From positions 1 to 54,839 of the forward strand of contig CAMAVK010000005.1 of NCBI GenBank assembly GCA_945861715.1: a stretch of 54,839 nucleotides of DNA. The letters are read 5' to 3'. Numbering within the stretch: position 1 is the first letter of the stretch; the number at the start of each line of letters is the position of its first letter. Below are positions 1 to 54,839 of the stretch, in pieces. The notes beneath the pieces were generated by a model that did no database searches, was not told where the DNA came from, and was given only the letters and a program-made list of their open reading frames with translations. A program made the position numbers and the translations under genes. Source of the DNA: Candidatus Woesearchaeota archaeon (GTDB lineage Archaea; Nanobdellota; Nanobdellia; Woesearchaeales; GW2011-AR9).

Positions 1-22
1 TTTCTTTTTTTTGGTTTTTTTC

Positions 23-769
23 ATGAAATTGAGATCGATTGATTATTTAATTGGTGCTAGTTCATTGACTATTTCTCAGAAAGCAAAACTGCTTAGATTA
101 TCAGTATCATCTTCCACTTGTTCTTCGGAAGTGGATATGTATACTCGACTTGAAATGATGGAAGCAAAAGGTGGTTCCTATATTTCATTAGATGCGTCGT
201 ATGGTTCATCAGAAAATCCGTTATCTCATTACTTAGGTGTTGAGTGTCCTATTGAAGAGATTTTGGATGAGGTTTCACTCCATGATACACAGATGGCACA
301 TGTTGGGGCATATTTAGGATCACACACAGGTGGAAATTTGCATCTTAAAGTTGATGATTTGTTTTATGCTGATTTAGAGTGTTTGACACGTGGATTGATG
401 CAAGGTGGCGAAGTTGTGAGTGTTTCTCCTATGATACCTGGTTTCTCTTTTAAGGAACGTCGTCGGTGCTATGAGGGAAATCCACTCGATTTTTTCAGAC
501 AACATTATATTGGGTCAGGGATGACTCGGATGCAATTACGTCAGGAAGATTGTAGGTTATACAAGGCACTTGAGAGGGCGGGACAACTGGATAAAGCACT
601 TCCGCTTTTTCGAGGATATAGTGCCGCTGATCGTGAGGTAATCATTTCTGTTCATTCTCTTTTTGGGGGTAATGCGGTTGCAGCAAGCGTAGGACTTGGA
701 AAGCCTCGTGGTACAATTTCTAAAATTTGGCATGAAGCTGGGTTACCTGCAAGTAGGAAGAAAAAATAA
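23..769 (+). CDS. Hypothetical protein with possible C-terminal helix-turn-helix
   Basis: I do not recognise this 248-residue protein. It has no signal peptide or membrane segment and is soluble. The last ~45 residues (about 200-243) contain an AADREVIISVHSLFGGN stretch followed by a GLGKPRGTISKIWHEAG helix. This looks like a helix-turn-helix in which the second helix follows a Gly-rich turn, so DNA or RNA binding is possible but unproven. An in-frame ATG at 11 also exists, but it sits in a T-run; the ATG at 23 gives the more natural start (MKLRSIDYL). Its upstream region lies mostly outside the window. The next gene starts about 65 bases downstream on the same strand. Confidence 0.55.
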   Translation: MKLRSIDYLIGASSLTISQKAKLLRLSVSSSTCSSEVDMYTRLEMMEAKGGSYISLDASYGSSENPLSHYLGVECPIEEILDEVSLHDTQMAHVGAYLGSHTGGNLHLKVDDLFYADLECLTRGLMQGGEVVSVSPMIPGFSFKERRRCYEGNPLDFFRQHYIGSGMTRMQLRQEDCRLYKALERAGQLDKALPLFRGYSAADREVIISVHSLFGGNAVAASVGLGKPRGTISKIWHEAGLPASRKKK

Positions 770-835
770 TTTTTTTGTGAATGTATGGTGTATTTCATGG
801 AAATGTTTTAAAAGAGGTTTGTTTGTTTTTTTCTT

Positions 836-1489
836 ATGACGGATATACACGATACGCTTGAGATGAGATCACTTGAATTAACGGACAGCACGATGCCAAT
901 AGTGCATATGCCGGATATTGGACGATATAATGCACGAAATTATGCATTTCATTTGTTTTCATATGTTTCTTCGATGCCACCTAAAGAGACTCTTGTATCT
1001 GCTAATTTAGCTTTATTGAAAGGGGATGTGTGGGATGGTGCTACTGCTCCGATTAGTTTGATTGACATAGCAAATAAAGATGGGCCGGAAGGATGTCGAC
1101 ATCAAGTGGGTACTATGTTTTTTCGTGATATATCGTTTCATTTTGAATTGGCTACAGGTAATGTTTGTAATTTAGAATCTCCTCGTGCGGAGCTTCGAGA
1201 GGGTTATATTCCTGCGTTGATGTTATTTTATCATAATGGGGCGCTTCAAAAGACGGCTATGGGGGACACCAATTTACAGATGACTGCGCTTACACGATCT
1301 ACTTTGGGGTTGGTTCCTGGTGTGGTGCTTACGGGGGTACGTGGGGAAGGATATCGTGATACGCATTCTGCGTTGGATTTAGAACCCGCGTTTTCAGTAT
1401 TGCAGCCTACGTTTGCACGATATAGTGCGCAGTTGGATGAACATATTAACCGAATTGCTGCTGGGTTTTCGTTTTCGAAAAATAGGTGA
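836..1489 (+). CDS. Hypothetical protein
   Basis: This is a 217-residue soluble protein that I do not recognise. It has no membrane segment, signal sequence or obvious metal-binding motif. The middle is hydrophobic and beta-rich (around VGTMFFRDISFHFELATG and EGYIPALMLFYHNGAL), which suggests a compact globular domain. It follows the preceding unknown gene on the same strand after about 65 bases, so the two may be co-transcribed, and it converges with the coiled-coil gene downstream. Codon use resembles its neighbours. Coding status rests on length and orderly composition only. Confidence 0.55.
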   Translation: MTDIHDTLEMRSLELTDSTMPIVHMPDIGRYNARNYAFHLFSYVSSMPPKETLVSANLALLKGDVWDGATAPISLIDIANKDGPEGCRHQVGTMFFRDISFHFELATGNVCNLESPRAELREGYIPALMLFYHNGALQKTAMGDTNLQMTALTRSTLGLVPGVVLTGVRGEGYRDTHSALDLEPAFSVLQPTFARYSAQLDEHINRIAAGFSFSKNR

Positions 1490-1547
1490 CTTTTTTATGG
1501 TTGCGCTACCGTAATGACAATTTGCTACATTTCTTTTTCGTATTTTT

Positions 1548-2945
1548 TTATTCTAAAGACCGGTAATATTTTTCTCTTTCAGAAAGCGTGGTAAGCATTT
1601 TTTCCATTGTGGCACAAGCTTGTTCGATTACTCCTATCATTTGTCGAATTCTATTTATTGCTTCATCCCACATTTCATGTTCGATTAATTGTGTGAGTTC
1701 ACCTGATACTTCGGAGAGGACGTAGGCTAAGGAACCTTCTTCAATTGCGAGTTCTTGTTCTAAGTGTTCAAAATTTGAAGGGATCGATTTGTTTACTTTT
1801 AATTGTTTTATTTTATCGTGTAATTGGGTATAGAGGCGATAGGCTTTGCGTTCACATCGACCGATAGTTGATAGCCAGGACTTTGCTGTTTTTTTGTTTT
1901 TGAGCAGTGCGATGTTTTGGAAATTTTTTAGTATACTGAATTCGCGCAAGAGCCATTTTCGTTCACTCGTGGTCATTTCTTCAATTCCACGAATGAGTCT
2001 TCGCTCGCATTCTGGTAGTATTTCTAGTTCATGCGGTAAGTAGTCAAGTAGTTTTGTAATTCTTTGAATGGATTTTTCTTCGTCGGGATAGATGTTTGGC
2101 AGCGTTTTCAAGTATTTGAGTTGTTGTTTTAGTTTTTCGGATATTCGTTTACACATGTTTGCGGTTCCTTTTGCAAATTCGAGTTGTTTATGTTCAAATA
2201 CCATACTGTAGGTTCGTGAAAATATTTCTTCTATCTCATGCAAATCTGTGGTATTATGCGATCCTGAACTCCTTCTTGTTTTTTTTGCGATATGTGACAA
2301 TACTTGTTTTGGATCCGCATTGGTGCTTAGAAGACGGTCGAGAGCGACTCCATAGGCCATAGACATTTTGTCCCATACTCCTCCCCAATTCCATGCGCCT
2401 ACAGTCATGACAATATATCCCTTATCTTTGATTCTTTGTCGGATGAGATCATGGGTTAGTGGAGGTGTTTCAATGAGTGTTGCGTAACCTGGATTTTTGT
2501 TTTTGAGATCTTGGGCTGAACCTAGAATTTCTGATCCTTTTGGGAGTGTGATTGCTCCTATGATAAAAGTGTCTTCTGGAGCTAGGCTATAGATTCGGTG
2601 GAAAATTGTGTCCATGGGAATGAGGATGGCGTATTTTTTACCTGACCAGTCGCCCATCATATGACTACCCACAGGGCCGTTTAGGCAGAAGTGAATGGTT
2701 TCTCGCGGAAAATAGAACTTTTTATTTTCAATTGTTATTGGTATATCTCCTCGTGGTAAAATAATTCCTTTTTCTGGGAAGTAATCTGTGATGTGAACCA
2801 GAATGAGTTCTTTGAGATTTATTTTGGCTCGAAGTAACTCGTCTTGTTCTTCGGCTTTTTTTTGTAATTGTTCTTTATTTTCTTCCCAGCGCTCTACTTG
2901 TTCTAGAGCTTTTTTTGCATCCTGTAATTCGGCGCGGGTGAGCAT
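1548..2945 (-). CDS. Hypothetical coiled-coil protein with conserved-looking central domain
   Basis: The product is 465 residues. Residues ~1-45 form a charged coiled coil (many E, K, Q). A globular region (~50-215) begins PRETIHFCLNGPVGSHMMG and continues through a nucleotide- or substrate-binding-like alpha/beta stretch (YAILIPMDTIF, DTFIIGAITLP, GYIVMTVGAWNWGG). From ~230 to the end it returns to long charged helices. The R-x-T-x-H-F-x-x-N-x-x-V string resembles a motif I associate with uncharacterised archaeal proteins, but I cannot name a family. It is transcribed divergently from the DUF106 gene, with about 95 bases between the two starts. The function is unknown. Confidence 0.6.
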   Translation of the reverse strand: MLTRAELQDAKKALEQVERWEENKEQLQKKAEEQDELLRAKINLKELILVHITDYFPEKGIILPRGDIPITIENKKFYFPRETIHFCLNGPVGSHMMGDWSGKKYAILIPMDTIFHRIYSLAPEDTFIIGAITLPKGSEILGSAQDLKNKNPGYATLIETPPLTHDLIRQRIKDKGYIVMTVGAWNWGGVWDKMSMAYGVALDRLLSTNADPKQVLSHIAKKTRRSSGSHNTTDLHEIEEIFSRTYSMVFEHKQLEFAKGTANMCKRISEKLKQQLKYLKTLPNIYPDEEKSIQRITKLLDYLPHELEILPECERRLIRGIEEMTTSERKWLLREFSILKNFQNIALLKNKKTAKSWLSTIGRCERKAYRLYTQLHDKIKQLKVNKSIPSNFEHLEQELAIEEGSLAYVLSEVSGELTQLIEHEMWDEAINRIRQMIGVIEQACATMEKMLTTLSEREKYYRSLE

Positions 2946-3010
2946 GGTTTAGAGATGGGTTTCGTTTTTATTTATTAGTTTCGTTTCTGGTGGTTTTTAG
3001 CTCCTACATA

Positions 3011-3021
3011 TTTATATATAA
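3011..3021 (+). promoter_or_regulatory. TATA box for DUF106 gene
   Basis: TTTATATATAA lies about 25 bases before the ATG at 3040, with AGGT directly in front of the start. The spacing implies transcription starting at or within a few bases of the start codon. Confidence 0.65.
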
Positions 3022-3039
3022 CTTAGATGTTTTGAAGGT

Positions 3040-3801
3040 ATGGCATTTTTAGACTCTGTATTTAATCCGTGGTTACTTCCATTTTTGGAGTGGAACTCGT
3101 TTATTGGTATTTTAGTGATTTCATTTGTGATATCGCTTCTTGTGACAATTGTGTACAAGTATGCAACAAATCAAGTTGAGATGAAGCGGCTTAAGGATAA
3201 GCAAAAAGAATTTCAAGATAAGATGAAGTCAATGCGTGACAATCCTTCTGAGATGATGAAAGTGCAGAAGGAAGCGATGAGTACTAGTTTTGAGTATATG
3301 AAGCATTCGTTCAAACCGACTCTTATTACCATGATTCCTGTGCTGATTATTTTTACATGGATGGTAGGACATCTTGCGTATAATCCAATAATGCCTGGGG
3401 AAGCTTTTTCTCTTACTGCGTCATTTAAGGAAGGAGCGGTTGGTAATGCAACTTTACTTTTGCCAGTTGGGGGAGAGTTTGTTTCTGATGTTGCTACGAA
3501 ACCGGTTGCACCTGAGGTAAGTTGGAAAGTGAAGGCGCCTGAGGGCACGTCTGAATTTTCCGTTGAAGTACCAGGTTCTGCTCAGAAAAAAGAAGTTATT
3601 GTTGGGTCACGTTTAATTGTTGCAGATCAAATTGCGTTATACCAACACTCAGATATTGAAAAGATTTCTATTGGGTATGAGAAGTTAACTCCACTAGGGT
3701 CATTTTCTATGTTTGGCTGGTATCCGGGTTGGCTTGCGTTGTATATCTTCTTTTCATTGATCTTTTCGATAGTACTTCGGAAAGTGATGAAGTTGTACTG
3801 A
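3040..3801 (+). CDS. DUF106 / EMC3-TMCO1 family membrane protein (Oxa1 superfamily)
   Basis: The 253-residue protein has an N-terminal transmembrane helix (~18-40), a charged cytosolic coiled coil (MKRLKDKQKEFQDKMKSM, ~48-75), a second hydrophobic helix (~95-115), a long beta-rich extracytoplasmic insertion (~120-220) and a final helix (~228-248). This is the layout of archaeal DUF106 proteins, relatives of EMC3, TMCO1 and YidC/Oxa1, which help insert membrane proteins. The family role is established; the function of this member is inferred. The external beta domain between helices 2 and 3 is larger than in the shortest archaeal homologues. The gene is single, with a T-rich tract after the stop that could terminate transcription. 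Confidence 0.85.
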   Translation: MAFLDSVFNPWLLPFLEWNSFIGILVISFVISLLVTIVYKYATNQVEMKRLKDKQKEFQDKMKSMRDNPSEMMKVQKEAMSTSFEYMKHSFKPTLITMIPVLIIFTWMVGHLAYNPIMPGEAFSLTASFKEGAVGNATLLLPVGGEFVSDVATKPVAPEVSWKVKAPEGTSEFSVEVPGSAQKKEVIVGSRLIVADQIALYQHSDIEKISIGYEKLTPLGSFSMFGWYPGWLALYIFFSLIFSIVLRKVMKLY

Positions 3802-3842
3802 TTTGAATTTTTGTTATTTTTTTAATTTATCTTTTTCCATCG

Positions 3843-5642
3843 TTATATTGTATTCTTGCTTGCGATTTTGTCAATGGTTTGGTAGTCAGTCGTGGTTGCT
3901 TTGTCGTATCGAATGCGTTCGGCAAATGCGTTGCTTAGGTGGAAACTTTGTGCTGTTGTTGGATTGAATCCTGCTGCGAATGGGTTGAGGTTGTATTTGA
4001 TGTCAAATACTTGGGCTTCAAGGATAATTGGGGTTTGGGTGTTTACTAGGAGGTGTGGTTTTGGTAGTGTGTTGGATTTATCTTTGACGTCTTTATTTTT
4101 TGAGAGATAGGTTATGAGATCTTGGGTTGCATGTGGGTCTTCTTTTGTTGCTTGTCTTATTTGTTGGAATAATAGTTTGTGGGTTTGGATGAATTCGTCA
4201 CGGATTGTTTTATGTTTTGCAGTTGGATAGTATGCATCAGGTTGATCATTATATCTACTGTATAGAGATAGGACACTTTGGCCGCGAGGTATTTCTTGCA
4301 TGAATGTTTGCAGGTCGTATTCTGCAAGAGCAGGTATGGTTTGTCGGAGGTGGATGGTTGCGTGGTGGGAGTAGATGTCATGCAAGGTGGTGATGTTTGT
4401 GTGTAATATTGGTGTGTGCTCGATTGCGGTTGCAATTTCGGTGCGGAGGTCGTCTAAACGATCTTTTTGCCCTTGTGTTTTTATTTGAACTCCATTTGAG
4501 TCTAGATTTACTTTGAAGGCTGGTACATAGGTGTTTGTGGTTTGGTCATAGAGACCGAGAAGTGCACCCTGCATGTTTTGCGATGTTGCAGGTTCAGATG
4601 GGTTTGTGAGGTAGAGACCAAGGAGTGCTGCGTCAATTGTTTCGTAGTTTTTTATTTTGGTTGTTTTGGAGATGCTAATTGTATCTTGAATGGAGGTGTT
4701 TTTATTTGGTGTTATGTATTGGCTGACACATACTCCTTCAAGCCCTAATTTTTCTGATTTTTTGATATAGAGTTGTAAGTCACGCTTGGATTTTATTCTC
4801 GTACGTTCTGTTACGCGTGCGTTAAGGTCTGCTTTTTTGATGTGTTGGTCTAGTTCAGTTAATAGTTCGTCGACTGCTTTGTAGTTTTTTGGGATGGTTG
4901 ACAGTGAGATGAGATTTGCTTGTTGGGTTTCCCTACTTTGGGTCCATGTGTTTGGGTCTGCAATGGCAAAGAGTGAGTGAAACGAGAGGGTGAGTTGGTA
5001 TTCATCCTGCGGGGTGTGGTTTTGGTTGAATAATCTGTTGTTGTTGAAGTAGGTTTGTAGGAGTTCATCGTCTAGTTTTCGTTCCGTTCGTGTTGGCCAG
5101 AAGGTTGCGTTAGGAAGACGTTTTTGGACGCGATTGAATCCTGCTAGGTGTTCATAGTTTTTGTTTATGAGTTCGCAGTCACCAATCATAACTGGGAGGT
5201 GGGTGAATGTGGTTGTAAGTTCGGGGAAGAGTCGTAGGTCGTAGGGAGTGAATTGTCGTGTGATTGCGCTTGCATGTGGGTGTGTTGCTGGGGGAGTTTG
5301 GTGTTTGCCAATATGGAGTTGCATACGGTAACCATTTTCTTTTTTTGATGCAATGGTCCAAATCCTTTGGTTTTTGGTTGATAGTTTGATATCTTTTGAG
5401 TTGTCAGTGAAGGTTGGATTGAGGCAGGCGAGGGCTTGACCAATAATAGGTGTTTGGTGGTTGAGGTAAATTGCACGTTGATATTGTGAAAATTGTTGGA
5501 TGTGTTGGTCGGTTTCTCTGGTTAGTTCTGGGACGTAACGCTCTAGTTCTTTTCTTAAAAATTGTTCTTCTAGGGTGTGTGTCCAATTTTGAAATAGGAG
5601 TTGTTCAATACGGTTTGTTGTTTCAGGTTTTAGGAAGTTCAT
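3843..5642 (-). CDS. Divergent ATP-dependent DNA/polynucleotide ligase
   Basis: The protein is 599 residues with no overall likeness to a standard ligase, but the nucleotidyltransferase motifs appear in order. Motif I is KENG at 101-104 (candidate adenylated Lys101; Asn replaces the usual Asp). Motif III is DCE at 155-157, motif IV EGV at 302-304 and motif V KIK at 329-331, followed by YETIDAALLGLY, which matches the ligase stretch after motif V. Motif VI is RIRYDK at 576-581. Motif I usually lies near residue 250 in archaeal DNA ligases, so the N-terminal DNA-binding domain is largely missing. The III-IV and V-VI intervals are much longer than usual, implying insertions in the adenylation and OB domains. 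The composition is rich in Asn, Gln, Thr and His, unlike its neighbours. It could seal DNA or RNA ends; the substrate is unknown. Confidence 0.72.
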   Translation of the reverse strand: MNFLKPETTNRIEQLLFQNWTHTLEEQFLRKELERYVPELTRETDQHIQQFSQYQRAIYLNHQTPIIGQALACLNPTFTDNSKDIKLSTKNQRIWTIASKKENGYRMQLHIGKHQTPPATHPHASAITRQFTPYDLRLFPELTTTFTHLPVMIGDCELINKNYEHLAGFNRVQKRLPNATFWPTRTERKLDDELLQTYFNNNRLFNQNHTPQDEYQLTLSFHSLFAIADPNTWTQSRETQQANLISLSTIPKNYKAVDELLTELDQHIKKADLNARVTERTRIKSKRDLQLYIKKSEKLGLEGVCVSQYITPNKNTSIQDTISISKTTKIKNYETIDAALLGLYLTNPSEPATSQNMQGALLGLYDQTTNTYVPAFKVNLDSNGVQIKTQGQKDRLDDLRTEIATAIEHTPILHTNITTLHDIYSHHATIHLRQTIPALAEYDLQTFMQEIPRGQSVLSLYSRYNDQPDAYYPTAKHKTIRDEFIQTHKLLFQQIRQATKEDPHATQDLITYLSKNKDVKDKSNTLPKPHLLVNTQTPIILEAQVFDIKYNLNPFAAGFNPTTAQSFHLSNAFAERIRYDKATTTDYQTIDKIASKNTI

Positions 5643-5683
5643 GGGTTTTGCCTCTTGGGTTTGTTTTTTGTTGGTTTAATTGG

Positions 5684-5740
5684 GCGCCTCAGGGCTGAGT
5701 TTGTCTTCTTGCCGTCGATTTTGTTCAGTGGCTGAGGCGC
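5684..5740 (-). other. 9-bp-stem hairpin in the 5' leader of the ligase gene
   Basis: GCGCCTCAG (5684-5692) and CTGAGGCGC (5732-5740) are perfect inverted repeats enclosing 39 bases. On the minus strand a TATA-like CTTATATGT lies at about 5764-5772, which would start transcription close to 5740. The ligase mRNA would then begin with this hairpin, followed by an A/C-rich leader and AGAGGC before the ATG at 5642. The region holds no gene. A regulatory role is inference. Confidence 0.45.
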
Positions 5741-5860
5741 TTAGTGGTTTGGTGAGAGGTGGTACATATAAGAAAAAGTGGGCATGTTGTTCACCACACT
5801 TGCGAAATGTTTAAATTAAAGTTTGTTCTTTTTGGTTTATTCGGAGTTATTGGATTATAG

Positions 5861-5900
5861 AGAAAGCAAGAAATAATCGTACCAATTGTTCTTGCTTTCT
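5861..5900. promoter_or_regulatory. 12-bp inverted repeat upstream of trmB-like gene (candidate operator)
   Basis: AGAAAGCAAGAA (5861-5872) and TTCTTGCTTTCT (5889-5900) are perfect inverted repeats separated by 16 bases. They sit in the promoter region of the TrmB regulator, right after a GGATTATAGAG TATA-like string. Autoregulation is plausible. Confidence 0.5.
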
Positions 5901-5907
5901 AATATAT

Positions 5908-5944
5908 TGCTGGCAATTAAATGTTCGAATATTTACTGCCAGCA
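5908..5944. promoter_or_regulatory. Second inverted repeat upstream of trmB-like gene
   Basis: TGCTGGCA (5908-5915) and TGCCAGCA (5937-5944) are inverted. ATATAT stretches flank both arms and extend the symmetry, with one extra base on the right. The repeat ends about 22 bases before the chosen start codon at 5967. It may be an operator or an mRNA leader hairpin. Confidence 0.45.
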
Positions 5945-5966
5945 CTATATATTGGTGGTGACTATT

Positions 5967-6674
5967 ATGTATGATGAACTTCAACATGCGGGTTTAACAG
6001 GAACAGAATCAAAGATTTATGTGATGCTTCTTGATTTGAATAAGTCACAAGCGGGTGTATTGTCTCGCAAGACCGGGATTCATCGTCGTAGTATTTATGA
6101 TGCGCTTGATCGGTTAATTGAGAAAGGGCTCGTTTCTTATATTGTTGAAAATGGAAAGCGGTTCTATATGCCAGCTGACCCTTTGCGACTCGCGGAGATT
6201 ATGCGGGTTCAACAAGAGGCGGTGCTTGCGGTGGTGCCATCGCTCACTGCACGGTTTGCTGAGCAGAAAGGGAAGCAGGAGACACAGTTTTTTCGTGGTA
6301 AAGAAGGAATTCGGTCTGTATTTGATGATCAGATTTCTGCGGGTAAGGATGTGTATATCATTGGGGCTTCACATTTAGCGAAGGATTTGTTGAAATATTA
6401 TTTACCTCATTACACCAACAGTCGGGTGAAGAAGAAAATTAAATTGCATTGTATTTATTCTGGGGAGAAACATGTTGATGGGAGTGGGGTGCCACTTGCT
6501 GAGGTAAAATATTTGCCAAAAGAGTTTGGGTCACTGGTGTCAACCAATATTTGGGGTGATAAAGTAGCCATTATACTTTGGATTTTTGATCCGGTGGCCA
6601 TTGTGATTTCTCAAAAGGATATTGCGGTGGCGTTTAAAGGGTATTTTGATATGTTGTGGAAGATTGCGAAGTAG
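5967..6674 (+). CDS. TrmB-family transcriptional regulator
   Basis: This is a 235-residue TrmB-type regulator. Residues ~1-70 form a winged helix (LTGTESKIYVMLLDLNKSQ, then RKTGIHRRSIYDALDRLIEKG, then a wing ending GKRFYMP). A short coiled linker (~75-105) is followed by the TrmB effector region (FFRGKEGIRSVFDDQISAGK to FDPVAIVISQ). The family senses sugars or other small ligands and controls promoters; the ligand here is unknown. The start at 5967 was chosen because GGTGGTGA lies 5 bases upstream and the wing begins at once; an in-frame ATG at 5886 falls inside the palindromes. The final 27 bases of the gene are duplicated at about 7.67 kb, beyond the HEPN-MNT genes. Confidence 0.85.
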   Translation: MYDELQHAGLTGTESKIYVMLLDLNKSQAGVLSRKTGIHRRSIYDALDRLIEKGLVSYIVENGKRFYMPADPLRLAEIMRVQQEAVLAVVPSLTARFAEQKGKQETQFFRGKEGIRSVFDDQISAGKDVYIIGASHLAKDLLKYYLPHYTNSRVKKKIKLHCIYSGEKHVDGSGVPLAEVKYLPKEFGSLVSTNIWGDKVAIILWIFDPVAIVISQKDIAVAFKGYFDMLWKIAK

Positions 6675-6676
6675 TG
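6647..6676 (+). repeat. Left copy of 30-bp direct repeat (end of trmB-like gene)
   Basis: These 30 bases, from TGATATGTTGTGG to the AGTAGTG covering the stop codon, recur at 7665-7694 with one mismatch (G to A). Together the copies bracket the HEPN and MNT genes and little else. Confidence 0.8.
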
Positions 6677-6684
6677 GTTTTTTC

Positions 6685-7077
6685 TTATTTGTTTGCTAAT
6701 TCTTTTAATTGAAGGATTATATCTTCTATTTTTTGTTGGTTTTGGGTGATGAAATTTTCATTGATGAAGAATCCTTCATAAGAGATTCGGTTTCTATGGT
6801 CTCGAAGTTGTTGGAGGAAGAGGCGTGTTTGTTCCGGAAGTTTTGTGGATCTTGCTATGTGGTCGATTAATTCTTGGTGTGCTCCTTCTCCCACTGTTTT
6901 TACTCCTTGTTTAGCTCCAATAGCTTCAAGGAGTTTGTGGATGATGTCATAGTAATCAGTTAAGCTGTTGCTTGGGTATTTTGTTATGTCGGTCGTTTGA
7001 AGTCTTTCAAGGGTTAATTCAGCCATTTTTGATAGTGAGTTGGCTTTTTGGGGATCAGGTGATGTTTTGATTATCAT
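6685..7077 (-). CDS. HEPN-domain protein (putative toxin)
   Basis: This 130-residue all-helical protein has a late conserved motif LRDHRNRISYEG (~92-104). That matches the Arg-rich active-site helix of HEPN proteins, which act as RNases or as partners of minimal nucleotidyltransferases. The classical R-x4-6-H is not perfect here: the position usually held by His is Tyr/Glu, as in some MNT-paired HEPN families. It overlaps the upstream nucleotidyltransferase gene by 4 bases, a sign of translational coupling. In characterised HEPN-MNT pairs the HEPN protein is the toxin and the MNT neutralises it by nucleotidylation; that role is inferred here. The pair lies between two copies of a 30-base repeat and is very AT-rich. 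Confidence 0.75.
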   Translation of the reverse strand: MIIKTSPDPQKANSLSKMAELTLERLQTTDITKYPSNSLTDYYDIIHKLLEAIGAKQGVKTVGEGAHQELIDHIARSTKLPEQTRLFLQQLRDHRNRISYEGFFINENFITQNQQKIEDIILQLKELANK

Positions 7078-7622
7078 GGATATCCCTCTAGAAATCCTTG
7101 AAGTATTGTGCCGTTTATAATGTTGTTTTTTAATTCTGGGGCGTATTCTTTGAAATTTGGTTGAAAGTGAAGTTCTATTTTTCGGTTTAGTTTTTTTTCA
7201 AAGGATTTTAAATTTATTTCTTGGGGTTGGGCTTCAATAAATATGTCAATATCACTGGTTTCAATATCTTCTCCTCGATTGTAGCTTCCAAATAAGACTG
7301 TTGATTTTGGGAAGGTTTGTTCTTCAATATGTGGTATTAATCCTGAATTAAGAAGGTTGTTTAGATTTTGTATTTTTTTTGTGATGATAAATAATTTCTC
7401 ATTTCGGTTTGCGATGTACTCTGGAAAATTCCTTTTTCCTTTTTTCTCTATTATTTTAATAATGATGTTTTTTTTAATTAGGTTTATGAGGTTATTTTTT
7501 GTTGAGGTGTGCGCTAGCTTGGTTTTTTGGCTGATGGATGCGAGGCTGAATTTAGTGGTGGGGTTGTTATAGAATAAATTTAATGTTGTGGCCATGCTAC
7601 TTTTTTGTATCATATAGTACAT
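7074..7622 (-). CDS. Minimal nucleotidyltransferase with N-terminal HTH (putative antitoxin)
   Basis: The protein is 182 residues. Residues ~10-65 form a winged helix-turn-helix (SLASISQKTKLAHTSTKNNL). The C-terminal half carries the nucleotidyltransferase signature FGSYNRGEDIETSDIDIFI, with Gly112-Ser113 and Asp124-x-Asp126 as the metal site. This is the MNT partner of the HEPN protein encoded next. The HTH could allow it to bind its own promoter. On the minus strand, TTTATAAAG lies near 7637-7645; a leaderless start at the ATG at 7613 is nearly as likely as 7622, which has AGAGGATT upstream. Lys and Asn content is high, unlike neighbouring genes, which fits recent acquisition. Confidence 0.78.
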   Translation of the reverse strand: MYYMIQKSSMATTLNLFYNNPTTKFSLASISQKTKLAHTSTKNNLINLIKKNIIIKIIEKKGKRNFPEYIANRNEKLFIITKKIQNLNNLLNSGLIPHIEEQTFPKSTVLFGSYNRGEDIETSDIDIFIEAQPQEINLKSFEKKLNRKIELHFQPNFKEYAPELKNNIINGTILQGFLEGYP

Positions 7623-7664
7623 TTATGTAATCCTCTTTATAAATTTTGTGTGGGTTTTTGTGTG

Positions 7665-7694
7665 TGATATGTTGTGGAAAATTGCGAAGTAGTG
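7665..7694 (+). repeat. Right copy of 30-bp direct repeat
   Basis: It is 29/30 identical to 6647-6676 and still encodes the trmB C-terminal codons plus stop, but it has no gene in front. It lies 42 bases past the start of the MNT gene and about 57 bases before the AbrB start. Confidence 0.8.
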
Positions 7695-7716
7695 TTAGTT
7701 AAAATATTTTGGATAA

Positions 7717-7726
7717 AATTTATAAG
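7717..7726 (+). promoter_or_regulatory. TATA box of abrB-mazF-like operon
   Basis: AATTTATAAG is centred about 30 bases before the ATG at 7752, so the transcript is probably leaderless or nearly so. Confidence 0.6.
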
Positions 7727-7751
7727 TAAGACTACTCTTACTGGTCTTACT
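7725..7751. promoter_or_regulatory. Inverted repeat between TATA box and antitoxin start (candidate operator)
   Basis: AGTAAGAC (7725-7732) and GTCTTACT (7744-7751) are perfect inverted repeats, with a related CTCTTACT between them. They cover the expected transcription start. The position suits self-repression by the AbrB-type protein or the toxin-antitoxin complex. Confidence 0.5.
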
Positions 7752-8018
7752 ATGATTGAAACGGTAAAAGTATCTTCAAAGGGACAGATCGTTATTCCGG
7801 AACGTATTAGGAATAAATATCATATCACCGAAGGTACAAAATTGATTCTTCGCGAAAGTAAAAATACTCTTATACTGGAGACGGAAACGGAGTTTCTTCA
7901 TGATCTTGAATTGATGGAGAAGCAGAAAGAGAATCTAGGTTGGTTAATGGTTTCTCAAAAGAGTCTTGAAAAGGATTGGCTTAGTGAGGATGAAGAAGAG
8001 AATTGGAAGGATTTGTGA
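7752..8018 (+). CDS. AbrB/MazE-family antitoxin
   Basis: The 88-residue product begins with a swapped-hairpin AbrB DNA-binding domain: VKVSSKGQIVIPERIRNKYH followed by EGTKLIL and an ILETE strand. The C-terminal ~40 residues are acidic and aromatic (LGWLMVSQKS, DWLSEDEEENW), which is typical of the toxin-wrapping tail of an antitoxin. The ATG at 7752 fits the TATA box; the upstream in-frame extension would run through the operator. The MazF-like gene follows after 2 bases. The pair probably represses its own promoter through the inverted repeat just upstream. Confidence 0.88.
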   Translation: MIETVKVSSKGQIVIPERIRNKYHITEGTKLILRESKNTLILETETEFLHDLELMEKQKENLGWLMVSQKSLEKDWLSEDEEENWKDL

Positions 8019-8020
8019 TT

Positions 8021-8356
8021 ATGGTTTCTCGCTATTCTAAAGGTGATGTGATTGTTGTCCCTTTTTCATTTGCCGATTTATCTGGTGTTAAAAAACGTCC
8101 TGCGTTGGTTTTAGCATCGTTACCTGGTGATGATATTGTTATTTGTCAAATTACCGGTAAACTGCTAAGTGATGAGTTTTCAATTTCTCTTTTAGATGGA
8201 GATGTTATTGGTGGAAGTTTGCAAAAGATAAGTTGGATTCGTCCTAATAAAATGTTTACTACAGATAGTTCTATTGTTAGTTATAAAGTTGGTCAGATTA
8301 GTATTTCTAAAATTAAAGATGTTGAGATAGTCTTGGTTGAGTTGTTTACTCGCTGA
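8021..8356 (+). CDS. MazF/PemK-like toxin
   Basis: This 111-residue protein shows the PemK/MazF SH3-like barrel: KGDVIVVPFSFADLSGVKKR followed by PALVLAS, then ICQIT, SWIRPNKMFT and a C-terminal helix. Family members are mRNA endoribonucleases; the basic KKRPALVL turn and the Ser/Thr-rich strands match the usual active-site neighbourhood, although catalysis is inferred. The ATG at 8021 lies 2 bases after the antitoxin stop codon. A TTG at 8003 would overlap the antitoxin gene and is less likely. Confidence 0.82.
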   Translation: MVSRYSKGDVIVVPFSFADLSGVKKRPALVLASLPGDDIVICQITGKLLSDEFSISLLDGDVIGGSLQKISWIRPNKMFTTDSSIVSYKVGQISISKIKDVEIVLVELFTR

Positions 8357-8413
8357 TTTTTACTTTTTATAGTTGGTATTTGAGTTTATTTCATTCGATT
8401 GTGAAATAGTAAT

Positions 8414-8423
8414 GTATATAAAG
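8414..8423 (+). promoter_or_regulatory. TATA box of the surface-protein operon
   Basis: GTATATAAAG lies about 40 bases before the ATG at 8458, and a GGTGAT ribosome-binding site is at 8449-8454. A short leader is expected. No other promoter is evident inside the three abutting genes, so all three may depend on it. Confidence 0.6.
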
Positions 8424-8457
8424 GGCGTTTTCTTCCTTATTTGTATATGGTGATACG

Positions 8458-11400
8458 ATGAGTAGATCTTCCTTTGCTCTTTTTGGACTTGTTCTAGTTG
8501 TCGTTGCGTTAGGTGGTATGTATTTTATGGCGGGATTGCCTTCAGCGGATAGTTCTTCATCTTCAGAGGTTCGATTGGATGGAGTGACTGGTGCTGTGGT
8601 GGGATTCGATATTGGTGGGGCTGGAGGGTTTGATCCTGCTGATATTCACGTTGATCCTGATGTCGATTTAAATGGTGCGAATGATCCTTTACCGTGTGGA
8701 GCAGGCCAATCTTGGATTTCAAGTTCGCATCCTGTTAATTTAGTTAGAACCGGTTGTTGTGCGCATAGTACCGATTGTGTACGTGCTAATGGGGATTGTG
8801 TAGTCAAGAATGGTTTAGTTGGAACTAATGCGATTTGTGGTAGTGGTAGTGATTGGGATGTTTGCGGGGTTGCTAATAATGTTGCGTATAACAAACAGGT
8901 TAATGATTTAAATGATGATGGAACGAAGAGATGCCAATTAAGTAATGGTGTCTATAGTTGGATTGCAGTAGCTGGCGGTGCTGCTGCTGCGGAAGCTGCA
9001 GATGTTAATCAACCAGTTAACACTTGTGATGTGGATGGTGTTAATCAACCTATGGGTTGGGTTGATGGGGATAAAACTGAATTATGTGCTAGGGCGGAAG
9101 CAGATGCAGATCCTGAGTTGATTTCCTGTGATGAAGGTACTCAAGGAGATTATTATAATGCGTATGCATGCGATGAGGGGAAGTGGGTTGGATGTGTTGC
9201 TGGTCATGCAGATCAATTGGTGGATTCCGATAAATTAAGATGTAAGCCTGTTGGACAAAATTTTATGTGGGATGTATGCCCTGATGCAGATCATCATGTT
9301 CCCGTTGCTAATGCACAATCATTTTGTTCGGAAGGTGTTTGGCATGTGTGTTCATCCGACAATGCTGGCGATATGTTTGGGAATGATGAGGCACAGTGTG
9401 TTTGGGTTGACAACATTCAGGGTTGGTCTACTTCTTTTAAAGTTTCTGAAATGAGTGGTTTATATGAACTTTCATTTGTTAAAAATGTTTTACCCAAATC
9501 CCTTTGGTTTCATAATACTAATTTAGGAATTGTTTCTTTGACTGATGAGGGAACTGCTCAGGTAAGTACTCATGCGACTTTACATTTAACACTTCCTAAT
9601 CCTCGTTTAGTTACAGTTCCTTCTGTTTCTGTTTTAGCAAGCGAAGCTTCTTTAGAATCTTTGGAACAGGTTAATGGAAATGGTATTTTTATGTATCAAT
9701 ATCAGGAAGGGTCTCCCAAGAAAGTAAGTGCTATTTTACTTAAAAAATTTGATGGTAGTCATTATTTTGATGTTAATTTAGGTGCGTTTGCACGAAATTT
9801 GCTTCAAGGTCGTCATTTAGCGTTTGTACTTGACGGAGAATATTATTTATTGTCTCATCCGGCAGGTGATTTACTTGCCCCAAGTCAAGTCATTGTCACT
9901 CATTTTCCTACCATGGATACTTTTTCAGCTCGAGTTGCTGGGGCCAATTGGTATCAGTTTGAAGTCTTAGGTAATAAGAAGGTGGCATTTAGAATAGATG
10001 AACAAAATAGAAAAGTTATTTTTCAAAGTATGGATGTTGGGGAACAAGTTCAAGCTTATCCTGTTCCTTATAACTTAACTGCACGATTTGAAGTTGGTTT
10101 TGCATCCGATTCTCCTGTTTCATTAGAGGATTCTGGTTCTGCTCTTATTACTGTTTGTTCTCAAGATAATAGTCATGATATTCAAATTATGCAGTCTTGT
10201 GTTACTAATCCCCGTGATCAACTTGTTCCGTTTGTAACTTTGCAAAAAGATGTTATTTCATCCTTCGGGGATATTGGATTTCTTTACCAATATATTGATG
10301 TACCTGCTGCTGAAGGTCAAGTTGCATCTCATACTAAACAAGGGTATTTGTTTAAAGTATTTTTGCCTGGAGCCGATTCTGTTCATCCTTTGAATTTGAA
10401 TTATAATGATCTTATTACTGCAGCTACAGATGGTAAACGAGTTGCACTTCGATTTGGTGGTAAAGTGTATCTTTTAGAGCATCAAAAAGCAGATATTTTT
10501 TCAATGGGTTCCTTGAAACTTGTGTATTATGGGGAGTTTGGAAAACAAGAATTCATTGCTTCCGGTAATGAAAGGAGGGTTGAGTTTACGGTACCTGAGG
10601 GTAAAATATACATTGAGCGAGGGTTGAATTCTCCACCTCCGCCATTTAAAGTTTGGACACAAACAACGGCGCAACTTGGGCAAATGGATTTTGATGTTGG
10701 ATTTTCTTCGTCAATGAATTCTCTTGCTCCTCTACTGGTTGCTAATCCTGGGTTTGGATCTGTTGTAAAGGATGTGTCTGACATTTCACGTAATGAGATC
10801 TTGTTTAAAGTGAAGTTAACTGGTTTGCCTGGCACTGTATTGCCTTTACCATATCGGGTTCCGGTTTCAAATGTTCAACCCAATAAACCAAAAGTAGTAT
10901 TTTATTATGATGCGGCAACACGATCCGGCCAAGATTACGTGAAAAACGTGAAGATGTTTAAGTTTTTTGATGTTGGGTCTAATGCGGGTCAAGGAGAATC
11001 ATTTGCATTTAATGATGCTTTTTTAGACACGTTTACTTCTGGTAAGGATCTTAGTTTGAAATTTGGTGAATCGTATTACTTGTTGTCATATAGTGGAGAA
11101 GAAGGTGGCTACTTCAGTTTGGATAATCTTCAGTTGAACTCAATTGATGGGCAAAATCCGTTTGAAGGCGTATCAGATATCGAAACGGTGACACGAAGTT
11201 TTGTTGTTTCAGAAGGGGTTATCACTGTTAAGGTTGATGATGCAACTGGAAGAATTTCGTTTGCATCCCGTACTGCCGAGCAAGTAAATCAACAAGATGT
11301 TGCTCAACTTGAAAGTGATGAAATTTATGCTGTTTCGTTGCTTGCAGATACCAGTGCACTTGTTGCAGGGAATAGTTATAGTGTGTGTGATAATGATGAT

Positions 11401-12168
11401 ACTGCACAACTTGAGAATAGCGTACGAGTTTGTCAGAATGGCGGAAATTTTGAGTTGCTCGAAATTCAACAGCCAACTATTGATTATTTAAATGGGTATC
11501 TTGTGAATTATAACGGTCGTAATGCGGATGGTAAGAAAGTTGTTACTTTCCAAAAGATTTTCCCTTTTACATTTAATAGTGAAAAGAGTTATCCTAGTTT
11601 TGCTCGGGCAGGTACCAGAGTAACAGAAGGTCAGGCAAGCGCATATACTTGGGGAGATGTGTATTTTGAATTAACGGCAAGTGACCCGCGGTTATTGTCA
11701 TCGTATGCCTTACGTATTATTCCTGGTGGTGAAACGTTACCAATTACTAATGTGAAAACTAATCGGTTGGAGTTATCAAACGGGACTATTATTTTGGGTG
11801 AGAAGTTATTGTACTTAGAACAAAGTTTTGATGCTGAGTACAATATTGGGTTGAGATTGAAAGCGGAACCATATGCGCTTATATCAGCTGCGGGTGTTAA
11901 TATTACTCGTGGTGTTGCATTACCTGATGGTTTGTTAGGGTACATAACCCAAGTGGGTGGAACTCCTTTTAAGGTAGTTCCTGAAGCAAGACCTAATCTT
12001 GCATCCGTGTTACTGCCTATTTCCGTTTCGTCCTTAGATGATCCAGCGATTCCTTATTTTTATGGTCGTCTTGCAAATGATTCAAGTGTTAATATGTTGT
12101 TGCCTACGGGTGAGTCAATTGAGATTCATGTTCTGAATTCTACTGATGGAAAGATTGAGGTTCGATAA
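8458..12168 (+). CDS. Giant Cys-rich secreted/surface protein with ~200-residue repeats
   Basis: The protein is 1236 residues. A hydrophobic segment at ~6-26 is a signal anchor or signal peptide, followed by a Ser-rich spacer. Residues ~75-320 are rich in Cys in spaced pairs (CGAGQSW, GCCAHSTDCV), so disulfide-stabilised modules outside the cell are likely. The rest consists of beta-rich modules in which a marker string recurs about every 200 residues: HLAFVLDGEYYLLSH (~453), RVALRFGGKVYLLEH (~660), DLSLKFGESYYLLSY (~863) and a weaker WGDVYFELTAS (~1065). No enzyme motif is seen. The stop codon touches the start of the next gene. I infer an envelope or adhesion role; the family is not recognised. 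Confidence 0.75.
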   Translation: MSRSSFALFGLVLVVVALGGMYFMAGLPSADSSSSSEVRLDGVTGAVVGFDIGGAGGFDPADIHVDPDVDLNGANDPLPCGAGQSWISSSHPVNLVRTGCCAHSTDCVRANGDCVVKNGLVGTNAICGSGSDWDVCGVANNVAYNKQVNDLNDDGTKRCQLSNGVYSWIAVAGGAAAAEAADVNQPVNTCDVDGVNQPMGWVDGDKTELCARAEADADPELISCDEGTQGDYYNAYACDEGKWVGCVAGHADQLVDSDKLRCKPVGQNFMWDVCPDADHHVPVANAQSFCSEGVWHVCSSDNAGDMFGNDEAQCVWVDNIQGWSTSFKVSEMSGLYELSFVKNVLPKSLWFHNTNLGIVSLTDEGTAQVSTHATLHLTLPNPRLVTVPSVSVLASEASLESLEQVNGNGIFMYQYQEGSPKKVSAILLKKFDGSHYFDVNLGAFARNLLQGRHLAFVLDGEYYLLSHPAGDLLAPSQVIVTHFPTMDTFSARVAGANWYQFEVLGNKKVAFRIDEQNRKVIFQSMDVGEQVQAYPVPYNLTARFEVGFASDSPVSLEDSGSALITVCSQDNSHDIQIMQSCVTNPRDQLVPFVTLQKDVISSFGDIGFLYQYIDVPAAEGQVASHTKQGYLFKVFLPGADSVHPLNLNYNDLITAATDGKRVALRFGGKVYLLEHQKADIFSMGSLKLVYYGEFGKQEFIASGNERRVEFTVPEGKIYIERGLNSPPPPFKVWTQTTAQLGQMDFDVGFSSSMNSLAPLLVANPGFGSVVKDVSDISRNEILFKVKLTGLPGTVLPLPYRVPVSNVQPNKPKVVFYYDAATRSGQDYVKNVKMFKFFDVGSNAGQGESFAFNDAFLDTFTSGKDLSLKFGESYYLLSYSGEEGGYFSLDNLQLNSIDGQNPFEGVSDIETVTRSFVVSEGVITVKVDDATGRISFASRTAEQVNQQDVAQLESDEIYAVSLLADTSALVAGNSYSVCDNDDTAQLENSVRVCQNGGNFELLEIQQPTIDYLNGYLVNYNGRNADGKKVVTFQKIFPFTFNSEKSYPSFARAGTRVTEGQASAYTWGDVYFELTASDPRLLSSYALRIIPGGETLPITNVKTNRLELSNGTIILGEKLLYLEQSFDAEYNIGLRLKAEPYALISAAGVNITRGVALPDGLLGYITQVGGTPFKVVPEARPNLASVLLPISVSSLDDPAIPYFYGRLANDSSVNMLLPTGESIEIHVLNSTDGKIEVR

Positions 12169-13683
12169 ATGGTAAAGGCAACGAAGAAAAAAACGGGACG
12201 GGTTAGTTCTTCCAAATCTGAAGCAGTTATTTCCCCTCGAATTTCGCCAACGAATAAATTGAATTATAAGGCTCGGTCTGTTGTTGTTGGAGCAAGTAGT
12301 CGGGTGCGTGAGAGTAAGGATGAGGGTGATTCGGGCAGTTCGAAAAATCATTCTTCACTTGGTGCGCGTATTGCGATTTCTCTTATTGCCGTGCTTGTTA
12401 TCATTATTGCTGGAATTTATTTATCGGTTACGTTTGCGGGTAAAGCAATAGAGACGCCTCAGGCGGAGGCGGTGAGTTTTGATGCGATGGGATCTGAACA
12501 AGTGTTGATCTCAGCTTTTGATTTCGCTGCAGCAGGTCCGCCTTTTGATTTTTTGGTTACGGCATCTAAGATCCAAGGGGCACTTGTTAATCCTGTGCCT
12601 GTCAAGTTGCGTTTAACAATGACTATGGATGAAAAAGATATGTTTCATTATCAATTGAACTTTGTTAATGCTCAAGGTGGTCTTGGGTCATTGTTAGGCC
12701 AAGGTTTGCTTGGGCCTGATGTATTATCTATGGAAGGGATATATGTGAATGATGATGATGTGGCGGATATTGCATTGTCTCTTGAAGGTCCTTATGTTCG
12801 TATTACTAATTTGAATTATGTTACCCCTGAAGCGGCTACGATTGAACAAGTTACAGTTGGGGCAGATGATGGAAGTGGAGCTGGACGAGTTATTAGTCAT
12901 GCGAGTGTGATTAATGCGGCTGCTGGTACGAAGTTTGTGACCATGTTTTATATTAATTCAACTGCGCGTCCGGCAGTGTCATTTGTATGGCAAAATGAAT
13001 CTGATATAGTTGAAGTTGTTGAAGTAGGGGGCAATGAGAGTTCGGTTGCGTATGCATTGAATTGGACTCCAGGTATTGAGCGAGGTTCTGTTCCGTTTAC
13101 CATCACTGCTCAAGTTGATCAAGAGTATAGTGAGAAACAATTTGTGATGGCAGTTGGTGGGGTTGAGTATAGTTTACTTAATAATGACGGGAGTGTACGT
13201 TTAGAGATGTATCATGATGCAAATGGTGCGCCGTGGGCTCATTATCAGTTGGCTGCGAGTGCTGCGTTGCAGCCTTTGCTTGCTCCTTGTGGAGGGTTTC
13301 CGGAGCTGAGTACTCTTGCTGATTCGATTGCTACTGTTTATAGCTACGATGCTGGGGTACAACAGTGGAGATCAGGAATTCCATCCAACTTTGGTGCTCT
13401 TCGTGTAGGTAAGGGGTATTTAGTGAAACTCAAGGATGGTGTAGCGCTTGATGTTCGATATGCATGTACTGATGAGGCAATGCCGCCTGTTGAGACTCGA
13501 CTTAAAATAGGGTGGAATTTGATTTCGTTTGGTGGAAAAACTGTGCGAGATCCGTCGATGCTTATTGCTCCGGTTGGAACGCAAATTCGTTTAGTTTTTG
13601 AGGCAACTCCGAGTGGTATCATTCCGGATGTTCCATTAGATAGTTTGGATCCTGGTCGAGTGTATTGGGTGAAGGTGCATTAA
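12169..13683 (+). CDS. Membrane-anchored surface protein with C-terminal GWNLIS domain
   Basis: This 504-residue protein has a basic, Ser-rich cytoplasmic tail of ~65 residues, a single transmembrane helix (67-90) and a large external part. That part contains beta-sandwich-like sections (DFLVTASKIQGALVNPVPVK; NSTARPAVSFVWQNESD) and ends with two copies of a small repeat typical of archaeal surface proteins, including LKIGWNLISFGG near 445. Potential N-glycosylation sites are frequent. Its ATG follows the previous stop codon with no gap, so it is co-translated with the giant protein and probably belongs to the same envelope complex. Anchoring by the N-terminus leaves the C-terminus outside. 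The exact function is unknown. Confidence 0.75.
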   Translation: MVKATKKKTGRVSSSKSEAVISPRISPTNKLNYKARSVVVGASSRVRESKDEGDSGSSKNHSSLGARIAISLIAVLVIIIAGIYLSVTFAGKAIETPQAEAVSFDAMGSEQVLISAFDFAAAGPPFDFLVTASKIQGALVNPVPVKLRLTMTMDEKDMFHYQLNFVNAQGGLGSLLGQGLLGPDVLSMEGIYVNDDDVADIALSLEGPYVRITNLNYVTPEAATIEQVTVGADDGSGAGRVISHASVINAAAGTKFVTMFYINSTARPAVSFVWQNESDIVEVVEVGGNESSVAYALNWTPGIERGSVPFTITAQVDQEYSEKQFVMAVGGVEYSLLNNDGSVRLEMYHDANGAPWAHYQLAASAALQPLLAPCGGFPELSTLADSIATVYSYDAGVQQWRSGIPSNFGALRVGKGYLVKLKDGVALDVRYACTDEAMPPVETRLKIGWNLISFGGKTVRDPSMLIAPVGTQIRLVFEATPSGIIPDVPLDSLDPGRVYWVKVH

Positions 13684-13684
13684 G

Positions 13685-14875
13685 ATGGCTAGGGCGCAGA
13701 ATATTCGTTTTGTTATTGGAATGATTTTTGTTTTTGTTTTTGGTGGTGTGGTTTCATTTGTTGCGGCGGTTGAGGCTCCCCCCAATCTAGTTAATCATCA
13801 ATTTTATGGGAATGTGTATTGGGATGCGAATATAACTGTGGCTCCTACCCAAGTTGATGCGCGTCTTGTGGATTCTACTTTTTCAAGTCTGATTCAAGAA
13901 ATTCATTGTACTGAGGTTCTTTGTAGCGCAACGTATGGACAAGCTGCTGATAATATTTTGCGTGTTCAAGGGAGTAATAATGGTTTGCCGGTGACATTCT
14001 TTTTAGGAGAGAAACAAGTTACGCAGGTAACATATAAAGGTGGAGAGGCTCAAGCGCTGGATTTGAACATTGCAACTACTCCAATATCATGTACTCCAAA
14101 TCCGGATTGTACGGAGTGGACAGGTTGTTTGAATGATAAGCAAAATCGCAGTTGTTATGATGTGAATAAATGCGGTCCAGCTGCAGGATGGAATAAAACT
14201 GAGGAGCAAGGATGTGGGGCTAACTCGGAAGCGTCACGATCGCGCAGTAATTCTGCAAATGCAACTTCTGGTTCTTCATCGAGTGGCTGCTCTATGACTT
14301 GGGGTTGTTCGTTGTGGTCGCTTTGTGTTGGATCCGAACAACGTCGAGTGTGTTCTCGCTCTGATGTGTGTGGGGCAAGTGCAATATTTAGTGCGAAGCC
14401 TGAGGAGTCCAAGGTGTGTGGAAGTGGGACGGGTGGTACGTCTTCAACTGGTTCGTCTGGTTTACCGGTTACATCAAATACTGCGGTTGCAGAAACATGT
14501 TTTGACGGTGTGTTGAATCAAGATGAACGTGGCATTGATTGTGGTGGTGCGTGTAAGCCTTGTCCTGAGAAGAAAGTAGCCGCGTCTGTTGTTGCGGAAT
14601 CTAGTAATACCTTACTCATTGCTGGGGTTTCAATTCTTGCTATTTTGGTTATTGGTTTAATTGTATTTTTGATTATTCATAAGAAGAAAGTTGCAGCTAT
14701 AAGTGGTAGTGGGTCATCTGGTTCGTCTGTGTTAACTGCTTCTATTATTTCTCAACTTGATTTTGCATATGCAAAGGGTGAGGCGTCTGGTATGAGTCGA
14801 GGGGATGTAACTGCGAAACTTACTGAGAAGGGTTGGGATACAGAGATGTTGGAAGAGTATTTGATTAGTAAATGA
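13685..14875 (+). CDS. Cys-rich surface protein with TSP1-like modules and C-terminal membrane anchor
   Basis: The 396-residue protein has a signal peptide (~8-29), a beta domain (~35-130), two Cys/Trp modules resembling thrombospondin type-1 repeats (CTPNPDCTEWTGC at 136-148; CSMTWGCSLWSLC at 202-214) and a CFDGVLNQDERGIDCGGAC motif (272-290) of the kind common in secreted proteins. A Ser/Gly linker, a transmembrane helix (309-331), a basic stop-transfer (HKKK) and a small helical cytoplasmic tail follow. TSP1-like modules usually bind glycans or proteins. It starts one base after the previous stop codon and closes the three-gene surface operon. Adhesion or cell-cell contact is a reasonable inference. 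Confidence 0.78.
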   Translation: MARAQNIRFVIGMIFVFVFGGVVSFVAAVEAPPNLVNHQFYGNVYWDANITVAPTQVDARLVDSTFSSLIQEIHCTEVLCSATYGQAADNILRVQGSNNGLPVTFFLGEKQVTQVTYKGGEAQALDLNIATTPISCTPNPDCTEWTGCLNDKQNRSCYDVNKCGPAAGWNKTEEQGCGANSEASRSRSNSANATSGSSSSGCSMTWGCSLWSLCVGSEQRRVCSRSDVCGASAIFSAKPEESKVCGSGTGGTSSTGSSGLPVTSNTAVAETCFDGVLNQDERGIDCGGACKPCPEKKVAASVVAESSNTLLIAGVSILAILVIGLIVFLIIHKKKVAAISGSGSSGSSVLTASIISQLDFAYAKGEASGMSRGDVTAKLTEKGWDTEMLEEYLISK

Positions 14876-14896
14876 GTTTGTAATCTTGGTCAAAAG

Positions 14897-14908
14897 CTTT
14901 TTAAATAA
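14897..14908 (+). promoter_or_regulatory. TATA-like box upstream of rpl34e-rpl14e
   Basis: CTTTTTAAATAA is followed by about 200 bases without an open reading frame before L34e, so it may give a long leader. A second weak AT-rich element (TTATAGAAAATATAT) lies at about 15079-15093, and GAGGT at 15097 is the ribosome-binding site. Confidence 0.4.
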
Positions 14909-15107
14909 CTCTTGTTTTAGTTCTTTTATCCTTATTTTGTTAAGGGTGTCCCTTTTATTAAGAGTTCATGGGGGATAAAATCTTTGAGGCAACTCGGATT
15001 AGAAAAATGTAATGCGCTTATTGTAAGATGAGTGTTGTATGTTGAGTCTATTCTTTGGTCGCTTTTAGATTATTAATCAGTTATAGAAAATATATGTGAG
15101 GTAAACT

Positions 15108-15386
15108 ATGGTACGTGGTCAATTTAAGTCAAGACAACGGTTTCGAAAGGTTCAAGTTCGAACTCCGGGTAGTAAAACAGTAGTTCATTATCGAGAGCGA
15201 AAGCCTCAAGCAGCATCTTGTGCTGGTTGCGGTCGAATTTTAGCCGGAGTTCCTCGTGAGCTTCCATCAGTTATGAAGAATTTGCCAAAGACGGCAAAGA
15301 GACCTGAGAGACCATTTGGTGGTATGCTTTGTTCTCCTTGTATGAGAATGATGTTTCAATTAAAAGCACGGGGTGAGTCACAATGA
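15108..15386 (+). CDS. rpl34e: Large ribosomal subunit protein L34e (eL34)
   Basis: The 92-residue protein matches archaeal L34e along its length: a basic N-terminus (RSRQRF-like GQFKSRQRFRKVQVRTPG), a CAGCG zinc knuckle at ~39-43, the RELPSVMKNLPKTAKRPERP stretch and a second CSPC pair at ~76-79. The four Cys form the zinc ribbon. It binds 23S rRNA in the large subunit. GAGGT lies 7 bases before the ATG. The next gene overlaps its stop (ATGA). In other archaea L34e and L14e are also near neighbours, often with cmk between them; no kinase gene is present here. Confidence 0.95.
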   Translation: MVRGQFKSRQRFRKVQVRTPGSKTVVHYRERKPQAASCAGCGRILAGVPRELPSVMKNLPKTAKRPERPFGGMLCSPCMRMMFQLKARGESQ

Positions 15387-15784
15387 GTTTATTTGAAGTA
15401 GGTAGACTTTGCATTAAGGTTGCTGGTCGTGACGCAGGTCGAACGTGTGTTGTGGTTGAACAAGTTGACAATATTTTTGTTGTTGTTGATGGGGATGTTC
15501 GACGCAAGAAAGTCAATATCAAACATCTTGAACCTATGGCTGAAGTTGTTGAGATATCTGATAAAGCTAGTCTTAGTGAAATTCAAAAGTTGTTTGAATC
15601 AAAAGGTCTTCCTGTTTGGCGACACACTGCTAAGAAAGTTAGTCCACGACCTATGCAAGTTCGTGCTCACGCTCGAAAGGCAGCAGCTAGTGGTTCTAAA
15701 CCTAAGGTTGCTAAGGCTGTAAAGGTTGAAGCTGCTAAAGTAGAAGCTAAGCCTGCTGCGAAGAAAGCTGCTAAGAAAGAGTAA
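15383..15784 (+). CDS. rpl14e: Large ribosomal subunit protein L14e (eL14) with Lys/Ala tail
   Basis: The 133-residue protein starts with the KOW-type SH3 barrel of L14e (FEVGRLCIKVAGRDAGR, CVVVEQVDNIFVVVDG, VRRKKVNIKHLEP, residues ~4-52). The core family is about 80-95 residues. The extra ~40 residues form a low-complexity Ala/Lys tail (AAKVEAKPAAKKAAKKE) resembling histone-like or bacterial rRNA-binding tails and probably contact RNA. Its start overlaps the L34e stop by 4 bases. T-rich DNA after the stop may terminate the two-gene operon. Confidence 0.93.
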   Translation: MSLFEVGRLCIKVAGRDAGRTCVVVEQVDNIFVVVDGDVRRKKVNIKHLEPMAEVVEISDKASLSEIQKLFESKGLPVWRHTAKKVSPRPMQVRAHARKAAASGSKPKVAKAVKVEAAKVEAKPAAKKAAKKE

Positions 15785-15905
15785 GTTTGTTTCTTTTTTT
15801 ATTTTTATTTATGTTCATTTCTGAGGTTTTATCACAACTTATTTTAGTGTTTTTTTATATTGAGAAGCAATTGGTACTCATAATAAAAAAAAGAAAAATT
15901 TTACA

Positions 15906-16102
15906 AGAAAGACAGCAAGAAAGCCTCGACCTCCTAGGTCGAGGATGAATTGCCGTAAACCGCTGTCTTTCTGTTCAAGAAAATCAAAGATTTTCTGACC
16001 TGAAACTCATCAGAGTTTCATGTTCCGAAAACTCGCCAGAGTAGCGAGGGGCGTAAAGCCCCGACCTATGGTCTGGGATAGTTCCGAGTAGGCGAGTTTT
16101 CG
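15906..16102. repeat. Cluster of five or more hairpins without coding capacity (candidate palindromic element or structured RNA)
   Basis: The gap after L14e has no gene but is packed with perfect inverted repeats. AGAAAGACAGC (15906-15916) pairs with 15962-15972 and encloses a 9-bp hairpin CCTCGACCT/AGGTCGAGG (15924-15944). Small hairpins follow at 15978-15996 (8 bp, loop AAA) and 16001-16020 (8 bp, loop ATCA). A 12-bp arm CGAAAACTCGCC (16026-16037) pairs with 16091-16102 and encloses GGGGC/GCCCC (16048-16062) and GACC/GGTC (16063-16073). The AAGCCTCGACC...GGTCGAGGATGAATTG layout resembles the subterminal hairpins of IS200/IS605 elements, but no tnpA or tnpB is present. It ends exactly at the stop codon of the J-domain gene. 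Confidence 0.65.
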
Positions 16103-16642
16103 TTATTCTAATTCTCGCTTTAGAATTTGATATGCACTGTTAATTTTTTTGAATTCAGTTTCGTTTCCATCGTTTGTATCTGGGTGATGGGTTTTAGCGA
16201 GCTGTTTGTAGGTTTTGGTAATTAATGTCATATCACTACAATCTTCAGGTAATCCTAAATCCTTGCGAGCTCCGTTTCTCGTCTTTTTGATATCTTTTTC
16301 TTCGGTAAAATAGGAGATAAAATCTTGGACAGTGGTGTGTTTTTCTACAAGTTCTTTGACTTTTATTTCAATTACTTTGGAGACGATAAAGAAATTTTCA
16401 ATGTATTTTGTTTGTGAGTTACAGCTGTAATGCATGAAGTATCCTTCGTAGTACCAAGAGGCAGATGCAGAAGCTGCGATTCGGGCGTTTTGTGGAACTT
16501 TTATATCATTTTGATAGTCTGCGAGTCCAATTTTTTTAAGGGATTCGATGATGTTGTTTTTGAATAGGATTGCTCTTCTATCATAAGAGTCTCTAATCTC
16601 TGGGAGATTAAATTCTAGTTCACGTACACGGATTTTTGCCAT
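16103..16642 (-). CDS. J-domain protein with novel N-terminal domain
   Basis: The protein is 179 residues. The C-terminal ~65 residues (about 112-178) are a J domain: LITKTYKQLAKTHHPD with the HPD triad at 153-155, then the EFKKINSAYQILKRE helix. J domains stimulate Hsp70 ATPases. Canonical DnaJ has the J domain at the N-terminus and a zinc-binding region; here it is C-terminal, with no zinc fingers, behind an unrecognised ~110-residue domain (starting IRVRELEFNLPEIRDSYDRR) that may select clients or a location. No dnaK or grpE is nearby. The start ATG at 16642 is directly before a TATA-like tract (ATATAATATAAACC) on the minus strand. Confidence 0.85.
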   Translation of the reverse strand: MAKIRVRELEFNLPEIRDSYDRRAILFKNNIIESLKKIGLADYQNDIKVPQNARIAASASASWYYEGYFMHYSCNSQTKYIENFFIVSKVIEIKVKELVEKHTTVQDFISYFTEEKDIKKTRNGARKDLGLPEDCSDMTLITKTYKQLAKTHHPDTNDGNETEFKKINSAYQILKRELE

Positions 16643-16734
16643 TTTAGCTTTATTTTTGGTTTATATTATATAGGTTATGGTGGTTATTTTGATTCTTTTT
16701 ATAGTGATGAGATTTTTGTGTTTATTTAATTGGC

Positions 16735-17598
16735 CTAAATTATAACCCAATGTCGAAGTAATAGACCGATTAAGAAGGTTATTATTGCAGTTCCAACAGA
16801 AAATAATGCCATTTGTGATATTTGTTTTGCAAATGGTCGCTCGAAGAGAATGGATGTGTAATAGGAAATTGCGGTGATGATAGTTGCGACGGTGAGCCCG
16901 AGAATAGTGAGGGCATTTCCGATGGTATTAGTTATGAGGAAGGGGAATACTAACAGGATGACAACGATTATGTAGGCTAATCCAGTGTATAAAGCTGCTT
17001 TAGCTGGATTTTTTCCTGGTTCGTATTGTGCTTGCATGAACGCGGATGATGCCATGGAGAGACTTGCTGCTATTCCTGTTATTGCTCCGGTTAACGCGAT
17101 TAATGTGTTATTTTGAAGTGCTAAAGTGAATCCTACTAGTGCTCCTGTGAGTTCGATTAATCCATCGTTAATCCCGAGTATGATACTGGAAATAAACTCG
17201 ACACGTTCTTCTTTGATTTGAGCGATGAGTTCTTGTTCGTGTTGTATTTCATGTTCGATTGCTTGTTTGATTTTTGCTTTTTGTGCAGGATCTTTAATTT
17301 GGTTTGCATATTCGTGATAATGTTTGAGCAAGTCTTTTTCTTCTCTTTCTAGATATTTTACAACGAAGGTGAGCCCGAGAATTTTCCGCATTATTTTTAT
17401 GGTAATGAGTGTGAGCACGTTGAGTTTAAATTCTTTTTTTTGATCGTGTTCTTTCCAAAACACGAAATCTTTCCATTCGTGTTCTGCAAATTTTTTAAGA
17501 ATTTTTTTGAATTCTTTATTTGTTTCAATCTTTTCTAGTTCAGAGAGAATTTTATAATGACGATATTGATAGGATGCAAAGGAATGGTTCTGTGACAT
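16735..17598 (-). CDS. Ferritin-like / VIT1 (CCC1) fusion, probable Fe/Mn exporter
   Basis: The 287-residue protein has two parts. Residues ~1-135 are a helical rubrerythrin-like domain rich in Glu and His (EHEWKDFVFWKEHD; EHEIQHEQELI). Residues ~136-287 are a VIT1/CCC1 (DUF125) membrane domain with about five helices and the family opening LGINDGLIELTGALVGF. The combination resembles MbfA-type membrane ferritins, which bind iron in the ferritin-like part and export it. Metal specificity and direction are inferred. It is transcribed alone on the minus strand and shares a short divergent region with pheS. Confidence 0.85.
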   Translation of the reverse strand: MSQNHSFASYQYRHYKILSELEKIETNKEFKKILKKFAEHEWKDFVFWKEHDQKKEFKLNVLTLITIKIMRKILGLTFVVKYLEREEKDLLKHYHEYANQIKDPAQKAKIKQAIEHEIQHEQELIAQIKEERVEFISSIILGINDGLIELTGALVGFTLALQNNTLIALTGAITGIAASLSMASSAFMQAQYEPGKNPAKAALYTGLAYIIVVILLVFPFLITNTIGNALTILGLTVATIITAISYYTSILFERPFAKQISQMALFSVGTAIITFLIGLLLRHWVII

Positions 17599-17740
17599 AT
17601 TTTTGATCTAGTGATGTCGGTTTTTATAGTGTTCGGTTTTTGTTGATTTTTAGGTAGGTATTTTTTTGCGGTGTCTCTCATAAACCTATTGGGGGGGAGA
17701 TACCTGGTTCATTTTAGTTCTCAGGTCAAAATAGGGATTA

Positions 17741-17750
17741 TATTTATAAA
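17741..17750 (+). promoter_or_regulatory. TATA box of pheS
   Basis: TATTTATAAA lies 23-32 bases upstream of the chosen pheS start (17773). The leaderless start it predicts argues against the longer in-frame start at 17671. Confidence 0.65.
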
Positions 17751-17772
17751 GCAAAAGAGTAGTCCTTGTTGT

Positions 17773-19287
17773 ATGGATTTGAAGGCGGTTATTTCTAAGT
17801 TGCATCCTCTTGAACGTAAGGTTATTCCTGTTTTAATAACTAACCGAGAGCTTGGTGCGATATCAATAGCATCCGGTCTTGATTTGACAGAGACTATGCG
17901 GGCGTTGCAATGGCTTGAAAATAAAGAAGCTCTTACACTTGAGTCGAAAATGTATAAAGTTGTTTCTCTTGATTCAAATGGGTTAATTTATTTGAAAGCA
18001 GGGGTTCCTGAACAAAGGTTATTTGATGTTTTGAGTTCTGAGTTTCAAAGTTTGTCTGTTGTTGCTGCGAAATCAAAGTTGAGTGTTGAGGAAGTTACGG
18101 CGTCACTTGGAATTTTGATGCGTGAGAGGGTGTGTGAGAGTAGAAAAGAAGCAGAGTTGATGCTGCGAAAGGCTCCTGGTGCTCAGACATTTGTAAGTAC
18201 TGTTTCGGCATTTTTAGCTAAACCATTTCCCATTAATATTACTTTTCTTAGTTCGGCTGAGCTTGATATAGTTGAAGCGCTTAAGAAACGAAAAAGTTTT
18301 ATTCGAGTTGAGGAGAAGAAGATTGTAACTGTGGTGTTAACTGCACTAGGTGAAGCACTTACAAAAGAAGAAATTAATTCTGATGTTGTGAATCGATTGA
18401 CTCCTGCAATGCTTAAGAGTGGTTCATGGCAAGATAAAGAGTTTAGGGCATATGATATTGAAATGGGTGTGCCATCGATATCTGGAGCTCGTGTGCATTT
18501 TACAAATCAAGCTATTGATTATATCAAAAATATTTGGGTTGAGATGGGATTTCGCGAGATGACGGGGAATTATGTTCAAAGTGCGTTTTGGGATTTAGAT
18601 GCGCTGTTTGTTCCGCAAGATCATCCTGCTCGGGAAATGCAAGATACGTTTTATTTGCCAGGTAAAGCTCGGTTGAGCGCGCCACTCTTTTCTGTGGTGA
18701 AAGAGGTACATGAGACAGGTGGTAAAACGGGAAGTTTGGGGTGGCGATATCCTTTTTCGAAGGCAGAGAGTGAGCAAATTTTACTTCGAACTCATACTAC
18801 TGTGTTGTCTGCGCAAACCATTGCTGGTCTTAAGAAAGAACAGTTGCCAGCAAAGTTTTTTGCGGTGGGGAAAGTATTTCGTAATGAAGCGCTTGATTGG
18901 AAGCATTTGTTTGAATTCGATCAAGTTGAGGGTATTGTTATTGATCCTGATGCAACACTTGCGCATCTTAAAGGGTATTTACAAGAATTTTATTCCAAGA
19001 TGGGGTATTCTCAAATACGGATGCGGCCTGCACACTTTCCGTATACGGAACCTAGTTTAGAAATTGATGTATTTCATCCTATTCGAAAGGAGTGGGTTGA
19101 ACTTGGTGGGGCAGGTATATTTAGACCTGAAGTTGTTCGATCATTACTTGGGTTTGATTGTACTGTTTTAGCATGGGGCCAAGGTATGGGTCGTATTATC
19201 TCAGAGTATTGGAAGATTACGGATATTCGAGTGATGTACACTAATGATTTAGCAATGATTCGAAAGGCGAAGGTGTATTTGAAATAG
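17773..19287 (+). CDS. pheS: Phenylalanyl-tRNA synthetase alpha subunit
   Basis: The 504-residue product has the archaeal/eukaryotic PheS layout: N-terminal winged-helix DNA/tRNA-binding repeats (~1-230), then a class II catalytic core with motif 2 (FFAVGKVFRNEALDWKHLFE), the PYTEPSLEIDVFHP substrate region and motif 3 (VLAWGQGMGRI). It charges tRNA-Phe as an (alpha-beta)2 enzyme with PheT, encoded 700 bases downstream. The start at 17773 fits the TATA box. A small Yip1-like membrane protein gene sits between pheS and pheT, which are usually adjacent; all three are on one strand with short gaps. Confidence 0.95.
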   Translation: MDLKAVISKLHPLERKVIPVLITNRELGAISIASGLDLTETMRALQWLENKEALTLESKMYKVVSLDSNGLIYLKAGVPEQRLFDVLSSEFQSLSVVAAKSKLSVEEVTASLGILMRERVCESRKEAELMLRKAPGAQTFVSTVSAFLAKPFPINITFLSSAELDIVEALKKRKSFIRVEEKKIVTVVLTALGEALTKEEINSDVVNRLTPAMLKSGSWQDKEFRAYDIEMGVPSISGARVHFTNQAIDYIKNIWVEMGFREMTGNYVQSAFWDLDALFVPQDHPAREMQDTFYLPGKARLSAPLFSVVKEVHETGGKTGSLGWRYPFSKAESEQILLRTHTTVLSAQTIAGLKKEQLPAKFFAVGKVFRNEALDWKHLFEFDQVEGIVIDPDATLAHLKGYLQEFYSKMGYSQIRMRPAHFPYTEPSLEIDVFHPIRKEWVELGGAGIFRPEVVRSLLGFDCTVLAWGQGMGRIISEYWKITDIRVMYTNDLAMIRKAKVYLK

Positions 19288-19343
19288 TTTGAAGGTGCAC
19301 AGTAGTTTTATTGATTTATATTTGATTATATGGAGCGAAAAAA

Positions 19344-19946
19344 ATGGGATTTGATTTATTTGATTTGGGCATAGTGAAACAATGGAAAGAAATTATGTTA
19401 AGGCCCGTTGCATTTTTTTCAAAGTTGAAAATTCCGGTTAAGGATGCGCGTAAAGAGTCAACATTATTTTATTTGAAGGTTGTTACGGTTAGTTTGGCTC
19501 TTGTGTTTATTGTTGAAGCTATTACTGCAGCAATTCGACCAACTCTCATAAGTGAGTTAAATGTATTTGGTGTTGGTGCGGGAGTGTATGCGTTGCTATT
19601 ACTTATTATGCTTCCAATTGCCGTGTTGTTTTCATGGGGTTGGCTCTATGTTGGAACGTGGATTGTGCATATGTTTGCACGGTTGTTTGGGGCGAAGAAA
19701 GGGTATGATGTGACGTTTGCGGTCAATGCGTATAGTACAGCACCAAGTATTTTTGAAGTAATTCCGTTTGTGAATTGGTTATCGATGATTTATTCGACAG
19801 TTTTATTGATTGTCGGGCTTAAATATCAACAACAAATGAGTACACTTGGCGCAGTGTCGGCCGTGCTTGTTCCATTAATTATTATATTAGGGATTGCAGT
19901 TGCGGTAATATTAGTGTTTGTTCCGTGGAGTTCCCTTATAGTCTAG
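19344..19946 (+). CDS. Yip1-domain membrane protein
   Basis: The 200-residue protein has five predicted membrane helices after a short cytosolic N-terminus (FDLGIVKQWKEIMLRPVAFF). Sequence and layout match the Yip1 superfamily: a W/F-rich start, a central W-G-W-x-x-x-G-x-W helix and a final hydrophobic hairpin. Eukaryotic Yip1 proteins act in vesicle traffic; prokaryotic members are uncharacterised. GGAG precedes the ATG. It sits between pheS and pheT with gaps of 56 and 35 bases, so co-transcription is likely although no functional tie is known. Confidence 0.8.
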   Translation: MGFDLFDLGIVKQWKEIMLRPVAFFSKLKIPVKDARKESTLFYLKVVTVSLALVFIVEAITAAIRPTLISELNVFGVGAGVYALLLLIMLPIAVLFSWGWLYVGTWIVHMFARLFGAKKGYDVTFAVNAYSTAPSIFEVIPFVNWLSMIYSTVLLIVGLKYQQQMSTLGAVSAVLVPLIIILGIAVAVILVFVPWSSLIV

Positions 19947-19981
19947 TGATAATTAACAACTTAAAATAGAAAGGTTATACT

Positions 19982-21664
19982 ATGCCATCAGTTACATTAA
20001 ATCAAAAGGTTGTTGAGAAACTTCTTGGAAAGAAGTTGTCTTTGGAAGATTTGAAAGATCGTATTAGTATGCTGGGAACGGATCTTGATTCTATATCAGA
20101 TGGTCAGATTAAGGTGGAGATTTTTCCAAATCGTCCGGATCTTTTGTGTGAACATGGCTTTGGTCGAGCGCTTTCTTCCTTTATTGGTTCTCATAAAGGA
20201 ATTCGATTGTATAAGGTTGTTCCAAGTGGACATAAGGTTATAGTAGATCCATCGGTTGCGATGCGACCATTTACTGTATGTGCAATTGTGCGGGGTTTGT
20301 CTATTACTGAAGAACAACTTGCTGAACTTATTCAATTGCAAGAGAAATTGGCTACAACGCATGGTCGTAATCGAGCGAAATCGGCGTATGGTATTTATCC
20401 ACTTGCAAATATTTCGTTTCCTCTTCGCTATGTGGCAATGGATCCTACTACTGTGTCTTTTCAACCGCTTGGGTTTGGACATTCTATGAAGGCGTCTGAA
20501 GTACTTGAGTTACATCCAAAAGGTCGAGCGTATGCTCACTTGACAAAGGGTTGGACGAAGTATCCATTTTTTGTTGATGCCAAAGATAGTGTTCTTTGTA
20601 TGTTACCATTTACGAATTCTGAGGATACGGGTAAGGTCTCGGTTGGTACAAAAGAGTTGTTTTTGGAATCGTCTGGAACTGATTTACGAAATTGTCAGGT
20701 TGCTCTTAACATTATGGTTACAGCTCTTGCGGATATGGGGGGTAAAGTAGAGTCCCTTGAGGTTGTCTATCCTGCTAAGTCAGCTAAAGTGAAGAGTGGA
20801 AATAACATTGGGACAATTGTTACGCCGGATCTTCGTGCAACTACGATGAAGTTTGATGCTACGTATGTTGAGAAAGTATTGGGGTTGAAGTTAAAAAATA
20901 CCGAACTTGTTGATTTGTTTGCACGTATGGGGTTTGTATACTCGAAGGGTGTTGTATCGATTCCATGCTATCGAGCTGATATCTTGCATCCGGTTGATTT
21001 CGTTGAAGATATTGCTATTGCGTATGGGTATGAAAATTTTAAACCAGTTATACCTAAAATTGCAACTATTGGAGAGCAGGATCCGTTTGAAAAATTTATT
21101 TCTAAACTTCGAGTGTTGTGTGTGGGTCTTGGGATTACAGAAGTGGTGAATTATCATTTAGCATCTCGCGATGGTTTATCATTGTTTTTAGAGTCTGAGG
21201 ATTCGAAGCTTGTGGCGTTGAAGAATGCAATATCTGAACATAATCATTTACGACAGTCCATTTTGCCCGGGTTGCTTAAGACGTTAAGTACCAATCAACA
21301 TAATGAATATCCACAGGAGATATTTGAGGTTGGTCGAGTGTTTTCGTTTGATAGTGCGTTCGATTGCGGAGTACGAGAAGATACGGCACTTGGAGTGGCA
21401 CTTTGTCATGAAAAAGCTGATTTTACAGAGATTCAACAAAAAGTAGATGCACTTTGTGTAGCTCTTGGTTTACAGATCCGTATCAAGGAAATGACGCATC
21501 CAAGTTTCATCACTGGTCGTGTCGGTGCACTTTTCGCAGAGAAAAAGGTGATCGGTTTCATCGGTGAAGTTCATCCACGGGTGCTCACGAGCGCAGGTGT
21601 GATGATGCCGGTGGTTGTTGGTCACATTGATTTGCGGGCGTTGTATGATATTTGTCATATGTAG
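19982..21664 (+). CDS. pheT: Phenylalanyl-tRNA synthetase beta subunit
   Basis: The protein is 560 residues, the archaeal/eukaryotic length and shorter than bacterial PheT. It shows an N-terminal domain (SLEDLKDRISMLGTDLD, EIFPNRPDLLCEHGFGRAL), the B3/4 editing domain (YGIYPLANISFPLRYV; MLPFTNSEDTGKVSVGTKEL), the B5 domain (~300-370) and a catalytic-like core (QEIFEVGRVF; GFIGEVHPRVL). It pairs with PheS. AAAGG lies 9-13 bases before the ATG. Downstream DNA contains a small convergent gene. Confidence 0.95.
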   Translation: MPSVTLNQKVVEKLLGKKLSLEDLKDRISMLGTDLDSISDGQIKVEIFPNRPDLLCEHGFGRALSSFIGSHKGIRLYKVVPSGHKVIVDPSVAMRPFTVCAIVRGLSITEEQLAELIQLQEKLATTHGRNRAKSAYGIYPLANISFPLRYVAMDPTTVSFQPLGFGHSMKASEVLELHPKGRAYAHLTKGWTKYPFFVDAKDSVLCMLPFTNSEDTGKVSVGTKELFLESSGTDLRNCQVALNIMVTALADMGGKVESLEVVYPAKSAKVKSGNNIGTIVTPDLRATTMKFDATYVEKVLGLKLKNTELVDLFARMGFVYSKGVVSIPCYRADILHPVDFVEDIAIAYGYENFKPVIPKIATIGEQDPFEKFISKLRVLCVGLGITEVVNYHLASRDGLSLFLESEDSKLVALKNAISEHNHLRQSILPGLLKTLSTNQHNEYPQEIFEVGRVFSFDSAFDCGVREDTALGVALCHEKADFTEIQQKVDALCVALGLQIRIKEMTHPSFITGRVGALFAEKKVIGFIGEVHPRVLTSAGVMMPVVVGHIDLRALYDICHM

Positions 21665-21715
21665 TCACCTCTGTTTTCTATGTTTGGTTTGATTGTTTTT
21701 GGATCGGGGTAATTT

Positions 21716-21871
21716 CTAGGATAGGTAGAGATAGTCAACGGATTGTTCGTGGGTGAACATGTTTGAGATGCCGAGGTCTCGCCAGGGGTAGTATCGTATG
21801 TTTGGCATACCTAGAAAATCTGGTTTTACTACTCCTACACATATTCCTCGTCTGAAAATTTTAATTCGCAT
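21716..21871 (-). CDS. Small 51-residue hypothetical protein
   Basis: This short open reading frame starts at the ATG whose complement ends at 21871, with a perfect GGAGGTG ribosome-binding site 7 bases upstream. A clean TATA box (CTATATAAA on the minus strand, 21913-21921) is placed to start transcription at about 21890. The product begins MRIKIFRRGICVGVVKPDFL and ends in an acidic/aromatic SVDYLYLS, with no membrane segment. Promoter, ribosome-binding site and balanced composition together make it a likely real gene. I do not recognise the protein. It fills most of the pheT to 22 kb gap. Confidence 0.6.
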   Translation of the reverse strand: MRIKIFRRGICVGVVKPDFLGMPNIRYYPWRDLGISNMFTHEQSVDYLYLS

Positions 21872-21912
21872 GTGCCCACCTCCGTGCTTCATATTTTAGA
21901 TGTCAGAAGTGG

Positions 21913-21921
21913 TTTATATAG
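21913..21921 (-). promoter_or_regulatory. TATA box of the 51-residue gene
   Basis: The box reads CTATATAAA on the minus strand, about 45 bases upstream of the ATG, leaving a leader of about 19 bases that contains GGAGGTG. Confidence 0.6.
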
Positions 21922-22015
21922 GGTAGTCGCGGTTGTCCAGTGCGGGAGTGGGTTTGTGATAGAAATAGGGTCAACTTTAAAATTAATTACTCTGCTGTAG
22001 TAATTCCCCATAATC

Positions 22016-22025
22016 TTTATAAAAT
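22016..22025 (+). promoter_or_regulatory. TATA box of the 22-kb unknown gene
   Basis: CTTTATAAAA is 22-31 bases before the ATG at 22047, which predicts a leaderless mRNA. Confidence 0.6.
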
Positions 22026-22046
22026 AGAGTTAATTGTCTTTTATTT

Positions 22047-23360
22047 ATGAATCTTGTACGTGAAGAATCACTGTTTGAGTATAGAACTTCGGCTAATAAG
22101 GCTGGTTTAACACATGAACAAACGGATGAATTATTTAGATATAACGAGTGTACTGTTAAATTTAGGGTCGAGACTGAAGCAAGATTGGATTTAATTACAA
22201 GACTTTTGGATCAATCGGTATTAAGACAAACCAATTTTGTGGAAAATTTGGATGGGGTTAAAAAAATTCTTGATCTTGGCGTTCCAGAACCATTATACGC
22301 TTTATTTTATTCAACAAGATTAGGTTTGTCAATTGCACAGTCTCAGAATATTATTGAGAAATCAATGGTAGCATATAGAAAGAATGTGATTTACAGTTAT
22401 GGATCATTTAATGATGCTCTGAAATCAATGTATCCTGCCAAAATTGATCCGGATTTGGTTGTTAAAGCATTGAATATATTTTATGATGAAACTGTTTGGG
22501 GGATGGATGGTTATCTTGGTGCCTTTGCTGATATGATGACATTTGGATGTCCTTACACAATTTCGGTAAATAAGGCATTAGCTTATTTTGCAACACTTCA
22601 AGTACGAAAAGGTAAGATTCAAAAAATGTTGCCCAGGGCGCTTCATGCTACATCTGAGGTCGAATTTGAAGATGCATTTTTTGAAATTAATACTCCATTA
22701 GAGCATGCACCACAACCATACCAGAAAAGAACTTCGTTTAATCAGGGAATACGTGAATTAGAAAAATTGGTTTTTGCCAAACCTAGAAAAGGCGAAGAAG
22801 CAGCTGAGGGAATGTGGGTTTTTGATCCAATATCTAATGTTTGGTATTCATTAGGTGGTAAAATTGAAGTTCTAAATCAGTGCGTACGACACAAATTTGT
22901 TCAGTACGATATTTCAAAGTTGACTAATGAACCTGTATTGGTTCATGTACATCCAGAATATTATGAGATGATGCTTGCTCCATCAAATGAAGCTTTGGTT
23001 TATCCTGAGTATAAAGAAAAAGTGACAAAAGTATTATCAGCAACTCCGAGCGGTGCTGACTACAAAGGAATAGCTGAATTGTTACAGAGAGTATCTTTAC
23101 CAGTGCGTCCGCGATCCCTGATATTACATTCATTGGGGATTACTGAAATGACAATTCCAAATGATGTTTCTGCTTTAGAGGGAATGGGTGCAGTTTCTCG
23201 CGATCTAAGAGATGAGGTCTTAATGGAATTTGATATTGAAGGTTATCATACACGGTGGGGAAATAGAGAAAGTAATTTTGCTTTTGCGCAAAAGATTATA
23301 GGCGATTTGAATACCAAATTACCTTCCGGGTTTGGTTTAATATTATCTCCTTATAATTAA
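22047..23360 (+). CDS. Hypothetical protein (437 aa), possible JAMM-like tail
   Basis: I do not recognise this soluble 437-residue protein. The first ~230 residues are helical (for example DLITRLLDQSVLRQTNFVEN and ARLGLSIAQSQNIIEK-like segments). The C-terminal part is mixed alpha/beta and contains HVHPEYYEMM (~301) and, 30 residues later, TPSGADYKG. The order His-x-His ... Ser-x-x-Asp recalls JAMM/MPN metalloproteases, but the gap is far longer than in that family and no upstream Glu is certain, so I do not assign it. The gene is single, with its own TATA box, and its codons are more A-rich than those of pheT. Confidence 0.6.
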   Translation: MNLVREESLFEYRTSANKAGLTHEQTDELFRYNECTVKFRVETEARLDLITRLLDQSVLRQTNFVENLDGVKKILDLGVPEPLYALFYSTRLGLSIAQSQNIIEKSMVAYRKNVIYSYGSFNDALKSMYPAKIDPDLVVKALNIFYDETVWGMDGYLGAFADMMTFGCPYTISVNKALAYFATLQVRKGKIQKMLPRALHATSEVEFEDAFFEINTPLEHAPQPYQKRTSFNQGIRELEKLVFAKPRKGEEAAEGMWVFDPISNVWYSLGGKIEVLNQCVRHKFVQYDISKLTNEPVLVHVHPEYYEMMLAPSNEALVYPEYKEKVTKVLSATPSGADYKGIAELLQRVSLPVRPRSLILHSLGITEMTIPNDVSALEGMGAVSRDLRDEVLMEFDIEGYHTRWGNRESNFAFAQKIIGDLNTKLPSGFGLILSPYN

Positions 23361-23432
23361 GGATAGAATGCTTATTGTTTTGTTCTTTTAAATCAAATAG
23401 TTTATAACTTTTGAAGTAATGTATTTTTTCTA

Positions 23433-24113
23433 ATGAAGAAAGTGGGTATACTGGGCGGTCTTGGACCTCAATCTACTGAACTTTTCTATCATGAAGTTAC
23501 TCGTTTATGTCAGCAACGTAAGAAGGTTGAGTATCCTTCGATGTTGATTAATAGTATTGATTTGTGGAAATTTATGAAGTTGCTTCATAGTAAAAAATAG
23601 TTTGTGAATTTTATTGAAGAGGAGTTATTGAAAATAGATGATAAAGTTGATTTTATTGCGTCGCCGTGTAATACTATTCATTGGATTACCCCGGAAATTA
23701 GGAAGATGACTTCTAGACCATTTATTGCAATACATGAAGAAGTTGTTAAGGAGATTGTTAGTTTAAATGTGAAGAAAGTTGGAATTTTAAGCACAAAAAC
23801 AACGGTTGGAGCTCATTTTTATCAAGATGAGTTGAGGAAGCATCATGTTGGGTTTGAGACTCTTTGTGATGCTGATGAAGAAAAGTTAGATTCTTTGATT
23901 TGGTCTAAGATGTTGCATGGTAAGGAATTGGAGTCAATGCGTGTTTTGCTGAAGAAGTATGTTGCGCAGTTTAAACGACATGGTTGTGATGGGGTCATTC
24001 TTGCGTGTACTGAGTTGCCGTTGTTTATTTCACAGGAGGATGTTGATGTTCGTTTGTTTTCTTCTACACATATTTTAGCTAGGTCTGTTGTTGAGAGAGT
24101 GTTTGAGAAATAG
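23433..24113 (+). pseudogene. Aspartate/glutamate racemase family gene interrupted by an in-frame TAG
   Basis: Reading from the ATG at 23433 gives the racemase start (KKVGILGGLGPQSTELFYHE), a TAG at 23598-23600 after 55 codons, and then the rest in the same frame with no shift. Both catalytic-Cys regions lie after the stop (SPCNTIHW and ILACTELPLF). Total length with the stop read through is 226 positions, normal for this family, which interconverts L- and D-amino acids. The promoter is intact (TTTATAAC at 23401-23408, leaderless). A GTG at 23604 could restart translation but would lack the N-terminal glycine loop. Many genes here end in TAG, so general recoding is unlikely. It is either a recent nonsense mutation or a sequence error. 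Confidence 0.75.
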
Positions 24114-24179
24114 ATTTTGTTATTTTTCTACTTCTTTAAGAGGAAAGTTTAAGAAAACGATAGGGTTTGTTTTGATGTT

Positions 24180-25661
24180 ATGAAAGTCACGATTCTTGAT
24201 TGTTATACGGATGAGGCGTCTGGGTTAGGTGTGCCTCCGTACTTAGGGACGTATCCTCGCTATTTGTTTGGGAAGTATAAATCTGAGGGGCATGAAGTTA
24301 CGTACTTAACCATTGATGATTTACGCTTGTGGCGTAAATATGGTGGGAAGAAGAAGGTTCCGAAGGTTTCTGAGAAGACTGATATTTATACTTATAACAC
24401 AACGATTCATGATGCAGAGAAGGTTCTTGGTTCTGTTAAGGCGGATGGAACTTGCGGTACGGACTTGCTGGTTGTTGTTCTTGGGGTGCATGTTCCAGGG
24501 AAATATTTGTCTGCGATGCCAGGAACGCTTCATGAGATTGTTCCACTCATTTCTGATTTGTCGATGCGAAAAGTGTTGACAGGCCCTGCGGTATTTGGGA
24601 CCCAGTTGCAAGGTGGGAAAAAGTCGGAGACGGCAGGATATGAGTATTTTGATTCCGTGGTTAATTCTGATGTTCCATTTGAAGAACTTGAGAAATATGT
24701 GCCTTATAGCTATGATATCATTTTACAGATTCCCGATAAACGTGTAATTGAGATAGAGACAGGTCGGGGTTGTGCAGTGGGGAAGTGTAGCTTTTGTACG
24801 GAACCACTTAAAAATAAGTTTGTGAATCGTGCCAAGAAGTATGTTGTTGCTGAGGTGATTGAGTACTATCGGCGTGGGGGGCGGTTTTTTCGTTTGGGAA
24901 AACAGGCGGATTTCTATGCAAGTGATGATCCAATTGGTATGTTGCGTGAGATTCGAGCTGTGTGTGTTGATTTAGAGATGTTGCATATTGATAACGTCAA
25001 TCCTAACTCTGTGGTGAAGGCAGGTGGGGAAGAAATTACTCGCGCAATTGTTGAGTATTGCACTCCTGGAAATATTGCGGCGTTTGGGGTTGAGAGTTTT
25101 GATAATGAGGTTGTGAAGGCGAATCTACTCAATACTATGCCTGCAATGGCGTTTAAGGCGATTGGCATTATCAATAAGTATGGTGCTGAGCGTGGGAGCA
25201 ATGGTCTTCCTAAATTTCTTCCTGGTATTAATATTATTTTTGGGTTGCTTGCTGAGTCGAAGAAGACACATAAAGCAAATATGGATGCGTTTGCACATAT
25301 TGTGGAGCAGGGATGGATGCTGCGCCGCATTAATATTCGTCAAGTAGCAGTTCTTCCAGGAACGTATCTTGAGTCACATGGTGGTCAGAAATTTTTCTTT
25401 AAGAATAAGGGATTATATTGGAAATGGCGCAATGAGATTCGTCAAAAGGTTGATAATCCGATGCTTGCACGGATACTGCCTTTGGGGACGGTTGTGCATG
25501 ATGTGTATGCTGAGATTTATGATGGCAAGACGACGTTTTGTCGGCAAATGGGGACGTATCCACTTGCAATTGGGGTGGCTGGTCGATTGGTGATTGGTCA
25601 GAAATATTCGATTGCGGTTACGGGATATATGTTGCGGAGTATTACGGGGAAGGTTGTTTGA
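24180..25661 (+). CDS. Radical SAM protein (archaeal COG1032-like)
   Basis: The protein is 493 residues. After an N-terminal alpha/beta region (~1-180) of the B12-binding-like type seen in COG1032 proteins, ETGRGCAVGKCSFC (195-206) places three Cys at 198, 203 and 206. The spacing C-x4-C-x2-C is wider than the classical C-x3-C-x2-C, as in several archaeal families. A TIM-barrel-like core follows (FRLGKQADFYASDDP; NPNSVVKAGGEE; FGVESFDNEVVKANLLNTM), then a C-terminal beta domain. It probably cleaves SAM reductively at a 4Fe-4S cluster; the substrate is unknown. The next gene is a HAD phosphatase on the same strand. Confidence 0.85.
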   Translation: MKVTILDCYTDEASGLGVPPYLGTYPRYLFGKYKSEGHEVTYLTIDDLRLWRKYGGKKKVPKVSEKTDIYTYNTTIHDAEKVLGSVKADGTCGTDLLVVVLGVHVPGKYLSAMPGTLHEIVPLISDLSMRKVLTGPAVFGTQLQGGKKSETAGYEYFDSVVNSDVPFEELEKYVPYSYDIILQIPDKRVIEIETGRGCAVGKCSFCTEPLKNKFVNRAKKYVVAEVIEYYRRGGRFFRLGKQADFYASDDPIGMLREIRAVCVDLEMLHIDNVNPNSVVKAGGEEITRAIVEYCTPGNIAAFGVESFDNEVVKANLLNTMPAMAFKAIGIINKYGAERGSNGLPKFLPGINIIFGLLAESKKTHKANMDAFAHIVEQGWMLRRINIRQVAVLPGTYLESHGGQKFFFKNKGLYWKWRNEIRQKVDNPMLARILPLGTVVHDVYAEIYDGKTTFCRQMGTYPLAIGVAGRLVIGQKYSIAVTGYMLRSITGKVV

Positions 25662-25719
25662 TTGTAATTTTATTTTTTTAACCCTCTACTTTTTTATAGC
25701 AGGTATGTTTTTTTCTCTT

Positions 25720-26310
25720 ATGAAGATTGGCGTTGACTTGGATGAAGTTGTGGTTGAACAGCTTCCAACTCTTATTGAGTTTTATCGTGCTAAGACTGGG
25801 CAGCATGTTCCATATGAGATGTTTCATAGTTATCTCTGGCCGGAAGTATGGGGTATAACACATGCAGAGGCGTATGCACTGGATGTTGAGTTTAAGAATT
25901 CTGATGCGTTTGCGAATCTTCCTGCGATTTCTGGGGCAATAGATGGACTATCTCATCTGGTTGATGTTAAGGGGCATGATGCCACTTATATCACTGCTCG
26001 TCCTCATGTTTTTTATGAGAAGACAAGACGGTGGATTGATCGTCATTTGTCGCATGTACGCGGAGAGCTTACCCATTGTCATGATCCATCAAAGCCTGAG
26101 TGGGGTGGAAAGAAATACAATGTTTGTAAGGAGTATGGTATATCCGTATTAGTAGAAGATGATGGGCGTCATGCAATTCCATGTGCTGAAAGGGGTATTA
26201 CTGTTTTGATGCCTGAGCGGCCATGGAATCGGAATGTGCGTGGTGAGAATATAATACCTGTTAGTTCTTGGACTGAGATTGTGGATTATATTAGTTCTTT
26301 GAAAAAGTAA
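25720..26310 (+). CDS. HAD-superfamily phosphatase / 5'-nucleotidase-like protein
   Basis: The 196-residue protein has HAD motif I as VDLDEVVVE (Asp nucleophile and general acid near residues 5 and 7), motif II in ATYITARPH, a helical cap (~15-65) containing SYLWPEVWG, and motif IV VEDDGRHA. This is the pattern of the NT5C-like/COG5663 nucleotidases. A deoxynucleotide or other small phosphate ester is the likely substrate. I chose ATG 25720 because the HAD fold starts directly; ATG 25705 (with AGGT before it) is an alternative adding five residues. Its end overlaps the convergent serine-hydrolase gene by 20 bases. Confidence 0.8.
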   Translation: MKIGVDLDEVVVEQLPTLIEFYRAKTGQHVPYEMFHSYLWPEVWGITHAEAYALDVEFKNSDAFANLPAISGAIDGLSHLVDVKGHDATYITARPHVFYEKTRRWIDRHLSHVRGELTHCHDPSKPEWGGKKYNVCKEYGISVLVEDDGRHAIPCAERGITVLMPERPWNRNVRGENIIPVSSWTEIVDYISSLKK

Positions 26311-27322
26311 TTGGCAAGGTTTGAACGTTCATTGCGGTTTGGCTGCTTTGTATTCTTTGGAAATCCGTTTGGTTCATCGTATAAGTATGGGTCATGTCTA
26401 CTATTTTCCCAATTAATGTTGCTGCCTGGTTTGGAGTCATGTCTTTTGTTAGAATGCAGAAGAAAGTTGGATTTTTTGGTAGATACATAATGCCACAGCT
26501 GTGAAAGTATTGATGGTTTTGGTATGGGGCTGAACCATATTTTTGTGCGATGGTTATGTTCTTCGCATTTGTTGTAAATGTCTTTATTTGAAATGTGGTG
26601 TTCGTTAAAAATGAAAGTAGTAGCTCAGAGTTCGCTGGATCAAGCGATGTTGAGAAAAACAGTGAAGTGAAGATAGGATACATTGATTTTGTGGTGATTT
26701 CAGGATCTAATTGACTGATGTGCTCTGGATTGTCATAAATTTGGAAATAGTCTGAACTGTCTAGTATGGTGTTTACATCTTCTGTTGTTACATATTTTAG
26801 TAAGGATGTGTGTGCGGTGTTGTCTGAGAATTGTAAATCTAACTGTAACATGGTTTGAAGTGGGACACTTGTTATGTTAGCTAGTCCTATACCACGTGTC
26901 ATGTCTTTTGATTCTTGATTGATTAATATGGGTGTTGTGTAATTTAATTGTTCTCGTTCGACTTTTTTAAGTATTGCTATAGCGATTGGAAGTTTGTTTA
27001 AACTAGCTGGAAAATATTGTTCTTTGGGGTTAATGGATAGTGATGCGCTCGTTCCAAGGTTAGTTAGTTCTATGGAAACGGTTCCATTTTGTTTTTGAAT
27101 TTCTATTTCCATTTCTTTTTTAAGAGAGTCATATTGAAGAATTAAATCACTTTTGGGAGGAAGAGTTCCGGTTGTTATTCTTGAAGAAAGATATTGATAT
27201 GGTAATGCACTCGCGTTTTGGATAGGGTCGCTCGTTGATGTTTGTGTTTGAAGTGTGAAAATAATAAGTGTTAGAAGTACGATGGTTTGAACTACAATGA
27301 TACTTATTAACACCTTTTTCAT
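26291..27322 (-). CDS. Class A beta-lactamase-fold serine hydrolase, membrane-anchored
   Basis: The 343-residue protein has an N-terminal signal anchor (~4-24). The catalytic domain shows Ser107-Leu-Asn-Lys110 (SxxK), Ser166-Asp-Asn168 (SDN) and Lys261-Tyr-Gly263 in place of the usual KTG. These mark the class A beta-lactamase / penicillin-binding superfamily. Archaea lack murein, so antibiotic resistance is not implied; a peptidase or esterase on the cell surface is more likely. The hydrolase domain faces outward. It is the only minus-strand gene in this stretch and converges with the HAD gene. Its promoter region merges with the 27.36-kb repeat. Confidence 0.8.
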   Translation of the reverse strand: MKKVLISIIVVQTIVLLTLIIFTLQTQTSTSDPIQNASALPYQYLSSRITTGTLPPKSDLILQYDSLKKEMEIEIQKQNGTVSIELTNLGTSASLSINPKEQYFPASLNKLPIAIAILKKVEREQLNYTTPILINQESKDMTRGIGLANITSVPLQTMLQLDLQFSDNTAHTSLLKYVTTEDVNTILDSSDYFQIYDNPEHISQLDPEITTKSMYPIFTSLFFSTSLDPANSELLLSFLTNTTFQIKTFTTNAKNITIAQKYGSAPYQNHQYFHSCGIMYLPKNPTFFCILTKDMTPNQAATLIGKIVDMTHTYTMNQTDFQRIQSSQTAMNVQTLPITFSKN

Positions 27323-27360
27323 AATTTTATTTTTGGCTTTTTATTTATATTTTTATGTGT

Positions 27361-27598
27361 AGAGAACTTTGCATAATTCATATTTTTTAGGCAAAGTTCT
27401 CAAAGAGTACTTTGCAATGGCTCGATTTGAGCTTATTTCAGCGCCTCACGGCGCTGCACAAATGTGACAAATCGATTCACAAGAAATAACTGAGTCATTT
27501 CTGTGCGCAGATAAAGTCGTTGCTTTATCTTCTGTTTGCAAAGTACTCTATATTGTAGGAAACCTTTCATAAGTAGCTTTTTCATGGCAAAGTTCTCT
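27361..27598. repeat. Dispersed hairpin-rich repeat, copy 1 (upstream of glyS)
   Basis: This 238-bp noncoding element is bounded by AGAGAACTTTGC (27361-27372) and its inverse GCAAAGTTCTCT (27587-27598). Inside is a second, perfect 13-bp inverted pair, AGAGTACTTTGCA (27404-27416) and 27537-27549, plus an inverted copy GCAAAGTTCTC at 27391-27401. The core folds as CGATTTG (27423-27429) with CAAATCG (27468-27474) around hairpin CAGCGCC/GGCGCTG (27439-27456). Two additional hairpins, AGAAAT/ATTTCT and AGATAAAG/CTTTATCT, are present only in this copy. A 67-codon frame on the minus strand inside it is not credible as a gene. It fills the glyS upstream gap. Confidence 0.75.
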
Positions 27599-27670
27599 GT
27601 ACTTGCTTCAGATGATGATTTGTTGGTGTTTAGCAAAATATTATTAAAGGAGTGGGCGTGTTTGTAGTCT

Positions 27671-29158
27671 ATGGTACATACAGCAAAAGATTTAGCAGTT
27701 TTTTTGAAGAAGAAAGGTTTTATTTATCCCTCGTGTGAGATTTATGGGGGGGTTGCTGGGTTGTATGATTATGGTCATTTAGGTACGCTTCTTAAGAAAA
27801 ATTGGGAGAATGTATGGCGTGAGTATTTTCTTGGTTTGAATGATAACTTTTTTGAAATTGAAACGGCTAATATTGCGCATGAAAATGTTTTTCGCGCATC
27901 AGGCCATTTAGAAAATTTTTCAGATCCCATTGTGAAGTGTTCAAAGGTAGGATGTGATTTTTCAGAGCGTGCTGATCATTTTGTGACTAAGGCTACGGGG
28001 AAAAGAACGGAAGGTTGGAGTCCTGAAGATTTGAATTTAGCTATAAAAGCAGATGGTTTGATATGTCCTACATGCAAAAGTGTTCTTGCTCCGTGTGAAG
28101 CGATGAATATGATGTTTCCTTTGAATATGGGTGTTGGAGGCCGAAATCGGGCGTATTTACGACCTGAGACAGCACAGTCACCATATGTTAATTTTAAGAT
28201 TCAACATGAGATTTTGCGAAAAAAAATGCCAATGGGTTTAGCACTTATTGGTCGGGCATATCGAAATGAAATTTCACCAAAATCTTCGCCGCCGCGTTAT
28301 CGAGAGTTTACGCAAGCAGAGTTACAGATTTTTTTTAATCCGTCTACGGTTAATGTACATCCTGATTTTGCGTTGGTTGCTGATTATCAATTGAATGTGT
28401 TGCTTGAAGCTGATCGAGCGGGTGAGACGGTTGTTGTACGGACGGCTGCAGCGCTTGTTGCATTAGGTTTGCCGCAGTTTTATGTCTATCATCTTTGCAA
28501 GATTCAACAATTTTACTTTGATGTGCTGCGGATTAATCCTATTAAATTTAGATTGTATCAGCTAGATGATTCTGAGAAGGCGTTCTATAACAAGTATCAT
28601 TTTGATTTAGAGATTGAAATGGAAGAACACGGATGGGTTGAAGTTGGGGGGTTACATTATCGAACTGATCACGATTTAGGTGGCCATGAGCGTGTATCTA
28701 AAGTAAGTATGGACGTTTTTGATGAAGTAAGCCAAGAGAAATATATTCCTCATATACTTGAGTGTTCGTTTGGTGTTGATCGAAATGTATATGCGTTACT
28801 TGATTCAGGATATGTTGACGATACTACTCGAGGTAACGTGGTGTTGGGTTTGAGGCCACTGATTGCGCCGTTTGTGTGTGCAGTGTTGCCTTTGGTTAAG
28901 AATAAGGAAGAGATTACCACTCTTGCTCGAAGCGTGCTTGGTGCGGTTAAATCCGTTGGTAAAGTGTATTATGATGAGACGGGTACTGTTGGTAAACGCT
29001 ATGCACGAGCCGATGAACAGGGTGTTCCATATTGTGTGACGGTGGATTTTGAATCGCTTGTTGATGGCTGTGTGACCGTGCGTAATAGAGATACGACCGT
29101 GCAGGATCGAGTTAAGATTGCAGAGTTGGGTTCGTATTTGAATGCGAAGAAAAATTAA
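27671..29158 (+). CDS. glyS: Glycyl-tRNA synthetase (alpha2, archaeal/eukaryotic type)
   Basis: The 495-residue class II synthetase starts LAVFLKKKGFIYPSCEIYGG (motif 1 region), has a Cys-rich insertion (CSKVGCDF, CPTCKSVLAPC), motif 2 (GRAYRNEISPKSSPPRYREF), motif 3 (ILECSFGVDRNVYALL) and a C-terminal anticodon-binding domain (~370-495). It attaches glycine to tRNA-Gly. No bacterial-type glyQ/glyS pair is needed. A dispersed repeat lies between it and the upstream gene and may carry or modify its promoter. The next gene (SSB) has its own TATA box. Confidence 0.96.
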   Translation: MVHTAKDLAVFLKKKGFIYPSCEIYGGVAGLYDYGHLGTLLKKNWENVWREYFLGLNDNFFEIETANIAHENVFRASGHLENFSDPIVKCSKVGCDFSERADHFVTKATGKRTEGWSPEDLNLAIKADGLICPTCKSVLAPCEAMNMMFPLNMGVGGRNRAYLRPETAQSPYVNFKIQHEILRKKMPMGLALIGRAYRNEISPKSSPPRYREFTQAELQIFFNPSTVNVHPDFALVADYQLNVLLEADRAGETVVVRTAAALVALGLPQFYVYHLCKIQQFYFDVLRINPIKFRLYQLDDSEKAFYNKYHFDLEIEMEEHGWVEVGGLHYRTDHDLGGHERVSKVSMDVFDEVSQEKYIPHILECSFGVDRNVYALLDSGYVDDTTRGNVVLGLRPLIAPFVCAVLPLVKNKEEITTLARSVLGAVKSVGKVYYDETGTVGKRYARADEQGVPYCVTVDFESLVDGCVTVRNRDTTVQDRVKIAELGSYLNAKKN

Positions 29159-29232
29159 TCTTTTTTATTATGGTTCGTCAGTTTTTTTAATTTCATATAA
29201 TCTTTTTTTTGTTACTTTTTTAGAGATAAATC

Positions 29233-29241
29233 TTTTTATAC
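29233..29241 (+). promoter_or_regulatory. TATA box of the SSB gene
   Basis: TTTTTATAC is 22-30 bases before the ATG at 29263 and implies a leaderless message. Confidence 0.5.
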
Positions 29242-29262
29242 TCTGGTTGATGTTGTAAATTT

Positions 29263-29979
29263 ATGGATATTAAAGATATACAAGCTAATCAAGGAAATAT
29301 TGATGTTATTTGCGATGTGGTTCGCAAGGATTCTATTCGAGAGTTTGAGAAGTTTGGTAAGGTAGGAAAAGTTTGTAATGCAACACTTGCTGATGCCACA
29401 GGGGATATTACATTTAGTTTATGGAATGATGATATTGAAAAGTATAATGTAGGAGATAAACTTCATATTACTGGTGGGTGGTGCTCTGAGTTTAAAGGGA
29501 ATAAACAATTGTCTGCTGGGAAGTATGGGAAGGTTGAAATTGTAGGAAAAGCAACGATAGCTGCAACAGTTACTCCTGCTGTTATGTCTGGTGTTGGTGG
29601 AGCTGCTTTGGTAACGTCAGGTTCGGGTAGCGCTGTGAAGGGGCAACGTGATTTGTTTTCGACTCCTGTTATTGATACTAAAGCTGCAAGTGGAACTAGT
29701 AGTTCAGGCAGTAATTCGAGTGGGTATGGTGGGTCATCCGGGTTTAGTGGTTCATCTGGCTCTGGGGGGTATAGTAATCGAGCTTCTACGTTCAAGTATT
29801 CTATTGATGAAGGTATTGAATTATTAACTCCTGCTGCGAAGTCTAAACCGCTTGTTGAGATTCCAAAGAAAAAAGTGTATGATCCATATGATGATGGGGA
29901 TGAGAAAGTTCGTAGTGAAGAGTTAGATGAGGAAGCAGAGGAGACAGGTCATGATACTGATGAGGAATATGTTGAATAG
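29263..29979 (+). CDS. Single-OB-fold ssDNA-binding protein (SOSS-B / crenarchaeal SSB-like)
   Basis: The product is 238 residues. Residues ~1-100 form one OB fold (VICDVVRKDSIREFEKFGK, CNATLADATGDITFSLWNDD, GDKLHITGGW), the arrangement of Sulfolobus SSB and human SOSS-B. A Gly/Ser-rich flexible linker (~130-180) and a strongly acidic tail follow, ending TDEEYVE. Such tails recruit repair and replication partners. The linker is longer than in Sulfolobus SSB, which is ~148 residues. Conserved aromatic residues (Trp, Phe) in the OB strands fit base stacking. Function is confidently nucleic-acid binding; whether it is the main SSB of the cell cannot be told here. Confidence 0.82.
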   Translation: MDIKDIQANQGNIDVICDVVRKDSIREFEKFGKVGKVCNATLADATGDITFSLWNDDIEKYNVGDKLHITGGWCSEFKGNKQLSAGKYGKVEIVGKATIAATVTPAVMSGVGGAALVTSGSGSAVKGQRDLFSTPVIDTKAASGTSSSGSNSSGYGGSSGFSGSSGSGGYSNRASTFKYSIDEGIELLTPAAKSKPLVEIPKKKVYDPYDDGDEKVRSEELDEEAEETGHDTDEEYVE

Positions 29980-30022
29980 TTTTTTATTTTTTTCTTGTGG
30001 TTTGTTCTTTGTTAGATAATAG

Positions 30023-30550
30023 TTATGTCTTGTCTAAAAAATATTCTTTCACTTCTGGTTGTGGTGCGGTGAGCATTTTTTCTAAGCTACTTTCTTTTGG
30101 CACGTGGAGTGTGCCTTTTCCTCTGAGGTGGGTTGAGAAATATTCTTCTGTTGGGATTTGTTTTTGGTGCAAGTAGACATATTTCTCTTTTGGTGTTTCT
30201 CGAATTGGTTGGGTATTCATCCAGGCCCATGGGAGAAAATATGCAGTTCTTTTGATGATGCTTTGTTCGATTTGCTGCATGTTTTCAATTGTGGATGATG
30301 GTTGGTTTGCGTTGTAAAAAAGTATGCACCAGAACAATTCTAAACTTGGGTTTTCAATTGGGAATCGTGGTATTTGTTCTGCGTGGATGGTGACTTGATA
30401 TGTGTGTTTTGCGCCTCTTGATTTAACTTCGATTCCAATTGATTCGTTTTTGAGGTCTATTCCTGAGTGATTTCTTGTAAGGTTGAAGATTGTGGCAATG
30501 TAGTGTTCGTTAAGAAATCCGACTGCGTTTGCGTAGATTGGAGGTTTCAC
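30023..30550 (-). CDS. PD-(D/E)XK-nuclease-like hypothetical protein
   Basis: The protein is 175 residues. The N-terminal 45 residues show Glu15 in a helix (GFLNEHYIATIF), Asp32 in SGIDL and Glu41-Val-Lys43 in IGIEVKSRG. The order E ... D-x8-E-x-K matches the restriction-endonuclease-like fold used by Holliday-junction resolvases and restriction enzymes. After that the resemblance fades. It may be a structure-specific or defence nuclease; no methylase is nearby, which argues against a classical restriction system. It is transcribed divergently from pop5. Confidence is limited to the fold. Confidence 0.6.
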   Translation of the reverse strand: MKPPIYANAVGFLNEHYIATIFNLTRNHSGIDLKNESIGIEVKSRGAKHTYQVTIHAEQIPRFPIENPSLELFWCILFYNANQPSSTIENMQQIEQSIIKRTAYFLPWAWMNTQPIRETPKEKYVYLHQKQIPTEEYFSTHLRGKGTLHVPKESSLEKMLTAPQPEVKEYFLDKT

Positions 30551-30606
30551 TTATTGCTTTGGTATTGGTGTGGTTTTATTGATTGTGGTGGTTGACTTCC
30601 CGTACG

Positions 30607-30615
30607 TTTTATATA
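30607..30615 (+). promoter_or_regulatory. TATA box of pop5
   Basis: TTTTATATA ends 21 bases before the ATG at 30637. This supports the shorter pop5 start over the in-frame one at 30583, which would place the box inside the gene. Confidence 0.6.
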
Positions 30616-30636
30616 CCTGCTTTTCTTTTTGTAGGT

Positions 30637-30999
30637 ATGGCATTACTTCCAACTCTTCGACAAAAGAAGAGATATGTTGTTTTTGAGATTGTTGGAGCTG
30701 TCGGGGTGGGGTCGTTTCGGTTAGAAGATGTGTCGCAAGCGGTTATGATTCAGATGCATGATTTTATTGGGACGCTTGGGATGTCGAGGTCCGGGGTTAT
30801 TTTTGTGAAGGAGAGGTATGTGCCACCATTTTTTGTGCTTAGATGCAATCACACAGCTGTGGATGATGTGAAAAGTGGGGTTATTCTAATCAAAAAGATT
30901 AAAAACAGTCCGGTCATTATTCGTTCTGTATCAGTGAGTGGGTCTCTTTCAAATGTATCTGATAAGGCTCCGAGGACAAAAAAGATTGGTGGGAAGTAA
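30637..30999 (+). CDS. rnp2: RNase P protein component 2 (Pop5)
   Basis: The 120-residue protein has the Pop5/Rpp14 start (LLPTLRQKKRYVVFEIVG), the conserved helix region with MHDFIGTLGMSRSG, the strand with ERYVPPFFVLRCNHTAVDDV and the SVSVSGSL terminus. It binds the catalytic RNA of RNase P and assists 5' maturation of tRNA. The start follows from the TATA box and from family length. In many archaea pop5 lies just upstream of psmA and the exosome genes, as here, but in this genome a copy of a dispersed repeat separates pop5 from psmA. Confidence 0.88.
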   Translation: MALLPTLRQKKRYVVFEIVGAVGVGSFRLEDVSQAVMIQMHDFIGTLGMSRSGVIFVKERYVPPFFVLRCNHTAVDDVKSGVILIKKIKNSPVIIRSVSVSGSLSNVSDKAPRTKKIGGK

Positions 31000-31055
31000 T
31001 TTATACTGGGTATCTATCTTTATTGTGGTTTTCAGTTAGTTTCGGGTTATCTATT

Positions 31056-31186
31056 GAGAAGTTTGCATAATTTATAAAAAATTGGCAAACTTATCAAAGA
31101 GGACTTTGCAATGGCTCGATTTAAGCTTATTTCAGCACCTTATGGTGCTGTATAAATGTGACAAATCGATTTTTGCAAAGTTCTCT
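31056..31186. repeat. Dispersed hairpin-rich repeat, copy 2 (upstream of psmA)
   Basis: This 131-bp copy begins GAGAAGTTTGCA (31056-31067), has AGAGGACTTTGCA at 31098-31110 and ends TGCAAAGTTCTCT (31174-31186). Between 31098 and 31169 it is very close to copy 1. The core hairpin is CAGCACC (31133-31139) with GGTGCTG (31144-31150): the G-C pair of copy 1 has become A-T on both sides, so pairing is kept. The outer stem CGATTT/AAATCG is retained, one pair shorter. The two extra hairpins of copy 1 are absent. It ends 27 bases before the psmA ATG. Confidence 0.75.
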
Positions 31187-31212
31187 ATTAATATTAACAA
31201 CGGGGTGTGATT

Positions 31213-31938
31213 ATGAATACAAGTAAACAAATGATTGATAAGATGGGGTACGATAGAAGTATCACAATGTTTTCTCCTGATGGTAGATTGCTTCAAGTTG
31301 AGTATGCGAAGAAGACGGTTAAACAAGGTTCGACTGCTATTGGTATTGCATGTAAGGATGGTGTTGTGTTTGTAGCTGATAAACGTGTTACTTCTAAGTT
31401 GATGGTACCTGAAGCTATTGAGAAGATGTTTCGAATTGATGATCATATTGTGGCAACGGCTGCAGGTATTATCTCGGATGCGCGAGTTCTCGTTGATCGA
31501 GCACAACTTCGAGCACAACAACATTATGTGACATATGATTCAAAAATTGATATTGTTTCTATTGTGAAAGAAATGTGTGATATGAAACAAATTTGTACTC
31601 AATCAGCTGGTCTTAGGCCGTTTGGTGTATCTCTTTTAGTAGGTGGTGTTGAAGAGGATGGAACCATTAAACTTTTTGTTACGGAGCCGTATGGGTTGTA
31701 TTTTCAGTTCCTTGCTGCTGTAATTGGTGAAGGCGAAACTGATATTGATTCTATGCTTCAAAAGAGATACAAAGTAGGTATAACAATTGATGAAGGTCTT
31801 CGTCTAGGATTATCTTGTTTGAAGGAATTTTTGAAGACAGATTTCAATGCAGAGCGAGTTGATGCTGGGTATATTGATGTTGCAACCAAAAGATTTGTAA
31901 AACTCGACTTAGAAGAGATTCGAAAATTGACGAAGTAA
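31213..31938 (+). CDS. psmA: Proteasome alpha subunit
   Basis: The 241-residue protein has the alpha-type N-terminal helix and gate (MGYDRSITMFSPDGRLLQVE, YAKKTVKQGSTAIGI), then the typical core (VFVADKRVTSKL; HIVATAAGIISDARVLVDRA; TQSAGLRPFGVSLLVGG; EPYGLYFQFLAAVIGEG). It forms the outer heptameric rings of the 20S proteasome and gates entry to the chamber. The beta subunit is not in this window. ATG 31213 has GGGGTG just upstream; GTG 31207 is possible but would add only two residues. It heads the exosome gene run. Confidence 0.96.
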   Translation: MNTSKQMIDKMGYDRSITMFSPDGRLLQVEYAKKTVKQGSTAIGIACKDGVVFVADKRVTSKLMVPEAIEKMFRIDDHIVATAAGIISDARVLVDRAQLRAQQHYVTYDSKIDIVSIVKEMCDMKQICTQSAGLRPFGVSLLVGGVEEDGTIKLFVTEPYGLYFQFLAAVIGEGETDIDSMLQKRYKVGITIDEGLRLGLSCLKEFLKTDFNAERVDAGYIDVATKRFVKLDLEEIRKLTK

Positions 31939-32156
31939 GTGGATTTTTAATCATTTTGTTTCTTTATTGATTTAGTTTAATTTTTTGGTCTTTTTTGCTT
32001 TTTTTAGTCTTTTTTTTAACCTGTTCTGAATCTATTTGGGAGTACGTGTTTAAACCGCAAGCTTTTAAAAGAAGGGGACTTTTTAGGTCTTGAGAGAGAA
32101 AAAAATGAAATAAGGTCCTTGCGGGTCTCTCATGTACGCAGAGGGGAGTTGAGATA

Positions 32157-32831
32157 ATGAGTGAAGTTTTTGTTGCTGAGCGGGATGTTGTTATTCCTGG
32201 TGAAAAGTTGGCTGATGGCATGGATTTTTTGCCTGGCGAAAATACGTATCGAGATAATTCTGGTATTTATTCTAGAGTTCTTGGTATTGTTGGTTTATCT
32301 GGGCGAGTTTTGAAGATTACGCCTTTAGCTGGTCCGTATGTTCCTCGAATTGGAGATCGAATTATTGCGAAGGTTTTTGATATTACTATGAGTGGTTGGA
32401 GAGTTGATACTAACACGGCTTATAGTGCATTACTTAATGTACGGGATGCTACTACTCGGTTTATCAAAAAGGAAGAAGATCTTACGCAAATCATTGCAAT
32501 TGGTGAATATGTTGTTGTTAATATTACCAATGTTACTTCTCAAAATTTAATTGATGTGTCGATGCGTGGTCCTGATCTTTGTAAAGTGGAAGGCGGTCGT
32601 ATCATGTCGATTAATAGTATGAAGGTTCCTCGTGTTATTGGGAAAGCTGGTTCAATGATTCAACTTCTTAAGGAGAAAACGGGTTGTGATATTACTGTTG
32701 GTCAAAATGGTCTTATCTGGGTTCGTGGTACTGCTGAAGGAGAATACAAGGCTGAGAGAGCTATCAAGTTTATTGAAGCAAAATCTCATTTAGATGGGCT
32801 TACGGAGCGCGTTCAAGCGTTGCTTAACTAA
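32157..32831 (+). CDS. rrp4: Exosome cap subunit Rrp4
   Basis: The 224-residue protein has the N-terminal domain (VIPGEKLADGMDFLPGENT), an S1 RNA-binding domain (~60-145; GDRIIAKVFDITMSGWRVD) and a KH domain (~150-215; INSMKVPRVIGKAGSMIQLL). It caps the Rrp41-Rrp42 ring and guides RNA into it. GAGGGGAG lies 8-16 bases upstream. A TATA-like CTTTTAAAAG at about 32062 suggests a leader of roughly 70 bases containing GAGAGA/TCTCTC. SBDS, usually encoded just before rrp4, is absent from the 218-base gap. Confidence 0.94.
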   Translation: MSEVFVAERDVVIPGEKLADGMDFLPGENTYRDNSGIYSRVLGIVGLSGRVLKITPLAGPYVPRIGDRIIAKVFDITMSGWRVDTNTAYSALLNVRDATTRFIKKEEDLTQIIAIGEYVVVNITNVTSQNLIDVSMRGPDLCKVEGGRIMSINSMKVPRVIGKAGSMIQLLKEKTGCDITVGQNGLIWVRGTAEGEYKAERAIKFIEAKSHLDGLTERVQALLN

Positions 32832-32900
32832 GTGAGTTGAGGAAATACTTTACGTATCTCAATTACGCATAAATTACAAATTATACTGAGAGTTGAAAAC

Positions 32901-33602
32901 ATGGCATATACACAACGTCTTGATGGACGGAAAATTGATGAACTTCGTCCGATGGACGCTAAAGCAGGAGTTATTCCAAACGCGGTTGGTTCTGCATATT
33001 TTAAAATTGGTAATACATTGGCATACGCTGCGGTGTATGGTCCAAGAGAAATTTTTCCACGATTTTTAGCTAATCCTAAGAAAGGAATTTTGCGGTGTCA
33101 TTATGGGATGATGCCCTTTAGTGGAGCAGGAGAACGTGTTCGACCAGGTGGGTCGAGACGATCTCAAGAGATTTCAATGGTTATTGCTGCTGCACTAGAA
33201 CCTGTTGTTGATCTTTCAGCTTTTCCTAATGCTGTTGTTGATGTGTATATCGATCTTCCTCAGACTGACGCTGGTACGCGTTGTGCTGCTATTTGTGCAG
33301 CTTCCATTGCGCTTGCTGACGCAGGTATTCCAATGAGAGATATGGTATCTGCTGTTGCTATGGGACAAGTTGATGGTACTATTGTTGCTGATTTGAATTA
33401 TGGTGAGGAGTCATATCCTGCTGTTGTATCTGATATTCCTATTGCAATGATTGCGAATACAAAGGAGATCACTCTTCTTCAAATGGATGGAGAGATTACT
33501 AAAAAAGATCTTATGGCAGCTCTTGAAATGGCTAAGGTTGCGACACAAAAAATTTACGAATTACAAAAGAAGGCTCTTAAGGAGCGCTTTATTCGAGAGT
33601 AG
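32901..33602 (+). CDS. rrp41: Exosome catalytic subunit Rrp41
   Basis: The 233-residue RNase PH-fold protein starts QRLDGRKIDELRPM and contains RCHYGMMPFSGAGER, RPGGSRRSQEIS, IDLPQTDAGTRCAAICAAS and VADLNYGEES. The last holds the conserved Asp of the phosphorolytic site, so this is the active ring subunit that degrades or tails RNA 3' ends. It forms a hexamer with Rrp42. It sits 69 bases after rrp4 and 70 bases before rrp42 on the same strand, the standard archaeal order. Confidence 0.96.
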   Translation: MAYTQRLDGRKIDELRPMDAKAGVIPNAVGSAYFKIGNTLAYAAVYGPREIFPRFLANPKKGILRCHYGMMPFSGAGERVRPGGSRRSQEISMVIAAALEPVVDLSAFPNAVVDVYIDLPQTDAGTRCAAICAASIALADAGIPMRDMVSAVAMGQVDGTIVADLNYGEESYPAVVSDIPIAMIANTKEITLLQMDGEITKKDLMAALEMAKVATQKIYELQKKALKERFIRE

Positions 33603-33672
33603 GTCGTTATTATTTAATATATTTAATATTATTTAATATCTGACTTAATATGACTTACATGAGGAGATTACT

Positions 33673-34467
33673 ATGATTATCATTAATACGGAAACAATTA
33701 AAGGTCTTGCAAAAGATGGCAAGCGAATGGATTTACGAGGTATGCTTGAGTATCGAAGTCCTATTTCAATTGATCTTGATATTTCCTTTACTGCTGAGGG
33801 TTCAGCTAAAGTGACGATGGGAGATACTGTTGTTATTGCAGGTGTTAAGCTTTCAATTGAGAAGACTTACGGGGATACTCCTGATGAAGGTGGTATTACA
33901 GTGAATGCTGAGCTTTTGCCATTGTCGTCATCAGAGTATGAGTCAGGTCCACCGGGAATTAAGGCTGTTGAGCTTGCTCGTGTTATTGATCGAGGTATTC
34001 GTGAGTCTAAAGCGATTGATTTGAAGAAGTTGTGTGTTAAACCGGGTGAAAAGGCTTGGTTTATTACAGTTGATATTATTAGTATTAATGATGCAGGTAA
34101 TTTGTTTGATGCTGCTGGTCTTGCTGCTCTAGCTGCTCTTCGTACTGCGCGGTTCCCAGTAGTTGATGAGAAAGGTGTTATTGATTATAAACACAAGACC
34201 GATGTTAAGATTCCAATTGTGAAAGAACCATTACCAGTTACTGTGTATAAAGTGAATGGACAACTGATGGTTGATTTGACGGTTGCTGAGGAGAAAGCTG
34301 CTGAATCTCGACTTACAGTTGGGTGTGATGCTCATGGGGTCATTTCTGCTTTGCAAAAAGGTGGTACGACTCCGCTTAGTGCTGTTGAGATTGGACATAT
34401 TTTAGATATTGCAATCGAGAAGAGTTCCTTTCTTCGTGGTGTGTTAGATAAATTTGTTAAAGCGTAA
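33673..34467 (+). CDS. rrp42: Exosome structural subunit Rrp42
   Basis: The 264-residue RNase PH-fold paralogue of Rrp41 contains AKDGKRMDLRGMLEYRSPIS, the GDTPDEGGITVNAELLPLSS substrate-side loop, RVIDRGIRESKAIDLKKLCV and an SFLRGVLDKFV tail. Rrp42 lacks the catalytic Asp of Rrp41 and contributes RNA-binding arginines. GAGGAG lies 8-13 bases before the ATG. It completes the ring; the alternative cap protein Csl4 and DnaG are not in the window. Confidence 0.96.
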   Translation: MIIINTETIKGLAKDGKRMDLRGMLEYRSPISIDLDISFTAEGSAKVTMGDTVVIAGVKLSIEKTYGDTPDEGGITVNAELLPLSSSEYESGPPGIKAVELARVIDRGIRESKAIDLKKLCVKPGEKAWFITVDIISINDAGNLFDAAGLAALAALRTARFPVVDEKGVIDYKHKTDVKIPIVKEPLPVTVYKVNGQLMVDLTVAEEKAAESRLTVGCDAHGVISALQKGGTTPLSAVEIGHILDIAIEKSSFLRGVLDKFVKA

Positions 34468-34523
34468 TTTGGTTGTAAATTTAGTAGGAAAACAATTTAG
34501 TGGGTTAGGTGTGGGAGATAATT

Positions 34524-34766
34524 ATGGCAAAGGCACAAGATAAGACTGATAAAACGGAACTTGTTGAACAAGTTGATTATACTAAATATGAAAAAGCTCG
34601 AATGATTGGTTCACGTGCTTTACAATTGTCAATGGGAGCACCATTTTTAGTGAAACTGAGCACAGAAGAATTACAAAAGATTAACTATGATGTTATTGAG
34701 ATTGCAATGCGTGAGTTTAATGATGGTGTATTGCCAATAACAGTTCGACGACCAAAAGCAAATTAG
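34524..34766 (+). CDS. rpoK: RNA polymerase subunit K (Rpo6, omega homologue)
   Basis: The 80-residue protein has a short charged N-terminus and then the RpoK/omega core KYEKARMIGSRALQLSMGAP, followed by EIAMREFNDGVLPITVRRP, the standard C-terminus. It stabilises the largest RNA polymerase subunit. ATG 34524 was chosen over GTG 34509 because GGTGTGGGAG lies 9 bases upstream. Its place right after rrp42 is unusual: rpl37Ae and rpoP commonly follow the exosome genes, whereas rpoK is usually elsewhere. Confidence 0.92.
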   Translation: MAKAQDKTDKTELVEQVDYTKYEKARMIGSRALQLSMGAPFLVKLSTEELQKINYDVIEIAMREFNDGVLPITVRRPKAN

Positions 34767-34866
34767 GATTTTTGATTTGTTTGTTGGTGAATTTTTTGTT
34801 TTGTTTTTTGTATTTTGAGTTTATACTTTTGGTTTATTTAGGAAGAGTGGTTGGTTCTTGGGGTTA

Positions 34867-35172
34867 ATGGTTTACTTCATGATACATGATATTGTTACAC
34901 TTGAAAAATTGAACAAGTATTTTGCTATTACTCAGGAGGCTCTTGATATGGCTCGCGGTGCGTTTGATTCTACTCGGCTGCGGGAGGCTGAGGATTTCTT
35001 TGATATGGCGAGTAGATATTTTTCAGATGCGCGGTTTTTTTTTGATTCTAAGAACGATTATGTTTTAGCGTTTGCAGCACTTAATTATGCTCATGGGTGG
35101 CTTGATGCGGGAGCACGTATTGGGTTGTTTCAAGTTAAAGATAGTCGGTTATTTACTGTGGATTCTGAGTAA
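34867..35172 (+). CDS. DUF357 protein
   Basis: The 101-residue helical protein matches archaeal DUF357: helical hairpins with DMASRYFSDARFFFDSKNDY followed by LAFAALNYAHGWLDAGARIG, the hallmark of the family, and a final GLF-x-V strand. The function is unknown across archaea; the all-helical fold resembles TPR-like or four-helix proteins. The start is uncertain: ATG 34867 and ATG 34879 are both plausible. A TATA-like TTTATAC lies near 34819. Confidence 0.85.
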   Translation: MVYFMIHDIVTLEKLNKYFAITQEALDMARGAFDSTRLREAEDFFDMASRYFSDARFFFDSKNDYVLAFAALNYAHGWLDAGARIGLFQVKDSRLFTVDSE

Positions 35173-35261
35173 ATTGGTTCTATTTTTTAATTATGTTTTG
35201 TTGGGTAGATTGATTAGTGGGGATTTAGTTTTCACTACCAAGTACTAACTCCGACAAAAGA

Positions 35262-35272
35262 TTTATAAATAA
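35262..35272 (+). promoter_or_regulatory. TATA box of second trmB-like gene
   Basis: TTTATAAATAA would start transcription near 35295, leaving about 130 bases of leader before the chosen ATG at 35425. The long leader, or use of an upstream in-frame start (35323), is unresolved. Confidence 0.5.
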
Positions 35273-35424
35273 CTCTTCTTTTGCATACTTATCAAGTTCA
35301 TTCGAGCTAGGTTGACTACGATTTGTTATCTGGCTTGATTAAAGAGGTTCTCGGATTTTCGGAGCGCAGTGATGCGGGTTTGATTGGTGTTCTAGGGGGT
35401 AGGAGGGTATCGGAGGATATTACG

Positions 35425-36213
35425 ATGATTGTACAAAAGGATTTTTTGAACCGACTCAAGGATTTCGGGCTCAATTCATATGAAAGTAAACTGTGGGTTG
35501 CACTTCTATCTCGAGGTGTGTCAACTGCGGGTGAGCTTTCAGATATTTCTAATGTTCCTCGTTCACGAACATATGATGTTCTTGAATCACTTGAGAAAAA
35601 GGGATTTATTATTGTGAAAGTTGGTAAGCCAATTAAATACCTTGCTGTTCCTCCAAGCGAAGTTATTGAGCGAGTTAAGAAAAAGGTTCATGAGGAAGCT
35701 GAAGTTCGAAATACAATGCTTACTCAATTGAAAGATAGTGATACTCTCGATCAATTGAATACACTTCATGTAGAGGGTGTTAAACTTGTTGATCCTACGG
35801 ATAAATCTGGTGCGTTTCGAGGACAAGATAAGTCTTATGAACATCTTTCTACCATGATTAAAAATGCAAAGAAAAGTATTACCATTATGACATCTAAGAA
35901 TGGTGCTGATGCTAAACTAGAGTCACTTGGTGGTCATCTTCGTCGAGCTGCTAAAAGTGGAGTTGAGGTTAAGGTATCTGTTCCGTCTAGTACATCCAAA
36001 GAGACGGTTGATGCTTGGTCAACTTTTAGTAAGGTGAAGAAACACACCGGTAATATGGCTCGATTCTGTGTTGTGGATAACAAAGAGATTATGTTGTTCT
36101 TAACTGATGATGAGAAGGTACACAAGAGTTATGATTGTGCGGTGTGGGTTGAAGCACCTCATTTTGTTGACTATTTTGGCGGTATGTTTGATCGCGAGTG
36201 GAAAACAAAGTAG
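35425..36213 (+). CDS. TrmB-family transcriptional regulator (second)
   Basis: The 262-residue protein has a winged helix (FGLNSYESKLWVALLSRGVS, ISNVPRSRTYDVLESLEKKG, GKPIKYLAVPP), a coiled linker (~75-110) and a TrmB effector domain (~150-262; HLSTMIKNAKKSITIMTSK, FCVVDNKEIMLFLTDDEK). GGAGGAT is 7-13 bases before ATG 35425, which starts right at the HTH. The in-frame extension to 35323 lacks family likeness. It shares little sequence with the TrmB at 6 kb, so it probably controls different targets. No transporter or sugar-enzyme genes, the usual TrmB neighbours, are beside it. Confidence 0.85.
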   Translation: MIVQKDFLNRLKDFGLNSYESKLWVALLSRGVSTAGELSDISNVPRSRTYDVLESLEKKGFIIVKVGKPIKYLAVPPSEVIERVKKKVHEEAEVRNTMLTQLKDSDTLDQLNTLHVEGVKLVDPTDKSGAFRGQDKSYEHLSTMIKNAKKSITIMTSKNGADAKLESLGGHLRRAAKSGVEVKVSVPSSTSKETVDAWSTFSKVKKHTGNMARFCVVDNKEIMLFLTDDEKVHKSYDCAVWVEAPHFVDYFGGMFDREWKTK

Positions 36214-36428
36214 TTTTATTTATTTTTTAATAGTTTATTCTAGTAGGATTTGGTGGCGGTTTTTGCTAGTCATTTTTTCTTATTCCGGTGTGTGTGGCAT
36301 TTTTTGTAAAAACGTTGGATAATATTGCAGATCATTAATGCGCTTGTTAGTATTTGGAGGGCATGCTCTATATTTTTCTTTTCTTTCTATAGTTTAATGT
36401 TAAATACATGGTTGGTGTCTATGTTGTT

Positions 36429-36890
36429 ATGGAGAATAATATGAAAACACGTGCTGACACTTTACATGTACCTGAATTTTATATCGGTAAACGATGTTGC
36501 TATGACGGTTCTGGGGTGGGTGATGTTCGATTGGTGTATTCTTCTCGGTTTGAAGGGATTGAGTCTACTGGCTGGGTGGGAGATATTCTTTCTTTAGAGG
36601 ATGAGGTTGGGTTTCTTGAGAATAATATTATAGGTGCTGTGCGTTTTTTTGAAGATACTTTGGGTATTTTTGGGAAGCAGGGTTATGTGTTGCATAATGG
36701 CGTACAGTTTAGGCCTGATGAAGGAGTATTATTGTCTATTCCTTCATTTTTGGAGGAACGGATTCAATATGAACTTCGCGATGTTGCTCATGTAGAGTTA
36801 GTGCAGCGTGAACAGATTGAATTACGTGATGCAGCTCATGTTGAGGTTGTGTTTCGCCGTGTTGTTCCTCGGAGAATAGGATTGCACTAG
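36429..36890 (+). CDS. Hypothetical protein with C-terminal duplicated motif
   Basis: The 153-residue protein is not recognised. The core (~12-100) is beta-rich and the C-terminus carries a short tandem duplication, YELRDVAHVELVQRE followed by IELRDAAHVEVVFRR, ending in a basic tail. The duplicated unit looks like a beta-hairpin repeat. The start could also be ATG 36408; 36429 gives MENNMKTRADTL. No transmembrane segment is present. It stands alone between the TrmB gene and a broken minus-strand gene. Confidence 0.55.
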   Translation: MENNMKTRADTLHVPEFYIGKRCCYDGSGVGDVRLVYSSRFEGIESTGWVGDILSLEDEVGFLENNIIGAVRFFEDTLGIFGKQGYVLHNGVQFRPDEGVLLSIPSFLEERIQYELRDVAHVELVQREQIELRDAAHVEVVFRRVVPRRIGLH

Positions 36891-36927
36891 AATTAATCAT
36901 TGTCATCCATTTTCTTTTCTATTTGTT

Positions 36928-37627
36928 TTATTGCTTGCGTCGGGTTACGAGACGGACGTAGTCTGGAACGTTGAATTGATTTAGTCTTTCTTCTGTTTGC
37001 GGGTTGTCTTCAAGGATGCCTTTTAAGAGAAAATATAGTTGTGTATAATGTCCGGATGCATACCTAGCAAATGCATATGTGTCAAATGAACCAGCCTGCT
37101 TGTTCAAGGCATGTGTTTAGGGTGTTATTTGCTTCAATTCTTGCTATACTGTTGTTTACATATTCAAGGTCTTGGGTTAGGCGATAGAAGAAGGGAATTG
37201 ATGCAGGGGTGAAGGAGAGAGCGTACTGGTATGCTCCATCTGAGGTGAATGCATCATCAAGAGTATTTTTATTAATGTCTCCTCCGATAAGTAGTTTATC
37301 CCTACGACTTAATAATTCTGGTGTGTTGCCACTTTCTTCGGTGATTAATATTGGTGCATTGTCGAGATCTTGGTGATATTCACTTAGTATCCATGTTTGG
37401 GCACCTGATGTGGAGAGATGTGTATATCTGATATCAGATCCTTTTTGTGTGATGAAACCATGTTTGCGGCTGATATCAGTTGCTTGGGTTGGAAAAATGA
37501 TTTTTTGGTCTAGTTGAATTGGTTTTTTTGTTTCTTCTCTTGTAAGATGCAGGACACTTTCTAAGCTACCAATGAGTAGAATGTTTGTTTGGTTTGGGTA
37601 TGTTGTTAGGGTATAATCGTATATCAT
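36928..37627 (-). pseudogene. Hypothetical gene split by a +1 frameshift
   Basis: The minus-strand frame starting at 37627 (IYDYTLTTYPNQTNILLIGS) stops at 37082 after 181 codons. Shifting by one base near 37095, within GCAGGCTGGTTC, opens a clean continuation (AGSFDTYAFARYASGHYTQL, then a basic end, VTRRKQ) to a stop at 36928-36930. The two parts together give 232 residues. The downstream part has natural composition and no stop, so the gene was recently whole, is shifted by an assembly error, or uses a programmed frameshift. GGAG lies about 10 bases before the ATG. I do not recognise the protein. Confidence 0.6.
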
Positions 37628-38013
37628 TTTATATTTTCTCCATTATTGGGATATCAACAAAATTAGTGCTTGTTTGTTGTTATTTGTAAGTAAGAAATTA
37701 CTGCCTCTTAAGGATTATTTATATAAGTTATATAACTCTTTTACTACGGTAATAATTGTTATTAATAGGACTTTTGAGATTGAAATTAGATAAAACGGAG
37801 TTCATATTTACCTTGAATCAGTTCATTATGCGAGAATTGTAGTGGTAGAGAATTTTTATTTTTCTACGTGTGGCGTTGTTTTTTGCATGCTGGCTTGCTG
37901 CGAATGTTCTGACAAAAATGTTAAGTTATGGGGTTATGTTTATTGAGAGTTTGTTCTTTTTTTGTTATATCTATAGCATAATATTAAAAATTTTAATGTG
38001 GTTTTGTTGAATT
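37628..38013. other. 386-base noncoding divergent intergenic region
   Basis: I see no credible gene here. It separates two divergent genes. TTATTTATATAAGTTATATAA (about 37723-37742) contains overlapping TATA-like strings usable on either strand, although it is far from both starts. CTATAGCATAATATT near 37970-37985 may serve the plus-strand gene. No repeat shared with the rest of the window was noticed. Confidence 0.5.
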
Positions 38014-38259
38014 ATGAAGTGTTTCAAGGAAATCGGAGTTCATGAATGGTTATTTGGTGCAACTATTGGTGCTTATGTGGTTTATAGTGCAGTGTATTTT
38101 TCAAAGGTGTATGTGGCTCAAATTGATAATTCTGTACTAAGTGGGGGCACTAACATTGAGGATAAAGTAAAAGGAGAGTTATACGAGAGTTTAGGCAGGG
38201 GTTCTCTTGATTTTCTTTGTGAAGATACAATGTGTCCTATGCCCTTTCTATCAAAATAG
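38014..38259 (+). CDS. Small hypothetical membrane protein
   Basis: The 81-residue protein has one likely hydrophobic helix (~12-32; WLFGATIGAYVVYSAVYF) followed by a polar domain with a CEDTMC pair close to the C-terminus. It might be a small membrane-anchored protein with the C-terminal part outside. No family is recognised. The downstream SRPBCC gene has its own TATA box, so there is no clear operon link. Confidence 0.45.
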   Translation: MKCFKEIGVHEWLFGATIGAYVVYSAVYFSKVYVAQIDNSVLSGGTNIEDKVKGELYESLGRGSLDFLCEDTMCPMPFLSK

Positions 38260-38280
38260 TATTGTTGTGTTTTCGAATAA

Positions 38281-38288
38281 TTTATATT
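38281..38288 (+). promoter_or_regulatory. TATA box of SRPBCC gene
   Basis: TTTATATT is 22-29 bases before ATG 38310, predicts a leaderless message and supports that start over the in-frame one at 38232. Confidence 0.55.
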
Positions 38289-38309
38289 TTGGCATATTCT
38301 TGGAATTGT

Positions 38310-38702
38310 ATGAAAGAGATAATACAAACCGTTCAATTTCAAGCGAGTACACATGATGTGTTCGAGCTTCTCATGAATTCGGCTAAGCATAGTGCGTTTA
38401 CGGGCGAGTCTGCTGTGATTAGTCGCAAAGTGGGTGGTGCGTTTCAGGCTTATGGGGATTATATTACTGGAATTAATGTTGAGATTGTCAAGGATGTTAA
38501 ACTAGTTCAGAAATGGCGTGCATCTGATTGGATTGAAGGAGTTTATTCTCTCGTTACATTTAAATTCGTTCTTGTTCCAGGTGTTGGGTGCAAACTTATT
38601 TTCACTCAAGAGGGTGTTCCTACCGATCAGTTTGATGTTATTAAACAAGGTTGGGCTGATTATTATTGGGACCCAATGAAGGAATATTTGGGTGAGGATT
38701 AG
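38310..38702 (+). CDS. SRPBCC / AHSA1-family protein
   Basis: The 130-residue START-like protein begins IIQTVQFQASTHDVFELLMN and continues AKHSAFTGESAVISRKVGGAFQ-like, YGDYITGINVEIVKDVKLVQ, KWRASDWIEG and a final helix QGWADYYWDPMKEYL. This matches AHSA1 (activator of Hsp90) C-terminal-like proteins of about 130-150 residues. The fold makes a hydrophobic pocket; members bind lipids or help chaperones. No Hsp90 is present here and most archaea lack it, so the ligand is unknown. Confidence 0.82.
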   Translation: MKEIIQTVQFQASTHDVFELLMNSAKHSAFTGESAVISRKVGGAFQAYGDYITGINVEIVKDVKLVQKWRASDWIEGVYSLVTFKFVLVPGVGCKLIFTQEGVPTDQFDVIKQGWADYYWDPMKEYLGED

Positions 38703-38776
38703 GTTTGAGAAGTATTTTTTCTATTTAGGTTTATATTATTGTGATTGTTAAAAAAAGAGAAAGAAATGTTGTTGTT

Positions 38777-39406
38777 TTAGAAATAGTTGTATAAGCCGTA
38801 TAATGCTCCGGCTCCGACTATGACCATTATGCCCCATACAATTTTATTCCAATAAAATATTTTGACACCATCAAAGTTGCCAAATGGTATCATGTTGAAT
38901 AATCCTAACCAGATGTTTACTTGAAGACCGATCATGAAGATGAACGCAAGTGGTGGGAGAGCTAAGGAGAGGCCAAGGAATATGAGAGCAAGGATATAGT
39001 TTGTTAGAGGTCCCGCTACACTAATTATTCCATTTTCTCTTCTGGTGATTAATCCCTGGATCATGACTGCGCCTGGCGCTGCAAAGAGGAATCCAACGAG
39101 TGCGGCTAAGCCAAGAGCGATGTAGAGCATTTCATCATATGCTCTAAATTCTGCTTCGCACCCATAGTGTTGAGCTACGAGTTTGTGGGCCATTTCGTGA
39201 AGTAAGAATCCAACTCCTGCGGTGAAGAGAGCGATTATAAAATAGAGGCCAAATTGGATGGATGCGACGTTTTTGATATTGCCACCAAGTAAGCTGGCTC
39301 CAGTGAAGACGAAGGTGAAGGCGAGCGAGATGATGAGCCAGGCTTTGGCGATGTCTTTTAATTCGGTTGTGGATGTCTTGATGTTAGCTATTTTGAATGT
39401 CGTCAT
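38777..39406 (-). CDS. M50-family (site-2-protease-like) membrane metalloprotease
   Basis: The 209-residue protein has about five to six membrane helices. The zinc site is His70-Glu71-x-x-His74 (LLHEMAHKLVAQHYG) and the third ligand motif is NMIPFGNFDG near 170-180. AGPLTNYILALIFLGL is also typical of M50. Such enzymes cut substrates inside the membrane, releasing regulators or clearing signal peptides. It has no PDZ or CBS domain, so it is the minimal archaeal form. The gene is followed on the same strand by no obvious partner; a small zinc-finger gene lies upstream. Confidence 0.88.
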   Translation of the reverse strand: MTTFKIANIKTSTTELKDIAKAWLIISLAFTFVFTGASLLGGNIKNVASIQFGLYFIIALFTAGVGFLLHEMAHKLVAQHYGCEAEFRAYDEMLYIALGLAALVGFLFAAPGAVMIQGLITRRENGIISVAGPLTNYILALIFLGLSLALPPLAFIFMIGLQVNIWLGLFNMIPFGNFDGVKIFYWNKIVWGIMVIVGAGALYGLYNYF

Positions 39407-39499
39407 GTTAGTCTTTTGTTTAATCTTGTTTTTATGTGTTTTGTTTTTTTATTAGTGGTGGTTGATTAGACTGAATTAGGATTTGGTATTATAGGTTGC

Positions 39500-39694
39500 T
39501 TAATCTTGTTCATCTTCAACTTGTTCGAGTTTACGTTCTACGTAACGTTTGAGACGTTGAGCCTCTTCTTCTATTTTGACTAACATTGAGATGTCGCCAA
39601 AGTTCTCTTCTGTGCATTCTTGACAATAATAATCAGACGTATCTTTAATTTGGAGAATTGCTTCTGCATTACAGATAATACATTTTTTACCCAT
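39500..39694 (-). CDS. Small zinc-finger protein
   Basis: The 64-residue protein has Cys5-x-x-Cys8 (KCIICNAEAIL) and Cys24-x-x-Cys27 (YYCQECTEENF), which form a zinc ribbon, followed by a charged helix (~38-62; LKRYVERKLEQVEDE). Similar small ribbon-plus-helix proteins occur in many archaea without known roles; protein-protein or RNA contacts are likely. It lies between the M50 and DUF212 genes on the same strand. Confidence 0.7.
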   Translation of the reverse strand: MGKKCIICNAEAILQIKDTSDYYCQECTEENFGDISMLVKIEEEAQRLKRYVERKLEQVEDEQD

Positions 39695-39780
39695 GATTGT
39701 TTAAGGTCGAGGTATTTTAAAAAGGTTTCTTGTTTTTGGGAAAAAGGAAAAACGTTTTTATGGTTAGCACATCTTCTGAT

Positions 39781-40188
39781 TTAGATGAGATGAATAAGTA
39801 TTGCACAGACGAATCCAATGATGGAACCTACTGTGACTTGAAGGGGTGTATGGCCCATGGCGATGTGGGTTTTGTCTTTTAATTTGAGTTTTTTTATAAT
39901 GTGGGTTAAGGCTACACTTTCTTCGCCTACAGTTCTGCGTACTCCAAATGCGTCGCGTATGATAATTAATGCAAGGACGAGGCTGATTGCAAAAGCGGTT
40001 GAGGTACCTTCTTCGAGGTAAATTATCGTTGAGAGGGCTACCACGAATGCACTGTGGCTTGATGGCATGCCACCTGTGACTACAATATCATGCCAATTAA
40101 GTGATTTATGGTGAAAGAAATAGATGATCAATTTGACTAGTTGTGCACCAAATCCTGCAACTAGGACTGCGAGTATCACCTTGTTCAT
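39781..40188 (-). CDS. DUF212 / divergent PAP2-family membrane protein
   Basis: The 135-residue protein has four predicted helices and the DUF212 signatures GGMPSSHSA (~40-48), RDAFGVRRTVGEES and MGHTPLQVTVGSIIGF. DUF212 is a divergent PAP2 phosphatase family, so a membrane lipid-phosphate phosphatase is likely. It is divergent from uppS, whose product is a polyprenyl diphosphate, and dephosphorylation of such carriers is a possible link (inference). ATG 40188 was chosen because TTGGAG precedes it; the TTG at 40203 is part of that site. Confidence 0.85.
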   Translation of the reverse strand: MNKVILAVLVAGFGAQLVKLIIYFFHHKSLNWHDIVVTGGMPSSHSAFVVALSTIIYLEEGTSTAFAISLVLALIIIRDAFGVRRTVGEESVALTHIIKKLKLKDKTHIAMGHTPLQVTVGSIIGFVCAILIHLI

Positions 40189-40368
40189 GGCGTTAATCTC
40201 CAATTCATAAGTAGGATGGGTGTTTTGTGGTATATATGTGTTACTATGATGTTTCAGGTTGTGTTAGGGTGTGGGGTATCAGGTTATTTTTTTGGTTAGG
40301 GGGTGTTATAGGTTGGTAGTGTCTTTTGTGCATAAGCTTTTTAACTACTCCGTGGAGAGAGGGCTTAT

Positions 40369-41118
40369 ATGAGTGCATTGCGTCCATTAGAAAAGGAATT
40401 TGAGTCAACGTTACTTGCTGATGTACCACCAAAATCATTGCACGTTGGCATCATTCTTGATGGTAATCGTAGGTATGCTGCGCGTGAAGGAAAAACAAAA
40501 TTACTTGGTCATAGGGCTGGTGCGGATAATGTTCATCGTTTAATTTCTGAATGGGCTCAAAAATTAGGGATTACGGAGTTAACACTATATGCTTTTTCTA
40601 TGCAAAATTTTGCTCGAGATTTAGAGGAAGTTACTTATTTAATGAAGTTGATTGAGGAGTTCTTTGTTTTTTTTAGTGGGTTGAAATTGAAAAAAATGAA
40701 TGTAAGGGTTGAGTTTATTGGGCGGCGAGAGTTATTTTCCGAATCTATTCAGAATATTATGAGTAAAGTTGAGGATGAGTCACGTACTAATACAGGAGTT
40801 CTTGTTCGTTTCGCGATGGCGTATGGTGGACGAGAGGAAATTTGTGATGCGGTTACGAAAGTCGTTGAACTTGCTTGTGAGGGTAAGATAGTTGTTCCGG
40901 TTACTCCTGAGGTTCTTTCTTCTTATATGTATACTTCGTCTGAACCTGATTTGATTATTCGTTCCGGTGGAGAACGGCGGACATCTAATTTTTTGATGTG
41001 GCAGAGTTGGTACTCTGAGTGGTTTTTTGTTGAGAAATTTTGGCCAGAGTTTTCATTTGATGATTTAAATGAAGTAGTGCGTGCGTTTTCTTTGAGAGAG
41101 AGAAGATTTGGGAAGTAG
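40369..41118 (+). CDS. uppS: Cis-prenyltransferase (polyprenyl diphosphate synthase)
   Basis: The 249-residue protein has GIILDGNRRYAAREG (catalytic Asp31), LLGHRAGADNV, LTLYAFSMQNFARDLEEV, the distal RFAMAYGGREEI stretch and IIRSGGERRTSNFLMWQSWY. These are all regions of cis-IPP transferases, which make long-chain polyprenyl diphosphates used as lipid carriers for glycosylation. Archaeal enzymes supply dolichol-type carriers. The usual STEN is SMQN here. A TATA-like CTTTTTAAC lies near 40338. The divergent DUF212 gene may recycle the product. Confidence 0.94.
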   Translation: MSALRPLEKEFESTLLADVPPKSLHVGIILDGNRRYAAREGKTKLLGHRAGADNVHRLISEWAQKLGITELTLYAFSMQNFARDLEEVTYLMKLIEEFFVFFSGLKLKKMNVRVEFIGRRELFSESIQNIMSKVEDESRTNTGVLVRFAMAYGGREEICDAVTKVVELACEGKIVVPVTPEVLSSYMYTSSEPDLIIRSGGERRTSNFLMWQSWYSEWFFVEKFWPEFSFDDLNEVVRAFSLRERRFGK

Positions 41119-41216
41119 GAATTTCTTCGGTTACGTTGTTTTGGTGGTCATTGGAAGAAAGTTTATAAGTGCTGAAATAGATGTTCTTTCTTGATTGAGT
41201 TTAAGGGGGATGGATT

Positions 41217-42212
41217 ATGTCTGGAAAGATGAAAAGGGTGAAGAGTCTTACTTCGAAGAAAATGAAAGTTTTTGTTACTCGTTCTATTCCAGATAAGGGT
41301 CTTGCTCTGTTGCGAAAACATTTTGTGGTTGAAGTTTATTCTGGGCCGGGTACTATTCCACGTTCGGTTTTGCTTGCGAGGATTGGAGAAGTTGATGCGG
41401 TATTGTCTCTACTTACGGAGAAAATGGATCGAGAAGTAATTGATGCGGCAGGATCACGATTGAAAATTATTGCTAATTATGCCGTTGGGTATGATAATAT
41501 TGATGTGGCGTATGCCAAGTCAAAAGGAATTGTGGTCACAAATACACCGGGAAATTTAGAGGATGCGGTTGCTGAACATACTTTGGCGTTGTTGTTTACC
41601 TTAGGTCGACATATTGTTTGCGCCGATACTTTTGTTCGTAAAGGTAAGTATCACTATTGGGATCCTATGCTTCTTATGGGTACGCAGTTCACAGGTAAAA
41701 CAATGGGTTTAGTTGGTCTTGGTCGCATTGGAGAGGGAGTAGCAATTCGTGCACGCGGACTTAAGATGAATGTGGTGTATCATGATGTTGTTCGACATAG
41801 AGAGTTTGAAAAGTTAAATGGAGTTCGTTATGTATCTCAAGATGAGGTTTTACGTCTATCAGATTTTATTTCCCTTCATGTTCCTTTACTTCCACAGACT
41901 CGACATTTGATTTCTAAGAAGGAGTTTGCTTTGATGAAGAAAAGTGCATTGTTAATTAATACAGCACGTGGGCCTATTATTGATGAAAAAGAGTTGATTG
42001 TTGCACTTCAAAAGGGAAAGATTGCGGGGGCGGCTCTTGATGTATTCGAGTTTGAACCTCACGTTATGAAGCCTCTTTTAAAGATGAAAAATGTTGTGTT
42101 TACTCCACATATCGCCTCTGGCACAGTTGAAGCTCGAGATATGATGGCGGTGTTGGCTGCGAATAATATTGTGGCTGTGCTTTCTGGTAAGAAGCCAATT
42201 TCTGCAGTGTAG
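41217..42212 (+). CDS. gyaR: D-isomer-specific 2-hydroxyacid dehydrogenase (glyoxylate/hydroxypyruvate reductase-like)
   Basis: The 331-residue protein has a substrate domain on both sides of a Rossmann core with GLVGLGRIGEGVA, and catalytic residues in NTARGPIIDE (Arg), the following Glu region and TPHIASGTVEARD (His). It resembles GyaR-type NAD(P)H glyoxylate reductases. The substrate could also be hydroxypyruvate or another 2-ketoacid. ATG 41217 has AGGGGGAT upstream and GTTTATAAG at 41161-41169 is the TATA box. The first 15 residues are a basic extension before the fold (KVFVTRSIPDKG). Confidence 0.88.
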   Translation: MSGKMKRVKSLTSKKMKVFVTRSIPDKGLALLRKHFVVEVYSGPGTIPRSVLLARIGEVDAVLSLLTEKMDREVIDAAGSRLKIIANYAVGYDNIDVAYAKSKGIVVTNTPGNLEDAVAEHTLALLFTLGRHIVCADTFVRKGKYHYWDPMLLMGTQFTGKTMGLVGLGRIGEGVAIRARGLKMNVVYHDVVRHREFEKLNGVRYVSQDEVLRLSDFISLHVPLLPQTRHLISKKEFALMKKSALLINTARGPIIDEKELIVALQKGKIAGAALDVFEFEPHVMKPLLKMKNVVFTPHIASGTVEARDMMAVLAANNIVAVLSGKKPISAV

Positions 42213-42393
42213 GTCCATTAATTATCAAGAAACAGGTTATATTTTTGTTTGTTTTCATGGAGGTATAATAGAATTCTTTTTGAGCTTGTTTACCTCTATT
42301 TTTTGGTTGATTTTTGGTCTGTTTATTAATGGAAATGTAGAGCAACGAGAATTATAGAGTTTGTATAGTTGTCATATATAGTCTTTACTTAAC

Positions 42394-42405
42394 TTATTTA
42401 TAAAG
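42394..42405 (+). promoter_or_regulatory. TATA box before the small-gene cluster
   Basis: TTATTTATAAAG leads to a start near 42430 and a leader of about 28 bases that contains the G-run ribosome-binding site at 42444-42452. Confidence 0.55.
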
Positions 42406-42457
42406 ATCCCACTTGCCAACTCTAACAGAGAGAAGGCTCGTATGGGGGGGATGTAAA

Positions 42458-42598
42458 ATGGTGATGAGAAAAAGGGATTTGATTGATGTGAACGGTAAGA
42501 CAGAGGATTTCTACAATAACATTGTGGTAGATGAGCTTTTAGAAGATGATGAACTAGGAGCAAATGAAGAGGCGTTTATGCGTGGTTATATCGCTTAG
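42458..42598 (+). CDS. Small acidic hypothetical protein (46 aa)
   Basis: The protein is 46 residues: a basic start (MVMRKRDLIDVNG), then acidic, with DELLEDDELGANEEAF and an MRGYIA end. A very strong G-rich ribosome-binding site (GGGGGGGATG) lies just upstream and a TATA box fits. Tiny acidic proteins with an EEAFMRGY-type end recall others in DPANN archaea, from general familiarity rather than a search. The function is unknown. It is the first of three tiny genes in a row. Confidence 0.6.
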   Translation: MVMRKRDLIDVNGKTEDFYNNIVVDELLEDDELGANEEAFMRGYIA

Positions 42599-42657
42599 GT
42601 GTATTTTTTTTCTTACCCATTGTGGTAGTATTAGTGTTATTAGTATTATTCGTATAG

Positions 42658-42754
42658 CTCACGGATTATAGAACCTTTATGATTTTTATTAAAAGATAAT
42701 CATGAAATTTTAATAGAGAATTTCAAACAGGGGGCTTAAGAGGGAATCTGTGAG
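42658..42754 (+). ncRNA. Candidate structured RNA between small genes
   Basis: CTCACGGATT (42658-42667) can pair with AATCTGTGAG (42745-42754) through ten pairs, one of them G-U. An inner hairpin TGAAATT/AATTTCA (42703-42709 with 42719-42725) lies inside. A T-run (42770-42780) follows, resembling an archaeal terminator. The 243-base gap has no gene. It could equally be the leader of the next gene. Evidence is from pairing only. Confidence 0.35.
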
Positions 42755-42841
42755 TTACAGAGTATAAAATTTTTTTATTTTTGTGATTGATTATAATCCA
42801 GCGGGGAGGTTTGGCTGAAACGGCTGTAGGGGGGTGAATCT

Positions 42842-43042
42842 ATGTCTCTTAAGAAGACGCTTGGAATGTTTGGGTTTAATGTGAGTGATGAAGAGATTAT
42901 GCAGAAACTTGCTCAAGCGCATCGCTTAGGTAAGGAATATGTTGAATTTATTTGTGGTAGTAATACAGTGCGAATTCATGTGCATGAATGTGATCCAATG
43001 CGCCAGTTTGATTCGACTGATAGAAATTGGTTTGCGAGTTAG
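42842..43042 (+). CDS. Small hypothetical protein (66 aa)
   Basis: The 66-residue protein starts MSLKKTLGMFGFNVSDEEIM, has a helix MQKLAQAHRLGKEYVEF and ends with a His-rich strand VRIHVHECDPMRQFDS. AGGGGGGTGA is 6-15 bases before the ATG, a strong ribosome-binding site. There is no transmembrane segment. I do not recognise it. The His/Cys group could bind metal, which is speculation. It is the second of the tiny genes. Confidence 0.6.
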   Translation: MSLKKTLGMFGFNVSDEEIMQKLAQAHRLGKEYVEFICGSNTVRIHVHECDPMRQFDSTDRNWFAS

Positions 43043-43128
43043 AGATTACGTATGTTTTGTATTTTTTGTTGTTTTTTAAAAGTCGTTTAAAATTAAATAC
43101 TGTGTAAATGTCGGGAAGGTGGTGTTAC

Positions 43129-43221
43129 ATGAAACGTAAAGGTATAGAGGAGCTACATGATAAACAAGGTTATGATGACCATTATACTAGGGAGTTTGAG
43201 GAGTATTTGGAGAAGGGTTGA
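43129..43221 (+). CDS. Very small hypothetical protein (30 aa)
   Basis: The 30-codon frame begins MKRKGIEELHDKQGYDDHYT and ends EEYLEKG, with GGAAGGTGGTG 8-18 bases before the ATG. The product is charged and helical. A TATA-like TTTAAAATTAAATA is about 35 bases upstream. The strong ribosome-binding site and the same charge pattern (basic start, acidic end) as the 46-residue protein support coding; size limits certainty. Confidence 0.5.
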   Translation: MKRKGIEELHDKQGYDDHYTREFEEYLEKG

Positions 43222-43311
43222 ACACGATTGATTGTTTCCTTATTTTTTTATATCTTAGTTGTGTTGTTCTAAAAAGGATAGGTTTTTATCTAGGATTGTG
43301 GTAGTGGTAGT

Positions 43312-43830
43312 ATGGCATTTGAATTTTCAAGGTATAAAATAGAGTTAAAATGGGGCTTGATTCTTGGGTTGTGTGTTTCATTATGGGTAATGTTTGAGTT
43401 TCTACTGGGGTTTCATACAACTCGTATGGAGTATGGCGTCTATTCTGGTTATATTGCATCACTTATCCCGCTTATTTGTTTGTGGTATGGGGTTCGGGAA
43501 GTTAAGAAAAAGTTTCCTCAAATGCGATTTTTGCAAGGATTTGCCTCAGGTATGTGTATGGTGTTTTTTGCGGCGTTAATTGTTACCAGTTTTTTTTATG
43601 TTTACAATGTGTATATTAATCCGGTGTGGATGGATAATGGATATCGTTATGTGGAGTTACAGTTGAATGCATCGGGTATGAATCAAACACAAATGAGTGA
43701 ACAATTGGTTCAACTGAGATCTTTGTATACTCTTGAAGGTCAATTGTTTGCGGCGTTTATGGGGATAACGTTGCAGGGGCTGATTATTTCGCTTGCTTTT
43801 GCGTATATGCAGAGATATAGGGGAGAATAG
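43312..43830 (+). CDS. DUF4199-like membrane protein
   Basis: The 172-residue protein has four hydrophobic helices (~14-34, ~44-62, ~78-100, ~145-165) and an intervening soluble loop (PVWMDNGYRYVELQLNASGM, ~105-135). The layout and the basic second loop (REVKKKFPQMRFLQGFASG) match DUF4199, a family of unknown role, mostly in Bacteroidetes but also in archaea. It might be a small transporter or sensor partner. The next gene has its own TATA box. Confidence 0.65.
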   Translation: MAFEFSRYKIELKWGLILGLCVSLWVMFEFLLGFHTTRMEYGVYSGYIASLIPLICLWYGVREVKKKFPQMRFLQGFASGMCMVFFAALIVTSFFYVYNVYINPVWMDNGYRYVELQLNASGMNQTQMSEQLVQLRSLYTLEGQLFAAFMGITLQGLIISLAFAYMQRYRGE

Positions 43831-43880
43831 TGGATTCTTTGTTTATCTTTTTTTGATTTTTAGTGGTTATTTTTCAATAT

Positions 43881-43890
43881 GTTTTTATAG
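43881..43890 (+). promoter_or_regulatory. TATA box of DUF1385 gene
   Basis: GTTTTTATAG is 21-30 bases before ATG 43911 and favours that start over 43863. Confidence 0.5.
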
Positions 43891-43910
43891 TCTTAGGTCC
43901 TTGTTATTTT

Positions 43911-44741
43911 ATGGACGTTGGTGGACAAGCGGTAATTGAAGGAGTTATGATGCGAAATAAAGATCGCTTCGCGGTAGCTGTGCGGACACCGGACGGGAAA
44001 ATTAAGATTTGGCGTGAGAAAAGTTCAACATATCCCAAAATGTTTTCTGTTCCCTTCATTCGAGGGGTTGTGGGTCTTGGGTATGCTCTTTATGATGGTA
44101 TTCGTGCGCTTACGTGGAGTTCTAATCAAAATTTAGGTGATGAGGAAAAATTATCTAAGCGGGAGATGATTTTGACAATTGTTGGTTCTATGGTTTTTGC
44201 TGCACTTTTTTTTGTGGTGTTGCCATTTGGTGTAGCGCATTTTTTGACGGGAAGTTCTTTATTGTTTAATGTGTTAGATGGTGTGTTTCGGGTTGCGTTG
44301 TTTTTAGGATATTTGTTACTTATTTCTCGTATGGATGAGGTGAAGACGTTGTTTTCGTATCATGGGGCTGAGCATAAAACGATTTATTGCTATGAGTCTG
44401 GTGAGAAGTTGACTGTTGAGAATGCTCGACGATTTTCAAGATTGCATCCTCGATGCGGAACTTCGTTTTTGTTTTTTGTGTTGGTGTTATCCATTGTTGT
44501 GTTTTCGTTTATTACTGGGGCTTGGTGGGTTAAACTCGGTGGGCGGTTGTTGTTGATGCCAGTAATTGCATCTCTTGCGTATGAAATAATTAAATTGTCG
44601 GGACGGTTTGAGAAAAATATTTGTGTTCGGGTGTTAATTACGCCAGGGTTATGGTTGCAGAAGATAACGACTCGGGAGCCTAATGATATGCAACTTGAGG
44701 TAGCAATTGCGAGTTTGAAAGCAGTTGTAAAAGAGAAGTAA
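43911..44741 (+). CDS. DUF1385 membrane protein
   Basis: The 276-residue protein starts with the family hallmark DVGGQAVIEGVMMRNKDRFA, then RTPDGKIKIWREK, several hydrophobic helices (~95-120, ~128-150, ~195-235), the HGAEHKTIYCYESGEKLT motif and RLHPRCGTSFLFF. DUF1385 proteins, common in Firmicutes, are described as putative metal-dependent enzymes; the His/Glu/Cys residues of the second motif suggest a metal site, which is not proven. It is an archaeal member, with DUF4199-like and UppS genes in the same region. Confidence 0.88.
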   Translation: MDVGGQAVIEGVMMRNKDRFAVAVRTPDGKIKIWREKSSTYPKMFSVPFIRGVVGLGYALYDGIRALTWSSNQNLGDEEKLSKREMILTIVGSMVFAALFFVVLPFGVAHFLTGSSLLFNVLDGVFRVALFLGYLLLISRMDEVKTLFSYHGAEHKTIYCYESGEKLTVENARRFSRLHPRCGTSFLFFVLVLSIVVFSFITGAWWVKLGGRLLLMPVIASLAYEIIKLSGRFEKNICVRVLITPGLWLQKITTREPNDMQLEVAIASLKAVVKEK

Positions 44742-44829
44742 TTTTTTTAACTTGTTGATTATTGCGTAGATGTTTATCTGAATAAAAAAGAAAAATAAAT
44801 ATGTTAGTTTTGTTTTCTTTTAGCTATTT

Positions 44830-46044
44830 TTACGCTGCGTTTGACTTTCCTAGATGTCTAAGCCTTGAATTTGCGTTGTCATAAAATGCTTCGCTTGCGA
44901 TTTGTTCATAACCTATTCTAAATTTAGGTAAGCTTTGGCCAAGGACATATTTAATATGTAATTCTACAGTTGCTTTAGAGTTGCGTTCTGTTCCTTCTGG
45001 GATTTCAACGAATCGCCTATGAGATGAACTTACTCCAAGTTTTGGTGTGTTGTCTTTTGCTGCAAAATAAATAACTTCCATTATTTCCCCTTCAGTCATA
45101 AGAGGTTTGCCATACATACTCTTCCATGATTGTTGAATGTGGGCACCTAATTGTTCATCAAGACCACCTACAATAGGGTATTGTACTAGTTTGTCATATG
45201 TGTCGATTGCATCTACCACAAATGCGCCGAGCATTGCACCAACGCCATGTCGTTTGCCAATAGTAACGAAGGCCATGTCATCTGAGGTTCCTGGACCAAT
45301 TTTACGTCTGATGTATGTTCCTGTGACTCCAGTTCCTCTTTTATCTACTATTACGTCCATTCGCCTGAGGTAATCAAGTGCTTCTAAATCATGTTCTGCT
45401 TCTGCGAGAGCTTTTGGTGAGCCGAGGAACATGAGAAGCTGTTTTGAGTTAACAAGATGCGTTTCTCCCCCGCCAATTTCTAAATCTCGTCCATTAAAGG
45501 TTTTTTTATAATGTTGAACGGTTTTTTGCCTGGTATCGTAGTTATCCATAAATCCTGCTAAAACCATACCTTTGAGGACTTCTTTTGGTTCCACAACGTA
45601 GTCTCGCAAAAAGAGGGCACCAAGTAGTGGTTCGCCATCGAGAACTAATCTGGTCATATTTTTGTTTTCCAATGCATGATTTGCCCATGTGTATACTTGG
45701 TCAACTAACTTTTGTCGTTCACTGCGTATCGCTGGTAAATCGAGGCCAGCTGCGATTACAATATCTTCAATTGTTGCTTGAGGAAAAGATTGTCCTGCTT
45801 CTCTAAATTTACAATGTCCTTCTATTGCGTGGCCATGTATTGATTGTACGAGGAGAGCATCCCAGATAGAGGGGTGTAACTGTAAGTTAACTCTCTTTTT
45901 CATTGCTGCTAAATCTTCTCTCACCAGGTTGTGAAAAGATTGGTTATTCAATGGCGATACTCGGCGTTGTGGCTCAATTCCGGTTTTCTCGGAATAGGTT
46001 TGAAGAACTGCTGCAAGAATTTCGTCGTCTGGGGTTGTGTGCAT
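44830..46044 (-). CDS. Hypothetical protein (404 aa)
   Basis: This soluble 404-residue protein is not recognised. Early residues are helical (LAAVLQTYSEKTGIEP; EDLAAMKKRVNLQLHPSIWD). The middle has a Gly-rich string NGRDLEIGGGETHLVNSK and a GTGVTGTYIRRKIGPG loop that could bind phosphate. The C-terminus is mixed. A minus-strand ATTTATAAG at 46066-46074 is 22-30 bases before the ATG, a leaderless start. It precedes the Rad50-like gene on the same strand but with a 184-base gap and its own promoter. Confidence 0.6.
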   Translation of the reverse strand: MHTTPDDEILAAVLQTYSEKTGIEPQRRVSPLNNQSFHNLVREDLAAMKKRVNLQLHPSIWDALLVQSIHGHAIEGHCKFREAGQSFPQATIEDIVIAAGLDLPAIRSERQKLVDQVYTWANHALENKNMTRLVLDGEPLLGALFLRDYVVEPKEVLKGMVLAGFMDNYDTRQKTVQHYKKTFNGRDLEIGGGETHLVNSKQLLMFLGSPKALAEAEHDLEALDYLRRMDVIVDKRGTGVTGTYIRRKIGPGTSDDMAFVTIGKRHGVGAMLGAFVVDAIDTYDKLVQYPIVGGLDEQLGAHIQQSWKSMYGKPLMTEGEIMEVIYFAAKDNTPKLGVSSSHRRFVEIPEGTERNSKATVELHIKYVLGQSLPKFRIGYEQIASEAFYDNANSRLRHLGKSNAA

Positions 46045-46228
46045 AGTTTTGAAGAGGTGATTTCTCTTATAAATGTGAGCTCTATACTTTTCGTTTTGCC
46101 GTCGTTAAGTCTTCTCCACTAGCGAAGTCTTTTTAAGTATGGCTGTTTTTAGAAAATACTTCTCTAATTGTGTGTTTGAGGATTGTGTTATTAGTATTTT
46201 TTATTGTTAGAAGTCCATCTTATTAATG

Positions 46229-48640
46229 TCAATTTATTATCTTGCTAATGTGGCCTGATTTTTCAATTCGGATTACATGATTTACGAAGCTCTCTACTTT
46301 TGTTTCGTGTGAGACGATAATTATTTGTTTTAGTTGAAGGCGATCAAGGACTTCTCGGACTTTGTCGAGTTGTTCAGATGAGAATCCGTCGGTTGGTTCG
46401 TCAAGAATCAAGACATCTTTGGTTTTGATTGTGTGAACAACATCGTTAATAACGCGGTTGAGTGCTAAGCGGTAGGCAAGGGCGCATGATGTTTTTTCTC
46501 CACCACTTAAGGTGTGGTATGGGACCTCATGCCCGTTTTGTTCAATAATAGGGCTGAATGTTTCGTCAATTTTTGCGCGAATCGTTTCGTCTTCCATGAG
46601 AAGGCCGAACCATTCTTGAAAGAGTCCATTGAATGCTCGATGAATTGTTACCATTAGATGTTTTTCAATGGTGATTGTAAGTGAGAGGAAGTGTTCTTCA
46701 AGCCAAAAGGAGAGGTCCTGTAAACGAGTGAGTTCTTTTTTAGTACTATTTAATTCTATAATCTTTTTATCTAGTTCGAGTGAGGTGATGGTTTTTTGTG
46801 ATATTGTTGTTTCAAGACGAGTAATAATAATTGCGTTTTCTCTTTCTATTTTGGTGATTGTTAGAAGGTCGCGTTTTTTGCTATCCAGTTTAGGTATTGG
46901 GTCTTCTAATTCGGTTAGTTTTTGTTCAAGTTGGTATTTTTTATTTTGAAGTATTTGGTGACCCGTTTGATATTGAATTATGTTGCCTTCCATAGATTTT
47001 ATTTGATTTTCCATGGACCGAGATTTGGTGTACATTTCGAGTAGCATCCGTTGTTCGTTTATACGTTTGATGATACGTTGTAGATTTTGTTCGAGTTGGA
47101 GATTAGATATTCTTGCGATTAGCTGATTATTTTCTTCGATAAGTTCGCGAAGTCTGAACGTGTGTCGTTCTTTTTGTTCTTCTTTTTCTTTGGTTGCAAG
47201 GAGTTTTTGTTTGAGTCTGGTATATTCTATTTCTTGCCGGGATAATTCTTTTAATCCGTTTTCTATTATTTTGATTCTTTCATTTGCGTCGTGAAGTTCT
47301 TGACACTGTTTGAGGTATGTTTCTTCGATTTGTGCAATTTTTTGTTGTTCTGTTTGGATGATGGTATGTTTGTGGACTTGAGTTACTCCTTGAAGACATG
47401 TTGGACATTCCTGTAATTCACGTACACGATTTTGGAGTTCACGGGCGTGATCCATAATTGATTTATTTTTGATACTCTGTTGAGTGAGGAGGGTGAGGCG
47501 TGGTTGAAGAACTATACGTTCATCTTCAAGGGTTGCTTTTCGCTCGATAGTTCCAGCAAATTCTGCTACCATCCGCTCTTCTTGTGTTCGATTTTTGAGG
47601 TCATTTTCTAATTGTTCAATTCTCGTTTTGTGTTCTTTTAGTTCTGTTTGGATGCTTTGTAGTCTGGCATCAATTGCCATTTTTGAGGATAGTAACTGCT
47701 CTTTTTGCACTTCTAGGTCTTGGATGATTTCCTTTTGTGTTATTTCGGATCCGTCTTGGGGAAGTCTTAGTAGTCGGCGTTCTTCATCGAGATCTCGAAG
47801 TTGGTTTTGAGTTGCGTTTAATTGTTCTTCTTTTTCTCGGATTAGGGCTTTGGTTATTTTTAATTCTTCAAAGAGAGATTGAACTTGTTTTTGAGCTAAC
47901 TCGAATTCCATTACTTGGTTTTGTATTTGGGTGAGTTCACTTAGTATAATGCGTTGTTTTTCATGTGTTTGGGCAAGGTTTTCGCTTAGGTTGCTTAGTT
48001 CTGTTTCAATGATTATTTTTTGGGAGGTTGTTTCTTGGAGTGGTTCAAGTAACATTTCGTGAAGTGAGATGTTTGATCTGAGGCGTTTGAGGTAGTATCC
48101 TGCGTTTTCTCGAATGGTTTGGTATTTTTCAAGGTTGAATAGTTTTCGAAGTGTTTCAAGTCGTTCGTCAGGTTTGCCTTGCAAGATTAATTTCATTTCT
48201 TCTTGAGGGGTGTAGAGGGTGAATCGGAAGAGGTTGTTTTTGCGTTTGGTTGCTTGGTCTTCTGGGTAGCCTAAGAGGTTGATTATTTCTGCTTTGAGTT
48301 CTTCAGCAGTAAGCTCTTTTTTTGTGTCGTTTTTTGTGATTGAGCCACTGGTTTGTTTTATTGAGTCTCTCTCTTTTTTGAGATGGCGTTCGATTAGGTA
48401 TGTGGTGTTTTCAAGTTCGAATGTTAGGTGTACGGAACCAGAGGCTGCGCCTTTTCTTAGAAGAGTTTCTGCTGGAAGATCGGGTGGGGCGGCTCCAAAG
48501 AGCGCAAATTCGATTGCTAAGAGGATGGTGGATTTTCCTGAGCCAATGTCTCCTGAGAGCATGATGGATCCTTGAGGAAAATGGATAGTCTCATTTGTGT
48601 ATGATCGGATGTTTATCATACTAAGTGATTTGAGAAGCAT
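46229..48640 (-). CDS. rad50: Rad50-like SMC-family ATPase
   Basis: The 803-residue protein has Walker A GDIGSGKST (30-38), long coiled coils with a zinc hook ECPTC near 410, the ABC signature LSGGEK near 710 and Walker B VLILDEPTDG near 740, plus the D-loop. This is the Rad50/SbcC layout. Rad50 dimerises through the hook and with Mre11 processes broken DNA ends. It is a little shorter than typical archaeal Rad50 (about 850-900). In most archaea mre11, herA and nurA lie beside rad50; none is in this window, so the partners must be elsewhere. The C-terminal coiled coil may be shortened. Confidence 0.9.
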   Translation of the reverse strand: MLLKSLSMINIRSYTNETIHFPQGSIMLSGDIGSGKSTILLAIEFALFGAAPPDLPAETLLRKGAASGSVHLTFELENTTYLIERHLKKERDSIKQTSGSITKNDTKKELTAEELKAEIINLLGYPEDQATKRKNNLFRFTLYTPQEEMKLILQGKPDERLETLRKLFNLEKYQTIRENAGYYLKRLRSNISLHEMLLEPLQETTSQKIIIETELSNLSENLAQTHEKQRIILSELTQIQNQVMEFELAQKQVQSLFEELKITKALIREKEEQLNATQNQLRDLDEERRLLRLPQDGSEITQKEIIQDLEVQKEQLLSSKMAIDARLQSIQTELKEHKTRIEQLENDLKNRTQEERMVAEFAGTIERKATLEDERIVLQPRLTLLTQQSIKNKSIMDHARELQNRVRELQECPTCLQGVTQVHKHTIIQTEQQKIAQIEETYLKQCQELHDANERIKIIENGLKELSRQEIEYTRLKQKLLATKEKEEQKERHTFRLRELIEENNQLIARISNLQLEQNLQRIIKRINEQRMLLEMYTKSRSMENQIKSMEGNIIQYQTGHQILQNKKYQLEQKLTELEDPIPKLDSKKRDLLTITKIERENAIIITRLETTISQKTITSLELDKKIIELNSTKKELTRLQDLSFWLEEHFLSLTITIEKHLMVTIHRAFNGLFQEWFGLLMEDETIRAKIDETFSPIIEQNGHEVPYHTLSGGEKTSCALAYRLALNRVINDVVHTIKTKDVLILDEPTDGFSSEQLDKVREVLDRLQLKQIIIVSHETKVESFVNHVIRIEKSGHISKIIN

Positions 48641-48732
48641 GGTGTGGTTTGAGGGATTTTTGTTTATATGGTTTATTGTTGTTGAGCAGAGTTGTTTTGG
48701 GATGTATTAATAAAATTAAAAAAAATTAGTAT

Positions 48733-49359
48733 CTAGTCGTAAAATTGAAAATGTTTTCGACATCTTGGTGAATAGCTTTCTGCTCCGCCGATTTTTACTG
48801 AAAATGCGTCTGGGGGAGCTAATTTTCCATCAATATAAAGTTGGACTCGTGTTGCTTCTCGACCACAGTTTCGGCCTGCTCCAACTTCCTTATACTTACA
48901 TAATGCTTTTTGTTGAATGATAGAGTCAGAAATCTTTACAAAGTCCATCATTGTTCTTGGTGTTTGGTTAGGTATACTGGATCTAAATGGAAAGACTTTA
49001 TCTTGATAGTCTTTAAGGAGACCGCTTGCAACTAAGATCCCGCCTCGATTTGCGTATTGTTCAGCAAAGTCAATGACTGTATCCTCCAAAAATTGGACTT
49101 CGTCTATTCCTATTACTTCAGTATCTTTTTTTAGTTCACTGAGCAATTGTTCCATACCGCTTACTGGGATTACTTCTCGTTTTAATCCATCATGGGATGT
49201 TGCGTGTGTTACACCATAACGGTCATCGATAATTGGTTTAAACGTTTGAACTTTATAATCTGAATGTTCAAATCTATTTAGTATTTGAATTAATTCTGTT
49301 GATTTTCCTGAGAACATTGTCCCGGTCACAAGTATTATTTGTGCATCTTCGGCTGCCAT
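48733..49359 (-). CDS. tdk: Thymidine kinase (type II)
   Basis: The 208-residue protein has a P-loop VTGTMFSGKSTE (11-22), PIIDDRYG (substrate loop), VIGIDEVQFLED (Walker B, catalytic acid nearby) and a C-terminal lasso/zinc region ending YSPRCRKHFQ. It phosphorylates thymidine in salvage. The usual C-x-x-C of the zinc ribbon is replaced by ALCKYKEVGAGRNCGREA, in which the two Cys are nine residues apart, so the zinc site is altered. On the minus strand GAGGTGG precedes the ATG and TTTATAATAA at about 49392-49401 is the promoter. Confidence 0.88.
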   Translation of the reverse strand: MAAEDAQIILVTGTMFSGKSTELIQILNRFEHSDYKVQTFKPIIDDRYGVTHATSHDGLKREVIPVSGMEQLLSELKKDTEVIGIDEVQFLEDTVIDFAEQYANRGGILVASGLLKDYQDKVFPFRSSIPNQTPRTMMDFVKISDSIIQQKALCKYKEVGAGRNCGREATRVQLYIDGKLAPPDAFSVKIGGAESYSPRCRKHFQFYD

Positions 49360-49532
49360 ACTACCACCTCGCGTTAATTTGGCAATTTTGTTTTATTATA
49401 AAGATGTGCAATGATAGGTGAGTGATGAAAATTGCTGTGGAATTTGTCTGTTTGAATTTTCTGTCTATTCCGAAAGTGCTTTAAACCTGAGCTCCTTTCT
49501 TGGATATGGTCATTTTGACTGGTGATGATACT

Positions 49533-50885
49533 ATGGTACTTATTCAATCTGTTTTGGCTCGAGAAATAATAGACAGTCGGGGGAATCCTACTGTTGAAGT
49601 AGAGTTTGTGACTGCTCGCGGTGTTGTTCGGGCGTCGGTTCCGTCGGGGGCAAGCACGGGAACACACGAAGCTCATGAGTTGCGAGATGGTGGAAAACGG
49701 TTTTTAGGTTTAGGTGTGTTAAAGTCGATTGGGTTTGTGCACAAGGTTATTGGGCCAAAGATTGTGAGTAAGAAGTGGAAGTCCCAAGATGAGTTTGATT
49801 TGTTTTTATGTTCACTCGATGGTACTGCGTCTAAGAGGAAATTAGGTGCTAATACTATTCTTGCATGCTCGCTTGCGTTTGCTCGTGCTTGGGCACTTGA
49901 GGAGGGTATTCCTTTATGGGGTCATATTGCAATTCATGTGGCTGATCAACAGAAATTAATTGATGCGGGTTTGAAGGCTAATGCTACATTGAAGGGTAGA
50001 AGTACGAGTAAGAATGTTGTTTCTAAAGAGGTTAAGGGGCTTACAAGATTAGGTCCAGTTCATGTCCCACGGCCATTTTTTAATATTTTAAATGGGGGTA
50101 AACATGCGGATTCTGGGTTGTGTATTCAAGAATTTATGATTGCACCTAATATGAAGTCGTTCTCTGAAAATCTGCGTGTTGGAAGTGAAGTGTATCATAC
50201 TTTGAAGAAGGTCATTCACGCTAAGTACGGTGCTGGATCTACAAATGTAGGAGATGAAGGTGGATTTGCGTGTGCCAAGATTAAGACCATAAGTGAGGCT
50301 TTGGATGTTATTGTGAAAGCTATAACGGAAGCGGGCTATACAGATCACGTTGATATTGCACTTGACTGCGCTGCGTCTGAATTTTATGATTCTAAACGAG
50401 GGAAGTATAACGTAGATGGGAAATGGATGTCTGCTGAGAAATTAGGGGAGTTTTATTGTTCTCTTGTTGCAAGATACAGAATTATTTCTATTGAGGACCC
50501 GTTTTTTGAAGAAGATTTTGCTCGGTTTGCTGTTCTTCGGAAGATGAGTGGTGTGCAAGTAGTTGGGGATGATTTGACGGTGACAAATCCTCTTCGAGTT
50601 GCGAGGGGGCTACGGGATGGGAGTATAACTTGCCTGTTGCTTAAGGTGAATCAGATTGGGACGCTTACGGAAGCAATATCCTGCGCTCTTATGATGCGAC
50701 GTGCTGGGTTAGGGGTTATGGTATCGCATCGAAGCGGTGAGACAGAGGATACCTTTATTTCACATTTGGCTGTCGGTCTTGGGTGTGGAATGATCAAATC
50801 AGGTGCTCCATGTCGAGGAGAGAGGGTATCAAAGTATAATGAACTGCTTAGAATTGAAGAAGAATTGAGGTTGTCTCCAAAATAA
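49533..50885 (+). CDS. eno: Enolase
   Basis: The 450-residue protein matches enolase end to end: IQSVLAREIIDSRGNPTVEV, SVPSGASTGTHEAHELRDGG, LNGGKHADSGLCIQEFMI, GDEGGFA, IEDPFFEEDF, VVGDDLTVTN, LLLKVNQIGTLTEA and SHRSGETEDTFISHLAVG. It converts 2-phosphoglycerate to phosphoenolpyruvate and needs Mg. The ATG at 49533 is preceded by GGTGAT 7-12 bases upstream; the in-frame ATG at 49500 or 49506 adds a non-homologous start. It suggests that at least the lower glycolytic steps exist. Three 21-base tandem repeats follow the stop codon. Confidence 0.95.
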   Translation: MVLIQSVLAREIIDSRGNPTVEVEFVTARGVVRASVPSGASTGTHEAHELRDGGKRFLGLGVLKSIGFVHKVIGPKIVSKKWKSQDEFDLFLCSLDGTASKRKLGANTILACSLAFARAWALEEGIPLWGHIAIHVADQQKLIDAGLKANATLKGRSTSKNVVSKEVKGLTRLGPVHVPRPFFNILNGGKHADSGLCIQEFMIAPNMKSFSENLRVGSEVYHTLKKVIHAKYGAGSTNVGDEGGFACAKIKTISEALDVIVKAITEAGYTDHVDIALDCAASEFYDSKRGKYNVDGKWMSAEKLGEFYCSLVARYRIISIEDPFFEEDFARFAVLRKMSGVQVVGDDLTVTNPLRVARGLRDGSITCLLLKVNQIGTLTEAISCALMMRRAGLGVMVSHRSGETEDTFISHLAVGLGCGMIKSGAPCRGERVSKYNELLRIEEELRLSPK

Positions 50886-50904
50886 TAGAACCCCGGATAT
50901 AGTT

Positions 50905-50967
50905 GATGATACTATTGATGCCATTGACGATACTTTTGATCCCATTGATGATACAATTGATACGATA
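50905..50967 (+). repeat. Three tandem 21-bp repeats
   Basis: Units at 50905-50925, 50926-50946 and 50947-50967 share GAYGATACWWTTGAT followed by six less constant bases. They start 20 bases after the enolase stop codon. The 21-base period keeps a reading frame (D-D-T-I-D-type peptides), but no start codon or ribosome-binding site precedes them. Confidence 0.75.
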
Positions 50968-51048
50968 TGTATACCATTTTTGTAACTTTGTTTGTGTATA
51001 GGGGGGTACTCTATATTCATTAAAAAAAGAAATTATGGTGGTATTTTT

Positions 51049-51633
51049 TTATTTTAGTTTTGGTGCGTATTCCTTTTTGTATCTTGAAGCGCAGTCATTA
51101 ATGATTTTTACTGCTTCTTTTTCATCAAAGAATCCTTTTGCTTTACATGTGCCCGGTTTTTTGAGGTCCTTGTAATGTTCAAAGTAGTATGACATTTCTT
51201 TTTGGAAGTGTTCTCCTAGGTCTTCAAGAGTTTTGATGTGGTCCATGCGTTTATCATCGTTTAAGACACAAATGATTTTATCATCGACTTCACCTCCATC
51301 TTCAAATTTCATCACTCCTAATATTCTGGCTTCTGCAAGTGAGCCAGGGATTAATGGTTCTGTTACATTTACTATTACAACATCAAGTGCGTCGTTGTCG
51401 TGGTCCCATGTTTTTGGTATTAGTCCATAAGTGAATGGGTATGCTAAGGATGAGTATCCAACACGGTCCAGTTTTAATTGACCGGATTCGATTATGATTT
51501 CATATTTGTTTATTGTGTGAGAGTTTAGTTCGACTAGGACATTTACAATTTTCTTCTCTGCATTTGCAAATGGTTCGAGCACGTGCATTAAATTCAACAT
51601 ATATATTGATGGTTTGTGGTTTATGTTTGCCAT
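51049..51633 (-). CDS. ppa: Inorganic pyrophosphatase (family I)
   Basis: The protein is 194 residues. Its core resembles bacterial/archaeal soluble pyrophosphatase: NKYEIIIESGQLKLDRVGYS, YPFTYGLIPKTWDHDNDALD (the DxDxxD-type metal site) and EARILGVMKFEDGGEVDDKI. It hydrolyses PPi from biosynthesis. A TATA-like AAATATTTAACTAG (near 51655-51668) fits a leaderless start at 51633; the family fold itself starts near ATG 51600, so the first ~11 residues are an extension of uncertain reality. The C-terminus is Lys-rich. Confidence 0.92.
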   Translation of the reverse strand: MANINHKPSIYMLNLMHVLEPFANAEKKIVNVLVELNSHTINKYEIIIESGQLKLDRVGYSSLAYPFTYGLIPKTWDHDNDALDVVIVNVTEPLIPGSLAEARILGVMKFEDGGEVDDKIICVLNDDKRMDHIKTLEDLGEHFQKEMSYYFEHYKDLKKPGTCKAKGFFDEKEAVKIINDCASRYKKEYAPKLK

Positions 51634-51797
51634 GGGGATTGCTTTGAGGAATGTCTAGTTAAATATTTCGTTTGCGATGTTAGTGCTGTTTGTGTATATA
51701 ATCAAGCTGTTGAGTATCCCTAAATATTAGGTATTGTGGCAATCATTGGATAAGTTATTGGTACTTTTTTGTATGACTTGGTAAATCTAAGAATATC

Positions 51798-51980
51798 ATG
51801 GGTGCGTTGTATAATGGTCTTATTGTTTCTGGAGTGGTGTGTGCATTTGTTGGAGATATGGTTTGGGATCTATTCAGGGATACCGCTTGATCTGCTTTGA
51901 ATGTATTGATTAAAGTGATTAATACGCTTGCTATTCTATTTGCGTCTTTATTTATTGCATACGGATTGCATTGGTTATAG
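51798..51980 (+). pseudogene. Small two-helix membrane protein gene with in-frame TGA
   Basis: From ATG 51798 the frame encodes MGALYNGLIVSGVVCAFVGD and DMVWDLFRDTA, reaches TGA at 51888-51890, then continues in the same frame as SALNVLIKVINTLAILFASL and FIAYGLHWL to TAG at 51978-51980. Both halves are hydrophobic, as expected for a 60-residue two-helix protein. No other stop or shift is needed. It may be a nonsense mutation, a sequence error or, much less likely, readthrough. The flanking regions (51634-51797 and 51981-52081) hold no further gene. Confidence 0.45.
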
Positions 51981-52051
51981 AGTTAGGATTGTTTTTTTAT
52001 TTTTTCTTTTATTTTTCATACCTATGTTTTGGTCTCTGTTTAGGAGTAACG

Positions 52052-52063
52052 TTTTTAAATAAG
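52052..52063 (+). promoter_or_regulatory. TATA box of the 52-kb gene
   Basis: TTTTTAAATAAG is 19-30 bases upstream of ATG 52082, implies a leaderless message and rejects the longer in-frame start at 51971. Confidence 0.5.
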
Positions 52064-52081
52064 TCTTGGTTTTTTGGGTAT

Positions 52082-52783
52082 ATGACACTTCATTATACTG
52101 ATCCTGAAAAAGTTTTTAGCTATGGGAGTGCTATTTCAGTAATACAGTTGTCTGAAACTGATATTTCTTCTTATTTGACTCGTGGGTTAATATCTACAAA
52201 TTATCAAGGTCGTCCTGCACGATATACGAGTTATGATTGTGTTTGTTTCACGGTTCTTCCCGATGCTGGGGATGCGTCACAAAGAGTTTCTAAGGTGTTG
52301 AGGATGAATTGTTACCTACAAAATATGCTTAACCCTGAGGAATGGTTCAAACAATACCAAGAAGCTGGGGTTGTGTTGTCGGCTGTCATTGCGGATTTTA
52401 ATTTGATTGCCCTATGTCCTAATGTTTATTATGTTAAAGCTAATGGACGACTTTCTATAGATCATTTTCCATACCGAGTTCTTGGGATTGATCCAGCTAG
52501 TTTTGATTCTTGTCGAAGAGGACATAGTAATATGTTTGACGCTGAGGTTCGAGTTTATTTGGATGAGAGAAGGGGTGCTTTAGATAAAGGAAGGGTTGCA
52601 AGACTTGATCCTACTTTAACTGGGGTGACACAGAATGCTTGGAAAGGGTTAATGGTTATGAACTCTAATTTGTCTCAAATAAGTCAATGGTTTAAGGGAG
52701 TAGATCGAGCTACAGTTCGAGAGTTGCCTATTTTTGATGAGAATCAAAGGTATGTTTGTTCCACTCATGACTTATTTCTGTGA
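52082..52783 (+). CDS. Hypothetical protein
   Basis: This soluble 233-residue protein is not recognised. It begins MTLHYTDPEKVFSYGSAISV and contains HFPYRVLGIDPASFDSCRRG and EVRVYLDERRGALDKGRVAR stretches, a mixed alpha/beta composition. The start was chosen by the TATA box; the in-frame extension upstream reads as a hydrophobic low-complexity string (FFYFFFYFSYL) that is probably noncoding. It converges with the propeller gene, with only 26 bases between the stops. Confidence 0.6.
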   Translation: MTLHYTDPEKVFSYGSAISVIQLSETDISSYLTRGLISTNYQGRPARYTSYDCVCFTVLPDAGDASQRVSKVLRMNCYLQNMLNPEEWFKQYQEAGVVLSAVIADFNLIALCPNVYYVKANGRLSIDHFPYRVLGIDPASFDSCRRGHSNMFDAEVRVYLDERRGALDKGRVARLDPTLTGVTQNAWKGLMVMNSNLSQISQWFKGVDRATVRELPIFDENQRYVCSTHDLFL

Positions 52784-52809
52784 TGATTCAAGAAAAAAAG
52801 AAAAATAAT

Positions 52810-54312
52810 TTAGTTTGTTTTTGATTTGATGGAGAAGAATCCTCCAATTGCAACAACTAAGATAAGGATTATTGCATAATCACTAAATTCTGGAACTGCT
52901 CCTCCACCTGATGAGCTTGATGACGAACTAGATGATGAGGAACTGGATGATGAACTGCTGCCAGTTACATTAAATCTCTTAATCCATCCATCTGATCCGG
53001 TTGAACCTACAAGGTTATTACCATATCCTGCAATAAAGATGGAGCTGGAGTTGTAAATCATGTCCTGAATTTTATCTGTTGATCCAAAGTTTCCGTTTCC
53101 ACTGTATGTTTTGTTCCAAGCCATATCTTCTGTGGCATTCATCCACCATTTCTTTATGTGCCAATCCGCTGTTGTTCCAAAGAAACCATCAGATGAAACT
53201 AAACTGTTAGCATATCCACCCGCATAAATTGAACCAAATTCATCGATTTCTAATGCTTGTATGGAGTCATCTGACATTGTGCCATGACCATTAACACTTT
53301 TATTCCAAGAGGTATTTAGTGATCCGTCTGAATTAAAACGTTGGAGATACCAATCATTGTAGGAGCTACTATCCACTGTGTTTACAGCGTAACCACCAAC
53401 ATATACATTTTTGCTTTGATCTACCGCTATAGCAAATGGTACCTCATAGTTTGATTTTCCCGAATCTAGAGTTTTATTCCAAGAGGTATTTTCAGTTGCA
53501 TCCAAATTAAATTTTTTAATCATCCAATCATTGTCGGAAGTGGTATTGATTAAGAATCGTGAAGTTCCAGCAACATACACGAAATTATCTTGGTCTATTG
53601 CGATAGCATTTATGCGTTCTAGAGCGGTATTATTTGAAGTAAACGAGAAACTAAGATTCCAAGTTAGATTTTCGGTAGCATCTCGGTTATATCGTTTGAT
53701 GTGCCAATCTTCTTGGTATGCGTCGTTGCGATATTCTTTGATGTATCCTACTACATAGAGGTTGCCATAGCTATCTACTGCAGCTGCATAGGGATTTTCT
53801 GTGGCACTTGTATATCGAATAATGCTTTTATTCCAAGATGTGTTTTCAGCACCATTTGAATCGTATTTTTTTATATGCCATGAACTATAATCACCACTTC
53901 TATTGACTAGGGACCCTATTACATACGCATTTTTGAATTGGTCTAAAACTATATCATAGGCGTAGTCATACTGTGAATCGCCGGGTAAAGCAGAAAATGA
54001 ATTGTTCCAGCTACTATTTTCAGTGCCATCTACTCCATATTTTTTTACCCACCAGTCGATAGCAGATGCGTTGGTTCCGGAGGATCTAAGATTCCAACCT
54101 GTTCCTGCAGTGTAAATATTTCCGTCACTATCCGCAGTTATTCCATAAATATAATCAGTCCCAGTATTACTATCTACTGTCTTGTTCCAGCCGGTGGTTA
54201 TTTCGTCACTATCGGCTGCGAGAACGAGAATTACGAGGAGTAGGATAATTAAGGTTGAACAAAATATAACTATTCTTTTTTTAGAATGTGGTCTACTATT
54301 GGGTGTTTGCAT
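52810..54312 (-). CDS. Secreted beta-propeller (SBBP-like) protein with PEF-CTERM-like sorting tail
   Basis: The 500-residue protein has a basic start, a hydrophobic signal segment (~14-33), then about seven blade-like repeats of roughly 55-60 residues, each with a D-x-x-x-N-x-Y-V-x-G string and a WHIKKYDSDG-like/NTSWNKS-like end (for example WVKKYGVDGTENSSWNNS). The repeats are rich in Asn-x-Ser/Thr, so glycosylation is likely. A long Ser run, GGGAVPEFSDY, a hydrophobic helix (AIILILVVAIGGFF) and a basic KSK end match the PEF-CTERM type of archaeosortase signal. No archaeosortase gene is in the window. Some of the in-frame upstream sequence is rejected because the TATA box lies there. Confidence 0.78.
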   Translation of the reverse strand: MQTPNSRPHSKKRIVIFCSTLIILLLVILVLAADSDEITTGWNKTVDSNTGTDYIYGITADSDGNIYTAGTGWNLRSSGTNASAIDWWVKKYGVDGTENSSWNNSFSALPGDSQYDYAYDIVLDQFKNAYVIGSLVNRSGDYSSWHIKKYDSNGAENTSWNKSIIRYTSATENPYAAAVDSYGNLYVVGYIKEYRNDAYQEDWHIKRYNRDATENLTWNLSFSFTSNNTALERINAIAIDQDNFVYVAGTSRFLINTTSDNDWMIKKFNLDATENTSWNKTLDSGKSNYEVPFAIAVDQSKNVYVGGYAVNTVDSSSYNDWYLQRFNSDGSLNTSWNKSVNGHGTMSDDSIQALEIDEFGSIYAGGYANSLVSSDGFFGTTADWHIKKWWMNATEDMAWNKTYSGNGNFGSTDKIQDMIYNSSSIFIAGYGNNLVGSTGSDGWIKRFNVTGSSSSSSSSSSSSSSSSSGGGAVPEFSDYAIILILVVAIGGFFSIKSKTN

Positions 54313-54360
54313 CTTTAGGCCTCTTTTTAGTACTTTAATTGGTGTGTGGTAAAAATTAAA

Positions 54361-54370
54361 ATTTATAAAT
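54361..54370 (-). promoter_or_regulatory. TATA box of the beta-propeller gene
   Basis: ATTTATAAAT is about 50 bases upstream of the ATG at 54312, with an AGAGGCCT ribosome-binding site near 54319-54326. This fixes the start at 54312 and not 54414. Confidence 0.6.
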
Positions 54371-54402
54371 GTTTGGGTTTTGTTGAAAAGTTCGAAAGAA
54401 AT

Positions 54403-54461
54403 ATAGCTAAGCACCGTCTTTAATACGTTATTTCACGACGATTAAAAAACGTGCTAGCTAT
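54403..54461. promoter_or_regulatory. Imperfect inverted repeat around the transposase start
   Basis: ATAGCTAAGCACCGT (54403-54417) and ACGTGCTAGCTAT (54449-54461) are inverted, with one extra base in each arm of the left copy. The right arm covers the ATG at 54460. It may be part of the insertion-sequence end or an operator. Confidence 0.4.
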
Positions 54462-54839
54462 GATAAATCAAGAACAATCTTTCTTAAATTCTTTGTGGTC
54501 TATGACCACGGATTTGTGCCATCAAGCACAAATACCGTTGTATCGAGAAACAAATGACCCGAGAATATTTACCTATCCCCAAAAACTTTGTCTCTACCTC
54601 TACATGCTCAAGCGAAAACTTACGCTTCGAGATCTTGTTGATGAACTCAAAAATAACGCAATTGTGCGTTATTTAGGATTACGAAGAATTCCTAATTTTA
54701 GTACTTTGAGTTACTTTATCAAAACACTTCCCGAGCAATTTTTAGCATTGATGTTCAACGCGTTAGATAAGACACTTCCCAAATCAAGGAAGATAATTAT
54801 CGATAGCACTGGATTGGAATGCTCTTATCCATCCCATTA
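54460..54839 (+). mobile_element. Transposase, 5' part (cut by window end)
   Basis: The frame is open from ATG 54460 to the window end (126 codons). After a helical N-terminal domain (KLCLYLYMLKRKLTLRDLVD; LGLRRIPNFSTLSYFIK) it reaches IIIDSTGLE, which carries the first Asp of a DDE catalytic triad as in IS4/IS5-type transposases. The N-terminal layout resembles ISH-like elements of archaea. The remaining Asp/Glu residues lie beyond the window, so activity cannot be judged. Its left end probably lies between the propeller-gene promoter and 54460. Confidence 0.8.

Follow-up and report, generated by a model that had tools for sequence, protein, structure and literature searches.

The gene discussed here raises two questions: whether its product, which carries ligase motifs in an unusual setting, is a ligase, and on what it may act. 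It lies in a stretch of 54,839 nucleotides from a Candidatus Woesearchaeota archaeon (hereafter the window), which is contig C5 of a genome of 1.296 Mb. A sequence-only reading had taken the product for an ATP-dependent ligase, highly divergent and lacking a DNA-binding domain, and had proposed a possible new subfamily acting on RNA or on unusual DNA ends. On the whole, we consider the protein likely to be an auxiliary ATP-dependent polynucleotide ligase of a new family, most likely sealing nicks or joining ends of DNA for repair. What we describe below as the long family is a real, conserved and previously unprofiled family of probable ATP-dependent DNA ligases, whose chemistry would be the usual one by its motifs, with a new architecture and an altered nick site. 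The features are collected in Table 1.

Table 1. Features of the window (plain positions) and of related loci (positions with a locus name)
Feature	Position	Strand	Basis or remark
Divergent ATP-dependent ligase-family protein	3843..5642	-	ATG ORF, 599 aa, 0 internal stops
N-terminal extension, residues 1-62	5457..5642	-	Alignment; no Pfam match
Motif I, K101-E-N-G104	5331..5342	-	Invariant in 8 long members (alignment)
Motif III, D155-C-E157 (D155-x-E157)	5172..5180	-	D and E invariant, 8/8 members
F169, nick-site Phe, corresponds to LIG1 Phe635 (kept)	5136..5138	-	Alignment, 7qnz numbering
Motif IV, E302-G303 (then V)	4734..4739	-	E302 and G303 invariant, 8/8
Motif V, K329-I-K331	4650..4658	-	Both lysines invariant, 8/8
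OB-domain insertion, ~136 residues (391-526)	4065..4472	-	Absent from short and canonical ligases
S570-N571, columns of LIG1 Arg871-Phe872	3930..3935	-	Arg gone 8/8, Asn571 invariant
Motif VI, R576-I-R-Y-D-K581	3900..3917	-	R578, D580, K581 invariant
Imperfect 19-nt inverted repeat (84%)	5902..5950	.	Shared upstream region
TrmB-type regulator, divergent to ligase gene	5967..6674	+	Pfam TrmB; orthologues; adjacency
HD-domain protein	L074:8012-8572		Beside short ligase
HD-domain protein	L071:6773-7345		Beside short ligase
HD-domain protein	L073:5413-6012		Beside short ligase
HD-domain protein	L085:917-1495		Beside short ligase

Motifs and architecture of the long family

A single-sequence search with the window protein returned one relative, in G015 (same family, 48%), and a two-row profile run over the order returned six more, all full length. 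The seven full-length homologues are 39-47% identical to the window protein and come from woesearchaeal genomes; counting the window's own genome, 8 of the order's 353 genomes have the long family. When 371 genomes were drawn more widely from the phylum, no member turned up outside this order, and the family is so far confined to this single woesearchaeal order. Viral contigs and phage and plasmid records contained no homologue, so that an origin from a virus or plasmid is unsupported.

Motifs I, III, IV, V and VI are all in order and exactly where the sequence-only reading had placed them. Thirteen residues are invariant in the eight members (K101, E102, N103, G104, D155, E157, E302, G303, K329, K331, R578, D580 and K581), so homologues conserving the residues first listed do exist, with the exception of R576, which is His or Gln in two members. 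K101 is the predicted AMP-accepting lysine, and Asn103 stands in place of the usual Asp. In the mechanism we propose, Lys101 would take AMP from ATP, the AMP would be passed on to the 5'-phosphate at a break, and attack by the 3'-OH would close the break, Glu157, Glu302, Lys329/Lys331 and motif VI each acting as usual; the ligase activity and the DNA substrate are read here from motif conservation, homology and architecture.

The spacing of the motifs was measured in one alignment of 40 ligases, with a canonical set from related genomes. The motif I lysine is residue 99-103 in the long family and 246-315 in canonical ligases, in agreement with the earlier remark that motif I starts about 150 residues early. 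The intervals noted as enlarged are indeed so, III-IV by about 40 residues (142-152 vs 98-108) and V-VI by about 130-140 (249-257 vs 114-126), and the I-III and IV-V intervals are normal. No PF04675 (DNA-binding domain) match is found in the long protein, which has 100 residues only ahead of motif I, and residues 1-62 stand in place of the DNA-binding domain of about 220 residues of archaeal ligases. The OB insertion lies between the conserved K377-V-N strand of the OB domain and the strand leading into motif VI. With these two added elements, the members measure 589-616 aa. The homologues are 44-54% identical to the window protein over the core and 45-60% at the C-terminus; for residues 1-62 the figure is 31-40%, and for the OB insertion, the least conserved part, 21-30%. 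The net charge of the insertion varies from -5 to +11 across members and is not consistently basic, so that a role in DNA binding is not evident and none is claimed. With no canonical N-terminal DNA-binding domain, the protein would have to contact its substrate through the NTase-OB core, the N-terminal extension of about 60 residues and the OB insertion. An AlphaFold2 model made from two sequences (the window protein and L020) had a pLDDT of 31.7, too low for an adenylation pocket around Lys101 to be recognised.

Compared with the archaeal/eukaryal Lig type (LIG1; PF04675, PF01068 and PF04679), the long family shares the motif order, the NTase-OB core, the RxRxDK form of motif VI and the equivalent of Phe635. 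However, it has no DNA-binding domain, has KxNG instead of KxDG, has lost the equivalent of Arg871, is longer by about 40 residues in the III-IV interval and by about 136 within the OB domain, and falls under the Pfam cut-offs. By the defining features of the archaeal Lig family, the long family is outside it.

Relationship to other ligases

No Pfam or NCBIfam model matches the long proteins above its cut-off. For PF01068 (DNA_ligase_A_M), weak matches occur in five of the eight members, with 13.1 bits where the curated cut-off requires 26.2 and E 0.004 for the best member. PHROG 114 (phage ATP-dependent DNA ligase) matches four members, at best with E 5e-7, and the ligase model PRK08224, which matches three, is among the best NCBIfam matches. 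Much stronger is the likeness to a group of short woesearchaeal ligases of the same order (353-415 aa, e.g. L011, L012, L019 and L085), which also have no DNA-binding domain and are recognised by PF01068. An hhalign comparison of the long and short profiles gave probability 99.7, E 6e-27 and score 207, with the alignment extending through motif VI, while eight shuffled and one reversed short profile, run in local mode as controls for the same pair, scored at most 24; server profile-profile runs also gave 99.7%. The short profile in turn matches the canonical core with E 6e-52, whereas the long profile against the canonical one alone is weak (28.9%, E 6e-4), and the homology of long and canonical ligases therefore rests on the short ones as intermediate. 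In an unrooted tree of 40 cores, the long and the canonical ligases each form a clade (both 100/100), the short ones being a grade between them, and the branch of the long clade is very long, with 2.59 changes per column. Taken together, the conserved motifs, the monophyly of the long clade and the profile-profile homology to DNA ligases without a DNA-binding domain bear out both a divergent ATP-dependent ligase lacking that domain and a new subfamily. A Csm6/Csx1-type profile match over residues 362-481 (E 5e-5 and 1e-4) was seen in the window protein and in none of the seven homologues, and is for that reason read as chance.

The same comparisons bear on the substrate. An RNA ligase or RNA-repair enzyme might have an enlarged architecture and a non-standard motif I, and an archease gene does lie two genes from the G015 homologue. 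However, this neighbourhood is found in one genome only, none of the eight members matches RNA_ligase (PF09414) at E up to 1, the nearest relatives are DNA ligases without a DNA-binding domain, and the OB domain with motif VI fits the C-terminal pattern of DNA ligases. Together with the weak DNA-ligase matches, these points speak against the suggested action on RNA, which we regard as improbable. As for Asn in motif I, the precedent that could be documented, AsfvLIG (PMC6344480), is a DNA and not an RNA ligase.

Another reading is that of an ordinary minimal ligase of the LigC, LigE or LigD type which has merely drifted. The absence of the DNA-binding domain would fit, as in LigC, LigE and the Chlorella virus type, which likewise consist of the core, and so would PRK08224 among the best NCBIfam matches. 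Yet minimal bacterial and viral ligases such as LigC and LigE have 250-370 aa (PMC8455567) against about 600 aa here. They have no such OB insertion and are not close in sequence, while the added N-terminal and OB elements are conserved in all eight members. In addition, the long proteins form a separate clade in the tree of long, short and canonical cores, and no Ku (PF02735) match is found in the eight genomes; we hold this reading to be very unlikely. A third ligase-like protein of 297 aa with KIDG was seen in G257 (L069:1438-2331), about 1 kb from a Ku gene, and the two possibly form an archaeal NHEJ pair.

The preferred reading, an auxiliary DNA ligase, is in accordance with the rest of the ligase repertoire. 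A second, standard ligase, for which the sequence-only reading advised a search, is present in the genome of the window on contig C2 (569 aa, all three Pfam domains, PF04675 included). All eight genomes with a long ligase have a canonical one, seven of them one copy and G094 two, and the long ligase is accordingly taken as auxiliary. The short ligases are like it in being auxiliary to a canonical ligase in most genomes checked, in lacking the DNA-binding domain and in being the nearest relatives by profile, and they have a TrmB-type neighbour in common with the window gene; they differ in having KxDG and Arg at the nick site (with one exception, in G232), in lacking the large insertions and in standing outside the long clade. 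Mutual exclusion of long and short ligases is not claimed, because the lack of any shared genome (8 against about 15 of 353) compares with about 0.3 expected by chance. Ligase surveys filtering on PF01068 or on length would miss the long family, and the ligase repertoire of these small-genome archaea thus exceeds its annotation.

The altered nick site

For the nick site, the positions of the LIG1 residues Tyr569-Asp570-Gly571, Phe635 and Arg871-Phe872 were taken from the 7qnz chain (919 residues). In HsLIG1, the Asp570-Arg871 salt bridge contributes to fidelity and efficiency (PMC6344480). In the 40-row alignment, Asp in motif I is accompanied by Arg at the Arg871 column in every one of 31 ligases, and none of the nine ligases with Asn has this Arg. 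All eight long members combine KENG with the absence of Arg at this column, which holds S, T, N or E followed by an invariant Asn, and between motif VI and this column the long members align without gaps. The nine Asn ligases are not independent, since eight of them make up the long clade; they represent two events here, one in the long ancestor and one in the short ligase of G232, with AsfvLIG as an additional case from the literature. The G232 enzyme (L091:1495-2556, minus strand), which has no DNA-binding domain, carries KYNG in motif I and Leu at both the Phe635 and the Arg871 columns, i.e. three of the four unusual nick-site residues of AsfvLIG, and a TrmB-type regulator adjoins its gene.

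AsfvLIG is active and error-prone with Asn153, Leu211, Leu402 and Gln403 (PMC6344480). The likeness to the long family, compared for the core only, lies in Asn in motif I and in the lack of Arg at the LIG1 Arg871 position (PMC6344480); AsfvLIG also has an N-terminal domain of its own instead of the DNA-binding domain. Unlike the long family, it is viral, has Leu/Gln at 402/403 where the long family has S/T/N/E and the invariant Asn, and has lost the Phe635 equivalent which the long family keeps. With Asn103 and a non-Arg residue beside the invariant Asn571 standing where other ligases have the Asp-Arg pair, imperfect ends are expected to be tolerated differently, and by analogy the woesearchaeal long family may be error-prone or otherwise altered in fidelity. 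These changes fit action on unusual DNA ends, the second activity proposed at the outset. A fuller model is offered tentatively, and we find it rather doubtful: the Asp-Arg nick clamp would have been dismantled in favour of an Asn-based arrangement and the OB insertion would have taken over substrate capture from the DNA-binding domain, allowing mismatched, gapped or unusual ends to be joined, with similar changes arising independently in AsfvLIG and G232. The matched loss of both clamp residues, in two lineages here and in an error-prone viral ligase, makes the fidelity role of the clamp testable in natural cellular enzymes.

A further reading is that the ligase fold has become inactive or has been repurposed, for instance for end binding or for protein AMPylation. 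Besides Asn in motif I, the very long branch would agree with this, as would the residue after motif IV, Lys/Arg in relatives but Gln in six of the eight members, and a motif IIIa Asp that is not clearly kept. Against it, K101, E157, E302, K329, K331, D580 and K581 are invariant over eight divergent members, residues which an inactive protein would not need, and AsfvLIG is active with Asn in motif I (PMC6344480). We consider a loss or change of function unlikely, and an active ligase remains the preferred reading.

Genomic neighbourhoods

Around the genes of the long family, no conserved operon is found. The other members have no common neighbours except in two genomes of one genus, and no shared repair neighbours. 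In the window, the ligase gene lies divergently beside the TrmB-type regulator. Its orthologous group (44-53% identity, the next paralogues having at most 38%) is represented in eight other genomes of 17 searched. In four of these eight (G019, G154, G322 and G210), the orthologue lies within about one gene of a short ligase; G209 has the orthologue and the short ligase each at a contig end or close to one, and three genomes of one genus have the orthologue elsewhere. If placement were random, the chance of four of eight would be about 1e-8, as estimated with a crude binomial that takes no account of relatedness. In G232, outside the 17-genome set, the orthologue also adjoins the short ligase. 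With TrmB orthologues beside the short ligases of other genera, the long ligase of the window seems to sit where those genomes have their short ligase. We infer that ligase transcription is probably controlled by the adjacent regulator, and the imperfect repeat in the shared upstream region is a possible operator. A perfect 9-nt inverted repeat, GCGCCTCAG/CTGAGGCGC, also lies upstream of the ligase (window 5684-5740; RNA fold z-score -2.3), and this region has no Rfam match.

Further neighbours were observed in other genomes. Within one family, an Lrp/AsnC-type regulator lies close to the long ligase of one genus (G293 and G294; L035:6647-7102 and L036:9700-10155) and to the short ligase of another (G295 and G296; L071:5131-5577 and L073:2333-2785). 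A gene of the PD-(D/E)XK nuclease family adjoins the short ligase in G093, G031 and G101 (L075:1446-2138, L087:1536-2189 and L089:2641-3294), which is a repair-like context. An HD-domain protein of about 190 aa is directly downstream of the short ligases of G154, G295, G296 and G049, and a protein of 328-333 aa with no Pfam match is paired with KSDG short ligases in G210 and G257 (L076:8890-9891 and L077:8741-9727). In the window itself, two possible toxin-antitoxin modules lie beside the TrmB-type gene (6685-8356): an HTH-nucleotidyltransferase (MNT-like) gene with an overlapping ORF of 130 aa, and after these a MazE/MazF-like pair.

Follow-up and report, generated by a model that had tools for sequence, protein, structure and literature searches.

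The window, by which we mean the whole 54,839-b stretch of DNA analysed here, is one whole contig (C5) of a genome of 1,295,831 b in 8 contigs that is possibly incomplete. Near one end of the window, a two-gene unit of the HEPN-MNT type lies behind a TrmB-family gene, and the end of that gene is found on both sides of the unit. The features are, in order:

5967..6674, plus strand: gene for a TrmB-family transcription regulator, the putative target, an intact ORF (Pfam TrmB, E=2.5e-13; ORF list)
6647..6676, plus strand: repeat copy 1, the last TrmB codons, the stop and 2 nt (29/30 identical to copy 2)
6677..7664, minus strand: probable inserted unit of 988 nt, a short upstream region with the MNT and HEPN genes (the stretch between the copies; compare the extent over which related cassettes match, below)
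6685..7077, minus strand: HEPN-fold protein of 130 aa, in the toxin position, without the Rx4-6H histidine (AlphaFold, Foldseek, motif count)
7074..7622, minus strand: MNT nucleotidyltransferase of 182 aa, in the antitoxin position (Pfam NTP_transf_2, E=3.8e-9; profile match to MntA)
7665..7694, plus strand: repeat copy 2, a detached TrmB end outside any TrmB gene (29/30 identical to copy 1)
7752-8356, plus strand: MazE/MazF pair, directly past the second repeat

The TrmB protein is a sugar-type transcription regulator by Pfam and not the tRNA methyltransferase. Its stop codon (TAG, 6672-6674) lies inside repeat copy 1. The HEPN and MNT ORFs overlap by 4 nt and are both convergent with TrmB; the ORF list also contains a shadow ORF on the opposite strand between the repeat copies. 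The initial annotation had pointed to a 30-base repeat of the TrmB end that brackets the HEPN-MNT pair and almost nothing else. The positions of the repeat and its uniqueness in the genome are confirmed, and the pair is all that the 988 nt between the copies contain. The pair had also been called markedly AT-rich. This is a fair description of its composition (33.3% GC, compared to 38.6% in the window), but the deviation is mild, as 9 of 539 sliding windows of the same size, its own included, are equally AT-rich. Two toxin-antitoxin pairs adjoin in the window, HEPN-MNT and then MazE/MazF, and self-comparison of the window gave no repeat that brackets MazEF alone.

The repeat could be what is left of a TrmB paralogue in tandem, or a match that arose by chance. 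The genome has five TrmB matches, this gene included, and TrmB paralogues have a YFDxLWxIAK-like C-terminal end in common. We find this origin scarcely credible, because the two copies are identical at 29 of 30 positions at the DNA level and their ungapped extension stops at 30 nt. With up to 3 mismatches allowed, the genome contains the 30-mer at these two places only (a reversed-pattern control gave 0). When direct repeats in the window were scored at +1/-2 over spacings of 600-1500, the TrmB-end repeat scored 27, the next best repeat 16, and 20 first-order Markov shuffles no more than 16. In addition, the same pattern is found at unrelated genes, as described below.

By predicted fold and gene order, the two genes are a HEPN-MNT pair and thus a putative toxin-antitoxin pair. 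The window's HEPN protein has no Pfam match at the cut-off used for the window proteins (E<=0.001), and sequence searches of solved structures with it found no HEPN protein. The HEPN protein of locus L040 has a HepT-like match at E=0.012, which is under the Pfam cut-off. The AlphaFold model of the window's protein (pLDDT 97.7) has HEPN structures as its top Foldseek matches (2hsb, 1ylm, 7ae6 and 5yep, HepT among them), with probabilities of 0.98-1.00, TM scores of about 0.5-0.65 and a best E of 6e-3, none of them reaching E<=0.001. The MNT sequence by itself matched no solved structure at E<=0.01; a profile made from 10 MNT relatives matched MntA of Shewanella oneidensis (5yep) at E=4.1e-5. 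The MNT motif GSx8-10SDxD is present in 193 of 199 pairs. In the HEPN protein, the motif RNRISY sits in place of the classical R-x4-6-H, and across the same 199 pairs the form RNx[I]xY was counted 176 times, the form with histidine not once, and neither form in 23. The residue H67 is nearly invariant in 47 aligned sequences. Judging from these motifs, the predicted activity of the RNx[I]xY family may differ from that of HepT. Several HEPN proteins that are linked to MNT and lack the Rx4-6H motif can still be toxic, according to an excerpt of PMC3710099.

The best 80 of 297 named relatives of the MNT protein are mostly labelled Woesearchaeota, Nanoarchaeota and Aenigmatarchaeota, with some Pacearchaeota, three Methanoperedens and one bacterial label among them. 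By these labels, the window's genome is likely to be that of a DPANN archaeon. A query with the single sequence found no viral relatives. HEPN-MNT loci were compared in two surveys, and a flanking direct repeat was counted when its score was at least 18. The first survey consisted of 130 loci, 30 from an MNT search of 145 genomes and the next 100 chosen down that list. It held 129 distinct pairs, the window's included, of which 9 were dropped for flanks that were too short. Flanking repeats were found around 24 of the 120 pairs tested, the window's own among the 24. None of 1499 mismatched flank pairs reached that score; among 536 random intervals taken from the same loci, 5 did, two of them being the tandem paralogues of L105. 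The second survey started from 86 pairs in named genomes; 16 overlapped the first survey and 5 had short flanks, and repeats flanked 13 of the remaining 65, compared to 1 of 1497 mismatched flank pairs. Both surveys together give 37 bracketed pairs out of 185 (20%), the window's included, whereas random intervals give 1-2%. Ordinary same-strand two-gene units (from L093-L192 and the window) gave 0/56 (Fisher p 3e-5 against 37/185). With 700-nt flanks, repeats were counted around 26 of 118 HEPN-MNT pairs and 9 of 484 random intervals with a 950-nt core.

The repeats around the 37 bracketed pairs are 18-172 nt long (median 33), and the median insert is 1086 nt. Cassettes without repeats, which the initial annotation had set against its own reading, do occur insofar as 148 of the 185 pairs have no repeat above the threshold; these pairs presumably have duplications that are short or decayed. 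Most of the genomes are metagenome assemblies, in which faulty assembly could account for some of the short exact repeats. Repeats whose copies differ by several mismatches are not easily explained in this way.

The duplicated sequences are of many kinds. We assigned targets by a mechanical rule, in which the repeat overlaps an ORF of at least 100 aa and either stops no more than 35 nt short of the ORF end or runs beyond it. By this rule, 12 of the 37 repeats lie at ORF 3' ends, 8 at ORF 5' ends, 2 inside ORFs (L329, L344) and 15 at places without an ORF of at least 100 aa; some of the target ORFs are possibly spurious, and that of L168 looks so. In addition to TrmB in the window, 3' ends assigned by Pfam are those of PGK (L127), ScpB (L169) and an SRP54-type, FtsY-like GTPase (L160). 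Other 3' ends belong to what we take to be exonuclease III (L040, the last 20 nt with the stop), a secretion-type ATPase (L054) and GatE (L095, 102/103 nt). Two 5' ends are presumably those of a uracil-DNA glycosylase gene (L139) and a 3-methyladenine glycosylase gene (L104). In these named examples, one copy of the repeat is part of an ORF that looks complete, and the other is a detached fragment.

TrmB ends did not emerge as a preferred target. A search for the TrmB-end pattern beside 129 pairs gave six matches, which, without a formal test, we do not read as a preference because TrmB genes are common in these genomes. One match is the window's own intact TrmB end, one lies past HEPN in L156, and two (L047, L120) do not look like TrmB. 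The remaining two are TrmB-like 3' ends upstream of MNT: EMMWKMAKA* at 3383-3488 of L139, 84 nt from the MNT gene, and ETMWKQAKP* in L109, 69 nt from it. In both loci, it looks as if the cassette had brought along a piece of an earlier site; the piece in L139 is situated between the MNT gene and the duplication.

What is shared between loci is the pair with a short stretch upstream. When cassettes were compared across genomes (at least 72% identity over at least 250 nt), identity reached 83%, and the matching region ran from 26-75 nt upstream of MNT to roughly the end of HEPN. The flanks of matching cassettes in different genomes did not match, and a few of the matches span only part of the unit. 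The match between L051 and L061 continues through the flanks, as expected from inheritance, since the two are from the same genus. In 5 of the 24 bracketed cassettes of the first survey (L104, L105, L139, L156, L189), the repeat takes in the stop codon of HEPN, by 3 to 15 nt; for the overlap of 3 nt, the repeat might have been extended by chance. It is as if the arriving DNA in these five cases had come without the last part of HEPN and borrowed an end from the host, which argues for fragments with arbitrary ends.

The initial annotation had proposed that the cassette uses the 3' end of a protein gene as its attachment site. In its fullest form, this would be site-specific integration by an integrase acting in trans, with the 30-mer as the core of the attachment site. 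The arrangement of intact gene end, cassette and repeated gene end is indeed what such integration should leave, and it is present in the window and in L040, L054, L127, L140 and L169. The wider set of loci does not bear the proposal out. The repeats vary from 18 to 172 nt, and the targets are unrelated genes, at 5' ends as well as 3' ends, and places where no gene was called. Related cassettes at different loci have different repeat sequences. Inspection revealed no end motif common to the cassettes, and scores for terminal inverted repeats were like those of the null, with 2 of 24 cassettes above its 95th percentile. Neither of the two genes in the cassette encodes an integrase or transposase by Pfam and structure. 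The TrmB loci of 12 relatives have no second copy of the last 30 nt nearby (best other match 19/30). We therefore regard site-specific integration as very improbable. Because lengths and targets vary, we take the repeat to be duplicated target DNA and not a recognised attachment core. End scores like the null and repeat lengths of 18-172 nt also argue against a transposon with inverted ends and a short fixed duplication.

If the repeat is duplicated target DNA, a site without the cassette should have a single copy. The window's own locus gave no such empty site. Among the 96 genomes searched, even the closest ones are from other genera, the TrmB genes inspected in them have other surroundings, and the 10 relatives' loci compared had no synteny around TrmB. 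The single copy at an empty site, which the initial annotation had anticipated for this locus, was seen for another cassette. In G047, a HEPN-MNT pair lies at the 5' end of what is presumably a uracil-DNA glycosylase gene, within a 66-nt repeat. In G042, a sister species of the same genus, the upstream gene of 109 aa is joined directly to the glycosylase gene, with a single copy of the sequence and no pair. The two copies in G047 are identical to each other at 61 of 66 positions; compared to G042, the intact copy is identical at 54/66 and the detached copy at 51/66. Four of the five differences between the G047 copies arose in the detached copy. These identities and the polarity of the changes are as expected if the duplication took place after the species split and the spare copy then decayed.

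This was the one clean empty site obtained; three other attempts gave none. G036, compared to G002, has the same cassette and lacks the stretch that holds the detached copy. G145 and G100 both have an MNT gene behind FtsY, so that the insertion is inherited, and only the first HEPN codons align. For G129, another gene comes next in the two relatives where the gene end is readable. At the G145 locus (L383), the sequence diverges past those first HEPN codons and then contains another ORF that looks MNT-like.

These comparisons also bear on capture assisted by homology. DNA from a relative, carrying a gene end together with a cassette, could have entered by a single crossover in the gene end, in which case the second copy would be the donor's. 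Mismatches between repeat copies lean toward third codon positions (25/53 among rows scoring at least 15 plus L187; 23/41 without L155 and L168, in which the repeat or the ORF looked spurious). Such a lean fits duplication followed by constraint on one copy, and it also fits some import of a relative's gene end. The divergent copies of L104, which resemble two orthologous ends, are in keeping with import as well. Against it, the two G047 copies resemble each other more than either resembles the sister species' sequence, with most of the changes in the detached copy. Moreover, each kind of target would need a donor with its own matching arrangement, and the first arrival of a cassette at each gene is left unexplained. 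We think that homology-assisted capture is improbable as the source of the window's repeat.

Based on these results, we conclude that the HEPN-MNT pair was probably inserted at the TrmB 3' end, with a long duplication of the target. The earlier idea of a mobile two-gene cassette of about 1 kb with no integrase inside is supported, and the repeat is best explained as having been made at insertion. We infer that the likeliest mechanism is the capture, at staggered breaks, of fragments with arbitrary ends that are then kept by addiction. A DNA fragment with arbitrary ends, by chance holding an intact pair, would arrive and be joined into a break with two nicks 30 nt apart. Gap filling would then copy the 30 nt, so that TrmB would retain its end and a spare copy would be left past the cassette. 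A cassette that moved in this way would need no mobility gene. We propose that two things kept the fragment in place: toxin-antitoxin pairs are not easily lost, and the duplication left the host gene unharmed. The data suggest that HEPN-MNT modules spread without a mobility gene of their own.

Similar scars are not exclusive to HEPN-MNT pairs. Out of 50 loci given for each module, repeats scoring at least 18 were found at 5 of 47 MazF loci and 3 of 48 PIN loci. These frequencies are not clearly above those of random intervals of like, wider geometry (15/499 with a 330-nt core and 1000-nt flanks); compared to the 56 two-gene units, p is 0.018 for MazF and 0.095 for PIN. Two of the MazF positives (L266, L279) lie in AT-rich simple sequence. 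Another MazF locus, L216, is bracketed by an exact 58/58 repeat that resembles a gene 3' end, stop included.

Self-comparison of L093-L192 (719 kb), a set chosen for HEPN-MNT and hence biased toward it, gave 61 repeat pairs at 300-2500 nt, of which 48 are outside a single ORF; by hand count, 28 of the 48 bracket a recognised HEPN-MNT pair. Some of the others are tandem or repetitive genes, and several bracket other small modules. These include a second pair with a Pfam nucleotidyltransferase (L117), a Bro-N gene (L114) and a peptidase S66 gene within an exact 23-nt repeat (L134, 8034-9148), which is possibly a non-toxin cargo of the same process. A two-gene unit in L102 (2994-4285) has a direct repeat of 108 nt at 98%; we take it to be an HTH and RelE-like pair, and we take a bracketed gene in L126 to be PIN-like, in both cases with no Pfam support. 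At 1807-4206 of L117, the start of one gene is present three times (matches of 22, 35 and 115 nt), bracketing two successive pairs that look like HEPN-nucleotidyltransferase pairs. As far as the sequence can tell, L117 is a case of repeated insertion at one site.

A general form of this process can be imagined, although we consider it rather doubtful. In DPANN and some other archaea, a sequence-independent activity would insert short pieces of foreign DNA where two nicks lie tens of base pairs apart, and the gap would be filled. Cargo that is addictive would be kept, making toxin-antitoxin modules mobile without a mobility gene or defined ends. The scars at some MazF and other small modules would then mark further cargo.

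How toxin-antitoxin modules move without a transposase or integrase is an old question, and a target duplication is a scar that can be counted. About one fifth of the tested HEPN-MNT pairs keep this scar, often at housekeeping genes whose ORF is whole, and the evidence points to two genes and a short upstream stretch as the entire mobile unit. The scar makes the mechanism testable. It could also be used to date and orient insertions, and small selfish modules might be found by their brackets alone. Our search of titles and abstracts, a weak one in which subscription literature was thinly covered, found no papers that deal with target duplication at archaeal toxin-antitoxin pairs, HEPN-MNT or other.

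Integrative elements that enter the 3' ends of genes are flanked by a direct repeat of the gene end and leave the target gene intact. The insertions described here are similar in that a repeat of the gene's 3' end flanks the insert and the target gene is intact. They differ in that the unit has no integrase and no fixed target, the length of the repeat varies, and 5' ends are targets too. As a gene pair, the cassette resembles HepT-MntA (type VII), in that both are two-gene operons with MNT first, a HEPN fold and an MntA-like nucleotidyltransferase motif. It differs from MntA in having some 85-100 extra residues before the nucleotidyltransferase domain, and from HepT-type HEPN proteins in having RNx[I]xY in place of the Rx4-6H histidine (176/199). 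The HEPN-MNT pair has been called mobile before (Makarova et al. 2009, PMC2701414); excerpts of that paper name insertions that one Deinococcus species has and a related one lacks, and likewise for a pair of Thermus strains, and its main text has 0 occurrences of "direct repeat".

The closest parallel is with restriction-modification systems, for which insertion with long target duplication was proposed (Nobusato et al. 2000, as cited in excerpts of PMC3874152, PMC3031569 and PMC1643837). In those excerpts, the duplications are "in the order of 100 bp" (PMC3874152) or "long and variable target duplications" (PMC3031569), and the same pattern is described in two Helicobacter pylori strains (PMC1643837). 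As portrayed there, both kinds of insertion involve a small addictive gene complex, long and variable direct duplications of the target, and no linked mobile element. The duplications here are shorter than those in the excerpts, with a median of 33 nt among the ones above our threshold. In contrast to the restriction-modification insertions, the cargo here is HEPN-MNT and the hosts are DPANN and a few other archaea. Through the scars around HEPN-MNT pairs, toxin-antitoxin modules are linked to the way in which restriction-modification systems have been proposed to insert.
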